Source of the DNA: Drouetiella hepatica Uher 2000/2452
GTDB lineage: Bacteria > Cyanobacteriota > Cyanobacteriia > Elainellales > Elainellaceae
DNA length: 64,000 nt
Direction of reading: 5' to 3'
Assembly: GCA_019359505.1 (NCBI GenBank)
Contig: JAHHHD010000016.1
Span: 55,964-119,963, forward strand
A program made the translations under genes and the position numbers. Positions 1 through 64,000 of the stretch are shown here, one piece after another. The notes beneath the pieces were generated by a model that saw nothing but the letters and a program-made list of their open reading frames with translations, did not search any database and was not told the DNA's origin. The stretch's first letter is position 1. Each line of letters opens with the position of its first letter.

Positions 1-112
1 AGTTAGGAACGCCCACTCGCGCAAATCTACTGGTATGAGCACAACGATTCTGCTATGGTACGCTTGGGCACATTCGCAGCATTCTGTTCCTTAAGTTCTT
101 TTGGCAAAAATT

Positions 113-715
113 ATGACCAATCGATCGGAATCCTATTCTGTCCCTGCTGCCGTCAAGCGCGTTGCCGGAGCTTTTTGGCTTACAGGTTGGGCGAGTTTTT
201 GGGTGCAAATTATTCTGGCGTTTGTCTCGGCGCTCGTTTTGCTGTTTGCGGCTTCTGGGTTGGGCGTTAATTCGGCGGGCGGAACACAGGTTCCGGGGCA
301 GACTCCAATTGCCAGTGCAGAAACGGGGATCGGACTGGTGCTGGCTATCCTGGGGCTGCTATGCCTTTTTGTGGGTGCTTTTTGGGCTTTCCGCTACACG
401 CGCCTCTCTCGCAAGCTAAAAACACCTGACTCCCAGACTCGCCCTAAGCCGAAAGATTTGGTGCAATCTTTGCGCATAGGTCTGTTCATCAATTTAATTG
501 GGATGCTGCTCACTATCTTTGGCGCTCAGGCGATCGTTGGTTCTCTGGTGGGCAAATCCTTCTCCCAGGGCTTTGCCGTATTCTCCGGTAATTCTCTTCG
601 CTTCATCACGCCGCTGGATATTTTCTTGGTGCAGTCCAATACCAACACCATCATGGCGCACTTTGTGGGGCTGATCGCCACGCTATGGCTGCTGCAATGC
701 ATGAATCGCCAGTAG
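113..715 (+). CDS. DUF3611 family membrane protein
   Basis: A 200-residue integral membrane protein of the DUF3611 family found in cyanobacteria and plastids; its biochemical role is not known. Hydrophobic segments lie at about residues 25-50, 75-100, 125-150 and 180-198, separated by a basic, proline-rich loop near residues 105-120. A TTG codon at 101 would extend it by four residues, but the ATG at 113 is the better start. It ends one base before the convergent recQ stop, so the two genes have almost no spacer. Family assignment is by overall pattern recall; no catalytic motif is visible. Confidence 0.75.
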   Translation: MTNRSESYSVPAAVKRVAGAFWLTGWASFWVQIILAFVSALVLLFAASGLGVNSAGGTQVPGQTPIASAETGIGLVLAILGLLCLFVGAFWAFRYTRLSRKLKTPDSQTRPKPKDLVQSLRIGLFINLIGMLLTIFGAQAIVGSLVGKSFSQGFAVFSGNSLRFITPLDIFLVQSNTNTIMAHFVGLIATLWLLQCMNRQ

Positions 716-716
716 G

Positions 717-2189
717 TTAACTTCGGCTTTTGGTGCGACAGCGATCGCAGTGCTGACACCCTTTGATCTTCAAGTCTTCCGCCTCTTGGGCAAAGCCAAA
801 GGCTTGAAGCAGAAAACTCCAGCGGCATTCTTTAATCGTCAGATATTTTGCCATCTGCTGCGTGGCTTGAGATTGATTTAAGACCTGTGATTTGACAGCG
901 CGATCGATCCGGTAATGAAATGGATCTTCCCACTCTAGCTGTCCGGTACTGTGGAGTAGAGACAGGGCGATCGCACTATCTTTGAACTGTCGCGTCACGG
1001 CACTAATTTCTCCTCGATCGGGAAGCTGCCGCATAAGCTTTTGGGCGGTTTGCTGCTGTTTGTGCGTCTGATTTTGGAAGAACTGCTGGCGCTGTTTGTC
1101 AGCAGAATCGAGCCATCCCGTGGGTTCACTAATCAGGGTAAGGGCCTGCGATCGCTTGCCGTCTCGACCACCTCTCCCGACCTCCTGCACATATTCTGAC
1201 AGCAGCAGCGGCGCATGAAAATGCACAACCCACCGGACGTTTGGCTTATCGATCCCCATGCCGAAGGCGCTTGTGCAAACGACAAATTGCAGGGTTCCGG
1301 CGATCCAGGCGGATTCCATTTGGCGACGCTCTGCTGGACTGAGTCCGGCATGATAGGCTGCGGTCTGAAACCCCTGCTGCCTTAGCCAAACGGCAAGCTC
1401 TTCGCCATCGCGACGGGTGCGGACATAGACTAATCCCGACTGGCGATCGCCCCATTGAATAAACCGCAAAAGCTTTTGCCGTCGATCTCTGGGAGTCCAG
1501 GCAACCTGCACAGACAGATCTAGATTAGCTCGGTAGGGACTTTGTAGAAAAATTTGCGGCTTTTGCAGCTGCAAAACTTGTCGAATCGTTTGCTGGGCAT
1601 CAGGATCGGCAGTAGCGGTGAAGGCGGCGATCGCCATTCTGCCTCCGGGTTTGGCTTGCAGCAGCGCCGATCGCACTGCCCCCAGCCGCCGATATGCCGG
1701 ACGGAATGTGTCCCCCCACTGCACTAGACAATGCGCCTCATCGAGGATTAGCCCATTAATCTGCACTTCCGGTCGGATCAGCCGCTCCCAAACAGGGGCG
1801 CTCAGCAGCGTTTCTGGAGAAAGGTAAAGCAACCGCAGCTTTTGATGCTCGATCGCCCAGAGGGTTTGCTTGCGATCGCGGCTAGACAATTCGCTATGCA
1901 GCAGCGCAGCGGAAAAACGGCGCTGCTTTAGCTCCTGCACCTGATTCTCCATTAGGGCAACTAGGGGCGAAACCACAAGGGTAAGTCCTTGACTCAACAA
2001 AGCGGGAAGCTGAAAGCAAATGGACTTGCCGCCGCCCGTCGGCATGATTACCAGGGCATCTTGATGGCTTAGCAGCGCTTGGATAATCTCACCTTGAGGC
2101 GATCGAAAATCCTCATAACCCCAGATTTCTTTGAAGCGCTGACGAACGGTATACCAATCTACAGGTTGTTTAGGAAAGGGCAGATGCAT
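717..2189 (-). CDS. recQ: ATP-dependent DNA helicase, RecQ family
   Basis: A superfamily 2 3'-5' DNA helicase acting in recombination and fork repair. Counting from the ATG at 2189 (490 residues), Walker A (TGGGKS) lies near residues 51-56 and the DEAH box near 150-153, followed by the second RecA-like domain with the arginine-rich VGRGGRDG segment. The C-terminus keeps a zinc-binding region with Cys in KECRW and in GCQHCDRC. No HRDC domain follows, so it is a short RecQ. The frame is open to 2351 and would add 54 residues, but these do not look like helicase sequence and neither start has a good ribosome binding site. Confidence 0.9.
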   Translation of the reverse strand: MHLPFPKQPVDWYTVRQRFKEIWGYEDFRSPQGEIIQALLSHQDALVIMPTGGGKSICFQLPALLSQGLTLVVSPLVALMENQVQELKQRRFSAALLHSELSSRDRKQTLWAIEHQKLRLLYLSPETLLSAPVWERLIRPEVQINGLILDEAHCLVQWGDTFRPAYRRLGAVRSALLQAKPGGRMAIAAFTATADPDAQQTIRQVLQLQKPQIFLQSPYRANLDLSVQVAWTPRDRRQKLLRFIQWGDRQSGLVYVRTRRDGEELAVWLRQQGFQTAAYHAGLSPAERRQMESAWIAGTLQFVVCTSAFGMGIDKPNVRWVVHFHAPLLLSEYVQEVGRGGRDGKRSQALTLISEPTGWLDSADKQRQQFFQNQTHKQQQTAQKLMRQLPDRGEISAVTRQFKDSAIALSLLHSTGQLEWEDPFHYRIDRAVKSQVLNQSQATQQMAKYLTIKECRWSFLLQAFGFAQEAEDLKIKGCQHCDRCRTKSRS

Positions 2190-2916
2190 CCCTGATTCAT
2201 TGCAAAGCACTGCACTTAAGATGCCCAGGATTTGACCGGGCAGCACAGGGCTCACCTGAACGGCCACAAAAGTATATTGCGAAATGTGTCCGGAATCTCG
2301 CTCGCTACCTTCGTAGGCTGAAGGGATACGCATTGTAACGAAATTTTGCAAAAGCTGATGGTTCAGACTTTCAATTTATGACTACTTTTGTGACGGAAGT
2401 TACAGCGATCGTGAGGTCAATAAAGTATCGAATCGCCTGAAACATCCATGTCTAGGAGGTAAGCCACACTTCATGTTGTGAAATGTTGGCTAAAAAACAA
2501 CAGATTATCTCAATGTAAGTTTATTTAACTTAACATTGGGGGTATGCTAGTAGAGCACAAATAACTAGGTACATTTTCCTACCGACACATCAGCTATCGA
2601 TCTCAAGCCATGGCTTGATTTGTCCCTAACTGATTATTTTGTGGAATAGGTGCAAAGGTCACGCCTGATCTCAGGATTTCTAGCCTCAGGACTCATTGCC
2701 CTCAGACTACTGCCCGATTAACAGGTTTAGCGACGTCGCACTTTGTTCGCATCTTGCTTGACTCAAGCATGTGTTCAAACAAGTCCGAGAATGTTCAGCA
2801 TCTGACCTCCTCTTCAAGGTGGGTACACCTCTTCTACAGGGCACTGCTTCTCAAGCATCTCGCTCAGCAGACTGAACTCTCTACATCAACCAAACTTTAT
2901 TGGGTAGGCTCCCACT
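2190..2916. other. Intergenic region between recQ and ndhD
   Basis: Divergent spacer that must carry the promoters of recQ and ndhD. An AT-rich stretch near 2515-2560 includes TATGCT (about 2542), a possible -10 element, but no convincing -35 partner is seen. A 120-codon reading frame overlapping the ndhD start is judged non-coding. No repeat or RNA gene was recognised. Confidence 0.5.
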
Positions 2917-4521
2917 ATGACTGCACAGTTTCCTTGGCTTACGGTTCTCGTCCTCTTTCCACTACTGGCATCTTTGGCGATTCCCATCCTGCCGGACAAG
3001 TATGGAAAGACGGTTCGCTCCTATGCGCTGGGAGTAGGTTTAACAGAGTTTGCCCTCATTATCTACACCTTTTGGAAGCACTACACACTAGGCGATGCCG
3101 ACTTCCAACTGGTTGAGAACTATGCCTGGATTCCGCAAATTGGGCTGAACTGGTCTTTGGCGGTCGATGGTCTTTCGATGCCGCTCGTGATTCTGTCAGG
3201 ATTGGTGACGACGCTGGCGATCTTCGCCTCCTGGAAAATCACCTACAGACCTCGCCTGTTCTACTTTCTGATGCTGACGATGTACAGCGCTCAGATTGGG
3301 GTATTTCTGGCACAAGACCTGCTGCTGTTTTTCATTCTCTGGGAGCTAGAGCTGGTTCCGGTTTATCTGCTGATTGCCACTTGGGGCGGACAGCGCAGAC
3401 AGTACGCGGCAACCAAGTTTATTCTGTACACGGCGATCGCCTCAGTGTTTATCTTGGTAGCAGCTCTGGCAATGGCGTTCTACGGCGATACGGTTACGTT
3501 TAACATGCAGGAATTGGGAATGAAGGACTACTCCCTTTCCTTCGAGCTGCTGATGTATGCTGCATTCCTGATTGCCTTTGGCGTCAAGCTGCCTATCTTC
3601 CCGTTCCACACCTGGTTGCCCGACGCCCACAGTGAAGCTCCTGCACCCGTGTCGATGATTTTGGCGGGTGTGCTGCTAAAGATGGGTGGCTATGCACTCA
3701 TTCGTATCAATATTGAGATGCTGTCTAACGCTCATGTTTATTTCGCTCCCGTCTTAGCGGTTTTGGGTGCAGTGAGCGTTGTCTATGCCTCTCTGACGGC
3801 ATTTGCTCAAACGAACTTGAAGCGGCGACTGGCTTACTCCTCGATCGCCCACATGGGTTTTGTGCTGATTGGCATCTCTGCCTTTACGGAGCTGGGTTTG
3901 AGCGGTGCAGTATTGCAAATGGTTTCCCATGGCCTAATTGCCGCAACGCTGTTCTTCCTGGCGGGTGTTGCCTACGATCGCACTCACACGCTGATGATGG
4001 ACGAGATGGGCGGCATGGCAAAACAAATGCCGACCGTGTTTGCGCTGTTTACCGCAGGGTCAATGGCTTCTCTGGCGCTACCTGGCATGAGTGGTTTTGT
4101 TAGCGAAATTTCTGTGTTCCTGGGCTTCGCCACTAGCGATGCCTACAGCACAACCTTCAAGGTGGCGATCGTCTCCTTGGCGGCAGTGGGCGTAATTCTC
4201 TCTTCGATTTATCTGCTCTCAATGCTGCGAACCGTTTTCTACGGCGAAGAAAATGCTGCATTGTCCAATCTGACGCTGACCGATGCTAACCCACGGGAAG
4301 CGTTTATTGCCCTCTGCCTGCTGATTCCCATCATTGGTATCGGTGTCTATCCCAAGCTAGCAACCCAAACCTATGATGCTAAAACGGTCGAGGTTGCCGC
4401 TCAGGTGCGTCAAGTGCTGCCCGTGCTGGCAGAGCAGCCGCTGGATCAGTTCAAGCGCTCTGTGATTGCCTCCCCGGCGATCGGGGCAGATGTAAGAAAT
4501 TTGATTAGTGCGGTAGACTAA
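2917..4521 (+). CDS. ndhD: NAD(P)H-quinone oxidoreductase subunit 4 (NdhD)
   Basis: Proton-pumping antiporter-like subunit of the thylakoid NDH-1 complex, used in respiration, cyclic electron flow and, depending on the paralogue, CO2 uptake. The 534 residues form the usual run of about fourteen hydrophobic helices. Family hallmarks are the [14 protein letters not shown] segment with its conserved membrane Glu, the [15 protein letters not shown] motif, and [11 protein letters not shown] with the conserved Lys and His region. Similarity to NdhD1, the respiratory/cyclic form, is my impression; paralogue choice is less certain than the family. It is followed by a hairpin terminator and stands alone, as is usual for cyanobacterial ndhD. 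Confidence 0.93.
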
Positions 4522-4557
4522 CGCCCCTTGAGTGAGCTGGATCTATTTGAATTTCTT

Positions 4558-4592
4558 AGGGGGCGTGGCAGTACCATGCCCCCTAGAATCTT
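4558..4592 (+). terminator. Hairpin terminator after ndhD
   Basis: An 11-bp stem (4558-4568 with 4574-4584, one G-T pair) closes a 5-nt loop and is followed by AGAATCTTT. It lies 37 bases after the ndhD stop and separates ndhD from the next gene. The T-run is short, so termination efficiency is uncertain. Confidence 0.6.
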
Positions 4593-4613
4593 TAAAGCAC
4601 TATTTTTAATTCG

Positions 4614-5507
4614 ATGGCGTTGAATGTGTCTTTTCTTCAGGACTTCTGGACTCAGAGCGCTCTGTTTTGGAACAATGCGTCCTCCCTGCTAAAAGTGCTG
4701 CTGTTTTTTGCGGTCTGGCTAGGATGCTGGCTCCCGATCGCCTTGCCCATCGCCATAGCCGTAAAATGGCAACCGGCACAGCCCATCACACTTTCCCAAA
4801 AACTGCCGCTGCTGGCCTCTCTGTACCTGATTGCGCCTTTGCTCATAGGAGGAAGTTCAGCTCTAACCGGGGAAACCTTTGCACATTTAGGTTTGCCTTG
4901 GCAGATTGGCGTCATGCGATCGCTAGGATTAGGGCTAGGCATAGGGGCGATCGGGTTACTGAGCGCGTTTGCGCTGCAAAGGTGCTGGGGCTGGCTAGAG
5001 GCTTCTGCTCCCCTATCCCTAAAGACAGCCCGTACGGTATTTCTGACCCTGCTGTTGGGGTTAGGGGTTGGCGGCGTGGAGGAGCTGGTCTTCCGGGGCT
5101 TTTTGCTCAATCAGCTACGGCAAGACTATTCGATTGGGTGGGCTGGGGCGATCGCCAGCCTCATTTTTGCCCTACTACATCTTGTCTGGGAAGGTCGGCA
5201 AAACCTGCCTCAGATGCCCGGACTCTGGCTAATGGGCATAGCTCTGGTGCTGGCTCGCAGCGTGGATGGCGGCAATCTCGGTCTAGCCTGGGGGCTGCAC
5301 GCTGGCTGGATCTGGGCAATCGCTAGTCTAGACAGTTTGCAAGTCCTTCGCTACACAGGACGGGTGCCTGAGTGGATAACGGGTTGGGGAGGGCAGCCCT
5401 TGGCAGGAGCGATCGGCGTGGTCTTTATGGGTCTAGTGGCGACAGTTATGACCCTACTGCTCCAAAGCTCCACAGAGTTCCGTATATTTGAAGGGGGTTC
5501 ACTGTAG
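4614..5507 (+). CDS. CPBP family intramembrane metalloprotease
   Basis: Membrane protein of the CPBP (CaaX protease and bacteriocin-processing, Abi) family, a glutamate-dependent intramembrane endopeptidase. In 297 residues it carries the three family motifs: EE at 156-157 with Arg161, His189 in ALLHLVW, and His229 in WGLHAGW. Eight hydrophobic segments are apparent. Its substrate is unknown; cyanobacterial members are mostly uncharacterised. The stop codon TAG at 5505-5507 forms part of the ribosome binding site of the following tatA-like gene, so the two are probably cotranscribed and coupled. Confidence 0.87.
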   Translation: MALNVSFLQDFWTQSALFWNNASSLLKVLLFFAVWLGCWLPIALPIAIAVKWQPAQPITLSQKLPLLASLYLIAPLLIGGSSALTGETFAHLGLPWQIGVMRSLGLGLGIGAIGLLSAFALQRCWGWLEASAPLSLKTARTVFLTLLLGLGVGGVEELVFRGFLLNQLRQDYSIGWAGAIASLIFALLHLVWEGRQNLPQMPGLWLMGIALVLARSVDGGNLGLAWGLHAGWIWAIASLDSLQVLRYTGRVPEWITGWGGQPLAGAIGVVFMGLVATVMTLLLQSSTEFRIFEGGSL

Positions 5508-5517
5508 GAGACTGCCG

Positions 5518-5706
5518 ATGTTTGGTTTAGGTTGGCCGGAATTGGGTCTGATTGCGATCGCTGCCGTTTTGGTTTTTGGTCCTAAAAAAATTCCAGAGCT
5601 AGGCAATGCTCTGGGTAAGACTTTGCGGGGGTTTAAGGAAGAAATGAATAAGCCTGACGAGGAAACGGCGAAGCTTGACGGGCAGGAGGATGAGAATAAA
5701 AGCTAG
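5518..5706 (+). CDS. tatA: Twin-arginine translocase subunit, TatA/TatE family
   Basis: Small pore-forming subunit of the Tat system, which exports folded proteins across the thylakoid or plasma membrane. The 62 residues begin at the ATG at 5518: an N-terminal helix with the conserved Glu of GWPELG, the FGPKKIPELG hinge, an amphipathic helix (GNALGKTLRGFKEEM) and a short acidic tail. The ribosome binding site TAGGAG (5505-5510) sits 7 bases upstream and overlaps the stop of the preceding gene. An upstream in-frame start at 5488 would add residues that do not look like TatA. Confidence 0.93.
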   Translation: MFGLGWPELGLIAIAAVLVFGPKKIPELGNALGKTLRGFKEEMNKPDEETAKLDGQEDENKS

Positions 5707-5710
5707 AAGC

Positions 5711-5765
<55 letters not shown>

Positions 5766-5766
5766 G

Positions 5767-8493
5767 CTAACCCCCTGACTGAGCGTAAGATTCCACATTC
5801 ACAGACGACACACCCACAGAGCCATTGCCGTTTTCCATCATCAGGCTTTGGGGCTGAACGTTGGCAGGTAGGTTGAGATCATCCTGAGGATTGCGGGCTT
5901 TGATGAGGTCGATCGCCCGATTGACGCTTTCAGGGAAAATCACGACCAGGCTGCCTTGGGGAGCTTGATCCAGCGCTATGTTGACTGCCTCAGTCTCATC
6001 CAATATCGTTTCATAGCGAGCGGCGCTGCCCGCCGATTCAATGCCTTCAATAATCAATCGGGAAGCGTCTCCCCTAGGGCGACCTCGATTGTCATAATCT
6101 TCTTTGACAATGATGCGATCGAAAATTCCGGCAGAGAGCTTGCCCAAGGTGACAAAGTCCTCATCGCGTCGATCGCCCGGTCCACCCACCACACCAATGC
6201 GATCGCCTGTCCAGTTGCGGATAAATTCGCCCAGCGCCTCATAGCTGTGGGGATTATGAGCATAATCCACCATGGCGTGAAACTGCCCCAAATTAAATAG
6301 GTTCATCCGCCCTGGGGTCTGACCGACCGAAGCCTGGAAGGTTGCCAGCGCTGTGCGGATGTACTCAATCTTCACGCCATGGGCAAAGGCTGCCAGACTG
6401 GCTGCTAAAGCATTGGCAATCATAAAGGGAGCGCGTCCACCCATGGTTAGCGGCACGTTTACCGCCTGCTCAATCCGCAGCGTCCAGTCGCCCTTCAGGA
6501 TAGACAGGTAGCCATTTTCGTAGACGGCTGCCAGTCCGCCCTGCTGAGTATGGCTACGAATCAATTCGCTATCAGGGTTCATTGAGAAGTAGGCGACTTG
6601 TGCCTGTACCCGTGCCGCCATCGCTGCCACCAGCGGATCGTCAGCATTGAGGATAGCGTAACCGTTGGGTCGGGTGCTCTCTACTACGATGCTCTTGAGG
6701 TGCGCCAAGTCTTCCACCGTATCAATGTCGCCAATGCCCAAGTGATCGGCAGCAACGTTTAGGACAATGCCAATATCGCACTGGTCAAAGCCCAAGCCCG
6801 ATCGCAGAATCCCCCCTCTTGCCGTCTCTAGCACCGCTACCTCAACCGTTGGGTCATTGAGAATTACCTGAGCGCTTTGAGGTCCGGTCGTGTCGCCTTG
6901 CTCGACCAGATAGCCGCCAATATAGATGCCATCTGTCGTGGTATAGCCGACAATCTGCCCCGTCCGCTTCATGATGTGCGCCAGCAGCCGCGTCGTCGTA
7001 GTTTTGCCATTGGTGCCCGTGAGCGCCAGAATCGGAATTCGGGTGGGGGTACCCGGTGGAAACAGCATGTCTAGCACGGGTTCTGCCACGTTGCGCGGAA
7101 TGCCTTCACTGGGGCAAAAGTGCATTCGGAAGCCGGGAGCCGCATTTACCTCCACGATGACACCGTTGGTATCTCGCAGGGGTCGAGAGATATCTTCAGT
7201 GACAACATCAATTCCGGCAATATCCAGCCCCATAATTTTACCGATTCGCTGAAACAGCCAGATATTCTCTGGGTGAACTTCATCGGTGCGATCGATCGCA
7301 ATCCCGCCTGTACTAAGGTTTGCAGTCGCCTTGAGATAACAAATGTCTCCCTTGCCGAGCACAGTGTCTAGAGCATAGCCTTGGCGATCGAGCAGTTCCC
7401 AGGACGTGCGATCGAGTTCGATACGGGTCAGGATATTCTCATGTCCGTCACCCCGGCGCGGGTCGCGATTCGTTTCTTCAATGAGCTGATCGATCGTCGA
7501 GATCCCATCCCCAACCACATGAGCCGGAACCCTCTCCGCAACTGCCACCAACTTGCCGTTGACCACCAGCACCCGATGATCTTGCCCCGTGTAGAAGCGC
7601 TCGACAATAACGCCTTTAGACACTTCTCTGGCGGCATCGTAAGCCTCTTCCGCCAGCTCTAGATGATTGATGTTAATGGTAATGCCACGTCCGTGGTTGC
7701 CGTCTAGAGGCTTAATGACAATCGGGTATCCGCCCACATCTTCGATCGCCTGCTCCAGCTCATCTAGGTAGTGAATCACCGTCCCTTTGGGCACCGGAAC
7801 GCCTGCATCTCCTAAAACTCGCTTCGTTCCTTCTTTATCGGAAGCCAGCTCAACGCCCAAAATGCTTGTCTTGCTGCTAAGAGTTGCTTGAATCCGCTTT
7901 TGATAAATACCGTGACCCATCTGAATAATTGCTCTGGCACTGAGCTGCGACCACGGAATACCGCGGATTTCCGCCTCTCTGACGATGCATTCTGTACTGG
8001 GGCCTAGGGAAGCCTGGGCACCAAAGTCACGCAGGTCAGCAAGGTCTTGCTTCAACTCTTCTAAAGAGTAGCTACCTGTACTCACAATACTTTGGCAGAG
8101 CCGAACAGCTGCCCTCGCCGCATAGCGTCCAGCCTGCTCATCCACATATTCAAACACGACCTGATACACACCTGTATCAGAGGTTTCGCGGGTGCGCCCG
8201 AAGCCGACTGGCATTCCAGCAAGCGTTTGCAGCTCTAGCGCCACATGCTCAACAACATGTCCCATCAGCGTCCCTTCCTGTACCCGACTGAGGAACCCTC
8301 CCCGCTGTCCTAACGAACAGAAGTGCTCGACTAAACTGGGTAAAACTTCTGCCAACCCTGCGTAAAAGCCAGGAATTTCGTTGGAAAACCGCCCAGTCAG
8401 ATCTTCAAGATCGAGACGGATGACGATTAATTTTTTGTAGCGGATACTCCAGTAATTGGGACCGCGCAGCGTTAGGGTTTTGAGGATTTGCAT
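5767..8493 (-). CDS. cphA: Cyanophycin synthetase CphA
   Basis: Makes the nitrogen and carbon storage polymer multi-L-arginyl-poly-L-aspartate from Asp and Arg with ATP. The 908 residues have the standard layout: an N-terminal domain (1-160), an ATP-grasp domain at about 210-470 with the KPLDGNHGRG loop at 261-270, and a Mur-ligase-like C-terminal domain with P-loop GTNGKTTTT at 493-501 and the later DYAHNPHSYEAL segment. Length is slightly above the usual 870-900 because of a low-complexity Asn/Gly/Ser tail. It lies downstream of cphB on the same strand, the common cph order, separated by 432 bases, so a separate promoter is possible. Confidence 0.97.
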   Translation of the reverse strand: MQILKTLTLRGPNYWSIRYKKLIVIRLDLEDLTGRFSNEIPGFYAGLAEVLPSLVEHFCSLGQRGGFLSRVQEGTLMGHVVEHVALELQTLAGMPVGFGRTRETSDTGVYQVVFEYVDEQAGRYAARAAVRLCQSIVSTGSYSLEELKQDLADLRDFGAQASLGPSTECIVREAEIRGIPWSQLSARAIIQMGHGIYQKRIQATLSSKTSILGVELASDKEGTKRVLGDAGVPVPKGTVIHYLDELEQAIEDVGGYPIVIKPLDGNHGRGITININHLELAEEAYDAAREVSKGVIVERFYTGQDHRVLVVNGKLVAVAERVPAHVVGDGISTIDQLIEETNRDPRRGDGHENILTRIELDRTSWELLDRQGYALDTVLGKGDICYLKATANLSTGGIAIDRTDEVHPENIWLFQRIGKIMGLDIAGIDVVTEDISRPLRDTNGVIVEVNAAPGFRMHFCPSEGIPRNVAEPVLDMLFPPGTPTRIPILALTGTNGKTTTTRLLAHIMKRTGQIVGYTTTDGIYIGGYLVEQGDTTGPQSAQVILNDPTVEVAVLETARGGILRSGLGFDQCDIGIVLNVAADHLGIGDIDTVEDLAHLKSIVVESTRPNGYAILNADDPLVAAMAARVQAQVAYFSMNPDSELIRSHTQQGGLAAVYENGYLSILKGDWTLRIEQAVNVPLTMGGRAPFMIANALAASLAAFAHGVKIEYIRTALATFQASVGQTPGRMNLFNLGQFHAMVDYAHNPHSYEALGEFIRNWTGDRIGVVGGPGDRRDEDFVTLGKLSAGIFDRIIVKEDYDNRGRPRGDASRLIIEGIESAGSAARYETILDETEAVNIALDQAPQGSLVVIFPESVNRAIDLIKARNPQDDLNLPANVQPQSLMMENGNGSVGVSSVNVESYAQSGG

Positions 8494-8565
8494 AACAAGA
8501 TCAGAGCGTCATAGGGCTATGGAGCAGAAAGCAGTATTCGTCTAGTCTTGAGCTTAGGTACACCT

Positions 8566-8590
8566 TAAAAAGTTCGTGACGAACTTTTTA
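8566..8590. promoter_or_regulatory. 25-bp palindrome upstream of cphA, possible operator
   Basis: TAAAAAGTTCGT (8566-8577) is repeated in inverted orientation at 8579-8590 with one central base. It lies 73 bases upstream of the cphA start. A one-base centre suits a dimeric repressor site better than an RNA hairpin. The binding protein is unknown. Confidence 0.45.
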
Positions 8591-8790
8591 GAGATGCTGT
8601 AAGAACTTCGCGGCACTGAACCCGTAGTCCAGTGGCTTTGAACTTTGGCTAGATTTTGAAGATCTACGCCCAAACTTAAATGAACTAAACAACCCGGATA
8701 TGCTACTAGGGTATACTAGCCTGTCAAAATTTTTAGAGTCGTGCGTTACTAGCTAAAGCTATAGATCAACGATCGCCAATCCCGCAAAAC

Positions 8791-8816
8791 ACATTGCCTC
8801 GATACATTGCCTCGAT
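8791..8816. repeat. Tandem 13-bp repeat, two copies
   Basis: ACATTGCCTCGAT occurs twice in exact tandem (8791-8803 and 8804-8816) between cphB and cphA. Confidence 0.8.
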
Positions 8817-8925
8817 CAATTTAGGCGTTGCTGATTCCTCTAAGAATGTTTGAGAGCAGCGCTTCTCGCCGTTTTCAAACATTTATACTCAGATTTAAGC
8901 ATCGCCTCAATTCAAGCGAACAGGT

Positions 8926-9774
8926 TTAGGGAGATGAAACCATCTGACGCTTGTGGAGGTCATAGCGATCGCCATGACTCAAGATATGCAGACGCAGGTT
9001 ATGAATGCTGAGCGGATCGGTATCGCCAACATGGGGATAGTTGGTGTAAGACGATTCGCCTGGGTCAATAATAGTCACCGTACCTTTACCAATCACTTGA
9101 AAAGTACCGTTATTTTCAAACATAGCGCAAGTATCTTCATCAATGCCGATCGCTAGCTTGTCCATATTGGAAGCGACAGCGCTGAGCAATCGCGCCATGC
9201 GGTTCCGATTATGGAAATGTTGATCAACTACCACCTCCGGAATAATGCCCAAACCTATGGTCATATCTACTAGAGAGCGATTCGGCGATTCACCGCTGCC
9301 TCCTCCCGCGATCATTTGCTGCCCCATGACGGCTGCCCCTGCGCTGGTGCCCGCCAACGTAATTTCGCCTAGTCTGGCACGGGTGCGTACACATTCCATA
9401 ATGGGCGTATCTGAGAGCAGCCCACAGAGCCGAAGCTGATCCCCGCCTGTCATAAAGACCCCTGTGCAGTCTTCAATGAAAGCCTGCCACTCAGGGTTGG
9501 AGCCATGCTCTCGCTCGCGGATGTCTACGACCTCGATCGCCTTAGCACCCATCTCTTCAAAAATGGTGACATATCGGCTCCCGGTTGCAGCTGGCTCTCG
9601 TGAGGCAGAGGGGATAATAGCAATGCGGGCATCGGCTCCGCCACAGCGCTGAAAGAAAGTTTGGAGGATAATCCGTCCGTGAAGTTTGTCTTCGGCTCCG
9701 CCAATGACCATGACGGCGGTTTTTGTGAGCTGGGGCATCCTTTGCTGAAGAAGTCTAGGGTCGAGTTGCAGCAT
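8926..9774 (-). CDS. cphB: Cyanophycinase CphB
   Basis: Cytoplasmic serine exopeptidase of family S51 that releases beta-Asp-Arg dipeptides from cyanophycin. Counting from the ATG at 9774 (282 residues), the nucleophile elbow GTSAGAA places the catalytic Ser near residue 144; VIGGAED near the N-terminus and FMTGGDQLRL are further family signatures. The frame extends upstream to 9852 for 26 more residues that do not resemble CphB, so the internal ATG giving MLQLDP is preferred; family members are about 270-290 residues. The gene sits upstream of cphA on the same strand, as in most cyanobacteria. Confidence 0.95.
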   Translation of the reverse strand: MLQLDPRLLQQRMPQLTKTAVMVIGGAEDKLHGRIILQTFFQRCGGADARIAIIPSASREPAATGSRYVTIFEEMGAKAIEVVDIREREHGSNPEWQAFIEDCTGVFMTGGDQLRLCGLLSDTPIMECVRTRARLGEITLAGTSAGAAVMGQQMIAGGGSGESPNRSLVDMTIGLGIIPEVVVDQHFHNRNRMARLLSAVASNMDKLAIGIDEDTCAMFENNGTFQVIGKGTVTIIDPGESSYTNYPHVGDTDPLSIHNLRLHILSHGDRYDLHKRQMVSSP

Positions 9775-10335
9775 GACATCCCCTCTGGGCGTAGTTCTGG
9801 GCATAAAGTGAGTTAGACGCTCCAGTAGCCAACCGAAAGAGATGCTGTGCATGTTTATGAGCTTGCCTGATCGCTAGCCTGATGACTGTGAGAGTTCTCT
9901 GGCGGTGTTCTCTGGCGGTGTTCTCTTGATAATTGCTTCTGGTGTCCAGAGACAATATTCTACTCTTCCTTCTTAATTTTTTTCGAGAAGTGCGCGTCAA
10001 TTGAGTGCCAAATTTTTTGGATTTACTGCTCAACCGAAGACATCATTACTGCTGCTGCTTTCTTCCATCCAGTATCTTACCTTACGTAGACCTTAGAGTA
10101 GTGCTGGATTTTGCTCAAGGAATTTACTTGACTCCAAGCCTACCGAATGAGCCATGCTTCTGTTGTGTCGGTTCTAACGTAATGACTTTTCTTGCCCTCA
10201 CATTGAGGGGCGATCGCTGGTGCAAAATCTGGGCGAAATTTGGGCAAAATCTGGGGCAGCCTAATTTCTAAATTGAATCTGAACTCAAATTATTCATAAA
10301 CTGTATGAGAGATCTATCAAAAAAATATTGGAGCC
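9775..10335. other. Intergenic region between cphB and the prenyltransferase gene
   Basis: Divergent spacer expected to hold both promoters. It contains the 13-bp tandem repeat at 9894-9926 and, near 10232-10258, a loosely repeated AAATYTGGG/C motif. Short frames on either strand have cysteine- and histidine-rich or basic compositions unlike real proteins and no ribosome binding sites. Confidence 0.5.
9894..9926. repeat. Tandem 13-bp repeat, 2.5 copies
   Basis: GTTCTCTGGCGGT is repeated at 9894-9906 and 9907-9919 and followed by GTTCTCT. It lies in the presumed promoter region of cphB. Confidence 0.8.
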
Positions 10336-11214
10336 ATGCTGACTCAGCATTCCCCCCGTCCTGAACCGATTTGGCTCACCGTGGCTCGGCTACTGCGATG
10401 GGATAAACCTGCCGGACGGCTAATTTTGATGCTGCCTGCGCTTTGGGCCGTGGTGCTGGCAGGTCGGGGAGCGCCGCCCTTGCCTCTGGTCGGCATTATT
10501 ATTTTGGGGACTCTGGCAACCAGCGCGGCAGGGTGCGTGGTGAATGACCTCTGGGATCGCAATATTGATCCCCAGGTCAGTCGCACCCGTAGCCGCCCTC
10601 TAGCCTCGCGCGCCCTCTCAGTCAGAACGGGCATTGTTGTAGCGCTGATCGCTTTCATCTGCGCTTGCGGTCTGGCGGTCTATCTCAATTTCTTCAGCTT
10701 TTGCCTCTGTGTTGCCGCCGTGCCGTTTATTGTGCTTTATCCCTTGGCGAAGCGGGTGTTTCCAATTCCGCAGTTGGTGCTGTCGATCGCCTGGGGATTT
10801 GCCGTACTCATTAGCTGGAGCGCCGTGACAACAAATCTGGAATTTCCCACCTGGCTGCTGTGGGGGGCAACAGTGCTGTGGACTTTGGGTTTTGACACCG
10901 TTTATGCCATGGCAGACCTCAAGGATGATGAGCGGATTGGCATTAACTCAAGCGCCCGATTTTTTGGACGACATGCAGCAGATGCAGTAGGAATTTTCTT
11001 CCTAGGGACAACTCTGCTTCTAGCTGGCGTGGGCGAAGTGATGGATCTAGGCATAAGTTTTTGGGTCAGTTTGGGGGTGGCGAGTGTCGGATGGGGGTGG
11101 CATTATCTTCAGTTGCGTCCGCGATCGCCCAAGCCCCAGGTTTATGGTGAAATCTTCGGGCAGAATGTTTGGATAGGATTTGTGCTGCTAATCGGGATGT
11201 TATTGGGAAGCTGA
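10336..11214 (+). CDS. 4-Hydroxybenzoate polyprenyltransferase (UbiA family)
   Basis: Membrane prenyltransferase attaching a solanesyl-type chain to 4-hydroxybenzoate, an early step of cyanobacterial plastoquinone synthesis; homologous to Synechocystis slr0926. The 292 residues contain both Asp-rich motifs of UbiA enzymes: NDLWDRNID at 70-78 and YAMADLKDDE around 190-199, each binding prenyl diphosphate through Mg2+. Eight to nine hydrophobic segments are visible. An AT-rich leader and GGAG at about 10330 precede the ATG. The specific substrate is inferred from the cyanobacterial family; a chlorophyll or tocopherol prenyltransferase is less likely given the motif context. Confidence 0.9.
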   Translation: MLTQHSPRPEPIWLTVARLLRWDKPAGRLILMLPALWAVVLAGRGAPPLPLVGIIILGTLATSAAGCVVNDLWDRNIDPQVSRTRSRPLASRALSVRTGIVVALIAFICACGLAVYLNFFSFCLCVAAVPFIVLYPLAKRVFPIPQLVLSIAWGFAVLISWSAVTTNLEFPTWLLWGATVLWTLGFDTVYAMADLKDDERIGINSSARFFGRHAADAVGIFFLGTTLLLAGVGEVMDLGISFWVSLGVASVGWGWHYLQLRPRSPKPQVYGEIFGQNVWIGFVLLIGMLLGS

Positions 11215-11224
11215 TCGGACTCAA

Positions 11225-11299
11225 TAGACCTCTTGCAAATTAGGTTTAGTGGGGCTGCGTCCCTACTAAATCTCATCCCAAAACTTTAAAAGAGGTCTA
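11225..11299. mobile_element. MITE-like element with 10-bp terminal inverted repeats
   Basis: A 75-bp unit bounded by TAGACCTCTT (11225-11234) and its exact reverse complement (11290-11299), with a second imperfect inverted repeat inside (TTTAGTGGGG against CCCTACTAAA). TA at the outer ends resembles insertion at a TA target. The right end touches the start region of the next gene. No transposase is in the window. Confidence 0.65.
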
Positions 11300-11320
11300 A
11301 TGGACAGGAAGGATGAGGCA

Positions 11321-11968
11321 ATGGCACCGCAGTTTCGCGATCGCACAGAGGCAGGGCAACTCTTGGCTAAAAAGCTAGGTCACTATGCCAACCGATCGGA
11401 TGTGGTTGTAGTGGCTTTACCGAGGGGGGGTGTGCCCGTTGCCTATGAAATTGCTCAAGTTCTGCACGTTGGGCTAGATATTTGCCTGGTGCGAAAACTA
11501 GGAGTACCGGATCACCCAGAGCTGGCTATGGGAGCGATCGCATCAGGCGGAGCCAGGGTGATGAACACAGATATTGTGGAATTGCTGCACATCTCTGATC
11601 AGGATGTGCTTCAGGTGACGACCGCCGAACAAGCCGAGTTAGAGCGGCGAGAACGACTCTATCGGGGCGATCGCCCTGTCCTGAGTGTGCGCGACCAAAC
11701 AGTGATTTTGGTCGATGATGGTATTGCCACGGGCGCGACAATGCGAGTTGCCATAGCGGCATTGCAACCCCAGAAGCCGCGCTGGATCGTTGTAGCGACA
11801 CCGATCGCCTCGCCCAGCAGCTCTGAACAGCTCAAAATCCAGGCTGATGAAATGGTTTGCTTGGCAATGCCCGCTCTCTTGCGCTCTATTGGTCAGCACT
11901 ACAGAAATTTTCCACAAACCTCTGATCAGGAAGTTTGTCAGCTATTACACCATGGCAACGGGGTTTAA
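11321..11968 (+). CDS. Phosphoribosyltransferase-like protein
   Basis: Type I phosphoribosyltransferase fold protein of 215 residues from the ATG at 11321. The PRPP loop is VILVDDGIATGAT, and an upstream ALPRGGVPVAYEIA segment is typical of the COG1926-type predicted phosphoribosyltransferases rather than of purine salvage enzymes. Substrate unknown. An ATG at 11300 is also in frame, but it directly abuts the end of a MITE-like element, so the later ATG with AGGA 5' of it is preferred. The 3' end overlaps the convergent DRTGG-protein gene by 24 bases. Confidence 0.85.
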   Translation: MAPQFRDRTEAGQLLAKKLGHYANRSDVVVVALPRGGVPVAYEIAQVLHVGLDICLVRKLGVPDHPELAMGAIASGGARVMNTDIVELLHISDQDVLQVTTAEQAELERRERLYRGDRPVLSVRDQTVILVDDGIATGATMRVAIAALQPQKPRWIVVATPIASPSSSEQLKIQADEMVCLAMPALLRSIGQHYRNFPQTSDQEVCQLLHHGNGV

Positions 11969-13033
11969 CCCTAGCTTTGCCAGCAGGCGATCGACATTGA
12001 AGTGTTTCGCCATCATTTGGCAGATGGCTTGAACCTTAATAGGCTCATGGAGGCGAACTTGCCCAAAAGCGCGATCGATAATTTCTACCGTTGTCAGCGT
12101 ATCGAGATCGACTGAGAGAATCGGAATCTCTAGGTCTTCAGCCCGACTCAGAATTGTGGGCATGGGCGGAATATGCCCCGTGAGAATGAGGCACTGCGTC
12201 GAAGTCTCCAACGCAGCCAGCTGAATGTCGGTGCGATCGCCTCCCGTCACAACCGCCATGTTATGAGCTTTGCGGAAGTAACCCAGCGCCGAGTTGACGT
12301 TCATCGCCCCGATCTTGAGACTTTCTACCATCAAATCCATGCGGTCTGCGCGGCAAAGCACTTCTGCGCCAAGCTGTTTCACCAATTCCCCCACGCTGAC
12401 GCTCCGCAACAGGTTGTTTCGGGGCAGAACGGCCAGCACTTCAATACCTTGCTTCTCTAGGAAAGGCTTCACCTGACTGTTGACCAGATCGACTTGCTCA
12501 TGGGGCACGTCATTGATTAAAGTCCCAATGAGGCGATCGCCCAACTGCTGCTTTGCTACGAGCAGGCTATCCACCACCAGCTCAGAGTGAAATCTCGACA
12601 CCAATACCACCGAAGCATCTAGCGTCTGGGCAATTTGAGGCAGAGATAGATTAAACAACTTGCCCTCTTCTAGAGTTCCTGCGCCCTCTAGCAACACCAA
12701 ATCCCCTGAAGGAGTCTGGGTGTAGCTCAAGAGATGCTGGGCATAGTCAGCAATATCTTCTCCGGTCAGGCGCTGGGCGATCGCAGATTGGCTGAGCGGC
12801 AGCAGCATAGGCAGAACCCTTTCTGGGGGAAGCTTGAGCGTTTGCGTAATAAACTGAATATCTTCTTCAATTAACTCTGCCTGAGAGGCACTCAAGCAAG
12901 TTCCGACGGGCTTTCCATAGGAAATGTCCAGCCCTTTCTCTTGCAACCGATGCGCCATGCCCAAAATGATGGCAGACTTGCCGCTATAGGTTTCTGGAGA
13001 TCCAACTAAAAGGTACTTTGCGAGTTTTGGCAC
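11945..13033 (-). CDS. BioD-like/DRTGG domain protein (phosphotransacetylase N-terminal-like)
   Basis: A 362-residue protein made of a dethiobiotin-synthetase-like P-loop domain (GSPETYSGKSA at about 11-21, LVLLEGAGTLEEG near 115) and a C-terminal DRTGG domain (from about residue 215, with VTGGDRTDIQLAAL near 265). This architecture equals the N-terminal part of long phosphate acetyltransferases but lacks the acetyltransferase domain, and stand-alone copies are common in cyanobacteria. A ligand-sensing or regulatory role is possible; the function is not established. Its 3' end runs 24 bases into the opposite-strand phosphoribosyltransferase gene. Confidence 0.82.
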   Translation of the reverse strand: MPKLAKYLLVGSPETYSGKSAIILGMAHRLQEKGLDISYGKPVGTCLSASQAELIEEDIQFITQTLKLPPERVLPMLLPLSQSAIAQRLTGEDIADYAQHLLSYTQTPSGDLVLLEGAGTLEEGKLFNLSLPQIAQTLDASVVLVSRFHSELVVDSLLVAKQQLGDRLIGTLINDVPHEQVDLVNSQVKPFLEKQGIEVLAVLPRNNLLRSVSVGELVKQLGAEVLCRADRMDLMVESLKIGAMNVNSALGYFRKAHNMAVVTGGDRTDIQLAALETSTQCLILTGHIPPMPTILSRAEDLEIPILSVDLDTLTTVEIIDRAFGQVRLHEPIKVQAICQMMAKHFNVDRLLAKLGLNPVAMV

Positions 13034-13272
13034 GCACTCACTCCTGCGATCGAATGGAATTGAGACAGATTTTTGATGCGCTCAGCCTAAAGCCTAATTT
13101 AGCCTAGAGCCTGACAAGGCGCTTTACTTGAACACTGACTGACTCAGAGCCATTAAGCTTTGAGTATTTTAAGCACGGTATGGAGTTATGTTGAGATCTA
13201 GCCTAGTGCAAGTTCTGTATCTACTTCGGTATCTCCAGTGGCACTTTCGAGAACGAAGCAATCTTGCCAGAC

Positions 13273-13314
13273 CTGAGCCGATCGCCCTGAGCCAATCGCC
13301 CTGAGCCAATCGCC
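13273..13314. repeat. Tandem 14-bp repeat, three copies
   Basis: CTGAGCCRATCGCC is repeated three times in exact register, followed by two copies of AGCCGCTGCAAT at about 13318-13345 that run into the end of the PHP-domain gene. Confidence 0.8.
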
Positions 13315-13329
13315 CTAAGCCGCTGCAAT

Positions 13330-14031
13330 CTAGAGCCGCTGCAATAGATTAAGACCATGGGTATCTGTGCCGCAAGTGCTAAACAAGCCATAGACTTGCC
13401 CAAGCGATCGCACTTCCTGCGTTTGCTTCGGGCTAGCTTTCCAAGGTGAAGGATTATTGTAGGCATAATAAGCCTCAATGCCATCGATCCCGGCTTGAGC
13501 CGCTTCAGGAATGAGGTCGGCAGGCGATCGCCGATATCGGGCGGGGTGTGCTAGCACCGCCAAGCCTCCAGCGGCATGGATGGCAGCAATTACTCTGGCT
13601 GCTTCAGCTCTGTCTCCCACAGGGGCTTTGCTCTGAGCATAGGACTGAATGGCATCGTGGTCAGGATCAAACGCATAAGCCAGAATGTGGACTTCGTCTT
13701 GCAACAAACTTGCGGTCACTTCCATCCCCACCCAAAGTTTCGGCAACATCTGGCGATCGGGCTGTTCGTTAAGCCACTGTTGCGCCCGACGGTAGCCGCT
13801 GACACTGTGGTGATCAGTGATGGCTAACCCCTTTAGTCCGATCGACACAGCTTGCGCGATCAGTTGCTCCGGCTGAAGCCGACCGTCTGAAAAAACGGTG
13901 TGCATATGAAAATTGTAGGAGTGAGGGCAGCTATCAGCCGTGATTGCTTCAAACACAGACCGGAGAGATGCTGTATCCTGCGCTGAATCTTGCGCTGATG
14001 AAGCCAAACCATGAACCAGATCGGCAGCCAT
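13330..14031 (-). CDS. PHP domain metal-dependent phosphoesterase
   Basis: A 233-residue PHP-fold hydrolase. Metal ligands are visible as NFHMHTVFSDG near residue 40, the ITDHH motif near residue 75, VLAHPARY near 160 and the terminal CGTDTHG. Family members hydrolyse phosphoester substrates such as 5'-3' RNA/DNA ends or 3',5'-nucleotide bisphosphates (the RNase AM/YciV group); the substrate here is unknown. The last codons LLQRL are encoded by one copy of a 12-base repeat that is duplicated just after the stop, so the C-terminus may have been shaped by repeat slippage. Confidence 0.87.
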   Translation of the reverse strand: MAADLVHGLASSAQDSAQDTASLRSVFEAITADSCPHSYNFHMHTVFSDGRLQPEQLIAQAVSIGLKGLAITDHHSVSGYRRAQQWLNEQPDRQMLPKLWVGMEVTASLLQDEVHILAYAFDPDHDAIQSYAQSKAPVGDRAEAARVIAAIHAAGGLAVLAHPARYRRSPADLIPEAAQAGIDGIEAYYAYNNPSPWKASPKQTQEVRSLGQVYGLFSTCGTDTHGLNLLQRL

Positions 14032-14130
14032 AGTTCTCTTAACGGTTATTTACATTCTGATATCATACCTGGTCATGATCTAGACCTGCCTGTTTATTTT
14101 GAGACTGCATAGCCCCAACGCTGACTCTGC

Positions 14131-14185
14131 GATCGCCCCAGGTTCGCCCCAGGATCGCCCCAGGTTCGTCTTAGGTTCGTCCCAG
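14131..14185. repeat. Tandem 11-bp repeat, five copies
   Basis: Five consecutive copies of an 11-base unit with consensus GWTCGYCYYAG, ten bases before the trmD reading frame. The first three copies differ at one base; the last two differ more. Confidence 0.85.
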
Positions 14186-14243
14186 TAAGCGATAATTGCA
14201 AAAGCGACCCTTGCAGAGATTTCATTCAGAGCCTTTAACTTCA

Positions 14244-14954
14244 GTGCGCTTCGACATTATTACGCTGTTCCCCGATTTTTTCACCTCGCCGCTTAGCTCT
14301 GGGCTACTGGGTAGAGCGCTGAGCAAAGAGATTGCCACAGTCAATTTGGTAAATCCCCGCGACTTTACTGCCGATAAACATCACCGAGTAGATGACGAAC
14401 CTTATGGCGGCGGCGTGGGAATGCTGCTGAAGCCAGAGCCAATTTTTGCAGCTGTAGAATCAGTGCCTGTGTTGCCCAATCGAGAGGTGATCCTGCTGAC
14501 TCCCCAGGGGCAAACCATGCACCAAAAGATGTTTCAAGATCTAGGGAACTATGAGCAAATTGTCATGGTTTGCGGACATTATGAAGGGGTAGACGATCGC
14601 GTTCTCAATCTCGTTACCCGTGAAGTTTCTCTAGGAGACTTCGTTCTCACCTGTGGCGAGATTCCGGCGCTGACTCTGCTGAATGGCGTTATTCGGCTGC
14701 TTCCCGGCACGGTCGGCAAAGAGGAGTCATTGAAGCTGGAAAGCTTTGAGGCAGGGCTACTCGACTATCCGCAATATACTCGCCCCGCCGAGTTTCGCGG
14801 TATGCAGGTTCCGGAGGTGCTGCTATCGGGCAATCACCAGGCGATCGCTCAGTGGCGCAAACGGCAGCAGCAAGAGCGCACTCGTGACCGTCGCCCTGAT
14901 CTTTGGAAAGCATGGCTAGAACAGCAGCAATCCGAGAAATTCGAGAAGGGCTAA
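14244..14954 (+). CDS. trmD: tRNA (guanine-N1)-methyltransferase TrmD
   Basis: SAM-dependent enzyme making m1G37 in tRNAs reading CNN codons, which prevents +1 frameshifting. Knot-fold motifs are clear: VDDEPYGGGVGM, LLTPQGQTMHQ, GHYEGVDDRV and SLGDFVLTCGEIP. The family begins at the FDIITLFPDFF strand, so the GTG at 14244 (236 residues) is preferred; an ATG at 14196 would prepend 16 atypical residues. The C-terminal region ends in a Gln/Lys-rich helix. tldD follows 34 bases later on the same strand. Confidence 0.95.
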   Translation: MRFDIITLFPDFFTSPLSSGLLGRALSKEIATVNLVNPRDFTADKHHRVDDEPYGGGVGMLLKPEPIFAAVESVPVLPNREVILLTPQGQTMHQKMFQDLGNYEQIVMVCGHYEGVDDRVLNLVTREVSLGDFVLTCGEIPALTLLNGVIRLLPGTVGKEESLKLESFEAGLLDYPQYTRPAEFRGMQVPEVLLSGNHQAIAQWRKRQQQERTRDRRPDLWKAWLEQQQSEKFEKG

Positions 14955-14988
14955 ACTAAAAGAAAATCGAGCATCAGAGGAAAAGCCC

Positions 14989-16371
14989 GTGGTTACAACT
15001 CTCTCCCTGCAAGATCGGCTTGTGGATACGATCGCCCTCTACCGCGATCGCGTGGACTATCTGGAAGTTCGTCTAGAGCAAGGCGAAGCAACGGCAATTT
15101 CCTATCGCGGCAAGCAGCTAGATGCAGTCGATCGCAGCTTTTCTCTATCGGGCGGCATCCGCGCCTGTCACAAAGGCGGCTGGAGTTTTGTCACATTCGA
15201 CGGGCTAGGCGACCTCAAGAATCGGATTGAAGATGCCATTGCCCAAGCTCATCTCATCGGCAAAGAAACCACGGAGCTAGCGGCGGTTGATTCCATCCAG
15301 GACTATGTGGCTGTCGATCTGGGTCACGATCCGCGCGGTGTTTCTCTCGATCGCAAGCGGCAATTGATTGAAACCTATAACCAGATTTTGCTGGACTACG
15401 ATCCGCGTATTCAAACCACGATGGTGGGCTATGGCGATCGGTTTCGCACAAATTATTTTGTTAACTCTTCGGGCACCTGCATTGTGCAGGAGCGGCTGGA
15501 TGTCAACGGCAGATTTGGCGTAGTTGCGCGTGGAGAAAACGTAGTGCGTCAGGGCTTTGAATCTGTGCATTCGCGATCGGACTACGGAGCGCTGGAAGGG
15601 CTAGAGGCCCAGGTGAAAAGCGCCGCAGAGCGAGCAGTACGGCAGCTAGACGCGAAGCCTGTCAAAGGCGGACAATATCCGGTTGTGCTTGATCCCTATC
15701 TGTCAGGAGTCTTCATCCACGAGGCGTTTGGGCATTTGTCTGAAGCAGACTTTGTCTACGAGAATCCGCGAATGCAGGAGCTGCTGGTGCTAGGCAAGCC
15801 GATCGCCATCCCTCAGCTCAATGTGGTGGATGATGGCACGATCCCAGGTTTGCCAGGTTCCCTTAAATACGACGACGAAGGCGTTCCGGCACAGCGTAAG
15901 TATTTGATCAAAGACGGCATTCTTACCCAGCGCTTGCACAGCCGTGAAACTGCTGGGAAAATGCACGAAGCGCCCACAGGTAATGCCCGTGCTTTGAGCG
16001 CCACCTATCCGCCGATCGTCCGCATGACCAACACGGGGATCGAGTCGGGCGATCGCGCTTTTGCAGACATGATCAGCGACATTGAGGAAGGCGTATATGC
16101 GGTGCGGATGTTAGGTGGACAGACTAACGGCGAACTGTTCACCTTCGCAGCGGCTGAGGGCTACATGATCCGCAATGGTCAAATTGCTGAGCCAGTTAGC
16201 GATGTCACCCTCAGCGGCAACGTTTTTCAAACGCTCAAAGACATTGATGCGATCGGCAGTGACTCTGTCTATAGAAACGGCGGCTGCGGCAAAGGCGGAC
16301 AATCGCCCTTACCTGTCAGCGTGGGCGGCCCTCATGTACGGATTCAAAACGTGGTTGTGGGCGGACGATAG
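14989..16371 (+). CDS. tldD: TldD family metalloprotease
   Basis: Zinc protease of the TldD/PmbA family, which as a TldD-TldE heterodimer trims unfolded peptides and RiPP leaders in bacteria. Over 460 residues, the zinc site HEAFGH lies at 244-249 (His244, Glu245, His249), marking it as the TldD subunit and not the metal-free TldE. The start is a GTG with AGAGGA 7 bases upstream. No TldE gene lies beside it in the window. It could in principle process exported peptides such as the one at 59 kb, but nothing in the sequence connects them. Confidence 0.92.
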   Translation: MVTTLSLQDRLVDTIALYRDRVDYLEVRLEQGEATAISYRGKQLDAVDRSFSLSGGIRACHKGGWSFVTFDGLGDLKNRIEDAIAQAHLIGKETTELAAVDSIQDYVAVDLGHDPRGVSLDRKRQLIETYNQILLDYDPRIQTTMVGYGDRFRTNYFVNSSGTCIVQERLDVNGRFGVVARGENVVRQGFESVHSRSDYGALEGLEAQVKSAAERAVRQLDAKPVKGGQYPVVLDPYLSGVFIHEAFGHLSEADFVYENPRMQELLVLGKPIAIPQLNVVDDGTIPGLPGSLKYDDEGVPAQRKYLIKDGILTQRLHSRETAGKMHEAPTGNARALSATYPPIVRMTNTGIESGDRAFADMISDIEEGVYAVRMLGGQTNGELFTFAAAEGYMIRNGQIAEPVSDVTLSGNVFQTLKDIDAIGSDSVYRNGGCGKGGQSPLPVSVGGPHVRIQNVVVGGR

Positions 16372-16381
16372 CAGCAGCTAG

Positions 16382-16594
16382 CTACAATGCGGCCCGATAT
16401 TCTGCGTCAACCCAGCAGCGGGGCAATGCCTCACCTGAAGGAAAAACCAGTTCATACTTAGCAACTTTCTCAGGATCTTGCTCTTCCTCTCCAGACTGCA
16501 CCCTGCCGCAGACTTTTTCCTCCGCAGGATTAATTAAGGCAACGGTATCTTCAATCTCAATCAAAACTCCAGTTTGCTTGTTCTGTAAAAGCAT
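16382..16594 (-). CDS. Small conserved-type protein of unknown function
   Basis: A 70-residue acidic protein with no signal peptide or membrane segment. Notable pieces are an N-terminal beta-like stretch (NKQTGVLIEIEDTVALINP), an acidic middle (SGEEEQDPEKV) and a C-terminal PRCWVDAEYR. The coding pattern and position between two real genes support it. The ATG at 16594 is preferred over a TTG at 16609. It is convergent with tldD (10-base spacer) and divergent from the SpoU-type methylase. No function is recognised. Confidence 0.6.
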   Translation of the reverse strand: MLLQNKQTGVLIEIEDTVALINPAEEKVCGRVQSGEEEQDPEKVAKYELVFPSGEALPRCWVDAEYRAAL

Positions 16595-16733
16595 AGTTTT
16601 CTGCTGCAATTAAATAGTGCTATCTCTCAGAATCCTGCGTCTGCCCCAAAGCGACATCTACCGATCGAGATGGATTGGCATTATTTTGAATTCTAGATTC
16701 CAATCCAAGATTCAAAACTGCCGAACTTCACCT

Positions 16734-17267
16734 ATGCCCGATCGCACCCCCATTACCCGCGACATGAATCGCGCAGACTATTCTCAGCTACCTCGCCATT
16801 CGTTAATAGTTTGCGCAACTTTAGTGCATAGCCCCGTCAATCTGGGTGGACTGTGCCGCACCGCGGAGGCATTTCGGCTGGAGGCGATGGTATTAGCTGA
16901 TTTAGCGATCGCCGAAACCCATCCCTTTCGCAATCTGGCGGCTTCAGCACATCACTGGCAGCCATTAAATGCCTGTGCGCTGGATGTTCTCCCAAGTTGG
17001 CTGAGTCAGCAGCGGCAGTTAGGCTATAGTCTGATTGCGCTGGATGCTAACCCTGCCGCTCTGCCGCTGACAGAATTTGTGTTCTCGCAAAAAACGGTGC
17101 TTGTGCTGGGGCAAGAGCTAACTGGAATTCCGGCAGCAATTTTGGATCAGTGCGATCGCGCCCTTAGCATTCCGCAGAGTGGCATGGTGGAGTCGCTAAA
17201 CGTGCAGACTGCCGGGGCGATCGCCATCTACGAATACATTCGCCAACAGTCTCTTTCTCTAACGTAA
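16734..17267 (+). CDS. TrmH/SpoU family RNA 2'-O-methyltransferase
   Basis: A short (177-residue) SPOUT-class methyltransferase with only the catalytic knot. Motif 1 is NLGGLCRTAEAF with its Arg, motif 2 is VLVLGQELTGIP, and motif 3 is GMVESLNVQTAGAI. Compact members include TrmL (tRNA-Leu position 34) and plain TrmH (Gm18); the target here cannot be decided. The open frame starts at 16617 but the first 39 residues are unlike the family, so the ATG at 16734 is chosen. The SAM hydrolase gene follows after two bases, so the two are probably one transcript. Confidence 0.9.
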   Translation: MPDRTPITRDMNRADYSQLPRHSLIVCATLVHSPVNLGGLCRTAEAFRLEAMVLADLAIAETHPFRNLAASAHHWQPLNACALDVLPSWLSQQRQLGYSLIALDANPAALPLTEFVFSQKTVLVLGQELTGIPAAILDQCDRALSIPQSGMVESLNVQTAGAIAIYEYIRQQSLSLT

Positions 17268-17269
17268 CC

Positions 17270-18073
17270 ATGGCGCATAAACTCTTAACCCTACTCAGCG
17301 ATTTTGGACTCAATGATGCCTATGTGGGCATGATGAAGGGCGTGATTTATCAGATCAATCCGGCGCTCACGATCGTCGATCTTACCCATGAGGTGCCACC
17401 CAAAAATATTGCTGCTGCTCAGTTTCACCTGATCAACGCCTATCCCTATTTCCCGGCAGGGAGCGTCCATGTTGCCGTGGTTGATCCGGGAGTGGGCGGC
17501 ACAAGACGGGCGATCGCCCTAGAGCTGACAGACGGCTTCCTCGTCGGAGCTGATAACGGCTTGCTCACAGAACTGGCGCGGCGGCGATCGATCCTTCATG
17601 CCGTTGAGCTGAGTAACTCGCGGTACTGGAGATCTGCCGAACTTAGCGCTACCTTTCACGGACGGGATATTTTTGCGCCCGTGGGAGCACATCTCGCCAG
17701 CGGCATAGCCATTCAGGATTTGGGGACCGCGATCGATCCAGCAACACTGGTGGAGCTGCCGATCGCAGCCCATAAGTCCACCCCAACGGGCTATACGGGC
17801 AATATTCAGCATATCGATCGCTTCGGCAATGTGATCACCAACATTCCAGGCGATGCGGTACGCGACAAATCTTGGTCAATTATCGTCAATCGGGTAACGG
17901 TTCCCGGCTGTCGGGTGTATGGCGATGTCCCTGCCGGAAAGCCTCTAGCGCTGATTGGTAGCCATGGCTGGATCGAAATTGCCGTCAACGGCGGCGATGC
18001 CCATTTTCAATTGCGGCTAAATTGGACGGACTCTATCAAAGTCGCGATCGAGCCTCAGTTGATCAAAGCCTAA
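17270..18073 (+). CDS. SAM hydrolase (S-adenosylmethionine hydroxide adenosyltransferase, DUF62)
   Basis: Cytoplasmic enzyme of the DUF62 family that splits SAM to adenosine and methionine with an activated water; related to the fluorinase and chlorinase. The 267 residues begin with the LLSDFGLNDAYVG loop, and VAVVDPGVGG, GADNGLL and the C-terminal IDRFGNVITNI segment fit the family. The hydrolase Asp-Arg-His trio is consistent with Asp in SDFG, Arg in GGTRRA and His in TFHGRDIF. A halogenase is unlikely because the fluorinase insertion is missing. It immediately follows the SpoU gene. Confidence 0.92.
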   Translation: MAHKLLTLLSDFGLNDAYVGMMKGVIYQINPALTIVDLTHEVPPKNIAAAQFHLINAYPYFPAGSVHVAVVDPGVGGTRRAIALELTDGFLVGADNGLLTELARRRSILHAVELSNSRYWRSAELSATFHGRDIFAPVGAHLASGIAIQDLGTAIDPATLVELPIAAHKSTPTGYTGNIQHIDRFGNVITNIPGDAVRDKSWSIIVNRVTVPGCRVYGDVPAGKPLALIGSHGWIEIAVNGGDAHFQLRLNWTDSIKVAIEPQLIKA

Positions 18074-18116
18074 ATTGATCGACCCCAAATTGATCGACCC
18101 CAAATTGATCGACCCT
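18072..18116. repeat. Tandem 15-bp repeat, three copies
   Basis: AAATTGATCGACCCC is repeated three times (the last copy ends CCCTA) directly after the SAM hydrolase stop. Because the unit is 15 bases, the frame stays open and reads as a repeated LIDPK pentapeptide if translated from the TTG at 18075. Confidence 0.9.
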
Positions 18117-18170
18117 AAGCGGAAACGCGATAATAGTCTTGATTCTTCCAAAAATCTCAGATCGAGAGCG

Positions 18171-18830
18171 ATGACCATGGACGCGCAGATAACCGATCAG
18201 CCTACCGAAAGCTATCAAGGACAGTTTGGAGAATTTACGATTACGGATGGCGATCGCCAAGGGGTAAAAGTTTACCGAGGGGGTCTGCTGGTGGCGGCTC
18301 TGAGTTTTGCGATCGGTACGGCACTGGTTTTCTGGCAAGGAAGCAATCCCAAGGTGCTAGTGGCGCTAACTCCGTTGTATACGCTGTTTGCTGGAGCGCT
18401 GGCGGTTAGCTTGCTCACTATCCATATTTATATGGGATTACTGCATCGGGCGCTTCAGATATTTTGGGTAATTGGGGCGATCGCGGCAATTAGCGTCGCT
18501 CATCTGAATCCAGAACCCTTTGCCCTGACGGTGTATCAGCAGCCGCTGACGATTTTGGGCATTGGCTTTACCTTTGCGGCACTGACCGGAATTTTCTTCA
18601 AGGAAGCTTTTTGTTTTAATCGCCTGGAAACCAAATTCCTTACCTTCATTGTCCCTGCGCTCTTGCTAGGACACTTGACGGGACTTTTGCCGATCGCTCT
18701 AGGAAAAGGGCTGCTGGCGGCATGGGCAATTTTGTTTATGGTGTTTGCCCTGCGGAAAACAGTGCAGGCTATCCCTGATGACATTGGGGACAAGAGCGTG
18801 TTTGAGTATCTCAAGCATCAGCGCCCTTAG
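18171..18830 (+). CDS. DUF2301 family integral membrane protein
   Basis: Cyanobacterial and plastid membrane protein of unknown function. From the ATG at 18171 it is 219 residues: a 40-residue hydrophilic N-terminus ending in DGDRQGVKVYRGG, then about seven hydrophobic segments, with a conserved GIFFKEAFCFNRLETKFL loop between them and a soluble tail (IPDDIGDKSVFEYLKH). The frame extends upstream to 18075 through the 15-bp repeats, but that stretch is repetitive and lacks a ribosome binding site. Family assignment is by pattern recall. Confidence 0.8.
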   Translation: MTMDAQITDQPTESYQGQFGEFTITDGDRQGVKVYRGGLLVAALSFAIGTALVFWQGSNPKVLVALTPLYTLFAGALAVSLLTIHIYMGLLHRALQIFWVIGAIAAISVAHLNPEPFALTVYQQPLTILGIGFTFAALTGIFFKEAFCFNRLETKFLTFIVPALLLGHLTGLLPIALGKGLLAAWAILFMVFALRKTVQAIPDDIGDKSVFEYLKHQRP

Positions 18831-18977
18831 GAATGAGTTCGTCTGCTTCGTTTACAGGTAGTGGCAGTCTGGAGATCCCTCATTGGTCGTCAGGGTAACA
18901 TTTCTCGAAGGTAGTTAGCGTTATCGAGTATCAAATCAGGGCTAAGATGCAGTCGATTTAGGAAATTTCTGTCGCTG

Positions 18978-19568
18978 ATGATTATTTGGTTGAACGGAGC
19001 CTTTGGTATTGGCAAAACCCAGACCGCCTTCGAGCTACACAGCCGAATCTCTGATAGCTTCATATTTGACCCTGAGCAAATTGGCTTTTTCCTCCGGAAG
19101 ATTGTACCGTCAGAAATCTATGTAGGAGACTTCCAAAATCATCAGATATGGCGCGAGTATACCCATCAAGGATTGCAATACGTTGCTGAGAATTTTGCCG
19201 GAACAATCATTGTTCCAATGACTGTTACTGATCCTCTTTACTACGATCAAACTGTGGGTGCGTTGAGACGCGGGGGGTTGCAGGTGCATCATTTCACTTT
19301 GCTTGCTTCTCGTGAGACAGTTCTTCGTCGATTACGGCGACGTGGTGATGGCAGCAATTCTTGGAATGCACATCAACTTGACCGATGCTTGAAATTATTA
19401 TTAGATGAAAAATTCGCAGTTCATCTCAATACGGAAGAAAAAACAATTGAGGCGGTTGCAGAAGAAATTGCTCATCACGCAGGTCTTGAACTCAAACCTC
19501 CAACTTGGCATCCAATCTTACGTCCTTTGAAGCGGCTGGTCGTGCAAATACGCCATATCCGCTTGTAA
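18978..19568 (+). CDS. TmrB-like P-loop ATP-binding protein
   Basis: A 196-residue P-loop protein with Walker A GAFGIGKT at residues 7-14 and a Walker-B-like IIVPMTV segment near 75-81. The closest relatives I recognise are TmrB, the Bacillus tunicamycin-resistance ATP-binding protein, and related small kinases. A basic patch (RRLRRRGDG) near 115 suits a lid. No drug-resistance role can be claimed. It stands alone, with longer flanking spacers (147 and 320 bases) and fewer HIP1 sites than its neighbours, so it may be acquired. Confidence 0.75.
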   Translation: MIIWLNGAFGIGKTQTAFELHSRISDSFIFDPEQIGFFLRKIVPSEIYVGDFQNHQIWREYTHQGLQYVAENFAGTIIVPMTVTDPLYYDQTVGALRRGGLQVHHFTLLASRETVLRRLRRRGDGSNSWNAHQLDRCLKLLLDEKFAVHLNTEEKTIEAVAEEIAHHAGLELKPPTWHPILRPLKRLVVQIRHIRL

Positions 19569-19888
19569 TTGGTTGATCGTAGCGATCGCCGTCGAACAGG
19601 TCGATGAAGCAGACTGTTGGTAGAACTTGGTGGTGCTGCGAAGGTTATTTACCGCCGTTTATCTTAGTCATTAGCTTGAAAAGCTTTGTATAGAAAGCAA
19701 CCTACAACTTCTGCTGACTGCTCCACAGACTAGAAAACTATTCAGTAGGCTTCTAGAACACACATGAAAATAGCTAACAACAGGGATATCTTTCTGTCCA
19801 AATATCTTTTTACCCTCCTTCTCTAGAAGGATAGCTCTACATACTTGTTTCGTTAAAGTACGGGGGATGTATCTAGTAATCAAATATT
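19569..19888. other. Intergenic region before the rhodanese-like gene
   Basis: AT-richer than its surroundings. A 70-codon frame on the minus strand (19671-19883) has no ribosome binding site and is not accepted. No repeat or RNA gene was recognised; it must contain the promoter of the rhodanese-like gene. Confidence 0.45.
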
Positions 19889-20380
19889 ATGGCAATTGAA
19901 GATGCGATTGCAGCTGCTAAAGATAAGCTGCCAGATATCACTCCTACGCCTCCTGCTTTTCACAGTCAAGCAACTGCCCATGAGCTTAAATCCCGTCTTA
20001 ACTGGGGAGAGCCAGGGTTAACGATTCTGGATGTACGTAGCCATGAAGCTTTTGGCGATCGCCGCATCATGGGCGCTATGAATATGCAGCTAGATGAATT
20101 GCCCCAGGCGGCTCAGAGTTTAGCATCAAACCGAGACATTTATGTGTATGGCGAAAATGACGAAGAGTCTGCGACCGCAGCAACTCGCCTACGTGATGCA
20201 GGGTTTGTAAAGGTAGCAGAACTGAAGGGTGGTCTTGCAGCTTGGCAAGAAATTGATGGTTCTGTAGAAGGAATCGCTACTAACGAAAATCCGGGTTCAG
20301 ATGCTTATAATGTTGGCTCTCGTCTAACGGCATTCAGCCAAGAAAAGGAAAAAGAGCAGCGCATGGAACAGCAGAAGTAG
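19889..20380 (+). CDS. Rhodanese-like domain protein lacking the catalytic cysteine
   Basis: A 163-residue protein with one rhodanese fold at about residues 30-130, identified by LTILDVRSHEAFGDRRIMGAMN and the closing GGLAAWQEI. Active rhodaneses have a Cys-containing loop after the IYVYC-type strand; here the strand reads DIYVYGENDEES, with Gly at the Cys position and no Cys anywhere in the protein. Sulfur transfer is therefore not expected and a binding or regulatory role is more likely. The N-terminal 25 and C-terminal 30 residues are hydrophilic; the tail is rich in Glu, Lys and Gln. Cyanobacteria have several such inactive members. Confidence 0.88.
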   Translation: MAIEDAIAAAKDKLPDITPTPPAFHSQATAHELKSRLNWGEPGLTILDVRSHEAFGDRRIMGAMNMQLDELPQAAQSLASNRDIYVYGENDEESATAATRLRDAGFVKVAELKGGLAAWQEIDGSVEGIATNENPGSDAYNVGSRLTAFSQEKEKEQRMEQQK

Positions 20381-20476
20381 GTCTTTTGTTATTTCAATTT
20401 ACGTAGCTTTCGAGCCAGCTTTTGAGGTAAAAGCCTATGCCCTTTTCGGGGTGTAGGCTATCTGGTCTTAGACGCT

Positions 20477-21055
20477 CTATAGTCGCAGCAAAGGCTGAAG
20501 TTCTTGTGGCTCCAGTTCGCGCCATTCTCCAGGCTGTAGCTCTGCTAAGTGAAGGTGAGCGATTGCCACCCTAACTAATCTCAAAGTTGGAAAGCCAACC
20601 GCAGCGGTCATCCGCCGCACCTGACGATTTTTTCCTTCTGTTAAAGTCAGTTCAACCCAAGCAGTCGGTATCGATTTACGAAACCGAATGGGCGGATTGC
20701 GAGGCGGTAGATCAGGTGGTGGCAAGACTTTTACCTGAGCAGGGCGAGTGCGATAGTCTTGAATCCACACGCCCTGACGGAGTTGATCCAAAGCTGCGTC
20801 ATCAGGAATATTTTCTACCTGCACCCAGTAGGTGCGCGGGTGCTGAAATCTTGGATCGCTGAGCTGATGCTGGATGCGACCGTTATTAGTTAGCAAAAGT
20901 AATCCCTCACTATCCCGATCGAGTCTTCCAACCGGATACACATCTGGAACCGAAATGTAGTCTTTTAGAGTTCGGCGCTGACTCTCAGATTTTTCGTCGG
21001 TAAACTGTGAGAGAACATCATAAGGTTTGTAAAATAGAAGAAAGCGATCGGGCAT
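20477..21055 (-). CDS. rRNA pseudouridine synthase, RsuA/RluE family
   Basis: A 192-residue pseudouridine synthase without an S4 domain. The catalytic Asp is in the [14 protein letters not shown] motif near residue 45; the family-typical [11 protein letters not shown] start and the terminal GKNRQVRRM motif are present. Length and lack of S4 match E. coli RluE (23S U2457), though cyanobacterial specificity is untested. A 200-base AT-rich spacer separates it from the next gene. Confidence 0.9.
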
Positions 21056-21315
21056 ATCGTCAAGATAGAAAAAGAATATAAGGGTAGATTCAACCTTAAT
21101 TGAAGAGATGATTCAAGAAAGGGGGAAGCTGAAGTTAAAAATTTAATGCCAAAGTGAACAAAACCTATTGTTCTTTAGGCCGCATCTTAGAAACATTGTC
21201 TCGTAAAGAAATATTGCGACTTATTTAAAAAAATTTAGATAAGCTCTCTGTATATTTATTTTTATGCCTGACTTAATGTAAAACACTAATAAGCATATTG
21301 CTGAGGAAACGTTTT

Positions 21316-21624
21316 ATGGATATGAGAAAGTACCGGGTTGCTTGCACACTTACTTTCGGGGATATTTACGGTCAAATCATTATTTGGTTAGTCGTCCTAT
21401 TCATTAGTTTGGCAGCTGCAATGGCACTCATGGGAGCCAGCCGTCCAATCTATGCTCTAGCGACTGTAGGGCTAATCTTGGTGCTATCTCTACCCTTCCT
21501 GCTATTTGCTTTCGTAACAACGCTGCTCAACCATATTGAGCTAGTCACAGTTGATCCGGCGCTCGAAGCTAGGAAAAGTCCGGCTCAAGCCCTTGCTCAA
21601 AACACAGCCCAAGCTGCTGGCTAG
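21316..21624 (+). CDS. Small two-helix membrane protein of unknown function
   Basis: A 102-residue protein with two hydrophobic helices (about residues 20-40 and 45-70) separated by a short GASRP turn, followed by a hydrophilic tail rich in Ala and Gln. It begins at the ATG at 21316 with GAGG 9 bases upstream; an upstream TTG at 21298 is less likely. No domain is recognised. A tail of this type after a paired-helix anchor could mediate complex assembly, but that is guesswork. It stands alone. Confidence 0.65.
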   Translation: MDMRKYRVACTLTFGDIYGQIIIWLVVLFISLAAAMALMGASRPIYALATVGLILVLSLPFLLFAFVTTLLNHIELVTVDPALEARKSPAQALAQNTAQAAG

Positions 21625-21660
21625 CTAGCTTTAGTAGATCGCAGAGTCTTCCTATTTTTC

Positions 21661-21743
21661 CTAAAGGCTGGATTTCAAAGGCGTTCCGCGCCTTTGAAAT
21701 CCAGCCTTTAGGGTTTTGTGGCACGCGCTACAAAACCCTAAAT
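21661..21743. repeat. Two adjacent long hairpins
   Basis: A perfect 23-bp inverted repeat (21661-21683 with 21689-21711, 5-nt loop) is followed by a 14-bp stem (TAGGGTTTTGTGGC against GCTACAAAACCCTA, one G-T pair). Both lie downstream of the small membrane protein gene. The long perfect stems look more like a mobile palindromic element than a simple terminator. Confidence 0.75.
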
Positions 21744-21867
21744 TGCAATCTACTGAGCTTTCTAAATCTCTGAGGACGAACTAACGCGATCTGCAACTTG
21801 GTCTGAAAGTCTTGTAGGATGTCCATCCTGCCTGCCCCACATGAATCAGGAGCTTTAGAAATTGTGT

Positions 21868-21938
21868 AGCAACCGCCAAGGCGGTAAGGACGGGGACATT
21901 TAGGGTGGGGCGCTTCGCGCCCCACCCTAAATGTCCTA
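21868..21938. repeat. Dispersed hairpin element, copy 1
   Basis: Two modules: a small palindrome around AACCGCCAAGGCGGT (from about 21870), then a 20-bp perfect stem with a TTC loop (21894-21913 with 21917-21936) built on ACATTTAGGGTGGGG. The same two modules recur at 36120-36190 and, in reverse orientation, at 54394-54462. Confidence 0.85.
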
Positions 21939-22064
21939 AGCAAACTAGCAACAGCTACATAGATTCGGGATCAGGTCAGCGCAACCTTACTTCTTAATAA
22001 AGTTTGGATGAACCCTTAAGGAGTTTGGGCATAATGAGGTTGCAAGTTTATATGTGGATGACTC

Positions 22065-22823
22065 ATGACATCCGAATCTTTTCTGACGATCGCAGATCAA
22101 CCCATTTCAATGGGGCAAGTGTTCAGGTATCTACAGGCAAATGGTAAGTTAGACGGGTTTATTGGCGATATTGTCCGTCAGTTTGTGATCGAGCAAGAAC
22201 TGCAATCCCAGGTCAATTTCAGCATTGGTTCAGCGGTCGTTGAGCAAGCCGTGATCGACTTCCGGCTGCAAAACCAGTTGACTGACCCCAAGCAATTTCA
22301 AGACTGGCTAACCAGCAACAGTTTAACCTATGAAGCCTTTCATGCTCAGCTTGGCATGACTTTCCGCCTAAAAAACCTAAAAAACAACGTGACTGAGGCT
22401 CGCCTGCCAGAATACTTTATTGAGCGCAAGGTCTATCTCGATCGCGTCGTTATTTCTCGAATTATCGTTAACGAGAAGGAACTTGCAGACGAATTAAAAA
22501 GTCAGCTTCAGGAAGGAGCTAGCTTTGATCAGCTCGCCAAAGAGTACTCCATCACCGACGATCGGATTATGAATGGCATGGTGGGTCCAGTCAGCCGCGG
22601 CACGATGCCAGATATGCTGCGAGCCGCAGTTGATATGGCAAATCCAGGTGAAATCGTTGGACCTTTGGGTTTAGACGATCGCTGGGGGCTATTCCGAGTC
22701 GAGGCATTTCTGCCTGCTGCTTTGGATGACCCACAGGTGAGACAGGCTCTACAAGATGAGCTGTTTGAACACTGGCTAGCTGAGAAAATGCAGAACCTCC
22801 CCATCAAAATCCAAGTTGACTAA
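22065..22823 (+). CDS. Parvulin-type peptidyl-prolyl isomerase of a secretion cluster
   Basis: A 252-residue PpiC/SurA-like protein without a signal peptide, with a long N-terminal helical region (residues 1-120, LQANGKLDGFIGDIVRQF type) and a parvulin domain at about 125-215 (VVISRIIV, GASFDQLAKEYS, GNMVGPVSRGTMP-like core, GEIVGPLGLDDRWGLFRVE). Such proteins commonly sit directly before HlyB-type exporters in cyanobacteria and are thought to keep the substrate foldable. The exporter gene starts 10 bases after its stop, which supports cotranscription. Confidence 0.88.
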   Translation: MTSESFLTIADQPISMGQVFRYLQANGKLDGFIGDIVRQFVIEQELQSQVNFSIGSAVVEQAVIDFRLQNQLTDPKQFQDWLTSNSLTYEAFHAQLGMTFRLKNLKNNVTEARLPEYFIERKVYLDRVVISRIIVNEKELADELKSQLQEGASFDQLAKEYSITDDRIMNGMVGPVSRGTMPDMLRAAVDMANPGEIVGPLGLDDRWGLFRVEAFLPAALDDPQVRQALQDELFEHWLAEKMQNLPIKIQVD

Positions 22824-22832
22824 TCATCTACC

Positions 22833-25358
22833 ATGACTCAAGCCCTTCCCATCAGCATTAACTGGGATGCCCCTCCCTTCAGCTGGTTAAAGCCAGAGCA
22901 GCAGTTTCGGATCAAATCTCAGGGAAAATCCCGCAGCTTTGCGCTGGGGGAGGTGATTTGGTCAACTGAGACTCCAGGGGGTCACTATCTCGTGGTTTCA
23001 GGTAACGTGCGGCTAGTTCCTACCGAAGGGGATGCGGTGCGGCTGAAGGAGGGCGACTGGTTTGGTGATGCCCTAGAGTTGTCGGATGCCTGGAAGGCGA
23101 GGGCTGCTAGCAAGGAAGTAATCTTGCTGGAGTGGTCGGATACAGAGTGGTCGGCAGTCGCCTCACCGGAGATGAAGCAGTTTTGGTCATCGGTGCGATC
23201 GCGCTATCAGCCCAATTTCTCCACTGCGCCCCAACCTGTCTCTGGCTATCCTTTCGTTTCAGGACTCAATACGGCAGCGGCTTGCCTAACTATGCTGGCA
23301 CAGCGGCTAGAAACCCCCGTCCAGCTCGAATGGGTACAGCGGCAGCTCCGGGGACAGCGACCTAAGGATTTGGTCAGTGCCGGGGAAAAAGTTGGCTTAC
23401 AAATGCGGCGATTGCTGGTAGGCAACTGGCAAGATTTTCGGCAAATCACCTTTCCGGCAATGCTCCAGTGGCAGCAAGCCGGACATTGGGTAGTTGCTTA
23501 TGGAATTAGGGGCGATCGCTTGATCATTGGCGACCCCATGAACCCTAGCCAAACCTGCGAGAGCATTCCGCGTCAGTTGGTAGAGCAATCTTGGGACGGT
23601 CAGCTCTGGCAGGTGGATCTGATTCAAAAACAGGAGAAATTTAACCTCACCTGGTTTTTACCCGCGGTTTGGAAATTCCGCAATCTGCTGGGTGAAGTAC
23701 TGCTTGCCTCCTTCACCCTTCAGCTTTTAGGCTTGGGTTCTCCCATCATTACCCAGGTGATTATCGACAAGGTGATGGTGCAAGAGAGTCTGCCGACGCT
23801 GGATGTGATGGCGATCGCTCTCCTGGGAACCGCCGTTTTTGAGGGCGCGCTGGGCATCTTACGGATGTTCATTTTCACCCACACTACCAATCGGCTTGAT
23901 ATGGCGCTCTCGGCGCAGCTATTCCGGCATTTGCTGCGGCTGCCCCTGTCCTACTTTGAGGCGCGCCGAGTCGGAGACACCGTGGCGCGGGTGCAGGAAC
24001 TCGAAGAAATCCGCCAGTTTCTTACCAGTACGGCGTTGACTGTGGTGCTAGACAGCATCTTCTCGGTAGTCTACCTGGTGATGATGGCGTACTACAACAT
24101 TCAGCTTACGGGTGTGGCTCTAGCGGTAATTCCCATGTTCGCCATCCTGACGCTGATTGCCACGCCGATCCTCAGAACCTGGCTGAACGAAACCTTTAAT
24201 CGAAGCGCCGACAGCCAATCTTTTCTCGTAGAAACCATCACCGGAATTCATTCGGTGAAAGCCCATGCCGCCGAAAAAACCACCCGCGATCGCTGGGAAG
24301 GTCTTTACGCGCGCTTCATTCGCACGGGCTTCAAGGCATCTACTACAGCGAATATCAGCAACCACATTGGCGACTTTCTCACCAGTATCTCGGCGCTGCT
24401 GATTCTCTGGTTTGGGGCACAGTTAGTGATTAAGCAGCAGTTGACGATCGGGCAACTTGTGGCGTTCCAGATGCTTTCTGGACGGGTGACGGGGCCGCTA
24501 CTACGCCTGATTCAGCTTTGGCAAACGCTCCAGGAGGTGTTGTTGGCGGTCGATCGCATTGGTGACATCCTCAACGTTGCCCCTGAGGCAGAACCCGGTA
24601 CTGGGCTAACTTTGCCGCCTTTAAGAGGTCAGGTAGCGTTCGATCAAATCGTCTTCCGCTATAACGAAGAGCAGGAGCCGATTTTGCGCGGCGTGTCCTT
24701 CAATGCTGACCCCGGTATGTTTGTCGGCATTGTCGGGCGTAGCGGATCGGGCAAAAGCACTCTCTCTAAGCTCATTCAGAGGCTTTACCAGGCAGAATCA
24801 GGGCGGATCTTGATTGATGGCTTTGACATTAAGAGTGCTGATCTGGCTTCCCTGCGACCGCAAATTGCCGTGGTACTGCAAGAAGATTTCCTGTTTAACG
24901 GCTCGGTGCTAGAGAACATCACCTTCGGCAATCCAGATGTGTCACCAGAGCAGGTCATCGAGGCAGCGCGGATGGCAGTTGCCCATGACTTCATTTGCGA
25001 TCTGCCCCATGGCTACGAAACCAATGTGGGCGAACGTGGCACCTCGCTTTCGGGCGGTCAGCGGCAGCGGATTACCCTGGCACGGCTGTTCCTATCCGAT
25101 GCGCCGATTTTGATTTTGGATGAGGCCACTAGCCACCTGGATGCTGAAACGGAACAGCAGGTACTAGAAAATCTCAAGCGCATTTCTCAAGATCGGACGA
25201 TGTTCTTGATTGCTCACCGCTTTGCGCCTCTCAAAAAAGCGGATCTAATTCTGACGATGGAGAAGGGCGTTATTGTCGAGCGCGGCACCCATGATGGGTT
25301 GCTTAATCAAAAGGGGCTGTATTGGTCGCTATATCAGCGGCAGCAAGCATCCGTTTAG
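22833..25358 (+). CDS. Type I secretion ABC exporter with degenerate C39 domain (HlyB-like)
   Basis: An 841-residue inner-membrane exporter. Residues about 1-130 resemble a cyclic-nucleotide-binding (cupin) fold, 140-265 form a C39-peptidase-like domain, 285-570 the transmembrane domain, and 600-841 the ATPase with Walker A GRSGSGKST (about 636-644), signature LSGGQRQR (739-746) and Walker B ILILDEAT. In the C39-like domain the catalytic Cys is replaced: the family core (D/E)CGAAC reads N-T147-AAAC, while His218 and Asp234 are kept. It should therefore bind but not cleave its substrate, as HlyB does. The cargo is probably a C-terminally addressed protein. No HlyD adaptor gene is adjacent, which is unusual. 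Confidence 0.9.
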   Translation: MTQALPISINWDAPPFSWLKPEQQFRIKSQGKSRSFALGEVIWSTETPGGHYLVVSGNVRLVPTEGDAVRLKEGDWFGDALELSDAWKARAASKEVILLEWSDTEWSAVASPEMKQFWSSVRSRYQPNFSTAPQPVSGYPFVSGLNTAAACLTMLAQRLETPVQLEWVQRQLRGQRPKDLVSAGEKVGLQMRRLLVGNWQDFRQITFPAMLQWQQAGHWVVAYGIRGDRLIIGDPMNPSQTCESIPRQLVEQSWDGQLWQVDLIQKQEKFNLTWFLPAVWKFRNLLGEVLLASFTLQLLGLGSPIITQVIIDKVMVQESLPTLDVMAIALLGTAVFEGALGILRMFIFTHTTNRLDMALSAQLFRHLLRLPLSYFEARRVGDTVARVQELEEIRQFLTSTALTVVLDSIFSVVYLVMMAYYNIQLTGVALAVIPMFAILTLIATPILRTWLNETFNRSADSQSFLVETITGIHSVKAHAAEKTTRDRWEGLYARFIRTGFKASTTANISNHIGDFLTSISALLILWFGAQLVIKQQLTIGQLVAFQMLSGRVTGPLLRLIQLWQTLQEVLLAVDRIGDILNVAPEAEPGTGLTLPPLRGQVAFDQIVFRYNEEQEPILRGVSFNADPGMFVGIVGRSGSGKSTLSKLIQRLYQAESGRILIDGFDIKSADLASLRPQIAVVLQEDFLFNGSVLENITFGNPDVSPEQVIEAARMAVAHDFICDLPHGYETNVGERGTSLSGGQRQRITLARLFLSDAPILILDEATSHLDAETEQQVLENLKRISQDRTMFLIAHRFAPLKKADLILTMEKGVIVERGTHDGLLNQKGLYWSLYQRQQASV

Positions 25359-26155
25359 AGAGATTTTAGGAAATTTTAGAGAGATAAAATTTATCCTAAA
25401 TTTACATTTGAATCAGCCATCTTCCTGGCAGGTGGCTGATTCTGCATACGCAGAAGGACTGAAAAGCCTCTGCCCAGAGAGTTTCAAATAGACTGTAAGA
25501 AACTGCGCTCTACAAAATGATTACAGCGCTACAAAGTTTGTCGAGAAACTTTACCAGGAATTTACTTAGTAACTTATTCAAATTAATCTTCAGTAAGTTC
25601 ACGGCTTTTTTTTACGAACTTTTCTAGCTTTGCTTCAAGCTATACGTAAAGCTGCTTAGCGCTGTGGGATGGCTTCTGCTGCAAAGCAGAGGTTGGATGC
25701 ACAGTGGCTCAGCGGCTCAGCTTTTGAGAGCGATCGCCCTAGATTACTTGATTAGCGCAATTGAGCGGTGTGTCTACCTAGGAGTGCATGAGGAGATATT
25801 CATTGAAAGTGCTGAAAACTTGTATCAATTTTAATAACGGCGTAGTCAACAATGACTCGATCACGCACCCTGACAGCCTGTTCTCCATTCTTCATAGCAA
25901 TAGCTATTTGAAGCGCATTTGAAGCGCTTGGCTGTCAGGCAAAAAGCATTCATTCCTGGAAGACTTTTCTTTGTTTAATTGCTTCAGCGGCTGAGGTTAC
26001 CTAACTCATCTTCATAATGGCGTGTCTGTTAAGTGCTGTAGATGAATTCTCATCAACTTGCGGCACTAGCAGTTTGAGCCAATAGTTTGGGCGAAATCTT
26101 CAAGCCGACGTGCCTCTACCTCAATTTCATTCCAACCTTTACAAACAGCTAAACC
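25359..26155. other. Long intergenic region between exporter and lectin-like gene
   Basis: 797 bases without an acceptable gene. It holds a hairpin after the exporter (25410-25442, 10-bp perfect stem) and a widely spaced inverted repeat CCTGACAGCC (25869-25878) with GGCTGTCAGG (25930-25939), next to a doubled TTGAAGCGC (25918-25938). The promoter of the next gene is expected here. A 72-codon frame overlapping the exporter end is not accepted. Confidence 0.55.
25410..25442 (+). terminator. Hairpin after the HlyB-like gene
   Basis: GAATCAGCCA (25410-25419) pairs perfectly with TGGCTGATTC (25433-25442) across a 13-nt loop. There is no T-run after it, so it may be a processing or stabilising hairpin rather than an intrinsic terminator. 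Confidence 0.4.
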
Positions 26156-27436
26156 ATGGCAGATACTGACATCCTGAAGTTAACAGATGCTAAAATCAAC
26201 CAGGCATCTTTTGCCCTCTACACTACTCCTGTTGACAGGACTCAAGGGCTGTCAATTACCTTCGACTTCTTCTCCTACGGTGGATCAAGTGGATCAACAG
26301 GTGGAGCGAACGGAGGCGATGGTATTGGATTTTTCTTAATCGATGGTGCACAGTCACCCACAAAGCCCGGTGGTTTTGGCGGTTCGTTAGGCTATGCACA
26401 AGACGCCACTACCGCGGGAATTGCTGGCGGATATTTGGGGGTCGGATTTGATGAATTTGGCAACTATTCAGCAGCCCAGGAAGGGCGGATTTTAGGTCCA
26501 GGCACAACCCCTGATGCCATTGCAGTTCGGGGTAGTGAAGCAACTGGCTATAGATATTTAACGGGAACCCCGACGAGTCTACCGGTGAGCCTGGATAACC
26601 CTAGCCCGCAGGCAACTCGCGCGAACTCTCGTAAACAGGCTCAAGTCGATTTGACTCCCACAGGCTTGCTCACAGTTCAGATTGATTTGAACAATGATGG
26701 CGATTTTTTAGATGCTGGAGAGAAGCCGATCGATGCTTTTGATGTCATTGCAGCCGGAAACGGACCTCTCCCTTCTACGCTCAAGTTTGGTTTTGCAGCT
26801 TCAACGGGCGCAGCGACGAATATTCATGAAGTTGGCAACTTCAAAGTCACAGCCTCAGATGGTACTCCATTACCTGGCAATTTTAGCGATGGTCTCTTAA
26901 TTACAGGCAGCGGGACTGGAGCAGCAGGCGGAGTCATAAGAGGCACACCGGGTAGTGACACTATTATTGGAGGCGGCGGAGCCACCATAATAGGAAATGC
27001 AGGAGGTGACAAATTTACCTTTTCTGGCATTAGCAAAGCTGCCGCCCTGAAAAGCTCTACGGTCAGCAAGCTGACTAAGGTGACTGACTTCAAGTTTGCT
27101 CAAGGCGATCGCTTTCAGCTCGACTTTGACAACAACCTCAACACGTCCCAGCGACCCAAGGGGTTGTCCTACGCGGGTACAATTAAAGCGAGAAACCTGA
27201 CAGAAGCGACTAAACTCGCCTACGCCGACAAGAGCGCCAGCAAGCGAGGCAGACAGTCCCTCAAGGGAGATGAGGCACTGTTCTTTAAGTTTGGCAGCCG
27301 CACCTATCTGTCTGTCAATGATACCAAGGCTGCATTCGCTACGAGACTTGACTTGGTTGCAGATGTGACGGGTATTCAGTTCAAGGCAGGAGATATCAAA
27401 AAAGCGTCTCTGTCAGTTGGCAATTACTTCGTCTAA
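26156..27436 (+). CDS. Lectin-like secreted protein with bluetail-type C-terminus
   Basis: A 426-residue protein without a signal peptide. Residues about 10-235 look like a legume/L-type lectin-like sandwich (GIGFFLIDG, GYLGVGFDEFGNYS, LTVQIDLNNDGDFLDAGEK with an EF-like Asp loop). Residues 262-290 carry RTX-like Gly/Asp turns (GTPGSDTIIGGGG, GNAGGDKFTFSG), and 290-420 resemble the cyanobacterial bluetail surface-protein domain (VTDFKFAQGDRFQLDF, GDEALFFKF, ATRLDLVADVTGIQF). Lack of a signal peptide, calcium-binding repeats and position after a type I exporter make it the probable cargo of that exporter. Domain names are from pattern recall. Confidence 0.75.
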   Translation: MADTDILKLTDAKINQASFALYTTPVDRTQGLSITFDFFSYGGSSGSTGGANGGDGIGFFLIDGAQSPTKPGGFGGSLGYAQDATTAGIAGGYLGVGFDEFGNYSAAQEGRILGPGTTPDAIAVRGSEATGYRYLTGTPTSLPVSLDNPSPQATRANSRKQAQVDLTPTGLLTVQIDLNNDGDFLDAGEKPIDAFDVIAAGNGPLPSTLKFGFAASTGAATNIHEVGNFKVTASDGTPLPGNFSDGLLITGSGTGAAGGVIRGTPGSDTIIGGGGATIIGNAGGDKFTFSGISKAAALKSSTVSKLTKVTDFKFAQGDRFQLDFDNNLNTSQRPKGLSYAGTIKARNLTEATKLAYADKSASKRGRQSLKGDEALFFKFGSRTYLSVNDTKAAFATRLDLVADVTGIQFKAGDIKKASLSVGNYFV

Positions 27437-27777
27437 GGATGCATTTGTCAGCAGCATTCCTGTAATGATTTCTGTTGCTGTGGCGGAGCATTACCAACGG
27501 AATCATTACATTTTGAGGACTACCGACGCGTTGATCGACCGAAGAGGATGTTTGAAAAGTCCAACTATTGGTAGCGAAACGTTTCACATCCCCTTCAATC
27601 CCCCTTAAAAAAGGGGACTTTGAATTCATTTTCCCTCTTTTTAAGGGGGGCAGGGGGATCAACAGGTGCCTAAAATCACAGCCGACCACTTTGCAAACAT
27701 CCTCTAAGGCGTGACAGATAGACTCAGGTTCTCTGACAAAAGCTAATCGATCGCCTACTCCTATCCGGGCGATCGCT
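27437..27777. other. Intergenic region with inverted repeats
   Basis: Holds a 10-bp perfect inverted repeat TGTAATGATT (27461-27470) with AATCATTACA (27501-27510), 24 bases after the lectin-like gene, and a second repeat, CCCCTTAAAAAAGGGG (27601-27616) facing an imperfect copy at 27633-27650. The latter is a short sequence type that occurs widely between cyanobacterial genes. No coding frame is accepted. Confidence 0.6.
27601..27650. repeat. CCCCTTAAAAAAGGGG-type inverted repeat
   Basis: Each half is itself nearly palindromic, and the two halves are inverted copies with a 16-base spacer. Intergenic elements of this CCCCTTAAAA type are common in cyanobacterial genomes. It could serve both convergent genes as terminator. 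Confidence 0.6.
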
Positions 27778-29037
27778 TCAATCTTTTACTTCTCCCAATA
27801 TCTCTGCCAAATCAACTTCTCGCGGGTAGATTAGCCAACTCCTCTGCCAGGGCTGTGTCAAGGTTTTGACTAAGGGAGAAAGTTCGCTAATTTCTCGCAA
27901 GCCAGAGCCAATCTGTAGCTTAATGCCTCGCTGATAAAGCGTATAACCTCGGCTCCAGGTAGTTCTCAGCCCCGTGTAGTATGCAGTGCCGTATTCAGAC
28001 TGGCTCTGCGTCGATAGAACAGCCTGCAAAAGTTGCTGTTGGCGATCGCTATCTAATTCAGTCACCTCGAAAGCTTTGGGCAAGTCTCGATCCAGAAAGC
28101 GGCGGCAAAGATCGGCAAGAACGGGATCGGAACAGTGCTGCCACCTTTGAAGGTGATACATGAACACGCCATCATTAGCCTCCAGATATTGGCTGAGCAG
28201 CAGCTGATTACAGTCTTGCTGAAGCCATGCCGTCATCGTGTCATCGGCAGAGAGGTGATGCAGCGCCAAAAGCTCTTTGGCACGACGGAATGCGCTTTCT
28301 AGCACCCAGGAAGCCGCCAGATTTTTGGGATGGTTGTAAATTTGAGCATACATAAAGTAACGAACAATCAGGTAATGCTCGATCGCCGCCATGCCCTTTT
28401 TAGCCACCACAAGCTGTTGAGTCAGCGCATCGTAATCCATTGCCATCAAGATGCGATCGAGATCTAGCTTGCCGTAGGATGCCCCTGTAAAGTAGCTGTC
28501 TCGCATCAGGTAATCTAGGCGATCGCAGTCTAATTGACTGGTGACAAGCTGCCAAACCAACGGCACAGGATGACTTTTGTGGTAAACCAGCCGCATTTGC
28601 TCTAGCAGATCGGGGTCAAATTCATCTAGCAGCATTCGCACCGGAGCAGACTCTTGCAGAATGCGCTCTGTCCAATGCTCGTGATGGTTGCCAAAAATCT
28701 CTTCGCAGGTATGGCTGAAAGGTCCATGCCCAATGTCGTGCAGCAAAGCCGCACAAAGAACCACGGCTCTATAACCCCGCAGTTCAGGATATTTTTGAGC
28801 AATCCGATCGAATGCCCGTCGAGCGATCGCCATCACGCCCAAAGAGTGGGTAAACCGTGACGACTCAGCGCCGTGGAAGGTCAGACTGGCAGGACCAAGC
28901 TGGCGAATTCGGCGCAGTCGCTGGAAGGGCGGTGTATCAATCAGCCGAATCAGCAGCGCCTCTACAGGATCGCCAAAATCTAGCGTGATTGCCCCATGTA
29001 AGGGATCTTGGTAGGTTCGTCCCGCGCTAGGCTGCAC
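27778..29037 (-). CDS. HD domain phosphohydrolase (dNTPase-like)
   Basis: A 419-residue HD-superfamily hydrolase. The metal site is visible as His64 in RFTHSLGV, His100-Asp101 in LLHDIGHGPFSH and Asp in CDRLDYLMRDS near residue 175. The sequence before it (DPLHGAITLDF, FQRLRRIRQLG) is typical of the SAMHD1/YwfO-like dNTP triphosphohydrolase group. Substrate unproven. Its start overlaps the end of the upstream ctpA gene by 11 bases, indicating translational coupling. Confidence 0.9.
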   Translation of the reverse strand: MQPSAGRTYQDPLHGAITLDFGDPVEALLIRLIDTPPFQRLRRIRQLGPASLTFHGAESSRFTHSLGVMAIARRAFDRIAQKYPELRGYRAVVLCAALLHDIGHGPFSHTCEEIFGNHHEHWTERILQESAPVRMLLDEFDPDLLEQMRLVYHKSHPVPLVWQLVTSQLDCDRLDYLMRDSYFTGASYGKLDLDRILMAMDYDALTQQLVVAKKGMAAIEHYLIVRYFMYAQIYNHPKNLAASWVLESAFRRAKELLALHHLSADDTMTAWLQQDCNQLLLSQYLEANDGVFMYHLQRWQHCSDPVLADLCRRFLDRDLPKAFEVTELDSDRQQQLLQAVLSTQSQSEYGTAYYTGLRTTWSRGYTLYQRGIKLQIGSGLREISELSPLVKTLTQPWQRSWLIYPREVDLAEILGEVKD

Positions 29038-30298
29038 CAGCGACTACGGCTCCCTGAGTCAGCACCTCAACGGCAGTTTGATACTGGCGATCGGTAGCAG
29101 TTGCCAATTCATCTCGCGTAATGGGGTCAAGCGAAACCTCCACATCAGGTGCAATGCCCTGACGGTTGATGTCATGGTGATTGGGAGTTTCGTATTTGGC
29201 GATCGTCACCGCCAAGCCAGAGCCATCTGATAGGTTGAACAGGGATTGAATCAAGCCCTTGCCGAAGGTACGTTCGCCAATGAGCTGCGCTCGTCCGTTG
29301 TCTTGCAGCGCACCCGCCAGAATCTCGCTAGCGCTGGCGGTTCCCTGGTTGACCAGCACCACAAGCGGGTCGTCTGTGAGAGCGGCACCGCTTGCTTCAA
29401 AACTGTCCTGGATGCCGTTGCGGTTGACGGTATAAACCACAGTCCCTTCCCCCAGCCAAAGCCGTGCAATCTCAATCCCCGACTGCAACAGCCCACCCGG
29501 ATTGCTGCGGAGGTCTAGCACGTAGGCATTTGCTCCTTGAGACTCCAAATGCTTGATGGCGCTTCCCACCTCGGCACTGGCATTTGCATTGAACTGACTC
29601 AGGCGAATATAGCCAATTTGTGTCCCGTCATCTTGGGTGCGCAGGTCAGCGTACACCGGATTAAGACTGATACGATCGCGTACCAAAGTGATGTCCTGAA
29701 CTTGAGGTGAAGGACGATCGGCGTCTTGAAACTCTTCAGGCGCAATAGTTAGCGTTACTTTGCTGCCTGTGACACCCCGCATTCGTTCGGCAGCTTCGTC
29801 CAGGGAAAGCTTGGTCGTGGGATACCCGTTGATCTTGAGAATGCGATCGCGGGGTTTAATTCCAGCTTTCTCGGCGGGCGATCCTTCAATCGGCGCAATG
29901 ACACGCAACTCGCTGTTGGGGTTGTCCTGCGTAATTTGCAAACCCACGCCCGTTAGCTCTCCAGCCGTGTTGGTTTGGAGACTGCGATACTGATCGGGCT
30001 TGAGCAACCGGGTGAAGGGATCATCCAGACTCGCCAGCATTTTCTGAATCGCGCCATAGGTCTGCTCACGATTATTAATCGGCTGCTGCAAAGCCTTTTG
30101 CCGCACCAGCCACCAGTTTTGATGGTTAAACGTGCTGTCTACATAAGCGCGATCGACAATTCGCCAAACTTCACTTAAAAGCCGCTGCTCTTCCGTCAGC
30201 GCCAGCGCGGGCGAACTTAACACGCCCATCGCCAAACTCATTGCCAGACTTACCGAAAGCACGAGCAGCAGGACAGATCTAAAAATCCGATTTCTCAT
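29027..30298 (-). CDS. ctpA: C-terminal processing peptidase CtpA (S41 family)
   Basis: Lumenal serine protease that cleaves the C-terminal extension of photosystem II protein D1, needed for assembly of the manganese cluster. The 423 residues start with a signal peptide (hydrophobic 8-30, cleavage likely after SSPALA), a helical domain with DPFTRLLKPDQY, a PDZ domain at about 105-190 (ELTGVGLQI), and the S41 catalytic domain. The Ser-Lys dyad, by family spacing, is Ser322 in GTASASEI and Lys347 in GERTFGK. The following HD-hydrolase gene overlaps its stop. Paralogues CtpB and CtpC exist in cyanobacteria, so the A assignment is probable. Confidence 0.9.
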   Translation of the reverse strand: MRNRIFRSVLLLVLSVSLAMSLAMGVLSSPALALTEEQRLLSEVWRIVDRAYVDSTFNHQNWWLVRQKALQQPINNREQTYGAIQKMLASLDDPFTRLLKPDQYRSLQTNTAGELTGVGLQITQDNPNSELRVIAPIEGSPAEKAGIKPRDRILKINGYPTTKLSLDEAAERMRGVTGSKVTLTIAPEEFQDADRPSPQVQDITLVRDRISLNPVYADLRTQDDGTQIGYIRLSQFNANASAEVGSAIKHLESQGANAYVLDLRSNPGGLLQSGIEIARLWLGEGTVVYTVNRNGIQDSFEASGAALTDDPLVVLVNQGTASASEILAGALQDNGRAQLIGERTFGKGLIQSLFNLSDGSGLAVTIAKYETPNHHDINRQGIAPDVEVSLDPITRDELATATDRQYQTAVEVLTQGAVVAGAA

Positions 30299-30500
30299 AG
30301 TACAGATCTTAAAGTGAGTCTGGCTTCCTGGCTATAGGGTGAATGCGGAAAAGTGCGGTAGCAGCATCTGCAAGAGTGAGTTGAGGAGATCATTAAGATC
30401 CGCTCAAACCTGGCTTTACAGAGCCTTGCACAGTGCAATTCACCTGAGAGCTGTGTTACATTTATTGACAGTCATAATACCCCCCTGGAACTCTCGTTTC

Positions 30501-31169
30501 ATGTTTACAAAACAAGTTACTGACTCAAAAACCTTCAAGTGGTTTGATGAGCGTCTTGAGATTCAGGCGCTCGCTGATGATATCAGCAGCAAGTATGTTC
30601 CTCCCCATGTCAACATTTTCTATTGTCTGGGGGGCATTACCTTAACTTGCTTCATCATCCAGTTCGCCACTGGATTTGCAATGACTTTTTACTACAGACC
30701 GACTGTAGCTGAAGCCTTTACTTCTGTGCAGTACATCATGAACGATGTCAGCTTCGGCTGGCTGATTCGCTCCATTCATCGCTGGTCTGCCAGCATGATG
30801 GTTTTGATGATGATCCTGCACGTTTTCCGTGTCTATCTGACGGGTGGATTCAAGAAGCCTCGTGAGTTGACCTGGGTGACTGGCGTTGTGCTAGCAGTAA
30901 TCACGGTGTCCTTCGGTGTAACGGGATATTCACTGCCCTGGGATCAGGTCGGCTACTGGGCGGTGAAAATCGTATCCGGTGTGCCTGAGGCGATTCCTGT
31001 GGTAGGCGTTTTGATTTCCGACATGCTGCGGGGCGGTGCTAGCGTGGGTCAAGCCACTCTAACTCGCTACTACAGCGCTCACACCTTCGTCTTGCCTTGG
31101 CTGATTGCGGTGTTCATGCTGCTGCACTTCCTGATGATCCGCAAGCAGGGCATTTCTGGTCCCTTGTAA
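30501..31169 (+). CDS. petB: Cytochrome b6 (PetB)
   Basis: Haem-bearing subunit of the cytochrome b6f complex, linking plastoquinol oxidation to plastocyanin or cytochrome c6 in thylakoids. The ATG at 30501 gives exactly 222 residues, the normal length. Four transmembrane helices carry the paired haem-ligand histidines ([36 protein letters not shown]), and Cys42 in FYCLGGITL corresponds to the residue that binds haem cn. The PDBK-like plastoquinol-site [10 protein letters not shown] is intact. An upstream open frame is only a run-on. petD follows 83 bases later. Confidence 0.98.
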
Positions 31170-31252
31170 TGGGGTTCTTTGTAGCCTGATCCTTTGAACC
31201 TGGTTCTCTGCAAACCGCTTCAATTTAAATAACTTAAGGAGAGCACTCCCTC

Positions 31253-31735
31253 ATGGCAACAATTAAGAAGCCAGACCTCGCAGATCCGATTCTGCGAGAG
31301 AAGCTGAAGAACGGTATGGGTCACAACTACTACGGTGAACCTGCCTGGCCTAACGACTTGCTTTACATTTTCCCAGTTGTGATTCTGGGCACGATCGCTT
31401 GCTGCGTGTCTCTCGCCGTACTTGATCCGTCCATGGTGGGTGAACCTGCAAACCCCTTTGCAACACCGCTCGAAATCTTGCCTGAGTGGTATTTGTATCC
31501 TGTGTTCAACATCTTGCGCGTTTTGCCTAACAAGCTGTTGGGCGTTGCCTGCATGGGTGCCGTACCTCTGGGTTTGATTCTGGTTCCCTTCATTGAGAAC
31601 GTCAACAAGTTTCAAAACCCTTTCCGCCGTCCTGTGGCAACAGCCGTTTTCCTGTTTGGTACGGTAGTTACCCTGTGGTTAGGAATTGGCGCTGTGATGC
31701 CGATCGACAAGGCGCTGACGCTGGGCTTGTTCTAA
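31253..31735 (+). CDS. petD: Cytochrome b6f subunit IV (PetD)
   Basis: Subunit IV of the cytochrome b6f complex, 160 residues, the standard length, with three transmembrane helices. The quinol-oxidation-site motif PEWYLYP is present near residue 77, and [18 protein letters not shown] marks the N-terminus. AAGGAGAG about 8 bases before the ATG is a good ribosome binding site. It forms the usual petBD operon and is followed by a hairpin terminator. Confidence 0.98.
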
Positions 31736-31753
31736 GTTGCGACCTATCTAAAA

Positions 31754-31820
31754 TTAGCGCCTCCTGAACTCTCTGCGGATGTAAACTCATCTCTGTGAGG
31801 TCGAGGGGCGCTAGCTTTTT
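31754..31820 (+). terminator. Terminator after petBD
   Basis: TTAGCGCCTC (31754-31763) pairs with GAGGGGCGCTAG (31803-31814, two-base bulge) and is followed by CTTTTT. It separates petD from the DUF2237 gene. Confidence 0.65.
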
Positions 31821-31856
31821 GCCTGTTTAGCTGAACTTTTACAGTATGGAGAAGAT

Positions 31857-32219
31857 ATGTCTCAAGCTAAAAACGTTTTGGGTGGAACGCTAGAGTGCTG
31901 CTGCACCGACCCTATGACCGGATTTTACCGTGACGGATATTGCAGCACGGGTGCCGGAGATGTCGGGATGCATATTGTCTGCGCTCAGGTGACAGCAGAA
32001 TTTCTAGCCTTTAGCAAGTCGCGCGGCAATGATTTGACCACACCAATGCCGATGTATAGCTTTCCAGGGCTAAAACCGGGCGATCGCTGGTGTCTTTGCG
32101 CCTCGCGCTGGCAAGAGGCTTTTGAGGCAGGAATGGCTCCGCCTGTGGTGCTAGAAGCCACCCATGCTGCCGCCATTGAATACGCGGCGCTCAGCGACTT
32201 GAAGCAGCACGCCATCTAG
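31857..32219 (+). CDS. DUF2237 family protein
   Basis: A 120-residue cytoplasmic protein of the DUF2237 family. It has clustered cysteines (LECCCTDP near residue 13, Cys in GYCSTG, and DRWCLCASRW near 81-90), which suggests metal binding or redox activity, although none is demonstrated to my knowledge. The fold is widespread in bacteria and algae. Good start with GGAG upstream of the ATG. It has its own transcription unit after petBD and converges with crtB. Confidence 0.85.
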   Translation: MSQAKNVLGGTLECCCTDPMTGFYRDGYCSTGAGDVGMHIVCAQVTAEFLAFSKSRGNDLTTPMPMYSFPGLKPGDRWCLCASRWQEAFEAGMAPPVVLEATHAAAIEYAALSDLKQHAI

Positions 32220-32239
32220 ACCTTGCCTGTGCCCTTGCG

Positions 32240-33169
32240 CTAGAGAACTTCCGATTTTAACTTTGCTATCGGCAAATACAGGAACTTTCGCCAGTTTGGC
32301 ACATAGGCTCGCTTGCGAAACACATCATACTGATTTTTCTCTATCACGTCCAAAATGCCGCGATAGAGCATTAGCGCCGACCAGACGGGAAAGCGGGCAT
32401 CTGGGCTGAGTAGCCTGACTCCCAACTCGGCTTCGTTGAAGAACTGACGAGCCCGCTGAATTTGAAACTTCATGAGTGCCTGCCAGCGATCGTCCACTAC
32501 ACCATTAAACAGATCTTTTTCGGAGTACTTAAATTGCTCTAGATCCTCAAGCGGCAGATAAATTCGACCTCGACGAGCATCCTCCCCCACGTCGCGCAGG
32601 ATGTTGGTGAGCTGATTGGCAATGCCCAAGGCGATCGCTTTAGCCTCTGGATTCACCGTTGGATGGGCTTGATCCCAGGGAGCCGTGCCCCGGCTGGTGT
32701 CTACTCCCATGACTGGCGTCGTCATTAGACCCACCGTTCCAGCAACCCTGTAGCAGTAAAGCTCCAGCTCTTCAAAAGTTTCATAGCGCGATCGGTACAA
32801 GTCCATTCGCTGTCCGGCGATCATGTCGCGGAAGGGCTGAATGTCGATAGGAAATCGCTCTAGGGTGTCAATCAATGCCACATCCGCGTCATCAATGGCA
32901 TGTCCGGCAAAGACAGACTCTAGAGTCCCTTCCCATTGATCCAACGTAGCATTGGTTGTTTCGGCAGAGTGAGGGCCATCGACTAACTCATCAGTACGAC
33001 GGCACCAAACATAGATTGCCCAAACCGCTCGACGCTTTTCCTCTGACATCAGCAGAGTACCGAGATAAAACGTCTTGGAATACTCTGCCGTCACTTGACG
33101 ACAGAGTTCGTAGGCATTGTCCAAGGAAATTAGAGGGGTGGCGTGGGGTGATTCAGGCAGTTGCAGCAT
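32240..33169 (-). CDS. crtB: Phytoene synthase CrtB
   Basis: Condenses two geranylgeranyl diphosphates to 15-cis-phytoene, the first committed step of carotenoid synthesis, on the membrane surface. Both Asp-rich Mg2+-diphosphate motifs are present: DELVD (60-64) and DVGED (193-197), with the squalene/phytoene-synthase signature [12 protein letters not shown] before the second. The 309-residue length is normal. It lies 144 bases downstream of pds on the same strand, the conserved cyanobacterial pds-crtB order. Confidence 0.97.
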
Positions 33170-33313
33170 TACATTGACGCTGAGGGTTTAACTTCGGAGC
33201 TATTACTTCGGAGCAAACAGCTATCAGTTATTCTCCTATGGCAGTGCCACGAAACGGCATTTATTAAGCAGCTAACCGCTAGATTTGGCGATTTCATAGG
33301 TAAAAGTAAAGGT

Positions 33314-34735
<1,422 letters not shown>

Positions 34736-34947
34736 CTACTGTCCTTTGAATTGATTCTCATATTATATGTTGCGAACTGTAACATATCGACCTGTAACTC
34801 CCTAAATTCTGGAGGAAATGTAAAGAATAGATGAAGCTGTCTATAGCTATACAAAGATCTGATGTCTCTGCTGTGAGTGAAGATACTGTTAAGGATGAAA
34901 ATCACTCTGCACACGTCACCCATTCCTGATGCTTAAACTCTATCGAA

Positions 34948-36069
34948 ATGAAAGGATCGTCCATTTTTAAACTGCTGAAGCAGCGTCCCTGGGTTTTTCT
35001 GCTGCTAGGAGCGTTGTCTCTTGGAGGCGTACTTTTGGGTGGGCAATCTCAAATGCTGAGTCGGCAGTCTGCTCCAACGGCTACGGCAACCGCTAGCGCT
35101 TCACCTGCAAACAGCGCGCCTGTTGCCCCCATTGCCTCCAAAACACCGATCGCGTCCAAAATCTCTGGGACAGCGACCGCTTCTGTTTCCCCTAAAACTT
35201 CTCCGTCTCCTCCAACCACTCCGTCTACTTCACTCAGCCCTAAAGCCGAGGCTTCCCCTACAAAGCCATTGCTGACGCCAGAACAACAGGCTATGAATCA
35301 GCGGGCAAAAGCGGCATTTGAGGCTTCTCTGTCTTCGGTCGATTCTTTGATTGAAATGCGGGTGGCGATCGCCAAAGGGGTTTCTGCCCTTACCCTGAAC
35401 GTTTCTACTGACGCGGAGCTAGTTGACCAAAACGGTCAGCACTTAGGCAGTCTCGCTGCTGAAGAAGCCTACAAGGCTCAAGCAAATGGGGCATCTATCA
35501 GCCTTGCCGCTCAGGAGTTGTCTTCCCCTGTCTGGATTGAACCCCCTCCAGGGGGCACTTTTACGCTAGGCGATCGGACTTATCGGGGACGGCTGCTGCT
35601 TGCCGCTAACGGCAGCCATCTGTGGGGCGTAAATTTCGTTAGCCTCAAGCAGTATCTCTACAGCGTTGTAGCTAGCGAAGTGTCTCCAAGCTGGCCGATG
35701 GAAGCGCTTAAAGCTCAGGCTGTGGCAGCTCGCTCTTACGCGCTGACCTACCACTTTAAACCCGTCAACTCGCTCTATCAGCTAGGTGATGACGAGTATT
35801 TTCAGGTGTACAGCGGTCTTGCTAAAGAAGCGGATGCGACCAATCGAGCGGTGGACGCGACGGCAGGTGAATTCGTCAGCTACCGGGGCGGTGTAGTTGA
35901 GTCGCTGTATGCGGCATCAGATGACATTGTGGCAGAAGCTTTTCAGGGCAAAGGAATGAGCCAGTTAGGAGCCTTGGGGCTTGCAGAAAAAGGCTATACC
36001 TATGAGCAAATTTTGGAGAATTATTACCCCGGCACAGGAGTGGGCAGGATTCAGCAGGATTATGAGTAA
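34948..36069 (+). CDS. SpoIID/LytB domain exported protein
   Basis: A 373-residue protein with an N-terminal anchor (hydrophobic 13-32), a Ser/Thr/Pro/Ala-rich linker (residues about 40-112) and a SpoIID/LytB domain in the C-terminal half. The domain is recognised from YLYSVVASEVSPSWP, ALKAQAVAARSYAL and the ending GKGMSQLGALGLAEKGYTYEQIL. Family members bind or cleave denuded peptidoglycan glycans; the Bacillus lytic transglycosylase is the best studied. In cyanobacteria the role is likely in cell wall remodelling. The AVAARSYA catalytic-domain core, including its conserved Glu in SEVSPSW, is kept. Confidence 0.88.
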   Translation: MKGSSIFKLLKQRPWVFLLLGALSLGGVLLGGQSQMLSRQSAPTATATASASPANSAPVAPIASKTPIASKISGTATASVSPKTSPSPPTTPSTSLSPKAEASPTKPLLTPEQQAMNQRAKAAFEASLSSVDSLIEMRVAIAKGVSALTLNVSTDAELVDQNGQHLGSLAAEEAYKAQANGASISLAAQELSSPVWIEPPPGGTFTLGDRTYRGRLLLAANGSHLWGVNFVSLKQYLYSVVASEVSPSWPMEALKAQAVAARSYALTYHFKPVNSLYQLGDDEYFQVYSGLAKEADATNRAVDATAGEFVSYRGGVVESLYAASDDIVAEAFQGKGMSQLGALGLAEKGYTYEQILENYYPGTGVGRIQQDYE

Positions 36070-36403
36070 AGAAATTTTGGATTGAACAAAAGCCTGGGTT
36101 TCTTAGAGGCTTGTGGAGTTATGGCAATCGCCAAGGCGGTTAGGACGGGGACATTTAGGGTGGGCGCTTCACGCCCACCCTAAATGTCCTCAGGAACATG
36201 GATTTAACAAGATGTAATTCTTGGGGTAGGGGATTGCAATGCTAAGCCCCTCCTGTAGATCGGTTGTACTGGCGACAGCCATATACGAAGCGCCAATGGC
36301 GCTCTGATTTTGTTTACCTATTTGCTTATTTGACCATTCGGTAGAGCTAATTGACTCCTCTGTTCGTTACTTTATTAAGGTTGGGCTGATCAGGAGAAGA
36401 AAT
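36070..36403. other. Intergenic region with repeat elements
   Basis: Contains copy 2 of the dispersed hairpin element, a degenerate copy of a GTAGGGG-attgcaatgc-CCCCTCCTG stem (about 36226-36260), and a small hairpin AGCGCC-AAT-GGCGCT (36289-36303 region). No gene is accepted. GGAGAAG near 36391 is the ribosome binding site of the next gene. Confidence 0.65.
36120..36190. repeat. Dispersed hairpin element, copy 2
   Basis: Same two-module layout as copy 1: the GGCAATCGCCAAGGCGGTTAGG module, then an 18-bp stem (36149-36166 with 36172-36189). It lies 51 bases after the SpoIID gene in the same orientation as copy 1. Confidence 0.85.
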
Positions 36404-37387
36404 ATGGCGTTAGGAATGTTGATGTCTGGCAAGTGGGTGTCAGAGCGCGAACAGGAAGATGAAAAGGGTCGGTTTGTGCGCCCTTCGACAACGTTTCGCA
36501 GCTCAATTACTGCTGATGGGTCGAGTGGATTTAAGGCAGAAAGCGCTCGCTATCATCTCTACGTTTCTCTTGCCTGTCCTTGGGCACACCGAACTCTGAT
36601 CATGCAGCAGCTCAAAGGGCTTACAGAAGCAGTTTCTGTATCTATTGTCGATCCGGTCATGGGCGATCGCGGCTGGCAGTTTTCAGATGCACCTGGATGC
36701 ATTCCCGATACGGTAAACAATGCTAGTTTTCTATGGGAAACTTACGTTCAGGCAGAGGCAAACTATACTGGACGCGTCACGGTACCCATTCTGTGGGATA
36801 AGCAAACCCAGGCGATCGTTAATAACGAATCTCGCGAAATCATTCGCATGTTCGATATTGAGTGTGAGGCGATCGCCACAAACAGTCTTGATCTGTATCC
36901 TAGGAAACTGCGCGAAACTATCGATCGAGCAATTGATACCATCTACACACCTATTAACAACGGCGTATACCGTGCTGGATTTGCCACAACTCAATCCGCT
37001 TACGAAGAGGCAGTGACTGAGCTGTTTGAAGCGCTAGATCATTGGGAGAAGATTTTAAGTCAGCAAAGATTTCTCTGTGGCGATCGCTTGACTGAAGCCG
37101 ATATTTGTCTATTCACAACGCTGCTACGCTTTGATGCCGTCTACTATGTCCATTTCAAATGCAATCTTCGTCGCATCGTTGACTATCCCAATCTGTGGGG
37201 CTACCTGCGAGAAATCTATCAGTACCCCGGCATCAAAGAAACCTGCAATCTTGATCACATCAAGCAGCATTACTACAGAAGCCATCCTAAGGTAAATCCG
37301 CTAGGCATCGTGCCTCTAGGGCCTGTGATTGATTTTGAAACTGATCCAAAGCGCGGAGCGATCGGGCGAAGGATTCCCTCGGATTAA
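36404..37387 (+). CDS. Glutathionyl-hydroquinone reductase-like glutathione S-transferase (ECM4/YqjG type)
   Basis: A 327-residue Omega/Xi-class glutathione transferase homologue. The catalytic Cys58 lies in VSLACPWAHRT, the hallmark of glutathionyl-hydroquinone reductases, which reduce glutathionylated quinols. The thioredoxin-like domain (about 45-160) includes VNNESREIIRMF for glutathione binding; the helical domain follows, with LTEADICLFTTLLRFD and the Tyr/His-rich CNLDHIKQHYYRSH segment. A good GGAGAAG ribosome binding site precedes the ATG. Confidence 0.9.
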   Translation: MALGMLMSGKWVSEREQEDEKGRFVRPSTTFRSSITADGSSGFKAESARYHLYVSLACPWAHRTLIMQQLKGLTEAVSVSIVDPVMGDRGWQFSDAPGCIPDTVNNASFLWETYVQAEANYTGRVTVPILWDKQTQAIVNNESREIIRMFDIECEAIATNSLDLYPRKLRETIDRAIDTIYTPINNGVYRAGFATTQSAYEEAVTELFEALDHWEKILSQQRFLCGDRLTEADICLFTTLLRFDAVYYVHFKCNLRRIVDYPNLWGYLREIYQYPGIKETCNLDHIKQHYYRSHPKVNPLGIVPLGPVIDFETDPKRGAIGRRIPSD

Positions 37388-37477
37388 GCCATCAGAGCCT
37401 AAACGCTAGGTGAATTTGGGAATCTCCCCCTACAATACTGTCACCGCTAAACTGTTGCTAACTGCCTCCATCCGTTT

Positions 37478-39283
37478 ATGACTTCCCCCATTCTCGATAT
37501 TCGTCATCTGTCTGTTGCGTTTACCCAAGACGATCGCACCGTTCAGGCGGTCAGAGAGATTTCCCTAAACGTGATGCCAGGAGAGACAGTGTGTGTGGTA
37601 GGCGAATCAGGTTCGGGAAAGTCGGTGACTTCCTTGGCGACTATGGGATTGCTGGCGACTTCGGCAACGGTGCAGGGCGAGATTTGGTTCAAAGCTGCCG
37701 ATCGCGCACCTGTAAATCTATTCAGCCTCACGCCTGACCAGCGGCGCGCCTATCGAGGGGGGCAAATCGCCATGATTTTTCAGGAACCCATGAGTTCTCT
37801 AAATCCGGTCTACACCTGCGGCAACCAGGTAATAGAGGCGATTCGTCTCCATGCTGACTTGTCTCAGGAAGCGGCTTACGGGCAAGCCATCGATCTCTTT
37901 CGAGAGGTACAGCTTCCCGATCCCGAAGGAATGATGGAGCGCTATCCGCATCAGCTTTCGGGTGGACAGATTCAGCGGGTGATGATTGCCATGTCGCTGA
38001 GTGGGAACCCAGCACTCTTGATTGCCGATGAACCGACAACCGCTCTAGATGTGACCATCCAGGCAACAATTTTGGAATTGCTGCGGGAAATCCGCGATCG
38101 CCGCAACATGGCAATTCTATTCATTACTCACGACATGGGCGTGGTTTCTGAAATTGCCGATCGCGTTGTAGTTTTGTATCGCGGTCGGGTCATGGAAATT
38201 GCCCCAGTGTACGATCTGTTTGCCCATGCTCAGCACCCCTACACGCTTGGCTTACTCAACTGTCGCCCTCGCCCAGAACAGCACATTCGGCGATTGCCCA
38301 CCGTCTCGGACTTTATGCAAATCAGCACTGACGCAGAGGGACAGGAGCAGCTTATTTCTCAACCCCTCAGCGTAGTGTCGGAAAATCCTCGCTTTGCGCC
38401 AATTTCACTAGAAGATGAGAGGAGGCGATCGCAGCAACTTCTTCAACAAGCGCCTTTGCTATCCGTCAGCCATCTCACCAAAAGCTATCCGATTCGCACA
38501 GGATTTCTGGGACGCAAGAGCAGCTTCAATGCCGTCGATGATGTCAGCTTTGAAGTCTATCCTGGTGAAACTCTCGGTCTGGTAGGCGAATCGGGCTGTG
38601 GCAAGTCTACCTTAAGCCGCGTCCTATTAAGGCTGATCGAACCCACCTCCGGCGAGGTTAAGTTCGATGGCAAATCGGTGTTTCAATTGGGCAACGCCGA
38701 ACTGCGCCAACTGCGCCAAGAAATGCAGATTGTCTTTCAAAACCCCTACGGCTCCATGGACCCGCGCCAAACGATCGGCTCAGCTCTGGTTGAACCCATG
38801 GTGATTCACAATATTGGCGGTTCGACCGAGCAGCGACGACAAAAGGCGATCGCTCTCTTGGAGAGGGTTGGACTTGACGGCAGCGTCATGAACCGGATGC
38901 CCCACGAATTTTCAGGTGGTCAGCAGCAGCGCATCTGCATTGCCCGGACGCTCACCTGTAACCCTCGGTTCATTATCTGCGATGAGTCGGTGTCGGCATT
39001 AGATGTGTCAGTGCAGGCACAGGTCTTGAACCTGCTCAAGGATTTGCAACAAGACTTCGGCTTGACTTATATTTTCATTTCCCATGATTTAAGCGTTGTG
39101 AAATTTGTCAGCGATCGCATTATGGTAATGAACCAAGGCAAAATTGAGGAAATCGGCGCGGCTGAAACGGTCTACAATCATCCCACCCGCGACTACACAC
39201 GACAGCTCATTCATGCTATCCCCGATGCCAAGCTAGAAGACATTCGGGCGCGGCAGTCTTTACGTCCGACATTGGTAGAGTAA
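37478..39283 (+). CDS. Fused dual-ATPase of a peptide/nickel-type ABC importer
   Basis: A 601-residue protein joining two ATPase domains of the Dpp/Opp (GsiA-like) type. NBD1 has Walker A GESGSGKS at about 42-49, signature LSGGQIQRV and Walker [16 protein letters not shown]2 has GESGCGKST near 370-378, signature FSGGQQQRI and [10 protein letters not shown]. Each is followed by the oligopeptide-type tail (HPYTLGLL after NBD1). It energises uptake of peptides, glutathione or similar ligands. Permease and solute-binding genes are not adjacent, so it is an orphan component, a common cyanobacterial arrangement. Confidence 0.92.
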
Positions 39284-39348
39284 CATTCCTCATCGGATAG
39301 ATCTTTGCGATCGAACTTTCAGCCGCACAGATTAACCCGGCTGAACTA

Positions 39349-39383
39349 TGGCAACCGCCAAGACAGCTAGGACGGGGATATTT
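39349..39383. repeat. Relic of the dispersed hairpin element
   Basis: ATGGCAACCGCCAAGACAGCTAGG followed by ACGGGGATATTTC keeps only the first module and the start of the hairpin arm of the element seen complete at 21.9, 36.1 and 54.4 kb. The palindromic partner is lost. Confidence 0.6.
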
Positions 39384-39414
39384 CATAGCCGCCATCTACG
39401 GTGATAGCAACTTC

Positions 39415-39678
39415 TTAAATGTCATCTGCTGAAGTAGCTTTCTGAGACTTAGGTTTGCTGAACAAAAACCACCAAAGTTCTAAGCCCATTAACCCAACTC
39501 CACCCAGCGTCACAGCAACTTTGTTGCCCAAAGACTGTTCAATTCGCTGGAACTGACCCGTCGTTTCAGATGCTCTCTGAATCGGGTATCCGGGTATCTC
39601 AGATGCGATCGCACCTGGAAGCACTCCCAGCAAAAACCCAAAGCCTGCCAATGTTCCTAAAAGTGTTGCCTTTTTCAT
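39415..39678 (-). CDS. Small exported or membrane protein of the copper operon
   Basis: An 87-residue protein (from the third of three consecutive ATGs, which best fits the GAAGGG ribosome binding site) with an N-terminal signal-like helix (about 4-24, AIAS cleavage region), a short middle containing a predicted amphipathic stretch, and a C-terminal hydrophobic segment (GGVGLMGLELWWFLF). It begins just after the copA stop codon, so it is probably translated with copA. No domain is recognised; copper homeostasis is inferred from position only. Its Trp/Phe-rich C-terminus and lack of Cys or Met-rich motifs argue against direct copper chelation. Confidence 0.7.
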   Translation of the reverse strand: MKKATLLGTLAGFGFLLGVLPGAIASEIPGYPIQRASETTGQFQRIEQSLGNKVAVTLGGVGLMGLELWWFLFSKPKSQKATSADDI

Positions 39679-39689
39679 CATCATCCCTT

Positions 39690-41969
39690 CTAAAATAAGG
39701 CTTTGGGCTTGAAATTTCGCAATCGTAGAGCATTGGTTACAACTGAGACTGAGCTAAGCGCCATTGCAGCTCCAGCGACCACAGGACTGAGTAACCAGCC
39801 GGAAATAGGATAGAGAATTCCTGCCGCAATTGGAATTCCTGCCACGTTATAGATAAACGCAAAGAACAGGTTTTGTCGAATGTTTCGCAAGGTGGCGCGG
39901 GAAAGCTGAATTGCAGTAACGATACCATTCAAATCACCTGAAATTAACGTGATATCGCTGGCGGCAATGGCTACGTCTGTTCCGGTACCGATCGCCAAAC
40001 CTACGTCAGCTTGCGCTAAGGCAGGTGCATCATTAATGCCGTCTCCCACCATTGCAACTCGTTTCCCCTCTGCCTGTAGCGCTGCAATCTGAGCTGCCTT
40101 TTGATCGGGGCGAACTTCTGCCATAACGCGACGAATTCCCACTTCTCGCGCGATCACCTCGGCCGTGCGGAGGTTGTCGCCTGTCAGCATCACAACCTCT
40201 AGTCCTAGCTTTTGCAGGGTGCGAATGGCAGCCGCCGAGGAGGGTTTGACGGCATCTGAGATACCCATGATGCTTTCTACTTTGCCGTTGACCGCTACCC
40301 AGATCACAGTTTTGCCGATCGCTTCCAACGACTCCCACTGGAGCTGAACCTCAGTCTCAATCCCTAGTTCATGCATCCAGCGATATGTTCCAATCTGCAC
40401 AAGCTGATGAGAAGCTTGACCAAAAGTTGGGTTAGAAACATAGCCTTGAACGCCACTACCCGCGATCGCCTCAAAATCTTCTACGCTGGCTAATTCTGCG
40501 CCCTGAGCTTGAGCATACTGCACGACTGCTTCAGCCAAGGGATGCTCTGAGTTTCGTTCTACAGCAGCAGCAAGGCTCAGAAGCCTTAACTCGTTGCCAT
40601 TTGCTGTTCCTCTGACCGTTATAAAATCGGTTACAGTCGGTTTACCTTGAGTAATCGTTCCCGTTTTATCTAAAACGATCGTTTGGAGTTTATGAGCCTG
40701 TTCCAGACTTTCGGCTGCCTTAATCAAAATCCCATTCTCTGCTCCTTTCCCGGTTCCCACCATAATGGATGTAGGTGTTGCTAAACCTAATGCACAAGGG
40801 CAGGCAATAATTAGTACCCCAACTGTTGTAATCAACGCCATCGTCACGTTCCCCATGACGTTGTACCAGATGACAAAAGTGGCGATCGCGATTGCTATAA
40901 CTACAGGCACAAACCAGCCTGTAACGCGATCGGCAAGCCGTTGGATAGGAGCTTTAGAGCCTTGTGCCTGCTGCACCAGCTTGACGATTTGCGCCAAGAA
41001 AGTGTCTTTGCCTATGCGGGTGACGCGGAGCTTAAAGCTGCCCGTTTTATTAATCGTTGCTCCAATGACCTCATCGCCAACTTGCTTTTTCACGGCTAAG
41101 CTTTCGCCTGTAACCATGGCTTCATCGATCGTGGAGCCGCCCTCAACAATTTCGCCATCTGCGGGAATTTTTTCGCCTGGACGGACAAGAATTATGTCGT
41201 TTAGAACGACTTCATCGATCGAGATATCTATGTCTTTTCCGTTGCGGATCACGCGCGCTGTTCTCGCCTGTAGACCGATCAATTTACGCATTGCCTCAGA
41301 GGTTTGTCCCCTAGCGCGGTTTTCTAGCAAGCGTCCCAGCAAAATTAGCGTGACGATCGCTGAGGCAGATTCATAGTAGACATCTGGATTCAATCCTTGG
41401 CGGATGAACCAATCAGGGGAAAAAGTTGGGAAGAGAGAGTAAACGTAAGCCGTACCCGTACCGATCGCCACCAGAGTATCCATCGTTGCGGTATGGCGTT
41501 TGAGGGATTTCCAAGCGTTGATGAAAAAAGAACTGCCACACCAGAACAGCACTGGAGTTGTTAGAAATAACTGTAGCCAAGCATTATGCAGCCACATGGG
41601 GATGAACAGAATCGGCAAGCCCGTCATCATAGGCAGGGAACCGATCACGAGAATGATGCTAACAACACCGCCTACCCAAATCTTACGGGTCAATCTACGG
41701 TTTTCGGCTTGTCTTTCTTGCCGCTCTCTATCGCTCTCATCTACGATGCCCTCTTGCAGCGGCTGTGCAGAGTAGCCTGCCGCATCAACAGCCGCTTGAA
41801 TTTCAGCGAGGCTGGTTTTGTCAGGGTCATAGGTGACAGATGCCTGCTCTGCGCCAAAATTGACGCTAGCGCTAACGTCCGGAATAGATTGAATCGCTTC
41901 CTCTATGTTGTGTGCGCATGAGGCGCAACTCATACCCCGCAGCTTTAAAGTTGCATTTTCGGTTGCCAT
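39690..41969 (-). CDS. copA: Copper-translocating P-type ATPase
   Basis: P1B-type ATPase pumping Cu+ across the plasma or thylakoid membrane. The 759 residues include an N-terminal heavy-metal-associated domain with GMSCASC (Cys15, Cys18), eight membrane helices, the CPC motif in helix 6 (Cys390-Pro391-Cys392, I-A-CPCALG), the phosphorylation motif DKTGT, the SEHPLAEA His-Pro motif and [10 protein letters not shown]. Cyanobacteria have two paralogues, CtaA (import) and PacS (thylakoid); adjacency to an Atx1-like chaperone fits both. The substrate assignment to copper is firm from CPC plus context. Confidence 0.94.
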
Positions 41970-42020
41970 GATTTCCTTCTTGTGTCTGGCTTGCAGCTTG
42001 TGGCGATCGGCTTACAGCGG

Positions 42021-42218
42021 TCACTCTGCTACGGTGTAGCCTGCTGCTACGATCGCTGCTTTCACGGCTGTTTTGGACTGCTGTGTCTCAACGGTCACTA
42101 GCTTAGTCTTCGGATCAGCCACAATCGTTGCCGTAGAATCGATCGCTTTCACGGCTTGAGTAATAGTCTCGCTACAGGCAGAACACGCCATGTTGGGAAC
42201 GGTCAACTGAAGATTCAT
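42021..42218 (-). CDS. Copper chaperone (Atx1-like HMA protein)
   Basis: A 65-residue single heavy-metal-associated domain with the metal site MACSAC (Cys12, Cys15) and the compact alpha/beta fold ending GYTVAE. It is the likely donor of Cu+ to the CopA N-terminal domain, as shown for Synechocystis Atx1 (ScAtx1) with CtaA and PacS. The His61 found in Synechocystis is replaced by a non-His residue by length alignment, though this needs a real alignment. It lies 51 bases upstream of copA behind a MerR-type promoter. Confidence 0.9.
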   Translation of the reverse strand: MNLQLTVPNMACSACSETITQAVKAIDSTATIVADPKTKLVTVETQQSKTAVKAAIVAAGYTVAE

Positions 42219-42250
42219 GATTTAAAGCCCTTTTCTATTCACTAAATTCT

Positions 42251-42282
42251 ATAGTGCACTCTCCAGTCGAATGGAGAGTCAA
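42251..42282 (-). promoter_or_regulatory. MerR/CueR-type promoter of the copper operon
   Basis: Reading on the minus strand: a -35 TTGACT (42282-42277), a 20-base spacer and a -10 CACTAT (42256-42251). The long spacer, instead of the normal 17, contains the dyad ACTCTCCA-N6-TGGAGAGT (42258-42279). This is the layout of promoters untwisted by metal-sensing MerR proteins such as CueR and ZntR. The regulator gene is not in the window. Confidence 0.75.
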
Positions 42283-42366
42283 GGGGGCTGAATAATATTT
42301 TAGGGATAGTTTGAAGACGTGTAATACCGATTTAAACGAATTTGTGGGCACATCGAACCTCAGCAG

Positions 42367-42387
42367 GGGCTTGGCAATGCCAAGCCC
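42367..42387. repeat. GGGCTTGGCA hairpin repeat
   Basis: A 10-bp perfect stem around a single A. A degenerate relative occurs at about 36226-36260. Short GC-rich hairpins of the form GGGGCTTGGCAATGCC are frequent between cyanobacterial genes. Confidence 0.65.
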
Positions 42388-42423
42388 GTACCGGGATCTG
42401 TCGTAGTTCTAATTCAAATTGGT

Positions 42424-42514
42424 TAGGACTTACGCATTTTTGTGGTGTGTGGTGGGCTGCGCCCACCACACACCACAAAAATGCACCACAGCTAGAGGGC
42501 TTGCGTAAGTCCTA
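42424..42514. mobile_element. MITE-like element with 13-bp terminal inverted repeats
   Basis: A 91-bp unit bounded by TAGGACTTACGCA (42424-42436) and its exact reverse complement (42502-42514), enclosing a 24-bp perfect stem with a TGC loop (42434-42457 with 42461-42484). The AGGACTTACGCA end resembles the ends of insertion sequences seen in cyanobacteria, which could supply the transposase in trans. None lies in the window. Confidence 0.7.
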
Positions 42515-42787
42515 TTGGTATAAGAATTGAAATCTGGCTTTACGCCTATGTTTGCTGCAATCCCAGCAACATTAGGTTTTATGGTTTTCCCATAGTTTTT
42601 TATCCCGCTTGATAAAACTCAGGCGGAACGCGATTTGGGCATGACGAAGCTCAAGCAAAAATACCAGGTTATTTTCGCTCACAACACAATGCCCGCATGT
42701 TCTACTACATACAGGGGTATTTATCTTCCCTTCAGGAAACAAGGGCTATGGACTTAGGATCACAAATTAATTAACCTGCAATAATTT

Positions 42788-42826
42788 TTTGGAAGTGTCG
42801 CACTCCGCGTGGCACTTCCAAAAAAC
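42788..42826. terminator. Bidirectional hairpin terminator
   Basis: TTTTTTGGAAGTG (42786-42798 region) faces CACTTCCAAAAAA (42814-42826), giving a stem with flanking A/T-runs on both sides. It lies 28 bases after the stop of the minus-strand gene at 42854 and would terminate it. Confidence 0.7.
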
Positions 42827-42853
42827 TATTGAGTTTCATTTTGTACGCGATCC

Positions 42854-43444
42854 TTACCATAGAGCCGGGACTGGAGCCTCCTGTACTGTTCTATCCGCAC
42901 CCGAATCTATTACGGTGGGAGCAACGCTGGGCGACTGTCGGAAAGAAGGGGCAAAGGGCGCTGCTGGTACAGGCTCTTCGGTAAAGATGGCATCAGATTG
43001 GAGAGAGCTGGTAAAAGGAGTGGGAAGGTCTGCCGTGCGAAGGGTTGGATCGCTCGTGTTTTGCTGCATCATTAGCTCGTTATAGAGCTTGTGGCTCACT
43101 CGTCCATCACCCGCAATCTCATTTTCAGGAAATGAGAGCAAGAACCAAAACGTGTTACGGGGAAATCTACGGTTGAAGTAAAAAGGCTGATCGAACGTGT
43201 AGTATGCGTCCTCGATCTGGTCAATGACGGTGGGGCGATCGTCAATCACTTCTTGCGCCACGGCGCTGCTCATGCCACCGACCCAAGCAATCGAAGTAGC
43301 CGAAAGGATAAATGCACCTAAAAGCCCTTTGAGCTTTGGGCAGGTCAAGCTTGCCAAGACAGGTTCAAGCTTTTTACTTGTGGAGTTTGTCAGTTTACAG
43401 ACGGTTTTTGCCTGATCTCTATCAATGTTTCTGCCGATATACAT
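42854..43444 (-). CDS. Secreted hypothetical protein
   Basis: A 196-residue protein with a long, basic N-terminal region and an internal hydrophobic helix (about 37-60, ending SSAVAQE, a plausible signal cleavage site). The mature part begins DDRPTVIDQIEDAYYTF, contains aromatic PFYFNRRFPRNTFWFLLSFPENEIAGDG and ends in a Pro/Ser/Ala-rich tail. No family is recognised. If the true start is an internal one, the ATG nearest the signal helix would shorten the N-terminus. Coding evidence is length, composition and signal. Confidence 0.65.
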   Translation of the reverse strand: MYIGRNIDRDQAKTVCKLTNSTSKKLEPVLASLTCPKLKGLLGAFILSATSIAWVGGMSSAVAQEVIDDRPTVIDQIEDAYYTFDQPFYFNRRFPRNTFWFLLSFPENEIAGDGRVSHKLYNELMMQQNTSDPTLRTADLPTPFTSSLQSDAIFTEEPVPAAPFAPSFRQSPSVAPTVIDSGADRTVQEAPVPALW

Positions 43445-43733
43445 GGTTTACTTATCCTTCTAAAGACTCTGAACTTGATGTCTTGCCCGATCGACCAAAT
43501 CCTTATCTAGAAGTTCATCACCATTGTTAAACCTTCCACTCAACGAGTCAATGATTTAACTAAGATTTTTAAGCTCTAACTCATCATAGAATCTATGATG
43601 AAAGCTGGCACATAACTTCTCAAGTGTAGACTGCTTCTGTATAGGGGAGTCAGATTGAAGCGCGATCGTCTCTTTCTCAGATTTTGATCTAATACATCAG
43701 CCGTTCTTTCACTCTCTTTATCTAGATTGCCCA
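43445..43733. other. Divergent intergenic region upstream of pyrE
   Basis: Holds the promoters of the 42854-43444 gene and pyrE. It includes a 21-base near-palindrome, TCATCATAG (43581-43589) and CTATGATGA (43593-43601), which is a candidate operator. No gene is accepted. Confidence 0.5.
43581..43601. promoter_or_regulatory. 9-bp dyad upstream of pyrE, possible operator
   Basis: Two perfect 9-bp arms separated by AAT, centred between two divergent genes. No known regulator consensus is recognised. Confidence 0.35.
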
Positions 43734-44336
43734 ATGTCAGCTCAACTTGAATCATTAACCTTCGTTGTTCAAACCGATTTGCCGTCTTTGCGTCAGTATC
43801 TGCTCGATTTGTTTTGTCAGGTGGCTTACAAAGAGGGGGATTTCGTTCTCTCATCAGGGCAACGCAGCGCCTATTACATCAATAGCAAGCAGGTGACGCT
43901 GCATCCCCAAGGCGGAGTTGCCGTGGGTCGTATTCTGCTGTCTATGCTGTCTGCCGAAACCCAGGCGGTAGCGGGGCTGACCCTGGGAGCCGATCCGATG
44001 GTGACAGCCACCAGCGTGGTCGGGGTCTATGAGGGTAGGGCGATCGTCCCGCTGATTGTTCGCAAAGAAGCCAAAGGGCATGGCACCCAGGCTTACATTG
44101 AGGGACTGACGCTGCCGCCCGATACGCCAGTTGTCGTTTTAGAGGATGTCGTCACAACTGGACAGTCTGCTCTGAAGGCGGTCGATCGACTCCGTCAGGC
44201 AGGCTACCAGGTTAACGAAATTATTGCGCTGGTCGATCGTCATCAGGGGGGCGCAGAGCTGTATGCCGAGCAGGGCATCCGCTTTCAGACCGTGTTTTCT
44301 ATTACGGACTTACAAACTCGATCGGCTGAGCTATGA
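43734..44336 (+). CDS. pyrE: Orotate phosphoribosyltransferase
   Basis: Pyrimidine-biosynthesis enzyme converting orotate and PRPP to OMP. The 200 residues carry the PRPP loop VVVLEDVVTTGQSALKAV, the flexible loop region VRKEAKGHGTQ with Lys and His, and the N-terminal FVLSSGQRSAYYINSKQ typical of OPRT rather than hypoxanthine enzymes. The short N-terminal extension before LDLFCQVAYK is common in cyanobacteria. Converges with mnmA. Confidence 0.93.
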   Translation: MSAQLESLTFVVQTDLPSLRQYLLDLFCQVAYKEGDFVLSSGQRSAYYINSKQVTLHPQGGVAVGRILLSMLSAETQAVAGLTLGADPMVTATSVVGVYEGRAIVPLIVRKEAKGHGTQAYIEGLTLPPDTPVVVLEDVVTTGQSALKAVDRLRQAGYQVNEIIALVDRHQGGAELYAEQGIRFQTVFSITDLQTRSAEL

Positions 44337-44372
44337 GCGGCTAGGTTGTGAGCAGCTGAGCTATGGAGACGC

Positions 44373-45428
44373 TTACGCCTCAGTTTCAATAATGCCGCCC
44401 CCCAGTAGGATATCCCCGTCATACCAGACGGCTGCCTGTCCCGGCGTAATGCTGATCTGCGGATCGTCTAAGACAATCTTGGCACGATCGTTCGCTAACG
44501 GAATTACCGCACAGGGCACCGCTTCTGAACGATAGCGAATCTGCACCTCCGCTCGAATGGGGGCGACGGGAGCGGCAATAGACACCCAGTTGACGCGCTG
44601 CACGGTCAGCTCTGAAGCTTGGGCAACTGTGCGATCGCCCACAATCACCTGATTTTTGGCGGCATCGATCGCCACCACGTAAAGCGGCTGCGCGGCGGCA
44701 ATGCCCAGCCCTTTGCGCTGTCCGATCGTGTAGTTGTGAATACCATCATGCTGCCCCAAGATCTTTCCCGTCGCATCGACAATATCGCCCTGCTTCGGAG
44801 CCAAATATTTCTCTAAAAATTCCCGCATCGATCCATGCGCTTCAATCAGGCATAAATCCTGGCTCTCTGGTTTTTCGGCAGTGTGCAACCCAAACTTCGC
44901 CGCCTGTTGGCGGGTCTCAGCTTTGGTTTGACCACCCAAAGGAAACAGCGTATGCGCTAAAATCTCCTGACTCAGGTCGTAGAGAAAGTAGGTTTGATCC
45001 TTGTGGCGATCGATCGCCCGTCGCAACTGATGGCGATCGGTAGTGGGGTCATAGGCAATCTGAGCATAGTGCCCGGTGGCAATGCGATCGATGCCTAACT
45101 CCTGCTGCGCATACTGAAGCATGGGAGAAAATTTAACGGCTTTATTACACTGTGAACATGGCAACGGCGTAATGCCCGCCCCGTAGCCGCTGACCAAGTA
45201 GTCCACAATATTTTTCTCAAACAGCTCCCGCGTATCCACAACATGATGAGGCACGCCCAATTCCTCGCAAAGCTGAGCAGCATCCACCATGCCTTCAGAG
45301 CAGCACTGACCTTTACCCTTCATCAGCCATAAAGTCAGCCCCACCACCTCATAGCCCTGCTGATGCAGAGCCGCAGCCGCTACTGAGCTATCTACCCCAC
45401 CCGAAAGTCCGACAACGACTTTACTCAT
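44373..45428 (-). CDS. mnmA: tRNA 2-thiouridylase MnmA
   Basis: Adds sulfur to U34 of tRNAs for Lys, Glu and Gln. Counting from the ATG at 45428 (351 residues), the ATP PP-loop is GLSGGVDSS at 7-15, the first catalytic Cys is in [12 protein letters not shown] near residue 97 and the second in ESQDLCLIE near 200. The frame is open for 16 residues upstream to 45476 but these are atypical and the internal ATG gives the family start [11 protein letters not shown]. Confidence 0.94.
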
Positions 45429-45629
45429 GAATCTTGAAAACCAGAATTTGAAGCTGGAAAAGTACAGTTCTTCCAAATTCTACGCTAGCACTCAGCTAAA
45501 CAATTGGGGAAAGCACAATTTTGGATAATCGCGTTCAGGATTTAAATTCCTGTGCTAGACTTGCAGCCAACATTTAGATTTAGCGTTACGGACTTCCGTT
45601 GACCCCCATATGTAGGGGAATAGCGTGCA

Positions 45630-46703
45630 ATGACTGACAAATATTTGCGATCGAATAACTATAGACACCCCGCTTGGCATCTATCCATAGCAACCTTGTT
45701 GTGCAGTGGATTTGTGGCAGGGCTGGCGCAGGGGCTTGGGGCTGGGCGGGTTGGGGCTGAGCCGCTCCTGACTCGTGAGGGAGCCAACGTTTTGATTGCT
45801 CAAGATGTTGTACAGGGTTTACCGCCTCCACCTCCTGGACAAACTGCCCTGCCTTCACAGCCTGATTCGATCGATCGATCTCTGGCACAACCTCAAGAGC
45901 AGCAAATGTCCGATCGCCGCTACATGGTGGTTGTCAATGGCGGCAGCTCTAGATTGCTGAGTCAGGTACAGCGCGTTGCCTCCGATGCAACGGTTCAAGA
46001 GTATCAGGGACAGCGCGTGATTCAGGTTGCTACGTTTGATGACTCCGATCGCGCCGAGCGGCAAGTGGAGCTGCTGGCATCTAGAGGGATTGGCGCAAAA
46101 ATTTTGCCCTTGCCCACGGGATTATCTAATGCCGAATTGCCCAACGCCGGATTGCCCGATGCTAGTCAGCCTCTTTTGTCTTCACCTTCTGTTCAGGCGC
46201 GATCGCCCAGAATGGCATCTCCTGATCTGCCGCCGCCTGAACTGTTGCCCTCACCCGAATTATTGCCTTCACAAGCAGTACCCAGAGAAGTGAACTTTAA
46301 TGGAGGGCAGCCAACGCTAGATCAGTTTCCCAGCCCGCCGCCTCTGCCGCCAGGGGCTAACGGCAGCGTCGATGGTTCTCGCAGACCCCAGGAGAATCCA
46401 ACCAATAGCGCCGCCCGCAGCAGTCAGATTGACTCACCGCGAACCGGATCTGCTGAAGGCTTCAGCGGTGGGCGAGCTTATTTTGTGGTGATTCCAGGGA
46501 AGCAAGGAGAGCTAGAGGCTATCAGTAATCAGGTCATCCGCTTGGGGGATGGCTTTGGCATTGCCCAGTTGGTGCAGCAGACCAGCCAACCGAGAGGCCC
46601 TCACGTTCAAGTCGGCCCCTTTGGCGATCGCGATGCCGCCAACCGCTGGAATCGTTATTTTCGAGATTTTGGCATGGATGCAAGAATACACGTTCGCAGA
46701 TAG
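45630..46703 (+). CDS. SPOR-like exported proline-rich protein
   Basis: A 357-residue exported protein: a signal-like hydrophobic segment (about 19-36), a Pro-rich linker, a first SPOR-like module (about 98-165, DRRYMVVVNGGSS ... VATFDDSDRAERQVELLASRGIGAKI), a low-complexity Pro/Ser/Leu linker (about 170-275) and a second SPOR-like module (about 282-357, ending GPFGDRDAANRWNRYFRDFGMDARI). SPOR domains bind denuded peptidoglycan glycans, often at division sites. The paired repeats are my reading of the pattern. AGGGGAA precedes the ATG, and a terminator follows. Confidence 0.72.
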   Translation: MTDKYLRSNNYRHPAWHLSIATLLCSGFVAGLAQGLGAGRVGAEPLLTREGANVLIAQDVVQGLPPPPPGQTALPSQPDSIDRSLAQPQEQQMSDRRYMVVVNGGSSRLLSQVQRVASDATVQEYQGQRVIQVATFDDSDRAERQVELLASRGIGAKILPLPTGLSNAELPNAGLPDASQPLLSSPSVQARSPRMASPDLPPPELLPSPELLPSQAVPREVNFNGGQPTLDQFPSPPPLPPGANGSVDGSRRPQENPTNSAARSSQIDSPRTGSAEGFSGGRAYFVVIPGKQGELEAISNQVIRLGDGFGIAQLVQQTSQPRGPHVQVGPFGDRDAANRWNRYFRDFGMDARIHVRR

Positions 46704-46743
46704 TTTGGCGCGGATAGTCTTAGGTTTCGAGTAGGTTTGAGTC

Positions 46744-46782
46744 AGGGTATTTGTGGCGTATGCCACAAATACCCTATTTTTT
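46744..46782 (+). terminator. Rho-independent terminator
   Basis: A 14-bp perfect stem (46744-46757 with 46762-46775), GTAT loop, followed by ATTTTTT. It ends the SPOR-like gene and lies just before the convergent tlyA 3' end, for which it also has an A-run on the other side. Confidence 0.9.
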
Positions 46783-46790
46783 GGAAGCAT

Positions 46791-47609
46791 TTACTGCTCT
46801 TTAAGATTCTGTCGAGCACATTGTGCAATCGCTTCAAGGGCTGCTAGATCTGGAGCCAGAGCAGAACTATCCATCTGGAGCCAGAGCAAATACTCAATAT
46901 TGCCAGCCGGACCTACGAGAGGCGACCAAGTTAAACCACTATAGCCCCAGCCGAGCGTTTGGGCAGATTCAAGGACTTGAGCGATCGCCCCCGCCTGATC
47001 CTTCGCATCTCGCACCACGCCCTTCTTCCCAACTTTTTCCCGACCCACCTCAAACTGAGGTTTGACCAGCAGCACGATTTCGCGCGGCGCTTGCAGCAAG
47101 TTCCACAGCGCAGGCAAAACTTTCACTAGAGAGATGAACGACACATCTACCACGCCCAGATCTGGGTAAGCATGAGTAGGCTCGTAAAGTTCCTCTGGTT
47201 TCAAGTAGCGAATATTGGTGCGTTCGCGGAGTATCACACGCGGATCTTGGCGTAAACTCCAGGCGACCTGTCCGTAGCCCACGTCAACGCCATACACTTG
47301 CTTTGCGCCTGCCTGAAGCAAGCAGTCCGTAAAGCCGCCCGTAGAAATGCCGCCATCTAAACAGATGCGATCGCTCACCTTAACCTGAAACTCCACCAGC
47401 GCTTTCGCCAGCTTTTCACCGCCTCTAGAAACAAAGGGCGATCGCTGTTTCACCTCAATCTCAGCTAAGCTATCTACCTCTGTGCCGACCTTATCGATCA
47501 ACTGCTGATTCACCCGCACTTCGCCAGCCTGAATCAGCCGCTGAGCCTGTTGGCGAGACTCACAGAGATGACGTTCAACCAGGAGAATATCGAGGCGTTG
47601 TTTGGTCAA
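46791..47609 (-). CDS. tlyA: TlyA family rRNA 2'-O-methyltransferase/haemolysin-like protein
   Basis: A 272-residue protein with an S4 RNA-binding domain (about 1-65, RLDILLVERHLCESRQQAQRLI) and an FtsJ-like Rossmann methyltransferase domain (SAM site LDGGISTGGFTDCLL near 84-98, VDVSFISL, LLVKPQFEVG). TlyA of mycobacteria 2'-O-methylates 16S and 23S rRNA; the haemolysin name is historical. The last 30 residues are Ala/Leu-rich. It is a lone gene. Confidence 0.92.
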   Translation of the reverse strand: MTKQRLDILLVERHLCESRQQAQRLIQAGEVRVNQQLIDKVGTEVDSLAEIEVKQRSPFVSRGGEKLAKALVEFQVKVSDRICLDGGISTGGFTDCLLQAGAKQVYGVDVGYGQVAWSLRQDPRVILRERTNIRYLKPEELYEPTHAYPDLGVVDVSFISLVKVLPALWNLLQAPREIVLLVKPQFEVGREKVGKKGVVRDAKDQAGAIAQVLESAQTLGWGYSGLTWSPLVGPAGNIEYLLWLQMDSSALAPDLAALEAIAQCARQNLKEQ

Positions 47610-47920
47610 GGGAAAGCTGTAAAACCAGTTTGCTTCTTCACAGTAATCTATTTATCGCCATTCTCATATCTTGCGCTTGCCCAAACATACTACATTAGTA
47701 TTACAATACGTAGTTATAATCTTCTGTATCGCTTTTCAATCCTGTTGTCTTAATCTATCTGTCTTTGACGTAAAGCCCGCAATAAATCCAGCAGCCCCAT
47801 ATCGGCACGCGGTTATTCATCAAGCATCCAGATATTAGCGCTTCTACGATCGCCATCTATTCATCTTGTCCACCTATTCACCCTGTATCTACCCCATGCC
47901 AACGGCAAGGAAAAAGTATC
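47610..47920. other. Divergent promoter region between tlyA and the ABC exporter
   Basis: AT-rich centre with TATAAT at 47715-47720 on the plus strand, beside an inverted pair GTATT-AC-AATAC (47698-47709). No coding frame is accepted. Confidence 0.5.
47698..47720 (+). promoter_or_regulatory. Candidate -10 box and dyad upstream of the ABC exporter gene
   Basis: A consensus TATAAT box with a 12-bp dyad just upstream. The -35 region (ACATTA, 17 bases upstream) is weak, so an activator might be required. Confidence 0.4.
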
Positions 47921-49738
47921 ATGCAAAAACTTTTAGATATTTTGCAATATTACCGATCGTACTGGTCGCTTTCCATCTGGAGTATCGCGGCGAGTAGCTC
48001 CTTTGAAATTATCGATCTAGCGGTTCCCTACGCGATCGGGCAACTGCTCAATGTCTTGTCAGGGCAACAGCTAGATGCCTTCTTGCAGCAGTGGATTGAT
48101 CAAATGGCTCAATGGCTGAGACAAGCAGGCGATCGCAATTTTGAGCTGATGATATTGCTTGCCATTATTTTTGTCGCGACGGTCGTTCGCGCCCCCCTTC
48201 AGCCCTGGCTAGGAGGATGGTTTCACTGGGATATTTCCTTTAGGACAAGGCGCGATCACTCAGTGGAAGCCATTTCTAAAATCTTGACTCTGCCGCTGGA
48301 ATTCTATGATGAAAACAACCCTGGACGCATCGCTGGGCGAGTGGCGCGTGGATTGTCTAACCACACTTGGACATACCCAGAAGTTGCCGGACAAATGATT
48401 CCCAAAATCTTTCGAGTGCTGGGAATTTTTGTAATTATTCTGTTAATCGAATGGCGAATTGCAGTTCTTTTTCTGCTCTCCTTTGTTTTCATCCTCAGCT
48501 TCACGATCAAAAACCTGCTCCACTTAATTCAGAAAGAAGAGAGACTCGATAAATACGAAGAAAATACCGAAAGCCATACTTCCGAAATCATTACCAACAT
48601 CAAAACGGTAAAAGCTTTTGCGACAGAAGCCTATGAGCTGAAGCGCCAGCAGAAACGAATCGAACGGCAGTTTAGGTTTCTCAACTACCGAATTCATCTG
48701 GGATATACCAAGCTGGCTTCTTGGCAGCGGCTAGTCGTCGAGTCGTCGGTATTTTCAGTGTTGGCGCTGACGCTCTGGGCAACGGTGCGGGGACAGATTT
48801 CTCTGGGTCATTTTGTCACGACGCTGACGGTATCCAGCATGGCATATGCTGAGCTAGAGCCGATTAGCCAACTTGCGGAAGTGTTTGCCCGTCGCTATGC
48901 CTCCATGAAAAGCCTGCATGAGTTTTTGGCGCTACCCAGCGGCAAAGATGCGGCAAGTCTGGATGGTTCACCAGAAGCCGTTCGCAACTACCAGTTCACA
49001 GGCAAAGTCCATTTCGATCGCCTTAGCTTTGGCTACGACGAGAAGCGGCTTGTCCTGCAAGATATTAATCTGCTGATTGAACCCAATCAAACCGTGGCGC
49101 TGGTGGGGCGATCGGGTTCCGGTAAGTCTACTCTGGTCAAGCTTCTGTTCCGCTACTTTGACCCACAACAGGGCAAAATCCTGATTGACGGTCAGGATAT
49201 TCGATCGCTAGATGTGACGGGCTATCGTAAGCGACTGGCGATCGTTCACCAAGAAGTAGACGTGTTTAACGGCACGCTGCTAGAGAACCTCACCTACGGC
49301 AACCCGCACGTGTCGATGGCAGAGATCCAGGAAGCTTGCGAAATTGCCAGAGTCGATGAGTTTGTGCGGCTGCTGCCCAAGAGCTACAAAACAGTTGTTG
49401 GGGAGCGGGGCGTACGCCTCTCAGGCGGACAGCGGCAGCGGCTAGGCATTGCCCGCGCCTTGCTGATGAATCCAGATGTGCTGGTGTTTGACGAAGCTAC
49501 CTCTAGCTTGGACTATGAATCGGAGCGATCGATCCAGTTAGCCATGCGCAGTATCTTGGGTACTCGCACCACGATCATCATCGCCCACCGTCTCAGCACC
49601 GTTCGGGAAGCCGACAAAATTGTCGTTCTCGATAATGGTCGAATTCTTGAAGTGGGCAATCACGCTGAATTGCTCAACCACGGCGGCATCTACAACCGTC
49701 TACACAAGCTCCAAGAAACAGGCGAATTGCTGGTGTAG
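47921..49738 (+). CDS. ABC exporter (fused permease and ATPase)
   Basis: A 605-residue half-transporter: six transmembrane helices in residues about 15-320 and an ATPase with Walker A GRSGSGKST near 392-400, signature LSGGQRQR near 501-508, and Walker B VLVFDEATSSLD. It resembles lipid A/lipid and multidrug exporters of the MsbA/BmrA group; the substrate is unknown. It most likely works as a homodimer, since no partner half lies beside it. Twin hairpins follow its stop. Confidence 0.9.
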   Translation: MQKLLDILQYYRSYWSLSIWSIAASSSFEIIDLAVPYAIGQLLNVLSGQQLDAFLQQWIDQMAQWLRQAGDRNFELMILLAIIFVATVVRAPLQPWLGGWFHWDISFRTRRDHSVEAISKILTLPLEFYDENNPGRIAGRVARGLSNHTWTYPEVAGQMIPKIFRVLGIFVIILLIEWRIAVLFLLSFVFILSFTIKNLLHLIQKEERLDKYEENTESHTSEIITNIKTVKAFATEAYELKRQQKRIERQFRFLNYRIHLGYTKLASWQRLVVESSVFSVLALTLWATVRGQISLGHFVTTLTVSSMAYAELEPISQLAEVFARRYASMKSLHEFLALPSGKDAASLDGSPEAVRNYQFTGKVHFDRLSFGYDEKRLVLQDINLLIEPNQTVALVGRSGSGKSTLVKLLFRYFDPQQGKILIDGQDIRSLDVTGYRKRLAIVHQEVDVFNGTLLENLTYGNPHVSMAEIQEACEIARVDEFVRLLPKSYKTVVGERGVRLSGGQRQRLGIARALLMNPDVLVFDEATSSLDYESERSIQLAMRSILGTRTTIIIAHRLSTVREADKIVVLDNGRILEVGNHAELLNHGGIYNRLHKLQETGELLV

Positions 49739-49757
49739 AGATTTTCTGGGAACGTAA

Positions 49758-49834
49758 ATTAATTTTGAAAGGGATACATCACATATCCCTTTCAAAATTT
49801 GGTGTTGGTATTCATTACATGAGTACCAACACTG
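49758..49834. terminator. Twin hairpin terminators
   Basis: ATTTTGAAAGGGATA (about 49764-49778) pairs with TATCCCTTTCAAAAT (about 49785-49799), then GTGTTGGTA pairs with TACCAACAC at about 49802-49833. They lie in the gap between the plus-strand exporter gene and the minus-strand small gene ending at 49845 and probably serve both. Confidence 0.75.
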
Positions 49835-49844
49835 CCCAAAAACT

Positions 49845-50039
49845 TCAGTAGCTCTCTTCACCTGCCACCGAGTCATCCCAGGATTCTTTAGCTCTTAAAG
49901 CCAAAGCCGCATCACGAATGGCTTGCCATTGACAGAAAAGCTCAGCACCACTGATGTCGCTGGTTTTATAACGACGGATTGCCAGCTCTAACTCTTGGAC
50001 AGTCTGAGGCACAGGAATTGTACAAACAGCTTCTACCAT
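49845..50039 (-). CDS. Small hypothetical protein
   Basis: A 64-residue protein from the ATG at 50039, which has AGAGGTAA 5 bases upstream. A longer frame reaches 50132 but its N-terminus is Ser-rich and lacks a ribosome binding site. The sequence is helical and acidic (TVQELELAIRRYKTSDISGAELFCQW, ALALRAKESWDD) with one Cys. No family is recognised. Confidence 0.55.
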   Translation of the reverse strand: MVEAVCTIPVPQTVQELELAIRRYKTSDISGAELFCQWQAIRDAALALRAKESWDDSVAGEESY

Positions 50040-50222
50040 GGGATTACCTCTACGATTAAGCGTCGAAGGACTCAAGCAACTGCTTGAGGATATAGTCCCA
50101 TTGTCGCTAATTTTGTCCAAATTTGTAGCCAAAAATACAGTATTTAACGAAAAAATATGTAGTAAGGGTCACATTCCAGTTTGAGTTTGCCCAATTTGAG
50201 TTCGCCCGACCGTTTCATTGGC

Positions 50223-51311
50223 TCAGCCCGCTAAATCAGGAAACACCTCCCGCACTGCGGGATGGATTAGCTTGTGAGCCTGAACATTTAGCCCTCCAGC
50301 CAAAGCCGGATCGATCGCCAAAGCATCTAGCCCTTTATCTGCCAGCTTCAGCACGTAGGGAAAGGTGCTGTTATTGAGGGCTTGGGTTGCCGTCCAAGGC
50401 ACAGAACCCGGCATATTAGGAACGCCATAGTGAACCACCCCCGCCTCGACATAGGTTGGGTTTGTATGAGAAGTCGGGCGCAAGGTTTCAATACAGCCCC
50501 CCTGATCAACTGCCACATCTACAATCACTGACCCCGGACGCATCTGCTCAACGAGCGATCGCCCTACCAAAATCGGCGCTCTGCGACCCGGCACCAGCAC
50601 CGCTCCTATCAAGAGATCAGCCCTCGGAACAACGGCTTCCACCTGAGACGTAGTGCTATAAAGCAGCTCCACCCTAGAGCCAAACAGAGTTTCCAAGTAA
50701 GCCAATCGCTCTAAATTGACATCTAATATTTGCACTTGGGCACCTAGTCCTACCGCCATCTTTGCTGCCTCAGTGCCCACAATGCCACCCCCCAAAATGA
50801 CCACCTTACCGGGCTGTACTCCTGGCACTCCTCCCAACAGCACCCCTCGTCCCCCTTGCTGGCGTTCAAGATAGCGTGCCCCAAACTGCACAGACAGCCG
50901 TCCAGCAATGATACTCATAGGCGTGAGCAATGGCAGACTCCGGTTTGGCAGCTCCACCGTCTCGTAGGCGATCGCCGTCACCCCTGAGCCAATCAGAGCT
51001 TCAGTCAGGGGACGGTTAGCCGCTAAGTGTAAATAGGTAAAAAGCAGCTGATTCTTTTGAATGAAATGATACTCTTCGGGTAAGGGTTCCTTGACTTTTA
51101 CAACTAGCTCTTGATCCCAGGCAGTAGCGGCATCATCAACAATTTTTGCTCCGGCTTGCAAATAGTCTGCATCTGTAAAACCTGCACCCAATCCGGCGGA
51201 AGTTTGTACGTAGACAGCATGATTGCGATCGGTCAAACCCCTGACGCTGCTTGGACTCAGCCCTACTCGAAATTCTTGATCTTTCGTCTCTTTAGGCACA
51301 CCAATTTTCAT
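50223..51311 (-). CDS. ald: Alanine dehydrogenase
   Basis: NAD-dependent enzyme interconverting L-alanine with pyruvate and ammonium. The 362 residues start MKIGVPKETKDQEFRVGL, with the catalytic Lys in VKVKEP (Lys74) and His in YLHLAAN (His95), followed by the NAD-binding fold GGGIVGTEAAKMA near 173-185. In cyanobacteria it usually serves alanine use or nitrogen redistribution. It is the last minus-strand gene before the riboswitch region. Confidence 0.95.
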   Translation of the reverse strand: MKIGVPKETKDQEFRVGLSPSSVRGLTDRNHAVYVQTSAGLGAGFTDADYLQAGAKIVDDAATAWDQELVVKVKEPLPEEYHFIQKNQLLFTYLHLAANRPLTEALIGSGVTAIAYETVELPNRSLPLLTPMSIIAGRLSVQFGARYLERQQGGRGVLLGGVPGVQPGKVVILGGGIVGTEAAKMAVGLGAQVQILDVNLERLAYLETLFGSRVELLYSTTSQVEAVVPRADLLIGAVLVPGRRAPILVGRSLVEQMRPGSVIVDVAVDQGGCIETLRPTSHTNPTYVEAGVVHYGVPNMPGSVPWTATQALNNSTFPYVLKLADKGLDALAIDPALAGGLNVQAHKLIHPAVREVFPDLAG

Positions 51312-51520
51312 AAAACCTCACTGTCGATCAGGATTATTTGAGAGCCAACCCTCCTCATATCTTTAACTTAAATCTGTAAGCAAGATCGTTATTCATAAGC
51401 AATGCTCAGAGAAAATTAAGTCTTAACCAGTTGACTAACCCTCAATCCAGTGGTAATTTTGGCTATGTCAATGCAAAAAGTCAGCCTAATTTGAATTCGT
51501 ATCTCCACCTGCTTCATCAA

Positions 51521-51735
51521 CCGACTTGTCCAGACTTACTGAGACAGATTGAGTCATAAGCAGTTGAAAGAGAGGTTCAAAGCGGAGGAACCATAACTTG
51601 GGGCGCATTCTCAAGGAACTGGAAAAGATAAGGTAGGTTTTAGCTGAATTCAGCTACTCGACTTCGCTTTTTTAGAAACCTGAAAAAGGGTACCTCTCAA
51701 CCCTAGCCCGTCAGCTAACTCCGTCGGCACTGAGA
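51521..51735 (+). ncRNA. Cyclic di-AMP riboswitch (ydaO/yuaA class)
   Basis: Plus-strand match to the conserved elements of the ydaO aptamer, in order: CGGAGGAACC at 51583-51592, TTGGGG at 51598-51603 with a downstream ATT-CT, GGTAGG at 51632-51637, and the 3' signature CCCGTCAGCTAACTCCGT at 51707-51724. CCGAC at 51521-51525 can pair with GTCGG at 51723-51727 to close a P1-like stem, but the 5' boundary is uncertain. The class binds c-di-AMP and usually turns genes off. The regulated genes should be those downstream, 450 bases away. Confidence 0.85.
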
Positions 51736-51740
51736 GGAGA

Positions 51741-51762
51741 CTGAAGAATCAGAATTTTTTTA
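51741..51762 (+). terminator. Possible riboswitch-controlled terminator
   Basis: CTGA-agaa-TCAG followed by AATTTTTTT. The 4-bp stem is weak, so a longer pairing with upstream sequence may be needed. It lies directly after the aptamer, where an expression platform would be expected. Confidence 0.35.
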
Positions 51763-52001
51763 ACTGGTTTGCTTCGGTATCCTCAGGCTTGTGTGGGTCA
51801 TTTGTTTCTCTGATTCTATCCAAATCGGCAGGGCAAATGCTGTACGCGATCGCATTAGACTTTGAGGAGACAATAGATGACCTTTAGATCTGGTAATAGA
51901 GTCAGGGTGTTCGGCATTTAACCCGGTTGCGGAGCATTGCCTCTTTTTAGGCGCTCTCGTTTTCAACCAGGTATTGTTACGACTTCAAGGGGAAAGGTGA
52001 A

Positions 52002-52040
52002 ATGTTCGACGGCTTTAGACCTACGAATATTCATTCTTAA
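52002..52040 (+). CDS. Possible 12-residue leader peptide
   Basis: ATG to TAA encodes MFDGFRPTNIHS, preceded by AAGGGGAAAGG (51987-51997). It lies between the riboswitch and the first structural gene. Length and good ribosome binding site are the only evidence, and no attenuator-like run of one amino acid is present. Confidence 0.25.
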   Translation: MFDGFRPTNIHS

Positions 52041-52185
52041 GGAAGTCACCTTCAGACTTCTACGCTTGTACTGTGATTAAGTTGTGGCTCAAGGCTAATG
52101 CCATGAGCCGAGTTTTACATCCTTACAGATTGAGACATCTGTCAATGTGCTGGAGTTTCTGTCCTCGTTAGTTAGAGCGTGTGAA

Positions 52186-53385
52186 ATGGACTTGTTAGAG
52201 TATCAAACCAAAGAGCTGTTCCGCCAGATGGGCATTCCTGTACTGCCCTCTCAAAGAATTGCCCGACCTGCCGATGTCAAAGAGCTGAAGATTCCCTACC
52301 CTGTTGTTCTGAAATCTCAGATTCACAAGGCAGGACGCAGCAGAATCAGCGGAATTCGGTTAGCGGAAAACACCATTGACGCAATAGCATCTGCCCAAGC
52401 CATTTTTCACCTGCCCATCATGGGTCAATATCCAGAGGTTTTGTTGGCAGAACCGAAGTACGAAACTGACTTAGAATTCTATCTGGCGATCGTGCTTGAC
52501 AGCGCAACTCGTCGTCCGCTGCTGCTGGGTTCTCAGCACGGAGGACTTGACGCTGAACCAAAGCTAGAGCATATTCAGCGAGTTATCGTCGATCAAGAAT
52601 TTTCTTCTTTTTATGCACGCCGCCTAGCCCTGAAAATGGGGCTTAAAGGAGCTTTAATTCAATCGGTCAGTGCTGTGATTGAGAAAATGTATCAGCTATT
52701 TGTACGTCAAGATTTAGACCTATTAGAAATCAATCCTTTGGCTGTAACGGCAGAAGGTGAATTAATGGCGCTAGACGGCAGGGTAACCATAAACGATGCA
52801 GCCTTGGGTCGCCAAGACGATCTGGCATCTATGGTCGCCAACAGCCGTGACCAAGCCTATCAGGCTCAGGCATCTGTTTCCTCAAGATTGACCTGTCGAT
52901 TTAAGCAAGTGGAATCTAATGGAAGCATAGGCATAATTTCTGCGGGCGCTGGCCTGATAATGACCACTCTAGATTTGTTGAAGCAGGCTGGAGGCAAGGC
53001 AGCAAGCTTTGTTGATTTAGGGGAAGCCTATCGATACTGTTTGCCGCAGCTTTCGTTCGCTGAGCATTTCGAGCAAAGTCTGTCGCTCATGGCTCAAGAC
53101 AAATCGCTGAAGGTGGTGCTGATTAACCTCGTGGGCAGTTCAATTTCCTGCCTTCAAATCGCCGAAACGTTTGCTAACCACATCAGGCGGTACTCTTCGC
53201 AGCCTTCCCCTGTGTTTGTTCTGCGATTAGTAGGTGCTCAGTTCTATCAGGCTCAAGAACTCCTTATGCCGATGGGTATTTCGGTAGTTGAGCGGCTAGA
53301 TGGAGCCATTGACCAAGCAGTCGCCTTGACGAAGGCTCAACCCATTAGGGAACTCAATCCCTCTAGCTCTCGATTCAGAGCTTAG
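52186..53385 (+). CDS. Succinyl-CoA synthetase beta subunit-like protein
   Basis: A 399-residue homologue of SucC from the ATG at 52186 (a GTG at 52147 is also in frame). MDLLEYQTKELF begins the ATP-grasp domain; LLEINPLAVTAEGELMALDG retains the metal-binding Asn/Asp region, and the C-terminal CoA-ligase part ends VRLVGAQFYQAQELL-like. But the family's glycine-rich nucleotide loop, GGRGKAGG in E. coli, reads KAGRSRISG here, and the GGI-type loop reads VGSSIS. It forms a pair with the alpha-like gene 86 bases later. A standard succinyl-CoA synthetase role is doubtful. Confidence 0.85.
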   Translation: MDLLEYQTKELFRQMGIPVLPSQRIARPADVKELKIPYPVVLKSQIHKAGRSRISGIRLAENTIDAIASAQAIFHLPIMGQYPEVLLAEPKYETDLEFYLAIVLDSATRRPLLLGSQHGGLDAEPKLEHIQRVIVDQEFSSFYARRLALKMGLKGALIQSVSAVIEKMYQLFVRQDLDLLEINPLAVTAEGELMALDGRVTINDAALGRQDDLASMVANSRDQAYQAQASVSSRLTCRFKQVESNGSIGIISAGAGLIMTTLDLLKQAGGKAASFVDLGEAYRYCLPQLSFAEHFEQSLSLMAQDKSLKVVLINLVGSSISCLQIAETFANHIRRYSSQPSPVFVLRLVGAQFYQAQELLMPMGISVVERLDGAIDQAVALTKAQPIRELNPSSSRFRA

Positions 53386-53471
53386 CTTTAAGGGGTTTTG
53401 CTGAATACCTTCTGCTTCACGCCCGCCTATATCTCAGACTCTCCTTTTCTCGATCGTAAGACACGTTAGCC

Positions 53472-54353
53472 ATGGATTTCACATTCAACAGTCGGGTAAT
53501 GGTGATGGGTATTGCAGAACCTCTCAGTTCTGTTTATGTGCCCATCATGACAACCTATGGAACCCAAATTGTTGCGGGTATAAGTGCGGGGCGGGGTGGG
53601 CAGATGATCTGCGGTATTCCTGTGTTTGATATGGTCGGTCAGGCGCTGGCGCAGAGAGGTTTGGTGGAAACCGCTATTCTCTTGGTGAAACCTTACGAGG
53701 TCTTAGACGCGGCGCTAGAAGCGATCGCTGCCGGAATTCGCCAGCTCGTTATCATCACAGAAGGGGTGCCGCCCCTAGATATGGTGTCTTTGGTGCGCAA
53801 AGCTGAGATTACCGAGACTTTGGTGGTCGGGGCAAATTGTCCAGGCATCATTGTTCCAGGACAAATTCTGCTAGGAACCCATCCGCCTGCTTTTTATATG
53901 CCAGGGCACGTGGGAGTTATAAGCCGTAGTGGAGCTTTGGCGTACGAAGTCGCTTGGGAACTGACTCAGGCAGGGCTAGGGCAATCGATCGCCGTGGGAA
54001 TCGGGGGCGATCGGATTTCGGGGTCTTCTTTTCAGCAATGGCTGCAAATCTTGGAAGAGGATGAGCAGACCGAGGTGATTGTCCTAGTGGGCGAAATGGG
54101 ATGCGAGGGTGAAGAGACAGCGGCTCATTATGTTGCAGAAGCGATCGATAAGCCCGTGGTTGCCTATGTTGCGGGGCATAGGCTGCCCAATCCTTCAAGC
54201 GTTGGCGCTTCCCGGCTAGCCGAGCTGCACAATAGCCCAGGTTCTACTGAAGGCAAGATTGCAGCTTTTCAACAGGCCAACATTCCCTTAGCCGATCGCC
54301 CTTCTCAGATTCCGAGTTTGGTTAAACGGGCAATGTGGGCTGTCCAACGCTAG
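53472..54353 (+). CDS. Succinyl-CoA synthetase alpha subunit-like protein without the phosphohistidine
   Basis: A 293-residue homologue of SucD. The core SRSGALAYEV, GIGGDRISGSSF and VLVGEMGCEGEE segments match the family and the key Glu is kept. In place of the catalytic GHAG-type His (His246 in E. coli) this protein has SVGASRLA with Ala246; nearby His236 and His253 are offset. The N-terminal CoA-binding TGSQG loop is AEPLSS. It is therefore homologous but unlikely to form phosphohistidine. Divergent paralogues of this kind are also annotated as SucD in other cyanobacteria, and some may be mis-assigned. Confidence 0.85.
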   Translation: MDFTFNSRVMVMGIAEPLSSVYVPIMTTYGTQIVAGISAGRGGQMICGIPVFDMVGQALAQRGLVETAILLVKPYEVLDAALEAIAAGIRQLVIITEGVPPLDMVSLVRKAEITETLVVGANCPGIIVPGQILLGTHPPAFYMPGHVGVISRSGALAYEVAWELTQAGLGQSIAVGIGGDRISGSSFQQWLQILEEDEQTEVIVLVGEMGCEGEETAAHYVAEAIDKPVVAYVAGHRLPNPSSVGASRLAELHNSPGSTEGKIAAFQQANIPLADRPSQIPSLVKRAMWAVQR

Positions 54354-54393
54354 ATATAGCAGTCGCCAGTTTGCTTAGAACATTTTGCTTAGA

Positions 54394-54462
54394 ACATTTA
54401 GGGTGGGGCACTTTGCGCCCCACCCTAAATGTCCCCCCGCCCTAACCGCCTTGGCGGTTGCT
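54394..54462. repeat. Dispersed hairpin element, copy 3 (reverse orientation)
   Basis: A stem of 16 bp (54394-54409 with 54417-54432) on ACATTTAGGGTGGGGC, then CCCGCCCTAACCGCCTTGGCGGTTGC (54436-54461), which is the first module of copies 1 and 2 in reverse order. It lies after the SucD-like gene. Confidence 0.85.
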
Positions 54463-54497
54463 ACAGAACGCTAGATAGGCTGTTCAGCGTAGCCATA

Positions 54498-55760
54498 TTA
54501 AGAGGCAGATTGTCGCCAGATGCCGAAGACAGAGGTGTAGCCATGCAGAAATGTTGTGTTGCCTACAGGACCAATCTCTCCATTGCAGAAAAACCCGCTT
54601 AACGGCACATGGGGAAGATATTGGCTAAACAAATCAGAGTCAAAATTAGCCTGATCGTAAAGCCCCTGACCTCTGCCCATACAGGCAAACATGAGCGCGC
54701 CTACAGGTGAAGGGTTAACGTTCTTGGGGTAGCGCTTTAGCAGCATTTCCAGATCGGTGGCTGAAGCTTCAGCATCCCGCAAATGAAACTGAATTCGTTG
54801 TCCTGGACGGACGCGATCGCCAATCGCAACTGCACCTGTGCGGGGATCAACGCCCAGCAAATTACGAATCAGGAAATCGCCCTGCTCAAGCTGCTGCTTG
54901 AAAGCGCTTTGAGCAATGCCGACAAACAGCGATCGCTGAGCAATGGTTCGGTCTGCCTCGCTCAAATCTTGAAACATTCCCTGCAAAATTTCTAGAGGCG
55001 TGCGGGTTAAGCCGCAGGAAGTTTGATCTTCTCCCTGTTCTTCTAGCTTTAGCAAAACATTGCGTTCGCCTTCCACAACGCGATAGGTTTGCCCAATCGG
55101 ACGGCAGCCCTGCGCCACGATCGTTTCCAGCACAATATTGCCGCTCAAAGCCACCCCAACTACGCCGTCTCGGTAGTAGCGATCGCTGCCAAACAGGCCG
55201 CTACTGCCCGAAAAAGAGCTGACATCTGTCAACCCTCCCACTTTAGCCGCATCCGGATAGGCAAAATCTAGCCCCTGTAAAAGCTCGTTTACGCCAGAGG
55301 AACCCGGCGCAGCCAATAAAATAAAATGCGGATTGTCTTGAGGGGATACACCCATCAGGCTTACCCATGCGTCTGGAGGGCCGTCAAGATCGGGCAAGTT
55401 CTCTGCATCAATGTGAAACGTATGAATATCAACTTCAGGTAATCGAGCTAAAGTCAGGCTAATCGCCGCTTCGCCCTCAATCTCTTGAACTTGCTGAGTG
55501 TGATCCATGCCGATCACGCCCCCGCCCCCACAGCCGAGCAAAACTGGAACAGAGAGATGCTCTTTGAGGAGAGGCAGCAGTCGAGAATACTCGCTAGCAA
55601 AGGCAGATGAGATAAAAACAAACCCCAAATCCGCAGTATCTTGCAAACAAAGCTGGGCTTGCTCTGCCACATCTTTGACGGCAGCTTCTAGCGAAGGACG
55701 CGTCGATATGGCACTAGCCCACTTCATTGAAGAATGAGTCGTTGGGTCTTTCATCATCAT
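54498..55760 (-). CDS. FIST domain sensor protein
   Basis: A 420-residue cytoplasmic protein with FIST_N (about 10-200, SSAFASEYSRLLPLLKEHL, GCGGGGVIG) and FIST_C (about 205-420, ending CNGEIGPVGNTTFLHGYTSVFGIW) domains. FIST proteins are predicted small-ligand, possibly amino-acid, sensors in bacterial signalling; the ligand is unknown. Three ATGs begin the frame; the second or third has better spacing from AAGGAAA. It is upstream on the same strand from nothing obvious, and its link to the export island is only proximity. Confidence 0.87.
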   Translation of the reverse strand: MMMKDPTTHSSMKWASAISTRPSLEAAVKDVAEQAQLCLQDTADLGFVFISSAFASEYSRLLPLLKEHLSVPVLLGCGGGGVIGMDHTQQVQEIEGEAAISLTLARLPEVDIHTFHIDAENLPDLDGPPDAWVSLMGVSPQDNPHFILLAAPGSSGVNELLQGLDFAYPDAAKVGGLTDVSSFSGSSGLFGSDRYYRDGVVGVALSGNIVLETIVAQGCRPIGQTYRVVEGERNVLLKLEEQGEDQTSCGLTRTPLEILQGMFQDLSEADRTIAQRSLFVGIAQSAFKQQLEQGDFLIRNLLGVDPRTGAVAIGDRVRPGQRIQFHLRDAEASATDLEMLLKRYPKNVNPSPVGALMFACMGRGQGLYDQANFDSDLFSQYLPHVPLSGFFCNGEIGPVGNTTFLHGYTSVFGIWRQSAS

Positions 55761-55923
55761 TTTCCTTGACGAGTCTCGATATCAGGATAGACAAGATTTG
55801 ATTGGCCTAATAGCCTCTATTATTAGCTTTTTCTAGAGACTTTGCTTGATGGCTTCGCTTATAGCTTGCCTCAGCGCCCCTTTCCAAAAAAATTCGTATC
55901 CAGATTCAGCAATGCTGCTGAGG

Positions 55924-58806
55924 CTAGGTCGCCATCTGCCTAGCAATCAACTGAGCAAATAAGCCTTCCTGCTGAGCCAGTTCGTCAAACGATCCCTGTT
56001 GCACAACCCGCCCTGCTTCAATCACATAGATGCGATCGGCATGGCGAATGGTGCTGAGGCGATGGGCAATCACGATGCGCGTCACGCCCAGAGCATCCAA
56101 ACTTTCGGTGACGATCGCCTGCGTCCGGTTATCTAACGCGCTCGTGGCTTCGTCGAATAGCAAAATCTGAGGCTTCAGCGCCAAAGCCCGCGCAATCATG
56201 AGCCGCTGCCGCTGACCGCCAGAGATATTGGAGCCGCCCTCGCTGACAAACGTATACATACCCATCGGCATTGCCCGCACGTCATCCGCAAAACCCGCAC
56301 GCTCTGCTGCTTCCCAAGCTTCACTGACAGCCAGTAAGGCGCTGGCAGAAATATTGGCAAAGATGCTGCCGGAATTAATGCGGCTATTTTGCAGCACCAC
56401 CCCCAACTGTCTACGCACAGCCGTAATATCCAACCCTGAGAGATCTTGCCCATCGTAATAGATACTGCCGTCGCTAGGAGTATCGAAGCCTAGCAGCAAT
56501 CGCAACAGAGTCGATTTACCGCTGCCCGAAGGGCCTACCAGCGCGATGAATTCTCCTGGCTCTGCATGAAAGCTGATTTGATCGAGAGTCAGAGGTCCAT
56601 CGTCTCGATAGCGGAAGGTCACACGATCGACCCTCACTCGCCCGGTCAGCCTACCCGGATCAGCCTTGTCGGGATCGACCTCTGGCTCAGCAGCCAGGAT
56701 AGGCTGCGATCGCTTCCACAAGGTCACCACTTCCAGCACAGAAGTAATAGCATTGCTGAGGCTGGTAGCCCCACTGATAAAAATCCCAAAGGCAGCGCTA
56801 AAGGCGAGAAACCTCCCTGTAGAAAGCCCTGTCTCTCCCGCAGACTGCGCCTGCCCAATCACAATTACCGTCGCCCAAAACAGCAGGGTTGCCGTCAATC
56901 CCGGCATCACGGTGTTAAAAATTGCCACGCCGTCCTGAATCTTTTGAGTGCTTAACTCAAGCTGAAGCTGCCGCGTGTATTTTTGCCCCCAGGTCGCAAA
57001 AGCACGCTCCTCAGCCCCAGCGCTCCTCAGTTTAGGCACAGCCTCAATCAATTTCACCAACAAGCCATAAATTTCGCCCCGCAGCTCTAGAAGCGGACGG
57101 GTCTGCTGAAGCAGCAGCGCCCCAGAAGTGGCAGTAAAGGCGATCGCCACCACTGCCACTACGCCTGCCACCAGCGCCAAACTAGGGCTATAGATCAGCA
57201 TCAGCCCAAAGTTTAGCAGCGCAAAAAAGCCCGTCAGAATGGTGCGAAAGGTGGTACCCGTTAGCTTTCTGCGGATTTGACCAATGCCTGAAACGCGAGA
57301 CTCCAGATCGCCGATCGTATATTCCCGAAAAAAAGTCGGCTTCAGCTTGAGCAACCGATCCCAAACCGCCCCCTGCATTGAGGCTTCAGAAACCGCTTCT
57401 AGCCGCATTGTGGCTAAACCCTGCACCAACTCTAAGCTGACAGAACCCAACGCAAAGAACAGCAAACCTAATCCAATCTGGATCAGCAGATTACGATTGC
57501 CTGTTGGTAGAGCCGTGTCAATTAAAATGCCTGTTGCCAGTGGCACCAGCATTCCCGCTAGGGTACTGGCAATCCCCATGCTCAGCAGAATGATGAGATT
57601 CTTGAGCTGTCCTTTAAAGGCGAACCGCACTAGATCCCAGGCTCGTAGAACCGATTCAGGAAAAGAGCGGTAGAAGATGTAGGCACTCGGCTCCAAGCTT
57701 GACGCAATCTCTGCATCCACCCGCGGATAACGCCGCTGAGAGGAATGATTCGTTTCCGCCTGGGGATCAAAAATGACATAGTGATCACCCGCGATCGGCA
57801 AAAGCGCAACCGGGCTTTTGCCCTGACGCCGATAGGCAATAATGGCGCTACCATCCTTTTCCCACCACTTGTCTCGGAGAAGAACCCGTCGCAGCCGTAG
57901 CCGAGAAGATCGGGCGATCGCCTCCAAGGGATCACGCATTCGACTGGCATCTTCCGCCTCCATCGCTGGCTTGATGGCAACCCCTAAGGCTTTGCCTACG
58001 GCTCCAGCCACCATCAGTAGCTCATCCGCCTCTGCAAACTGATTGGCGGGTCTAGGCTGAAGCAGAGCCACCAGATCTTTGAGCGTATCTTGCGTCACCT
58101 GACGATTAAGCTGCTGTCTTTTTTGAAACCTAGAAAATTCTGCCTGAGTTTCCTGGGTAGTAACTAACTCAATCCCTCGCAGAAAATAACTATGGAGATG
58201 ATTTAATCCTGCAACTAGAGTGTCGATCGTATCTATTTCTGTCGTAGATTGCACCAAAAGCTGAACATTATCCGTAGATTGCACCCACATTCCACTTGCC
58301 AGCGGCAGGATACCCGATTCAGGAACCAGCGTTAACGAATCATATCCCAGCCACTGCACGGTTCCCTGCTGGCACTGTATCCATAGCACCTGATCTCTAG
58401 GTGGCTGAAAGACTTGATCTTTAACTAAAGAAACATAGCGATCGGAGTGAGTCGGCTTAGCAAAAACAGTATGCGGTAGCCCTTTCACCTGTGCTAATTG
58501 ATGAACCCATGTTTCTACGAGCGGCAACAGAGTGGGCAGACCGACGGTAGCGATCGACTGCTCCCAGAGTTCTGCGGGTTCAACAGCTACTGCCAGAATG
58601 CCTAGGTGATGTTCTGAATGGCTCAATATAGCGCTAAATAGAGCTTCCCCAGGTTTGACATCAAACAGATACCGACGTTCGCCCTCTGGAGCATCATCAA
58701 TAATGGCTATTGCAAACAAGGCGATCGATCCAGATTGCACTGTCCAAACCAAGCTAGAGTCGCTCAGCAGCAGGGGCAAATTTCCTTGAAGCGTCTTAGA
58801 GATCAT
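55924..58806 (-). CDS. NHLM-type ABC exporter, permease and ATPase without recognisable peptidase
   Basis: A 960-residue exporter of the second NHLM bacteriocin-system ABC type. A long soluble N-terminal region (about 1-400) contains no C39 Cys/His motif. It is followed by a transmembrane domain (about 400-690) and an ATPase with Walker A GPSGSGKST near 757-765, signature ISGGQRQR near 861-868 and ILLFDEATSALD. Partners of this group usually form a pair with a C39-bearing exporter, which is present at 59682-61961. It is transcribed divergently from the tandem peptide gene (494-base spacer). Confidence 0.9.
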   Translation of the reverse strand: MISKTLQGNLPLLLSDSSLVWTVQSGSIALFAIAIIDDAPEGERRYLFDVKPGEALFSAILSHSEHHLGILAVAVEPAELWEQSIATVGLPTLLPLVETWVHQLAQVKGLPHTVFAKPTHSDRYVSLVKDQVFQPPRDQVLWIQCQQGTVQWLGYDSLTLVPESGILPLASGMWVQSTDNVQLLVQSTTEIDTIDTLVAGLNHLHSYFLRGIELVTTQETQAEFSRFQKRQQLNRQVTQDTLKDLVALLQPRPANQFAEADELLMVAGAVGKALGVAIKPAMEAEDASRMRDPLEAIARSSRLRLRRVLLRDKWWEKDGSAIIAYRRQGKSPVALLPIAGDHYVIFDPQAETNHSSQRRYPRVDAEIASSLEPSAYIFYRSFPESVLRAWDLVRFAFKGQLKNLIILLSMGIASTLAGMLVPLATGILIDTALPTGNRNLLIQIGLGLLFFALGSVSLELVQGLATMRLEAVSEASMQGAVWDRLLKLKPTFFREYTIGDLESRVSGIGQIRRKLTGTTFRTILTGFFALLNFGLMLIYSPSLALVAGVVAVVAIAFTATSGALLLQQTRPLLELRGEIYGLLVKLIEAVPKLRSAGAEERAFATWGQKYTRQLQLELSTQKIQDGVAIFNTVMPGLTATLLFWATVIVIGQAQSAGETGLSTGRFLAFSAAFGIFISGATSLSNAITSVLEVVTLWKRSQPILAAEPEVDPDKADPGRLTGRVRVDRVTFRYRDDGPLTLDQISFHAEPGEFIALVGPSGSGKSTLLRLLLGFDTPSDGSIYYDGQDLSGLDITAVRRQLGVVLQNSRINSGSIFANISASALLAVSEAWEAAERAGFADDVRAMPMGMYTFVSEGGSNISGGQRQRLMIARALALKPQILLFDEATSALDNRTQAIVTESLDALGVTRIVIAHRLSTIRHADRIYVIEAGRVVQQGSFDELAQQEGLFAQLIARQMAT

Positions 58807-59300
58807 AATGGAGCATCGGGTGAGGCATCAGGACGCAAATCACGACAGAATTTATCTGCTGAGTTTATCTGTAAAGTAGCTATGAGCGATTATCTTCCTC
58901 AAAACTTCAAAGTTTTGTTTTGTAAATTCTCAAAAAAGGTTTTGTTTTGTAAATTTTTGCAATCATAATCTGAATCATCATTGGCTCAAAGCCATGTGTT
59001 TAAAGATCATCTTGATTTCAATCAACTATTCTTGCTCATTCTACTGCCGATCACTTTTCATATACTCTCACCAAGCAGGAGAGTGTAACTCGTTACACCT
59101 CCATTCAAAATTTAATATCCTACAATAGGGCTATAGGCAGTCTTAAGGCAAACAAATACGACCTGTATTTTTAGTTTTCCAAGGCAGCTCTAACGGTATC
59201 CCAAGATCTCTAAAAATTTCTTAGGGTAAGCGAGTCAGGTAAACTTCTGCTATGCAAGTGACCTGAATAATTAACATTCAAGCAATCGATTGGAGTAATT
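58807..59300. other. Promoter region of the tandem peptide gene
   Basis: AT-rich divergent spacer. It has a doubled GTTTTGTTTTGTAAATT (58912-58928 and 58939-58955) and a dyad TCAGGT (59235-59240) with ACCTGA (59261-59266). TACAAT near 59123 may be a -10. No further coding frame is accepted. Confidence 0.55.
58912..58955. repeat. Direct 17-bp repeat upstream of the export genes
   Basis: GTTTTGTTTTGTAAATT occurs twice, 27 bases apart, about 110 bases before the minus-strand exporter start. Spacing of 27 bases is not an integer number of helix turns, so slippage duplication is as likely as a binding site. Confidence 0.7.
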
Positions 59301-59588
59301 ATGTCTGTACAACACGAAAGCGAAGAACTCAGCCCAGAAGACCTGACTAAAGTCTCAGGTGGCGAAGACGGTGGCTTCCTGCACCAAACTGAAGGTTCGC
59401 TAAATCAAGAAGATCTGTCTAAAATCTCAGGTGGCGAAGACGGTGGCTTCCTGCACCAAACTGAAGGTTCGCTAAATCAAGAAGATCTGTCTAAAATCTC
59501 AGGTGGCGAAGACGGTGGCTTCCTGCACCAAACTGAAGGTTCGTTCGATAAAGAATCTTTCGTTAATCCCGGTAGCGCTCCTGACTAG
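59301..59588 (+). CDS. Tandem-repeat double-glycine peptide precursor
   Basis: A 95-residue peptide with GGAG 6 bases before the ATG. It is an arrangement of leader MSVQHESEELSPEDLTKVSGG (21 residues) followed by units beginning EDGGFLHQTEGS and ending in the same leader-like LNQEDLSKISGG. Each of three GG sites fits the C39 rule L(-12), D/E(-8), L(-7), V/I(-4), GG. Cleavage at all three predicts two 24-residue peptides and a 26-residue one (21+24+24+26=95). There is no Cys. It lies in the NHLM export island, opposite to the C39 exporter. No homologue or modification is recognised. Confidence 0.85.
   Translation: MSVQHESEELSPEDLTKVSGGEDGGFLHQTEGSLNQEDLSKISGGEDGGFLHQTEGSLNQEDLSKISGGEDGGFLHQTEGSFDKESFVNPGSAPD
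59355..59543. repeat. 72-bp tandem repeats inside the peptide gene
   Basis: Copies at 59355-59426 and 59427-59498 are identical over 72 bases; a third copy from 59499 is identical for 45 bases and then diverges. The unit is 24 codons, so copy number can change without frameshift. The identity points to recent duplication. Confidence 0.95.
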
Positions 59589-59619
59589 CTGACGACAGAT
59601 TAAGTTAAACCAAGTCAAA

Positions 59620-59674
59620 AACCGCTTCTATCCCATTCGGCGAACAGCCTGAGGGTACGAGGCGGTATTTTTGT
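59620..59674. terminator. Shared hairpin terminator
   Basis: AAAACCGCTTC (about 59620-59630) faces GAGGCGGTATTTTT (about 59658-59674), with partly paired inner sequence. It lies between the convergent peptide and C39-exporter genes and has T- or A-runs suitable for both directions. Confidence 0.55.
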
Positions 59675-59681
59675 TCAAGTC

Positions 59682-61961
59682 CTAGCTCGCCTCGCTCATA
59701 ATTAACTTGGAGTAATGTCCTTTTTCCTGCCACAGGGATTCATGCGTTCCCCGCTGTACGACCTTACCGCGCTCCAACACAATAATTTCATCGCAGTCTC
59801 GAATCGTGCTGAGTCGATGTGCCACAATCAAACAGGTGCAGCCCCGTCGGCGCAGATTGCGATCGATAATTTTTTCAGTTTCCGCATCTAGGGCGCTAGT
59901 CGCTTCATCCATAATCAGAATCGTCGGATCATTCACCAAAGCTCTAGCAATCTCTAAACGCTGACGCTGTCCGCCGCTCAAATTTGCCGCTCCTTCAATC
60001 AGCGGCGCATCATAGCCCCCTGGAATAGAAAGAATCACATCATTAATTGCCGCATCCAGGCAGGCTTTTTCCAAAGTCTGATCAGAGATAGTGGAGTCCC
60101 ATAGGGTGAGATTGGCTCGAATACTGTCTGCGAACAGCAGAATATCTTGATCAACTACCGAAATAGAATTTGTGAGAACCGATCGCGGAATCTGAGGTCT
60201 AGACATGCCATCGAAGTTAACCTCTCCCTCCCAAGGTTCATAAAGTCCGGCAACAATCTTCGCCAAGGTCGATTTTCCCGAACCGCTGCCCCCGACCAAT
60301 GCCACACGCTGTCCGGGTTTGATCGAGAGGCTGAAATCTTGAATTAAAGGGGGCGTGACCCGGCTGTAGCCATAGGTGACACCTTTCATCTCGATATAGC
60401 CTTGCAGCCTATAAGATGAGCGCATCAGAGACCATTCGGATTTTTCAGGTTGAGCTTGGGCTTGCTCTACTCGATCTTGCTCCGCCTTCAGAGCTGGATC
60501 GGTCACATTGTCCAAGACATCATCCAAACGGAGAAGATTGCCTTCCAAGTCCTGAAGGGTACTGCCAAATCGCACTAAGTTATTAACTGGCCCCAAAAAA
60601 CTCACTGTCAAGAGTTGAAAAGCCAGCAGCATCCCAATCGTCATCTTGCCCTGAATAACTTGCCAACCCCCAATGCTGAGCAAAAACACCGTGCTCAGCG
60701 AGGTAATTAGCGAAGGCAATAGGCTTAGCTTTTGGTTAACCAAGTTTAGCGCCTGCTGCGCGTTAGTCGCTTTGGTGTAATAGCCTGCCCAACGCGAAAA
60801 GAAGTCTGACTCTAATCCAGAAGCTTTCAGAGTTTCGATGCTTTGCAGCCCCGCGATCGCCACGCCGTTCACCTTACCGTAGTTCTGCGCCACGGTAATA
60901 TTGGCATCTACCCGCCGCTTAGATACCCACTGCAATGCCAAAACGTTGGCGATCGCAAACACCACCACAACTAGCGTTAACAGCGCATTGTATCTCAGCA
61001 TAATTGCCGCGTAGAAAACAACCAGCACAACGCTAATCATCGTTGTGGTGAGCTGCCCAGTCAAGACGCTAGCCACGCGATCGTTAATCCGAATACGGCT
61101 ACTAATTTCTCCTGAATAGCGCTGGGCATAGTAACTTACGGGCAGCTTCAGCAGATGCCAGACAAACTGGCTAGACATTGCCACCGACAGCTTAATTTTG
61201 AGCTTGCGCAGATACTGCAACTGAAGCGCCGTTAATAAACCCTGCAATGAAACCGTTAGCAGCATTCCGACCAGCAGGTAAGGAACCCAGTCTAAACGAT
61301 GTTTGATTAGCACATTATCCACAAACACCTGGCTAAACACCGGCACAGCTAGATTGGGAATCACCAGTAGAAACCCTGCCGCAACGCAGTATGCCAGTGC
61401 CGCAGCCGAGCTTCGCAGGCGATTCTGCAAAGCCTCAATCACGCTCTTTTTTTTACCGCCCTTTTGAAAATTTACGCCAGGTTCCATCAGCAAGACGATA
61501 CCGGTGTAACCCTGATTGAATTCTTCTAGCGCAATTTTTCTCCGTCCAACTGCCGGATCGCTGACATACGCCTGCTCTTTGTCAAACCCTTCTACCACCA
61601 AAAAATGGTCAAATTGCCAGAAGATAATGTAAGGAGGCTGCAACTCCATCAAGCTCGGCAATCCCTTCTTGAATCCCTTCGCATTTAAGCCATACATTTT
61701 AGCGGCTGTCAGAACATTGGCAGCCGAACTGCCGTCCCGTGAAACGCCGCAAGCTTGACGGAGTTCCGCCAAGGGCACAATGCGACCATAATAGCCTAGG
61801 ATAATTCCCAATGCCGCTGCGCCGCATTCCACTGCCTCCATTTGAAGCAGCGTTGGGGCTGTGACGCGATCGCGCTTTCGATTCCGCAATTTCTGCCAAT
61901 GCTTCAGCAGCGTTTGTCCATACTCTAGTGGCTGTCTGTGATCTAGAAGCAATCTCACCAT
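59682..61961 (-). CDS. NHLM-type ABC exporter with active C39 peptidase
   Basis: A 759-residue peptidase-containing exporter that removes double-glycine leaders during export. The C39 domain (about 33-160) retains all active residues: Gln40 in LLQMEAVECG, Cys46, His119 in FDHFLVVE and Asp135 in SDPAVG. The transmembrane domain (about 185-480) and ATPase (Walker A GGSGSGKST near 556-564, LSGGQRQR, TILIMDEATSALD) follow. It is the natural protease for the tandem GG peptide encoded opposite. It is 39 bases downstream of the HlyD-like gene. Confidence 0.93.
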   Translation of the reverse strand: MVRLLLDHRQPLEYGQTLLKHWQKLRNRKRDRVTAPTLLQMEAVECGAAALGIILGYYGRIVPLAELRQACGVSRDGSSAANVLTAAKMYGLNAKGFKKGLPSLMELQPPYIIFWQFDHFLVVEGFDKEQAYVSDPAVGRRKIALEEFNQGYTGIVLLMEPGVNFQKGGKKKSVIEALQNRLRSSAAALAYCVAAGFLLVIPNLAVPVFSQVFVDNVLIKHRLDWVPYLLVGMLLTVSLQGLLTALQLQYLRKLKIKLSVAMSSQFVWHLLKLPVSYYAQRYSGEISSRIRINDRVASVLTGQLTTTMISVVLVVFYAAIMLRYNALLTLVVVVFAIANVLALQWVSKRRVDANITVAQNYGKVNGVAIAGLQSIETLKASGLESDFFSRWAGYYTKATNAQQALNLVNQKLSLLPSLITSLSTVFLLSIGGWQVIQGKMTIGMLLAFQLLTVSFLGPVNNLVRFGSTLQDLEGNLLRLDDVLDNVTDPALKAEQDRVEQAQAQPEKSEWSLMRSSYRLQGYIEMKGVTYGYSRVTPPLIQDFSLSIKPGQRVALVGGSGSGKSTLAKIVAGLYEPWEGEVNFDGMSRPQIPRSVLTNSISVVDQDILLFADSIRANLTLWDSTISDQTLEKACLDAAINDVILSIPGGYDAPLIEGAANLSGGQRQRLEIARALVNDPTILIMDEATSALDAETEKIIDRNLRRRGCTCLIVAHRLSTIRDCDEIIVLERGKVVQRGTHESLWQEKGHYSKLIMSEAS

Positions 61962-62000
61962 AAAAAACTTTAGAGACTTTAGATTAGAAGATTCAGAAAG

Positions 62001-62612
62001 CTACTTGAGAAAAGGAAAAACGAAGCTGATGGGAGCACGATCGCTCAGCGTCACCCTGGCAGTAACAGGTGTACCGCCAGATAGCTTTTCGCTGGGACCT
62101 TTAGACATCGACCACTCATAGCCAGTAACATTCTCAGGATTGGGTTTCAGCTGCGCTAAAACCTCAATTGAGGCAGGAGTGTAAACCAATTCTGCCAACT
62201 CCAAGTTACCATCCACTCGCTTCAGCGCCGATGCCTGAGTGACTGAAGAGGGTGACACTTCAGTGACCGTTGCCTCCAAACCGCCAAATTCCTGGATGCT
62301 ATTGGTTTCAGGAATGATTAAAATGCGATCGCCAACCTGAATCTGTTTCCCCTCAACTATAGGAAAGTAGCTAACGCTAGTCAACTGGCTAGAATCAGAC
62401 CTATTCTTAATCAACAGACCTTTAGATTCAACGAAAATAGGGATACGGCCTATAACACTCCAGAGTAACGCTAAAGTTACCAGAAAACCGATAGACGCCA
62501 AAGGCAACCAGTCTCTAAGATTAACAACCTGCATCAGTTGGTCAAGCTGCTCAGGTGAAGAAACCTGCTCTAGCGCCTCTTTTCGGAATAAGCTTTCTTG
62601 TTCGCTTGCCAT
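62001..62612 (-). CDS. Short HlyD-like NHLM secretion protein
   Basis: A 203-residue membrane-fusion protein from the ATG at 62612. It has one N-terminal transmembrane helix (about 38-58, WLPLASIGFLVTLALLWSVIG), a beta-barrel/biotinyl-like part with GRIPIFVESKGLLIK and the VGDRILIIPE lipoyl-like strand, and a C-terminal segment SGGTPVTARVTLSDRAPISFVFPFL typical of the end of the family. There is no long coiled-coil hairpin, so it is shorter than standard HlyD and may not reach an outer-membrane channel. NHLM adaptors are usually short. It lies 18 bases after the upstream gene. Confidence 0.85.
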   Translation of the reverse strand: MASEQESLFRKEALEQVSSPEQLDQLMQVVNLRDWLPLASIGFLVTLALLWSVIGRIPIFVESKGLLIKNRSDSSQLTSVSYFPIVEGKQIQVGDRILIIPETNSIQEFGGLEATVTEVSPSSVTQASALKRVDGNLELAELVYTPASIEVLAQLKPNPENVTGYEWSMSKGPSEKLSGGTPVTARVTLSDRAPISFVFPFLK

Positions 62613-62630
62613 AGTCTTCACGCCTCAGTT

Positions 62631-63689
62631 TCAAGCTTTTACACCGAGTTGATGCAACATCCAGTTAAATCTAGCTCTAGCTATTGAAAGCTGCTGCAAA
62701 TCAGCAATATCTAGCTCCCCTGTGTAAGCTTGGCTATCGCATAAGCTACACCCCGGTTCATATCGAGTGCTTTTCTGTAGCTGATCAATAATCTGAAATA
62801 GCCGCTCCGCGGTTAGACTTGCCAGAGCCCGGTAGAACCGAGAAGCCAAGCCTATATCCTGCTGAAGTCTCGGCATTAGAGCAGAGATGGGAATCGATAA
62901 TACCAAAGTCTCTTGACTTGCCTTCAACATATAGAGATTTGGAGTCATGTCCAAAAATGCCGTTACGCCTAAAATTTCACCAGACAATGCTTCAGCAATC
63001 TTTCTAGGCTGAGTATTCTGGGAGGTGTTAAATGCCAATGATAATGAATTGCGCTTGCCTTGATATATAAACATGGAGAGGCTGCCTTGAAGAATGATAT
63101 CCAGGGCTTCTAAAGGCTGCCCCTCTCGAATATAAACTTCATCCTTTTTCAATCTCTTAACCCTTCCAGCGCTGGTCATCCAGCACATATCACTATCATG
63201 TAGACTACCAAATACTGAGAGCATGCTCTTGGTCATCTCTAAATGCGACTGAAGCATAGACTCTTTAGGTAGACGAGCAGTAATTTGCCATTGTTTGCTG
63301 GAAAGAAGCATCGCAATCGCCCGATAAAAACGAGCGCCAAAACCTGCATCCTGATGCAATTTATCAGCTAAAAGCTGTTTATCAATTGCTAATACCCATG
63401 AATCTTCTAGAGCTGTAACAGCAAAAGGTAAAAGCTGATCGCTCGGCAGAAGAAATGCTCCAATGACATCACCACTTGTGTAAAAGACTTGAGGAAGTGT
63501 TGAAGGAGGAGAATGCTCCGATTGAAGGGAGTTCAGAGCAAATTCTCCTTCCAGAATTAAATAAAGAGCATTGAGATTCTCACAGGCTTGTAAGAGGCGA
63601 TCGCCAGCCGTAACCTCTAACTTACTCCCTACTGAAACCATCCAATCAATGTCACTACTGCTTAGCTCTCTCAGTATAATTTCTGTCAT
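62631..63689 (-). CDS. Dual cyclic-nucleotide-binding-like regulatory protein
   Basis: A 352-residue protein with two CRP-type cupin domains (about 20-130 with LLQACENLNALYLILEGEFAL, and 170-290 with EVYIREGQPLEALDIILQGSLSMF) separated by a helical linker, and a short C-terminal Cys-containing region (YEPGCSLCDSQAY). No helix-turn-helix is obvious, so it is unlikely to bind DNA. Such proteins accompany NHLM exporters in cyanobacteria and may gate transport. AAGGGGAT precedes the ATG. It opens the exporter operon. Confidence 0.83.
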   Translation of the reverse strand: MTEIILRELSSSDIDWMVSVGSKLEVTAGDRLLQACENLNALYLILEGEFALNSLQSEHSPPSTLPQVFYTSGDVIGAFLLPSDQLLPFAVTALEDSWVLAIDKQLLADKLHQDAGFGARFYRAIAMLLSSKQWQITARLPKESMLQSHLEMTKSMLSVFGSLHDSDMCWMTSAGRVKRLKKDEVYIREGQPLEALDIILQGSLSMFIYQGKRNSLSLAFNTSQNTQPRKIAEALSGEILGVTAFLDMTPNLYMLKASQETLVLSIPISALMPRLQQDIGLASRFYRALASLTAERLFQIIDQLQKSTRYEPGCSLCDSQAYTGELDIADLQQLSIARARFNWMLHQLGVKA

Positions 63690-64000
63690 GGCATCCCCTT
63701 AATGTGTGGATGTAGGGCTATGAAGACTAAATACAAACGCTTTTCAGGTAATGCTATAGATTAGCACCTGACCCTCACCATCTGTAAATCTTCAGGAAGC
63801 CCTATCAGCAAGCAGTGACATTTGTGCCTAAAAATTGCTAACTTCACAAAAGTCTGAGAATTCAAAAATTCTTAAGACTGCAAGAGAGAGGGGGTGTGAT
63901 TCTAATCGATTAGAATCACACCCCCTCTCTCAAAATCCACCTGGCACCGAGCTATTTTTGCAGGGAGCTACCCCCCAACTATCTTCGCCGCAGGTGCGTT
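63690..64000. other. Intergenic region with a 48-bp perfect palindrome
   Basis: Upstream of the dual cyclic-nucleotide-binding gene. It contains the palindrome at 63884-63931 and no accepted coding frame; the window ends before any further gene becomes visible. Confidence 0.6.
63884..63931. repeat. 48-bp perfect palindrome
   Basis: GAGAGAGGGGGTGTGATTC at the left is mirrored exactly by its reverse complement at the right, with the centre between 63907 and 63908 and no unpaired base. In RNA it can fold as a hairpin of about 22 bp. There is no T-run after it. Confidence 0.9.

Follow-up and report, generated by a model that had tools for sequence, protein, structure and literature searches.

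A candidate tandem peptide precursor with three C39 recognition sites beside an NHLM exporter pair in the cyanobacterium Drouetiella hepatica

The window analyzed here, a stretch of 64,000 nucleotides from Drouetiella hepatica Uher 2000/2452, contains a small gene on the + strand (59301..59588) that runs from an ATG start to a TAG stop and encodes a 95-residue precursor with three C39 sites. The leader (residues 1–21, 59301..59363) ends in site 1, LSPEDLTKVSGG, at residues 10–21 (59328–59363). It is followed by unit 1 (59364..59435), whose 24 residues consist of EDGGFLHQTEGS and site 2, LNQEDLSKISGG (residues 34–45, 59400–59435). Unit 2 (59436..59507) has the same 24 residues, with site 3 at its end (residues 58–69, 59472–59507), and unit 3 (59508..59585) is the 26-residue EDGGFLHQTEGSFDKESFVNPGSAPD, without a further site. 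Each of the three sites is thus followed by EDGGFLHQTEGS. Tandem Repeats Finder detected a 72-bp period between 59336 and 59543 (2.9 copies, 97% matches), and units 2 and 3 are alike at all 60 bases compared.

The precursor is acidic, with 21 D+E residues, four K, no R and no Cys. Its AlphaFold model is too poor for use (pLDDT 54), although the helices in it fall on the sites. The bacteriocin_sig profile TIGR01847 matches the precursor with 27.9 bits (cut-off 15.7). Neither NHLP (TIGR03793) nor the CTB family bacteriocin profile NF038167 listed it at E ≤ 1, and the Nif11 leader domain (TIGR03798) scored 11.3 bits against a required 32.3.

A ribosome-binding site, GGAG, lies upstream of the start codon (59292..59295, +). 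Among the 14 family genes for which DNA was available, the window's included, 13 have GGAG and one has GAGG. Further upstream, a predicted promoter block (59084..59126, +) combines the palindrome TGTAACTCGTTACA (59084–59097) with TACAAT (59121–59126), and 22 bases separate TTACAC from TACAAT. The spacing of the palindrome to TACAAT resembles that of a class II activator site. The block is kept in three of the 14 genes, all in the host's own genus, and was not reported by a consensus promoter scan. The precursor gene and the exporter gene that follows it converge, and in the gap between the two a hairpin at 59616..59673 (+; −27.7 kcal/mol, z −2.99, 91 bases folded) is likely to be a terminator; a scan for short-loop hairpins did not pick it up.

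The precursor gene sits in divergent orientation between two exporter genes on the − strand. NHLM_micro_ABC2 (55924..58806) is without a peptidase, while NHLM_micro_ABC1 (59682..61961) carries an N-terminal C39 peptidase (61476–61856). Both exceed their cut-offs, with 964.9 bits for TIGR03797 (cut-off 709.4) and 1114.7 bits for TIGR03796 (cut-off 853.3), as is characteristic of the ABC pair of an NHLM export cassette. Next to ABC1 are a short HlyD-type adaptor of 206 residues (62001..62621, −) and a bacteriocin-type transport-associated protein with two cyclic-nucleotide-binding domains (62631..63689, −; TIGR03896 202.8 bits, cut-off 161.05), 311 bases beyond which the contig and the window end. 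The adaptor falls short of a full-length NHLM HlyD protein: TIGR03794 gave 141.7 bits (cut-off 156.2), with the best stretch covering profile positions 292–420 of 421. It is predicted to be a membrane-fusion β-barrel that lacks the coiled-coil hairpin.

The top match of the C39 domain among solved structures was LahT (6mpz, 138.5 bits). The preliminary description had stated that this exporter, on the strand opposite the precursor, has all catalytic residues, and Q40, C46, H119 and D135 are indeed present. It had also claimed that three double-glycine sites fit the C39 rule, which holds in full, as L-12, D-8, L-7, V/I-4 and GG are found in each. Its cutting arithmetic was reproduced as well: cleavage at every GG would give a 21-residue leader and three peptides of 24, 24 and 26 residues, the two 24-mers being identical.

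Whole-genome searches found matches at E ≤ 0.01 in 11 of the 36 genomes of the host's cyanobacterial family, the window's genome included, and 14 precursors were identified in these 11. A protein search with the precursor returned five relatives. The 14 precursors and four database proteins make up the 'DGG' core family of 18; the fifth database protein, P0005, duplicates the precursor of G002b and hence was not counted. Records of the family include JACQYI010000022.1, CASBQM010000871.1 and JALOOP010000116.1 (Oculatellaceae cyanobacterium Prado106). Every one of the 18 has two to four C39 sites, so the repetition of recognition sites within the core region, noted earlier for the window's precursor, extends to its relatives.

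Outside the host family, profile A1 found nothing convincing in 386 genomes of the phylum. Three of these gave E ≤ 0.01, namely the host's own genome and two weak matches (best E 0.001 and 0.005), in a limited first look that scored at most 13 candidates per listed genome. A plasmid search with the precursor gave no match, and none of the seven stretches that fitted the pattern in a viral search was confirmed as a precursor. L217 (E 0.008) and L218 (E 0.014) proved on inspection not to be precursors, and L228 (E 0.010) and L220 (E 0.028) had no qualifying frame.

In all eight loci where both ABC1 and ABC2 were found beside the precursor, they flank it and are encoded on the strand opposite to it. 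The DGG-clade ABC1 of G008 and G020 is located on another contig, and at L033, L035, L038 and L043 a cassette gene is absent from the fetched stretch (6.3–19.5 kb, two being whole short contigs). In G010, which also has a DGG precursor, the sole exporter over the cut-off belongs to a sister clade.

Gene content around the precursors was compared across 13 fetched stretches and window positions 40000–64000. No tailoring enzyme gene common to the DGG loci was found. Besides the five cluster genes and general ABC-transporter matches, no ORF of at least 60 residues (E 1e-5) was shared by more than three of the 14 stretches, a size limit that a shorter immunity gene would escape. A few extra ORFs recur in two or three stretches. 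Six of these were scanned, giving DUF2721 twice, an FAD/2Fe-2S oxidoreductase, FGE-sulfatase/DinB, Methyltransf_33 and one ORF without a match; the FGE-sulfatase/DinB and Methyltransf_33 ORFs are reminiscent of ergothioneine genes. Absent from the other stretches, the recurring ORFs look like flanks, as far as short stretches and contig ends allow this to be judged.

The internal sites of the DGG family number 34, of which 29 are distinct and were counted. L-12 is present in 29/29, L-7 in 26/29, V/I/A-4 in 29/29, G-2 in 28/29 and G-1 in 29/29, and the positions that drift are −13, −11, −10, −9 and −5. In LahT, a hydrophobic groove is described as holding V-4, L-7 and L-12 of the leader (PMC6363468). 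The core that follows the internal sites is equally strict, with D+2 in 28/29 and G+4 in 29/29. Codons were compared over 28 internal units of 14 genes in 359 cross-gene pairs, which are not independent of one another. Differences were synonymous 280 times and non-synonymous 0 times at L-12, and 259 and 0 times at G-1; the variable position +6 had 26 synonymous and 283 non-synonymous differences. The recognition site is therefore under constraint, and so is the N-terminus that would be exposed by cutting it. The conserved frame, the ribosome-binding site and the synonymous-only change at key codons support translation of the precursor frame.

L-7 is replaced by A or T at the middle sites of G025 and G035, one site of G010 reads AG in place of GG, and in G020 one copy of the core lacks a site. 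In G013b, the three internal units are alike at only 33–38 of 60 bases, yet they retain L-12, L-7 and GG. Relatives in eleven genomes, the window's included, keep the multi-site layout, which thus goes beyond chance duplication.

The cores themselves are more alike within one precursor (identity 0.82) than between precursors (0.52), and none of 2000 shuffles reached as high a value (17 precursors, P0002 left out). This fits concerted change of a multi-copy peptide, although recent duplication would give the same picture. The G013b precursor has two different cores, each present twice, and in G008 the first core is unlike the others. As a separate observation, one precursor at L038 (8924–9304, −) contains DDNGYPGI twice and EDGGYRR twice.

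The survey of NHLM exporters covered 85 ABC1 loci, comprising all 28 over-cut-off exporters of the host family and 57 of 58 from a search of 291 genomes of the rest of the class; the one left out is a split gene in G532. By pattern, seven non-DGG loci of the host family have two-site precursors (L082, L083, L085, L087, L089, L091 and L099), with cores of the type LNERFDxARxxNLDK, as does one of the 57 loci outside it (L165, core VDFDQLRRENLDKDA). Frames with two or more sites exceed chance: they numbered 10 among 23,792 open frames of 30–300 residues from 77 surveyed loci, the eight DGG-precursor loci being excluded, while five residue shuffles gave 0, 0, 1, 0 and 0. Two of the ten, in L097 and L100 (one duplicated precursor), were rejected as the second 'site' was spurious on inspection. 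NF038167 (cut-off 32) was passed by L083 with 32.7 bits and was not reached by L091 (31.9) or L165 (27.9).

A tree built by a quick method from the 64 of 85 ABC1 rows recovered by motif pattern placed the 10 exporters from DGG-precursor genomes in one clade (SH-aLRT 100). Its sister holds 22 exporters (support 99; joint clade 99) and other tandem cores. Two sites were found there in L082, L083, L085, L087, L089, L099 and L165, and L091, also with two sites, was assigned to this clade by similarity only. Core copies without their own site also occur in the sister-type L089, L091 and L165. Nine sister-clade precursors combine one site with two or three cores (L137, L157, L160, L162, L163, L164, L166, L167 and L169), from which it follows that tandem cores do not always depend on C39 cuts. 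L094 and L098 have one site each, and a precursor was not found in the loci L142, L144, L146 and L149. Where HlyD was found in the DGG and sister clades it has 184–252 residues, compared with 319–559 in 50 of the 52 others. A short HlyD protein, hairpin-less by prediction, marks two sister exporter clades with tandem-core precursors.

Several side observations were made during the survey. The core FDxLRRENLDKDA of L165 (6370–6645, −) is found in repeated form in double-glycine precursors and also in proteins that have a Sec-like signal peptide. Among 120 listed of 229 homologues (P0016–P0135), 66 have a GG site, 45 match a crude pattern for a Sec-like N-terminus and nine have neither; this tandem peptide seems to leave by two routes. 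Matches were found in 40 of the 63 genomes of the L165 family, in some at 30 places or more. In another family, the precursor at L137 (6555–6845, −) has a single site and three core copies with GLGNK/R ends, and genome G012 encodes single-site precursors with short Pro/Asn/Asp-rich cores at L094 (6702–6872, +) and L098 (12685–12855, −).

The explanation that we consider likely is that the gene encodes a C39-processed tandem peptide precursor, with the neighboring exporter cutting each site and releasing three peptides (24, 24 and 26 residues) that all begin with EDGGFLHQTEGS. Multi-site processing is supported by the 2–4 sites kept in all relatives and by the positions bound in LahT being held at internal sites; cleavage at sites 2 and 3 is strongly implied by these sequences. 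The sites would bind one after another in the groove of the C39 domain, in the manner known from LahT. The ABC1/ABC2 pair would couple the cut after GG to export, the cycle would repeat at the next site, and the adaptor, hairpin-less by prediction, would pass the peptides on, either into the periplasm or into some outer-membrane route. Activity probably resides in the shared 12-residue core, while the recognition-site tails of units 1 and 2 may be spacers or be trimmed later. A peptide ending in a recognition site, as those of units 1 and 2 would, is odd for a mature product, and since the 24-mers keep the next site as a C-terminal tail the mature peptide may be shorter than that. Modification of the peptides is improbable, as a tailoring enzyme gene shared by the loci was not found. 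A lanthipeptide reading was ruled out because the precursor offers no Cys for thioether rings.

Two other accounts of the repeats were weighed. The first site alone might be cut, with the remaining 74 residues exported whole and the internal sites acting as extra docking motifs or as parts of a multivalent peptide. Site-less repeated cores in the nine sister-clade precursors and in the Sec-type homologues favor such an arrangement and imply that uncut tandem cores may be functional. Nevertheless, we regard it as quite unlikely: the C39-contact positions and both glycines at internal sites are nearly as strict as at first sites while the positions between them drift, and GG is described as located at the cut, outside the docking groove (PMC6363468). 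That the repeats are functionless products of recent replication slippage would agree with the identity of units 2 and 3 over the bases compared and with the varying site number among relatives. It is very hard to reconcile with more than one site in 18 of 18 relatives, and with units of other genes, such as those of G013b, that have diverged in DNA and kept L-12, L-7 and GG, and we give it hardly any weight.

Function is the least certain part of the interpretation. With the same processing, the product might be an unmodified class II-type bacteriocin made in several copies per precursor and directed at competing bacteria, as the NHLM cassette, the double-glycine leader and the TIGR01847 match would suggest. 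That profile's family name, however, reflects the annotation of its members and not an activity; the peptides are acidic and Cys-free, and the loci have no further common gene of at least 60 residues. Double-glycine systems also serve other ends, with the proteins EbfG1–4 and the C39 protein PteB of S. elongatus being described in biofilm development (PMC4997328). A bacteriocin is accordingly held to be rather unlikely, and a secreted signal, pheromone- or matrix-like, is preferred on the acidic, Cys-free peptides, the lack of a further common gene of that size and cores that are homogenized within a precursor and diverge between genera.

A broader proposal is advanced tentatively, at somewhat less than an even chance. 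It holds that a clade of NHLM exporters with hairpin-less adaptors is specialized in tandem-core peptides, and that in the DGG branch the exporter, through its own protease, doubles as an endoproteolytic dicer, acting at 2–4 sites per chain and releasing a lineage-specific acidic signal in fixed stoichiometry (in G013b, two peptides at once). These genes would then be bacterial equivalents of the polyprotein precursors from which pheromones are made.

Double-glycine class II peptides of C39 exporters typically carry a single site that closes a single leader, and C39 exporters are understood as removing one leader from one peptide. DGG precursors are like the peptides of LahT, ComA and PCAT1 in having L-12, L-7, V/I-4 and GG and a C39 domain with Q/C/H/D, but differ from them in their 2–4 complete sites, each copy of the core being preceded by one. 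Held against a typical double-glycine precursor, the window's gene has the leader motif and a C39 exporter with catalytic residues, but not the single site. If the full site belongs to the repeated unit, the exporter would be a processive cutter, and a single gene would yield several copies of a peptide or several peptides. With this family, the handling of several sites per chain by C39 exporters could be tested directly in vitro, including order, processivity and transport coupling. The shortened adaptor, linked with two exporter clades, gives genomic access to a subtype of peptide export whose outer-membrane step such an adaptor does not account for.

In fungal Kex2-processed repeat peptides a protease site, there dibasic and cut by a eukaryotic protease, accompanies each copy; the polyprotein logic is alike and the pathway different, so that the likeness is one of analogy only. 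Cyanobactin precursors are multi-core, and they share with the DGG precursor recognition sequences that accompany the cores in one chain. Cyanobactins, however, are described as cut by the subtilisin-type PatA/PatG and macrocyclized (PMC10885120), in contrast to a C39 exporter here. By gene content, the cassette is like the group V clusters of Wang et al. 2011, which comprise a short C39 transporter, a peptidase-less second ABC protein, HlyD and a protein with two cyclic-nucleotide domains; HlyD is shortened here, and a repeated-site precursor is not among the features seen described for group V (PMC3140520). A 2026 paper states that among lanthipeptides no precursor with several cores has been reported (PMC13343206). 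PMC7595303 was set aside as a precedent, its wording referring in the relevant passage to several genes. Searches of the open-access literature turned up no account of complete C39 sites in repeated form, and the nearest precedents encountered are TIGR03795 and SMU.1882. In D. acidovorans and A. avenae, TIGR03795 is described as a fusion of two precursors into a single chain, a two-peptide pair near proteobacterial cyclodehydratase genes, as opposed to the 2–4-fold array of one core in DGG (PMC2887384). SMU.1882 of Streptococcus mutans, a secreted-type protein of 117 residues, adjoins a comA-type exporter gene and has three GG motifs, of which that at position 23 alone is thought to be cleaved; it resembles the DGG precursors in having several GG motifs (PMC2989922).
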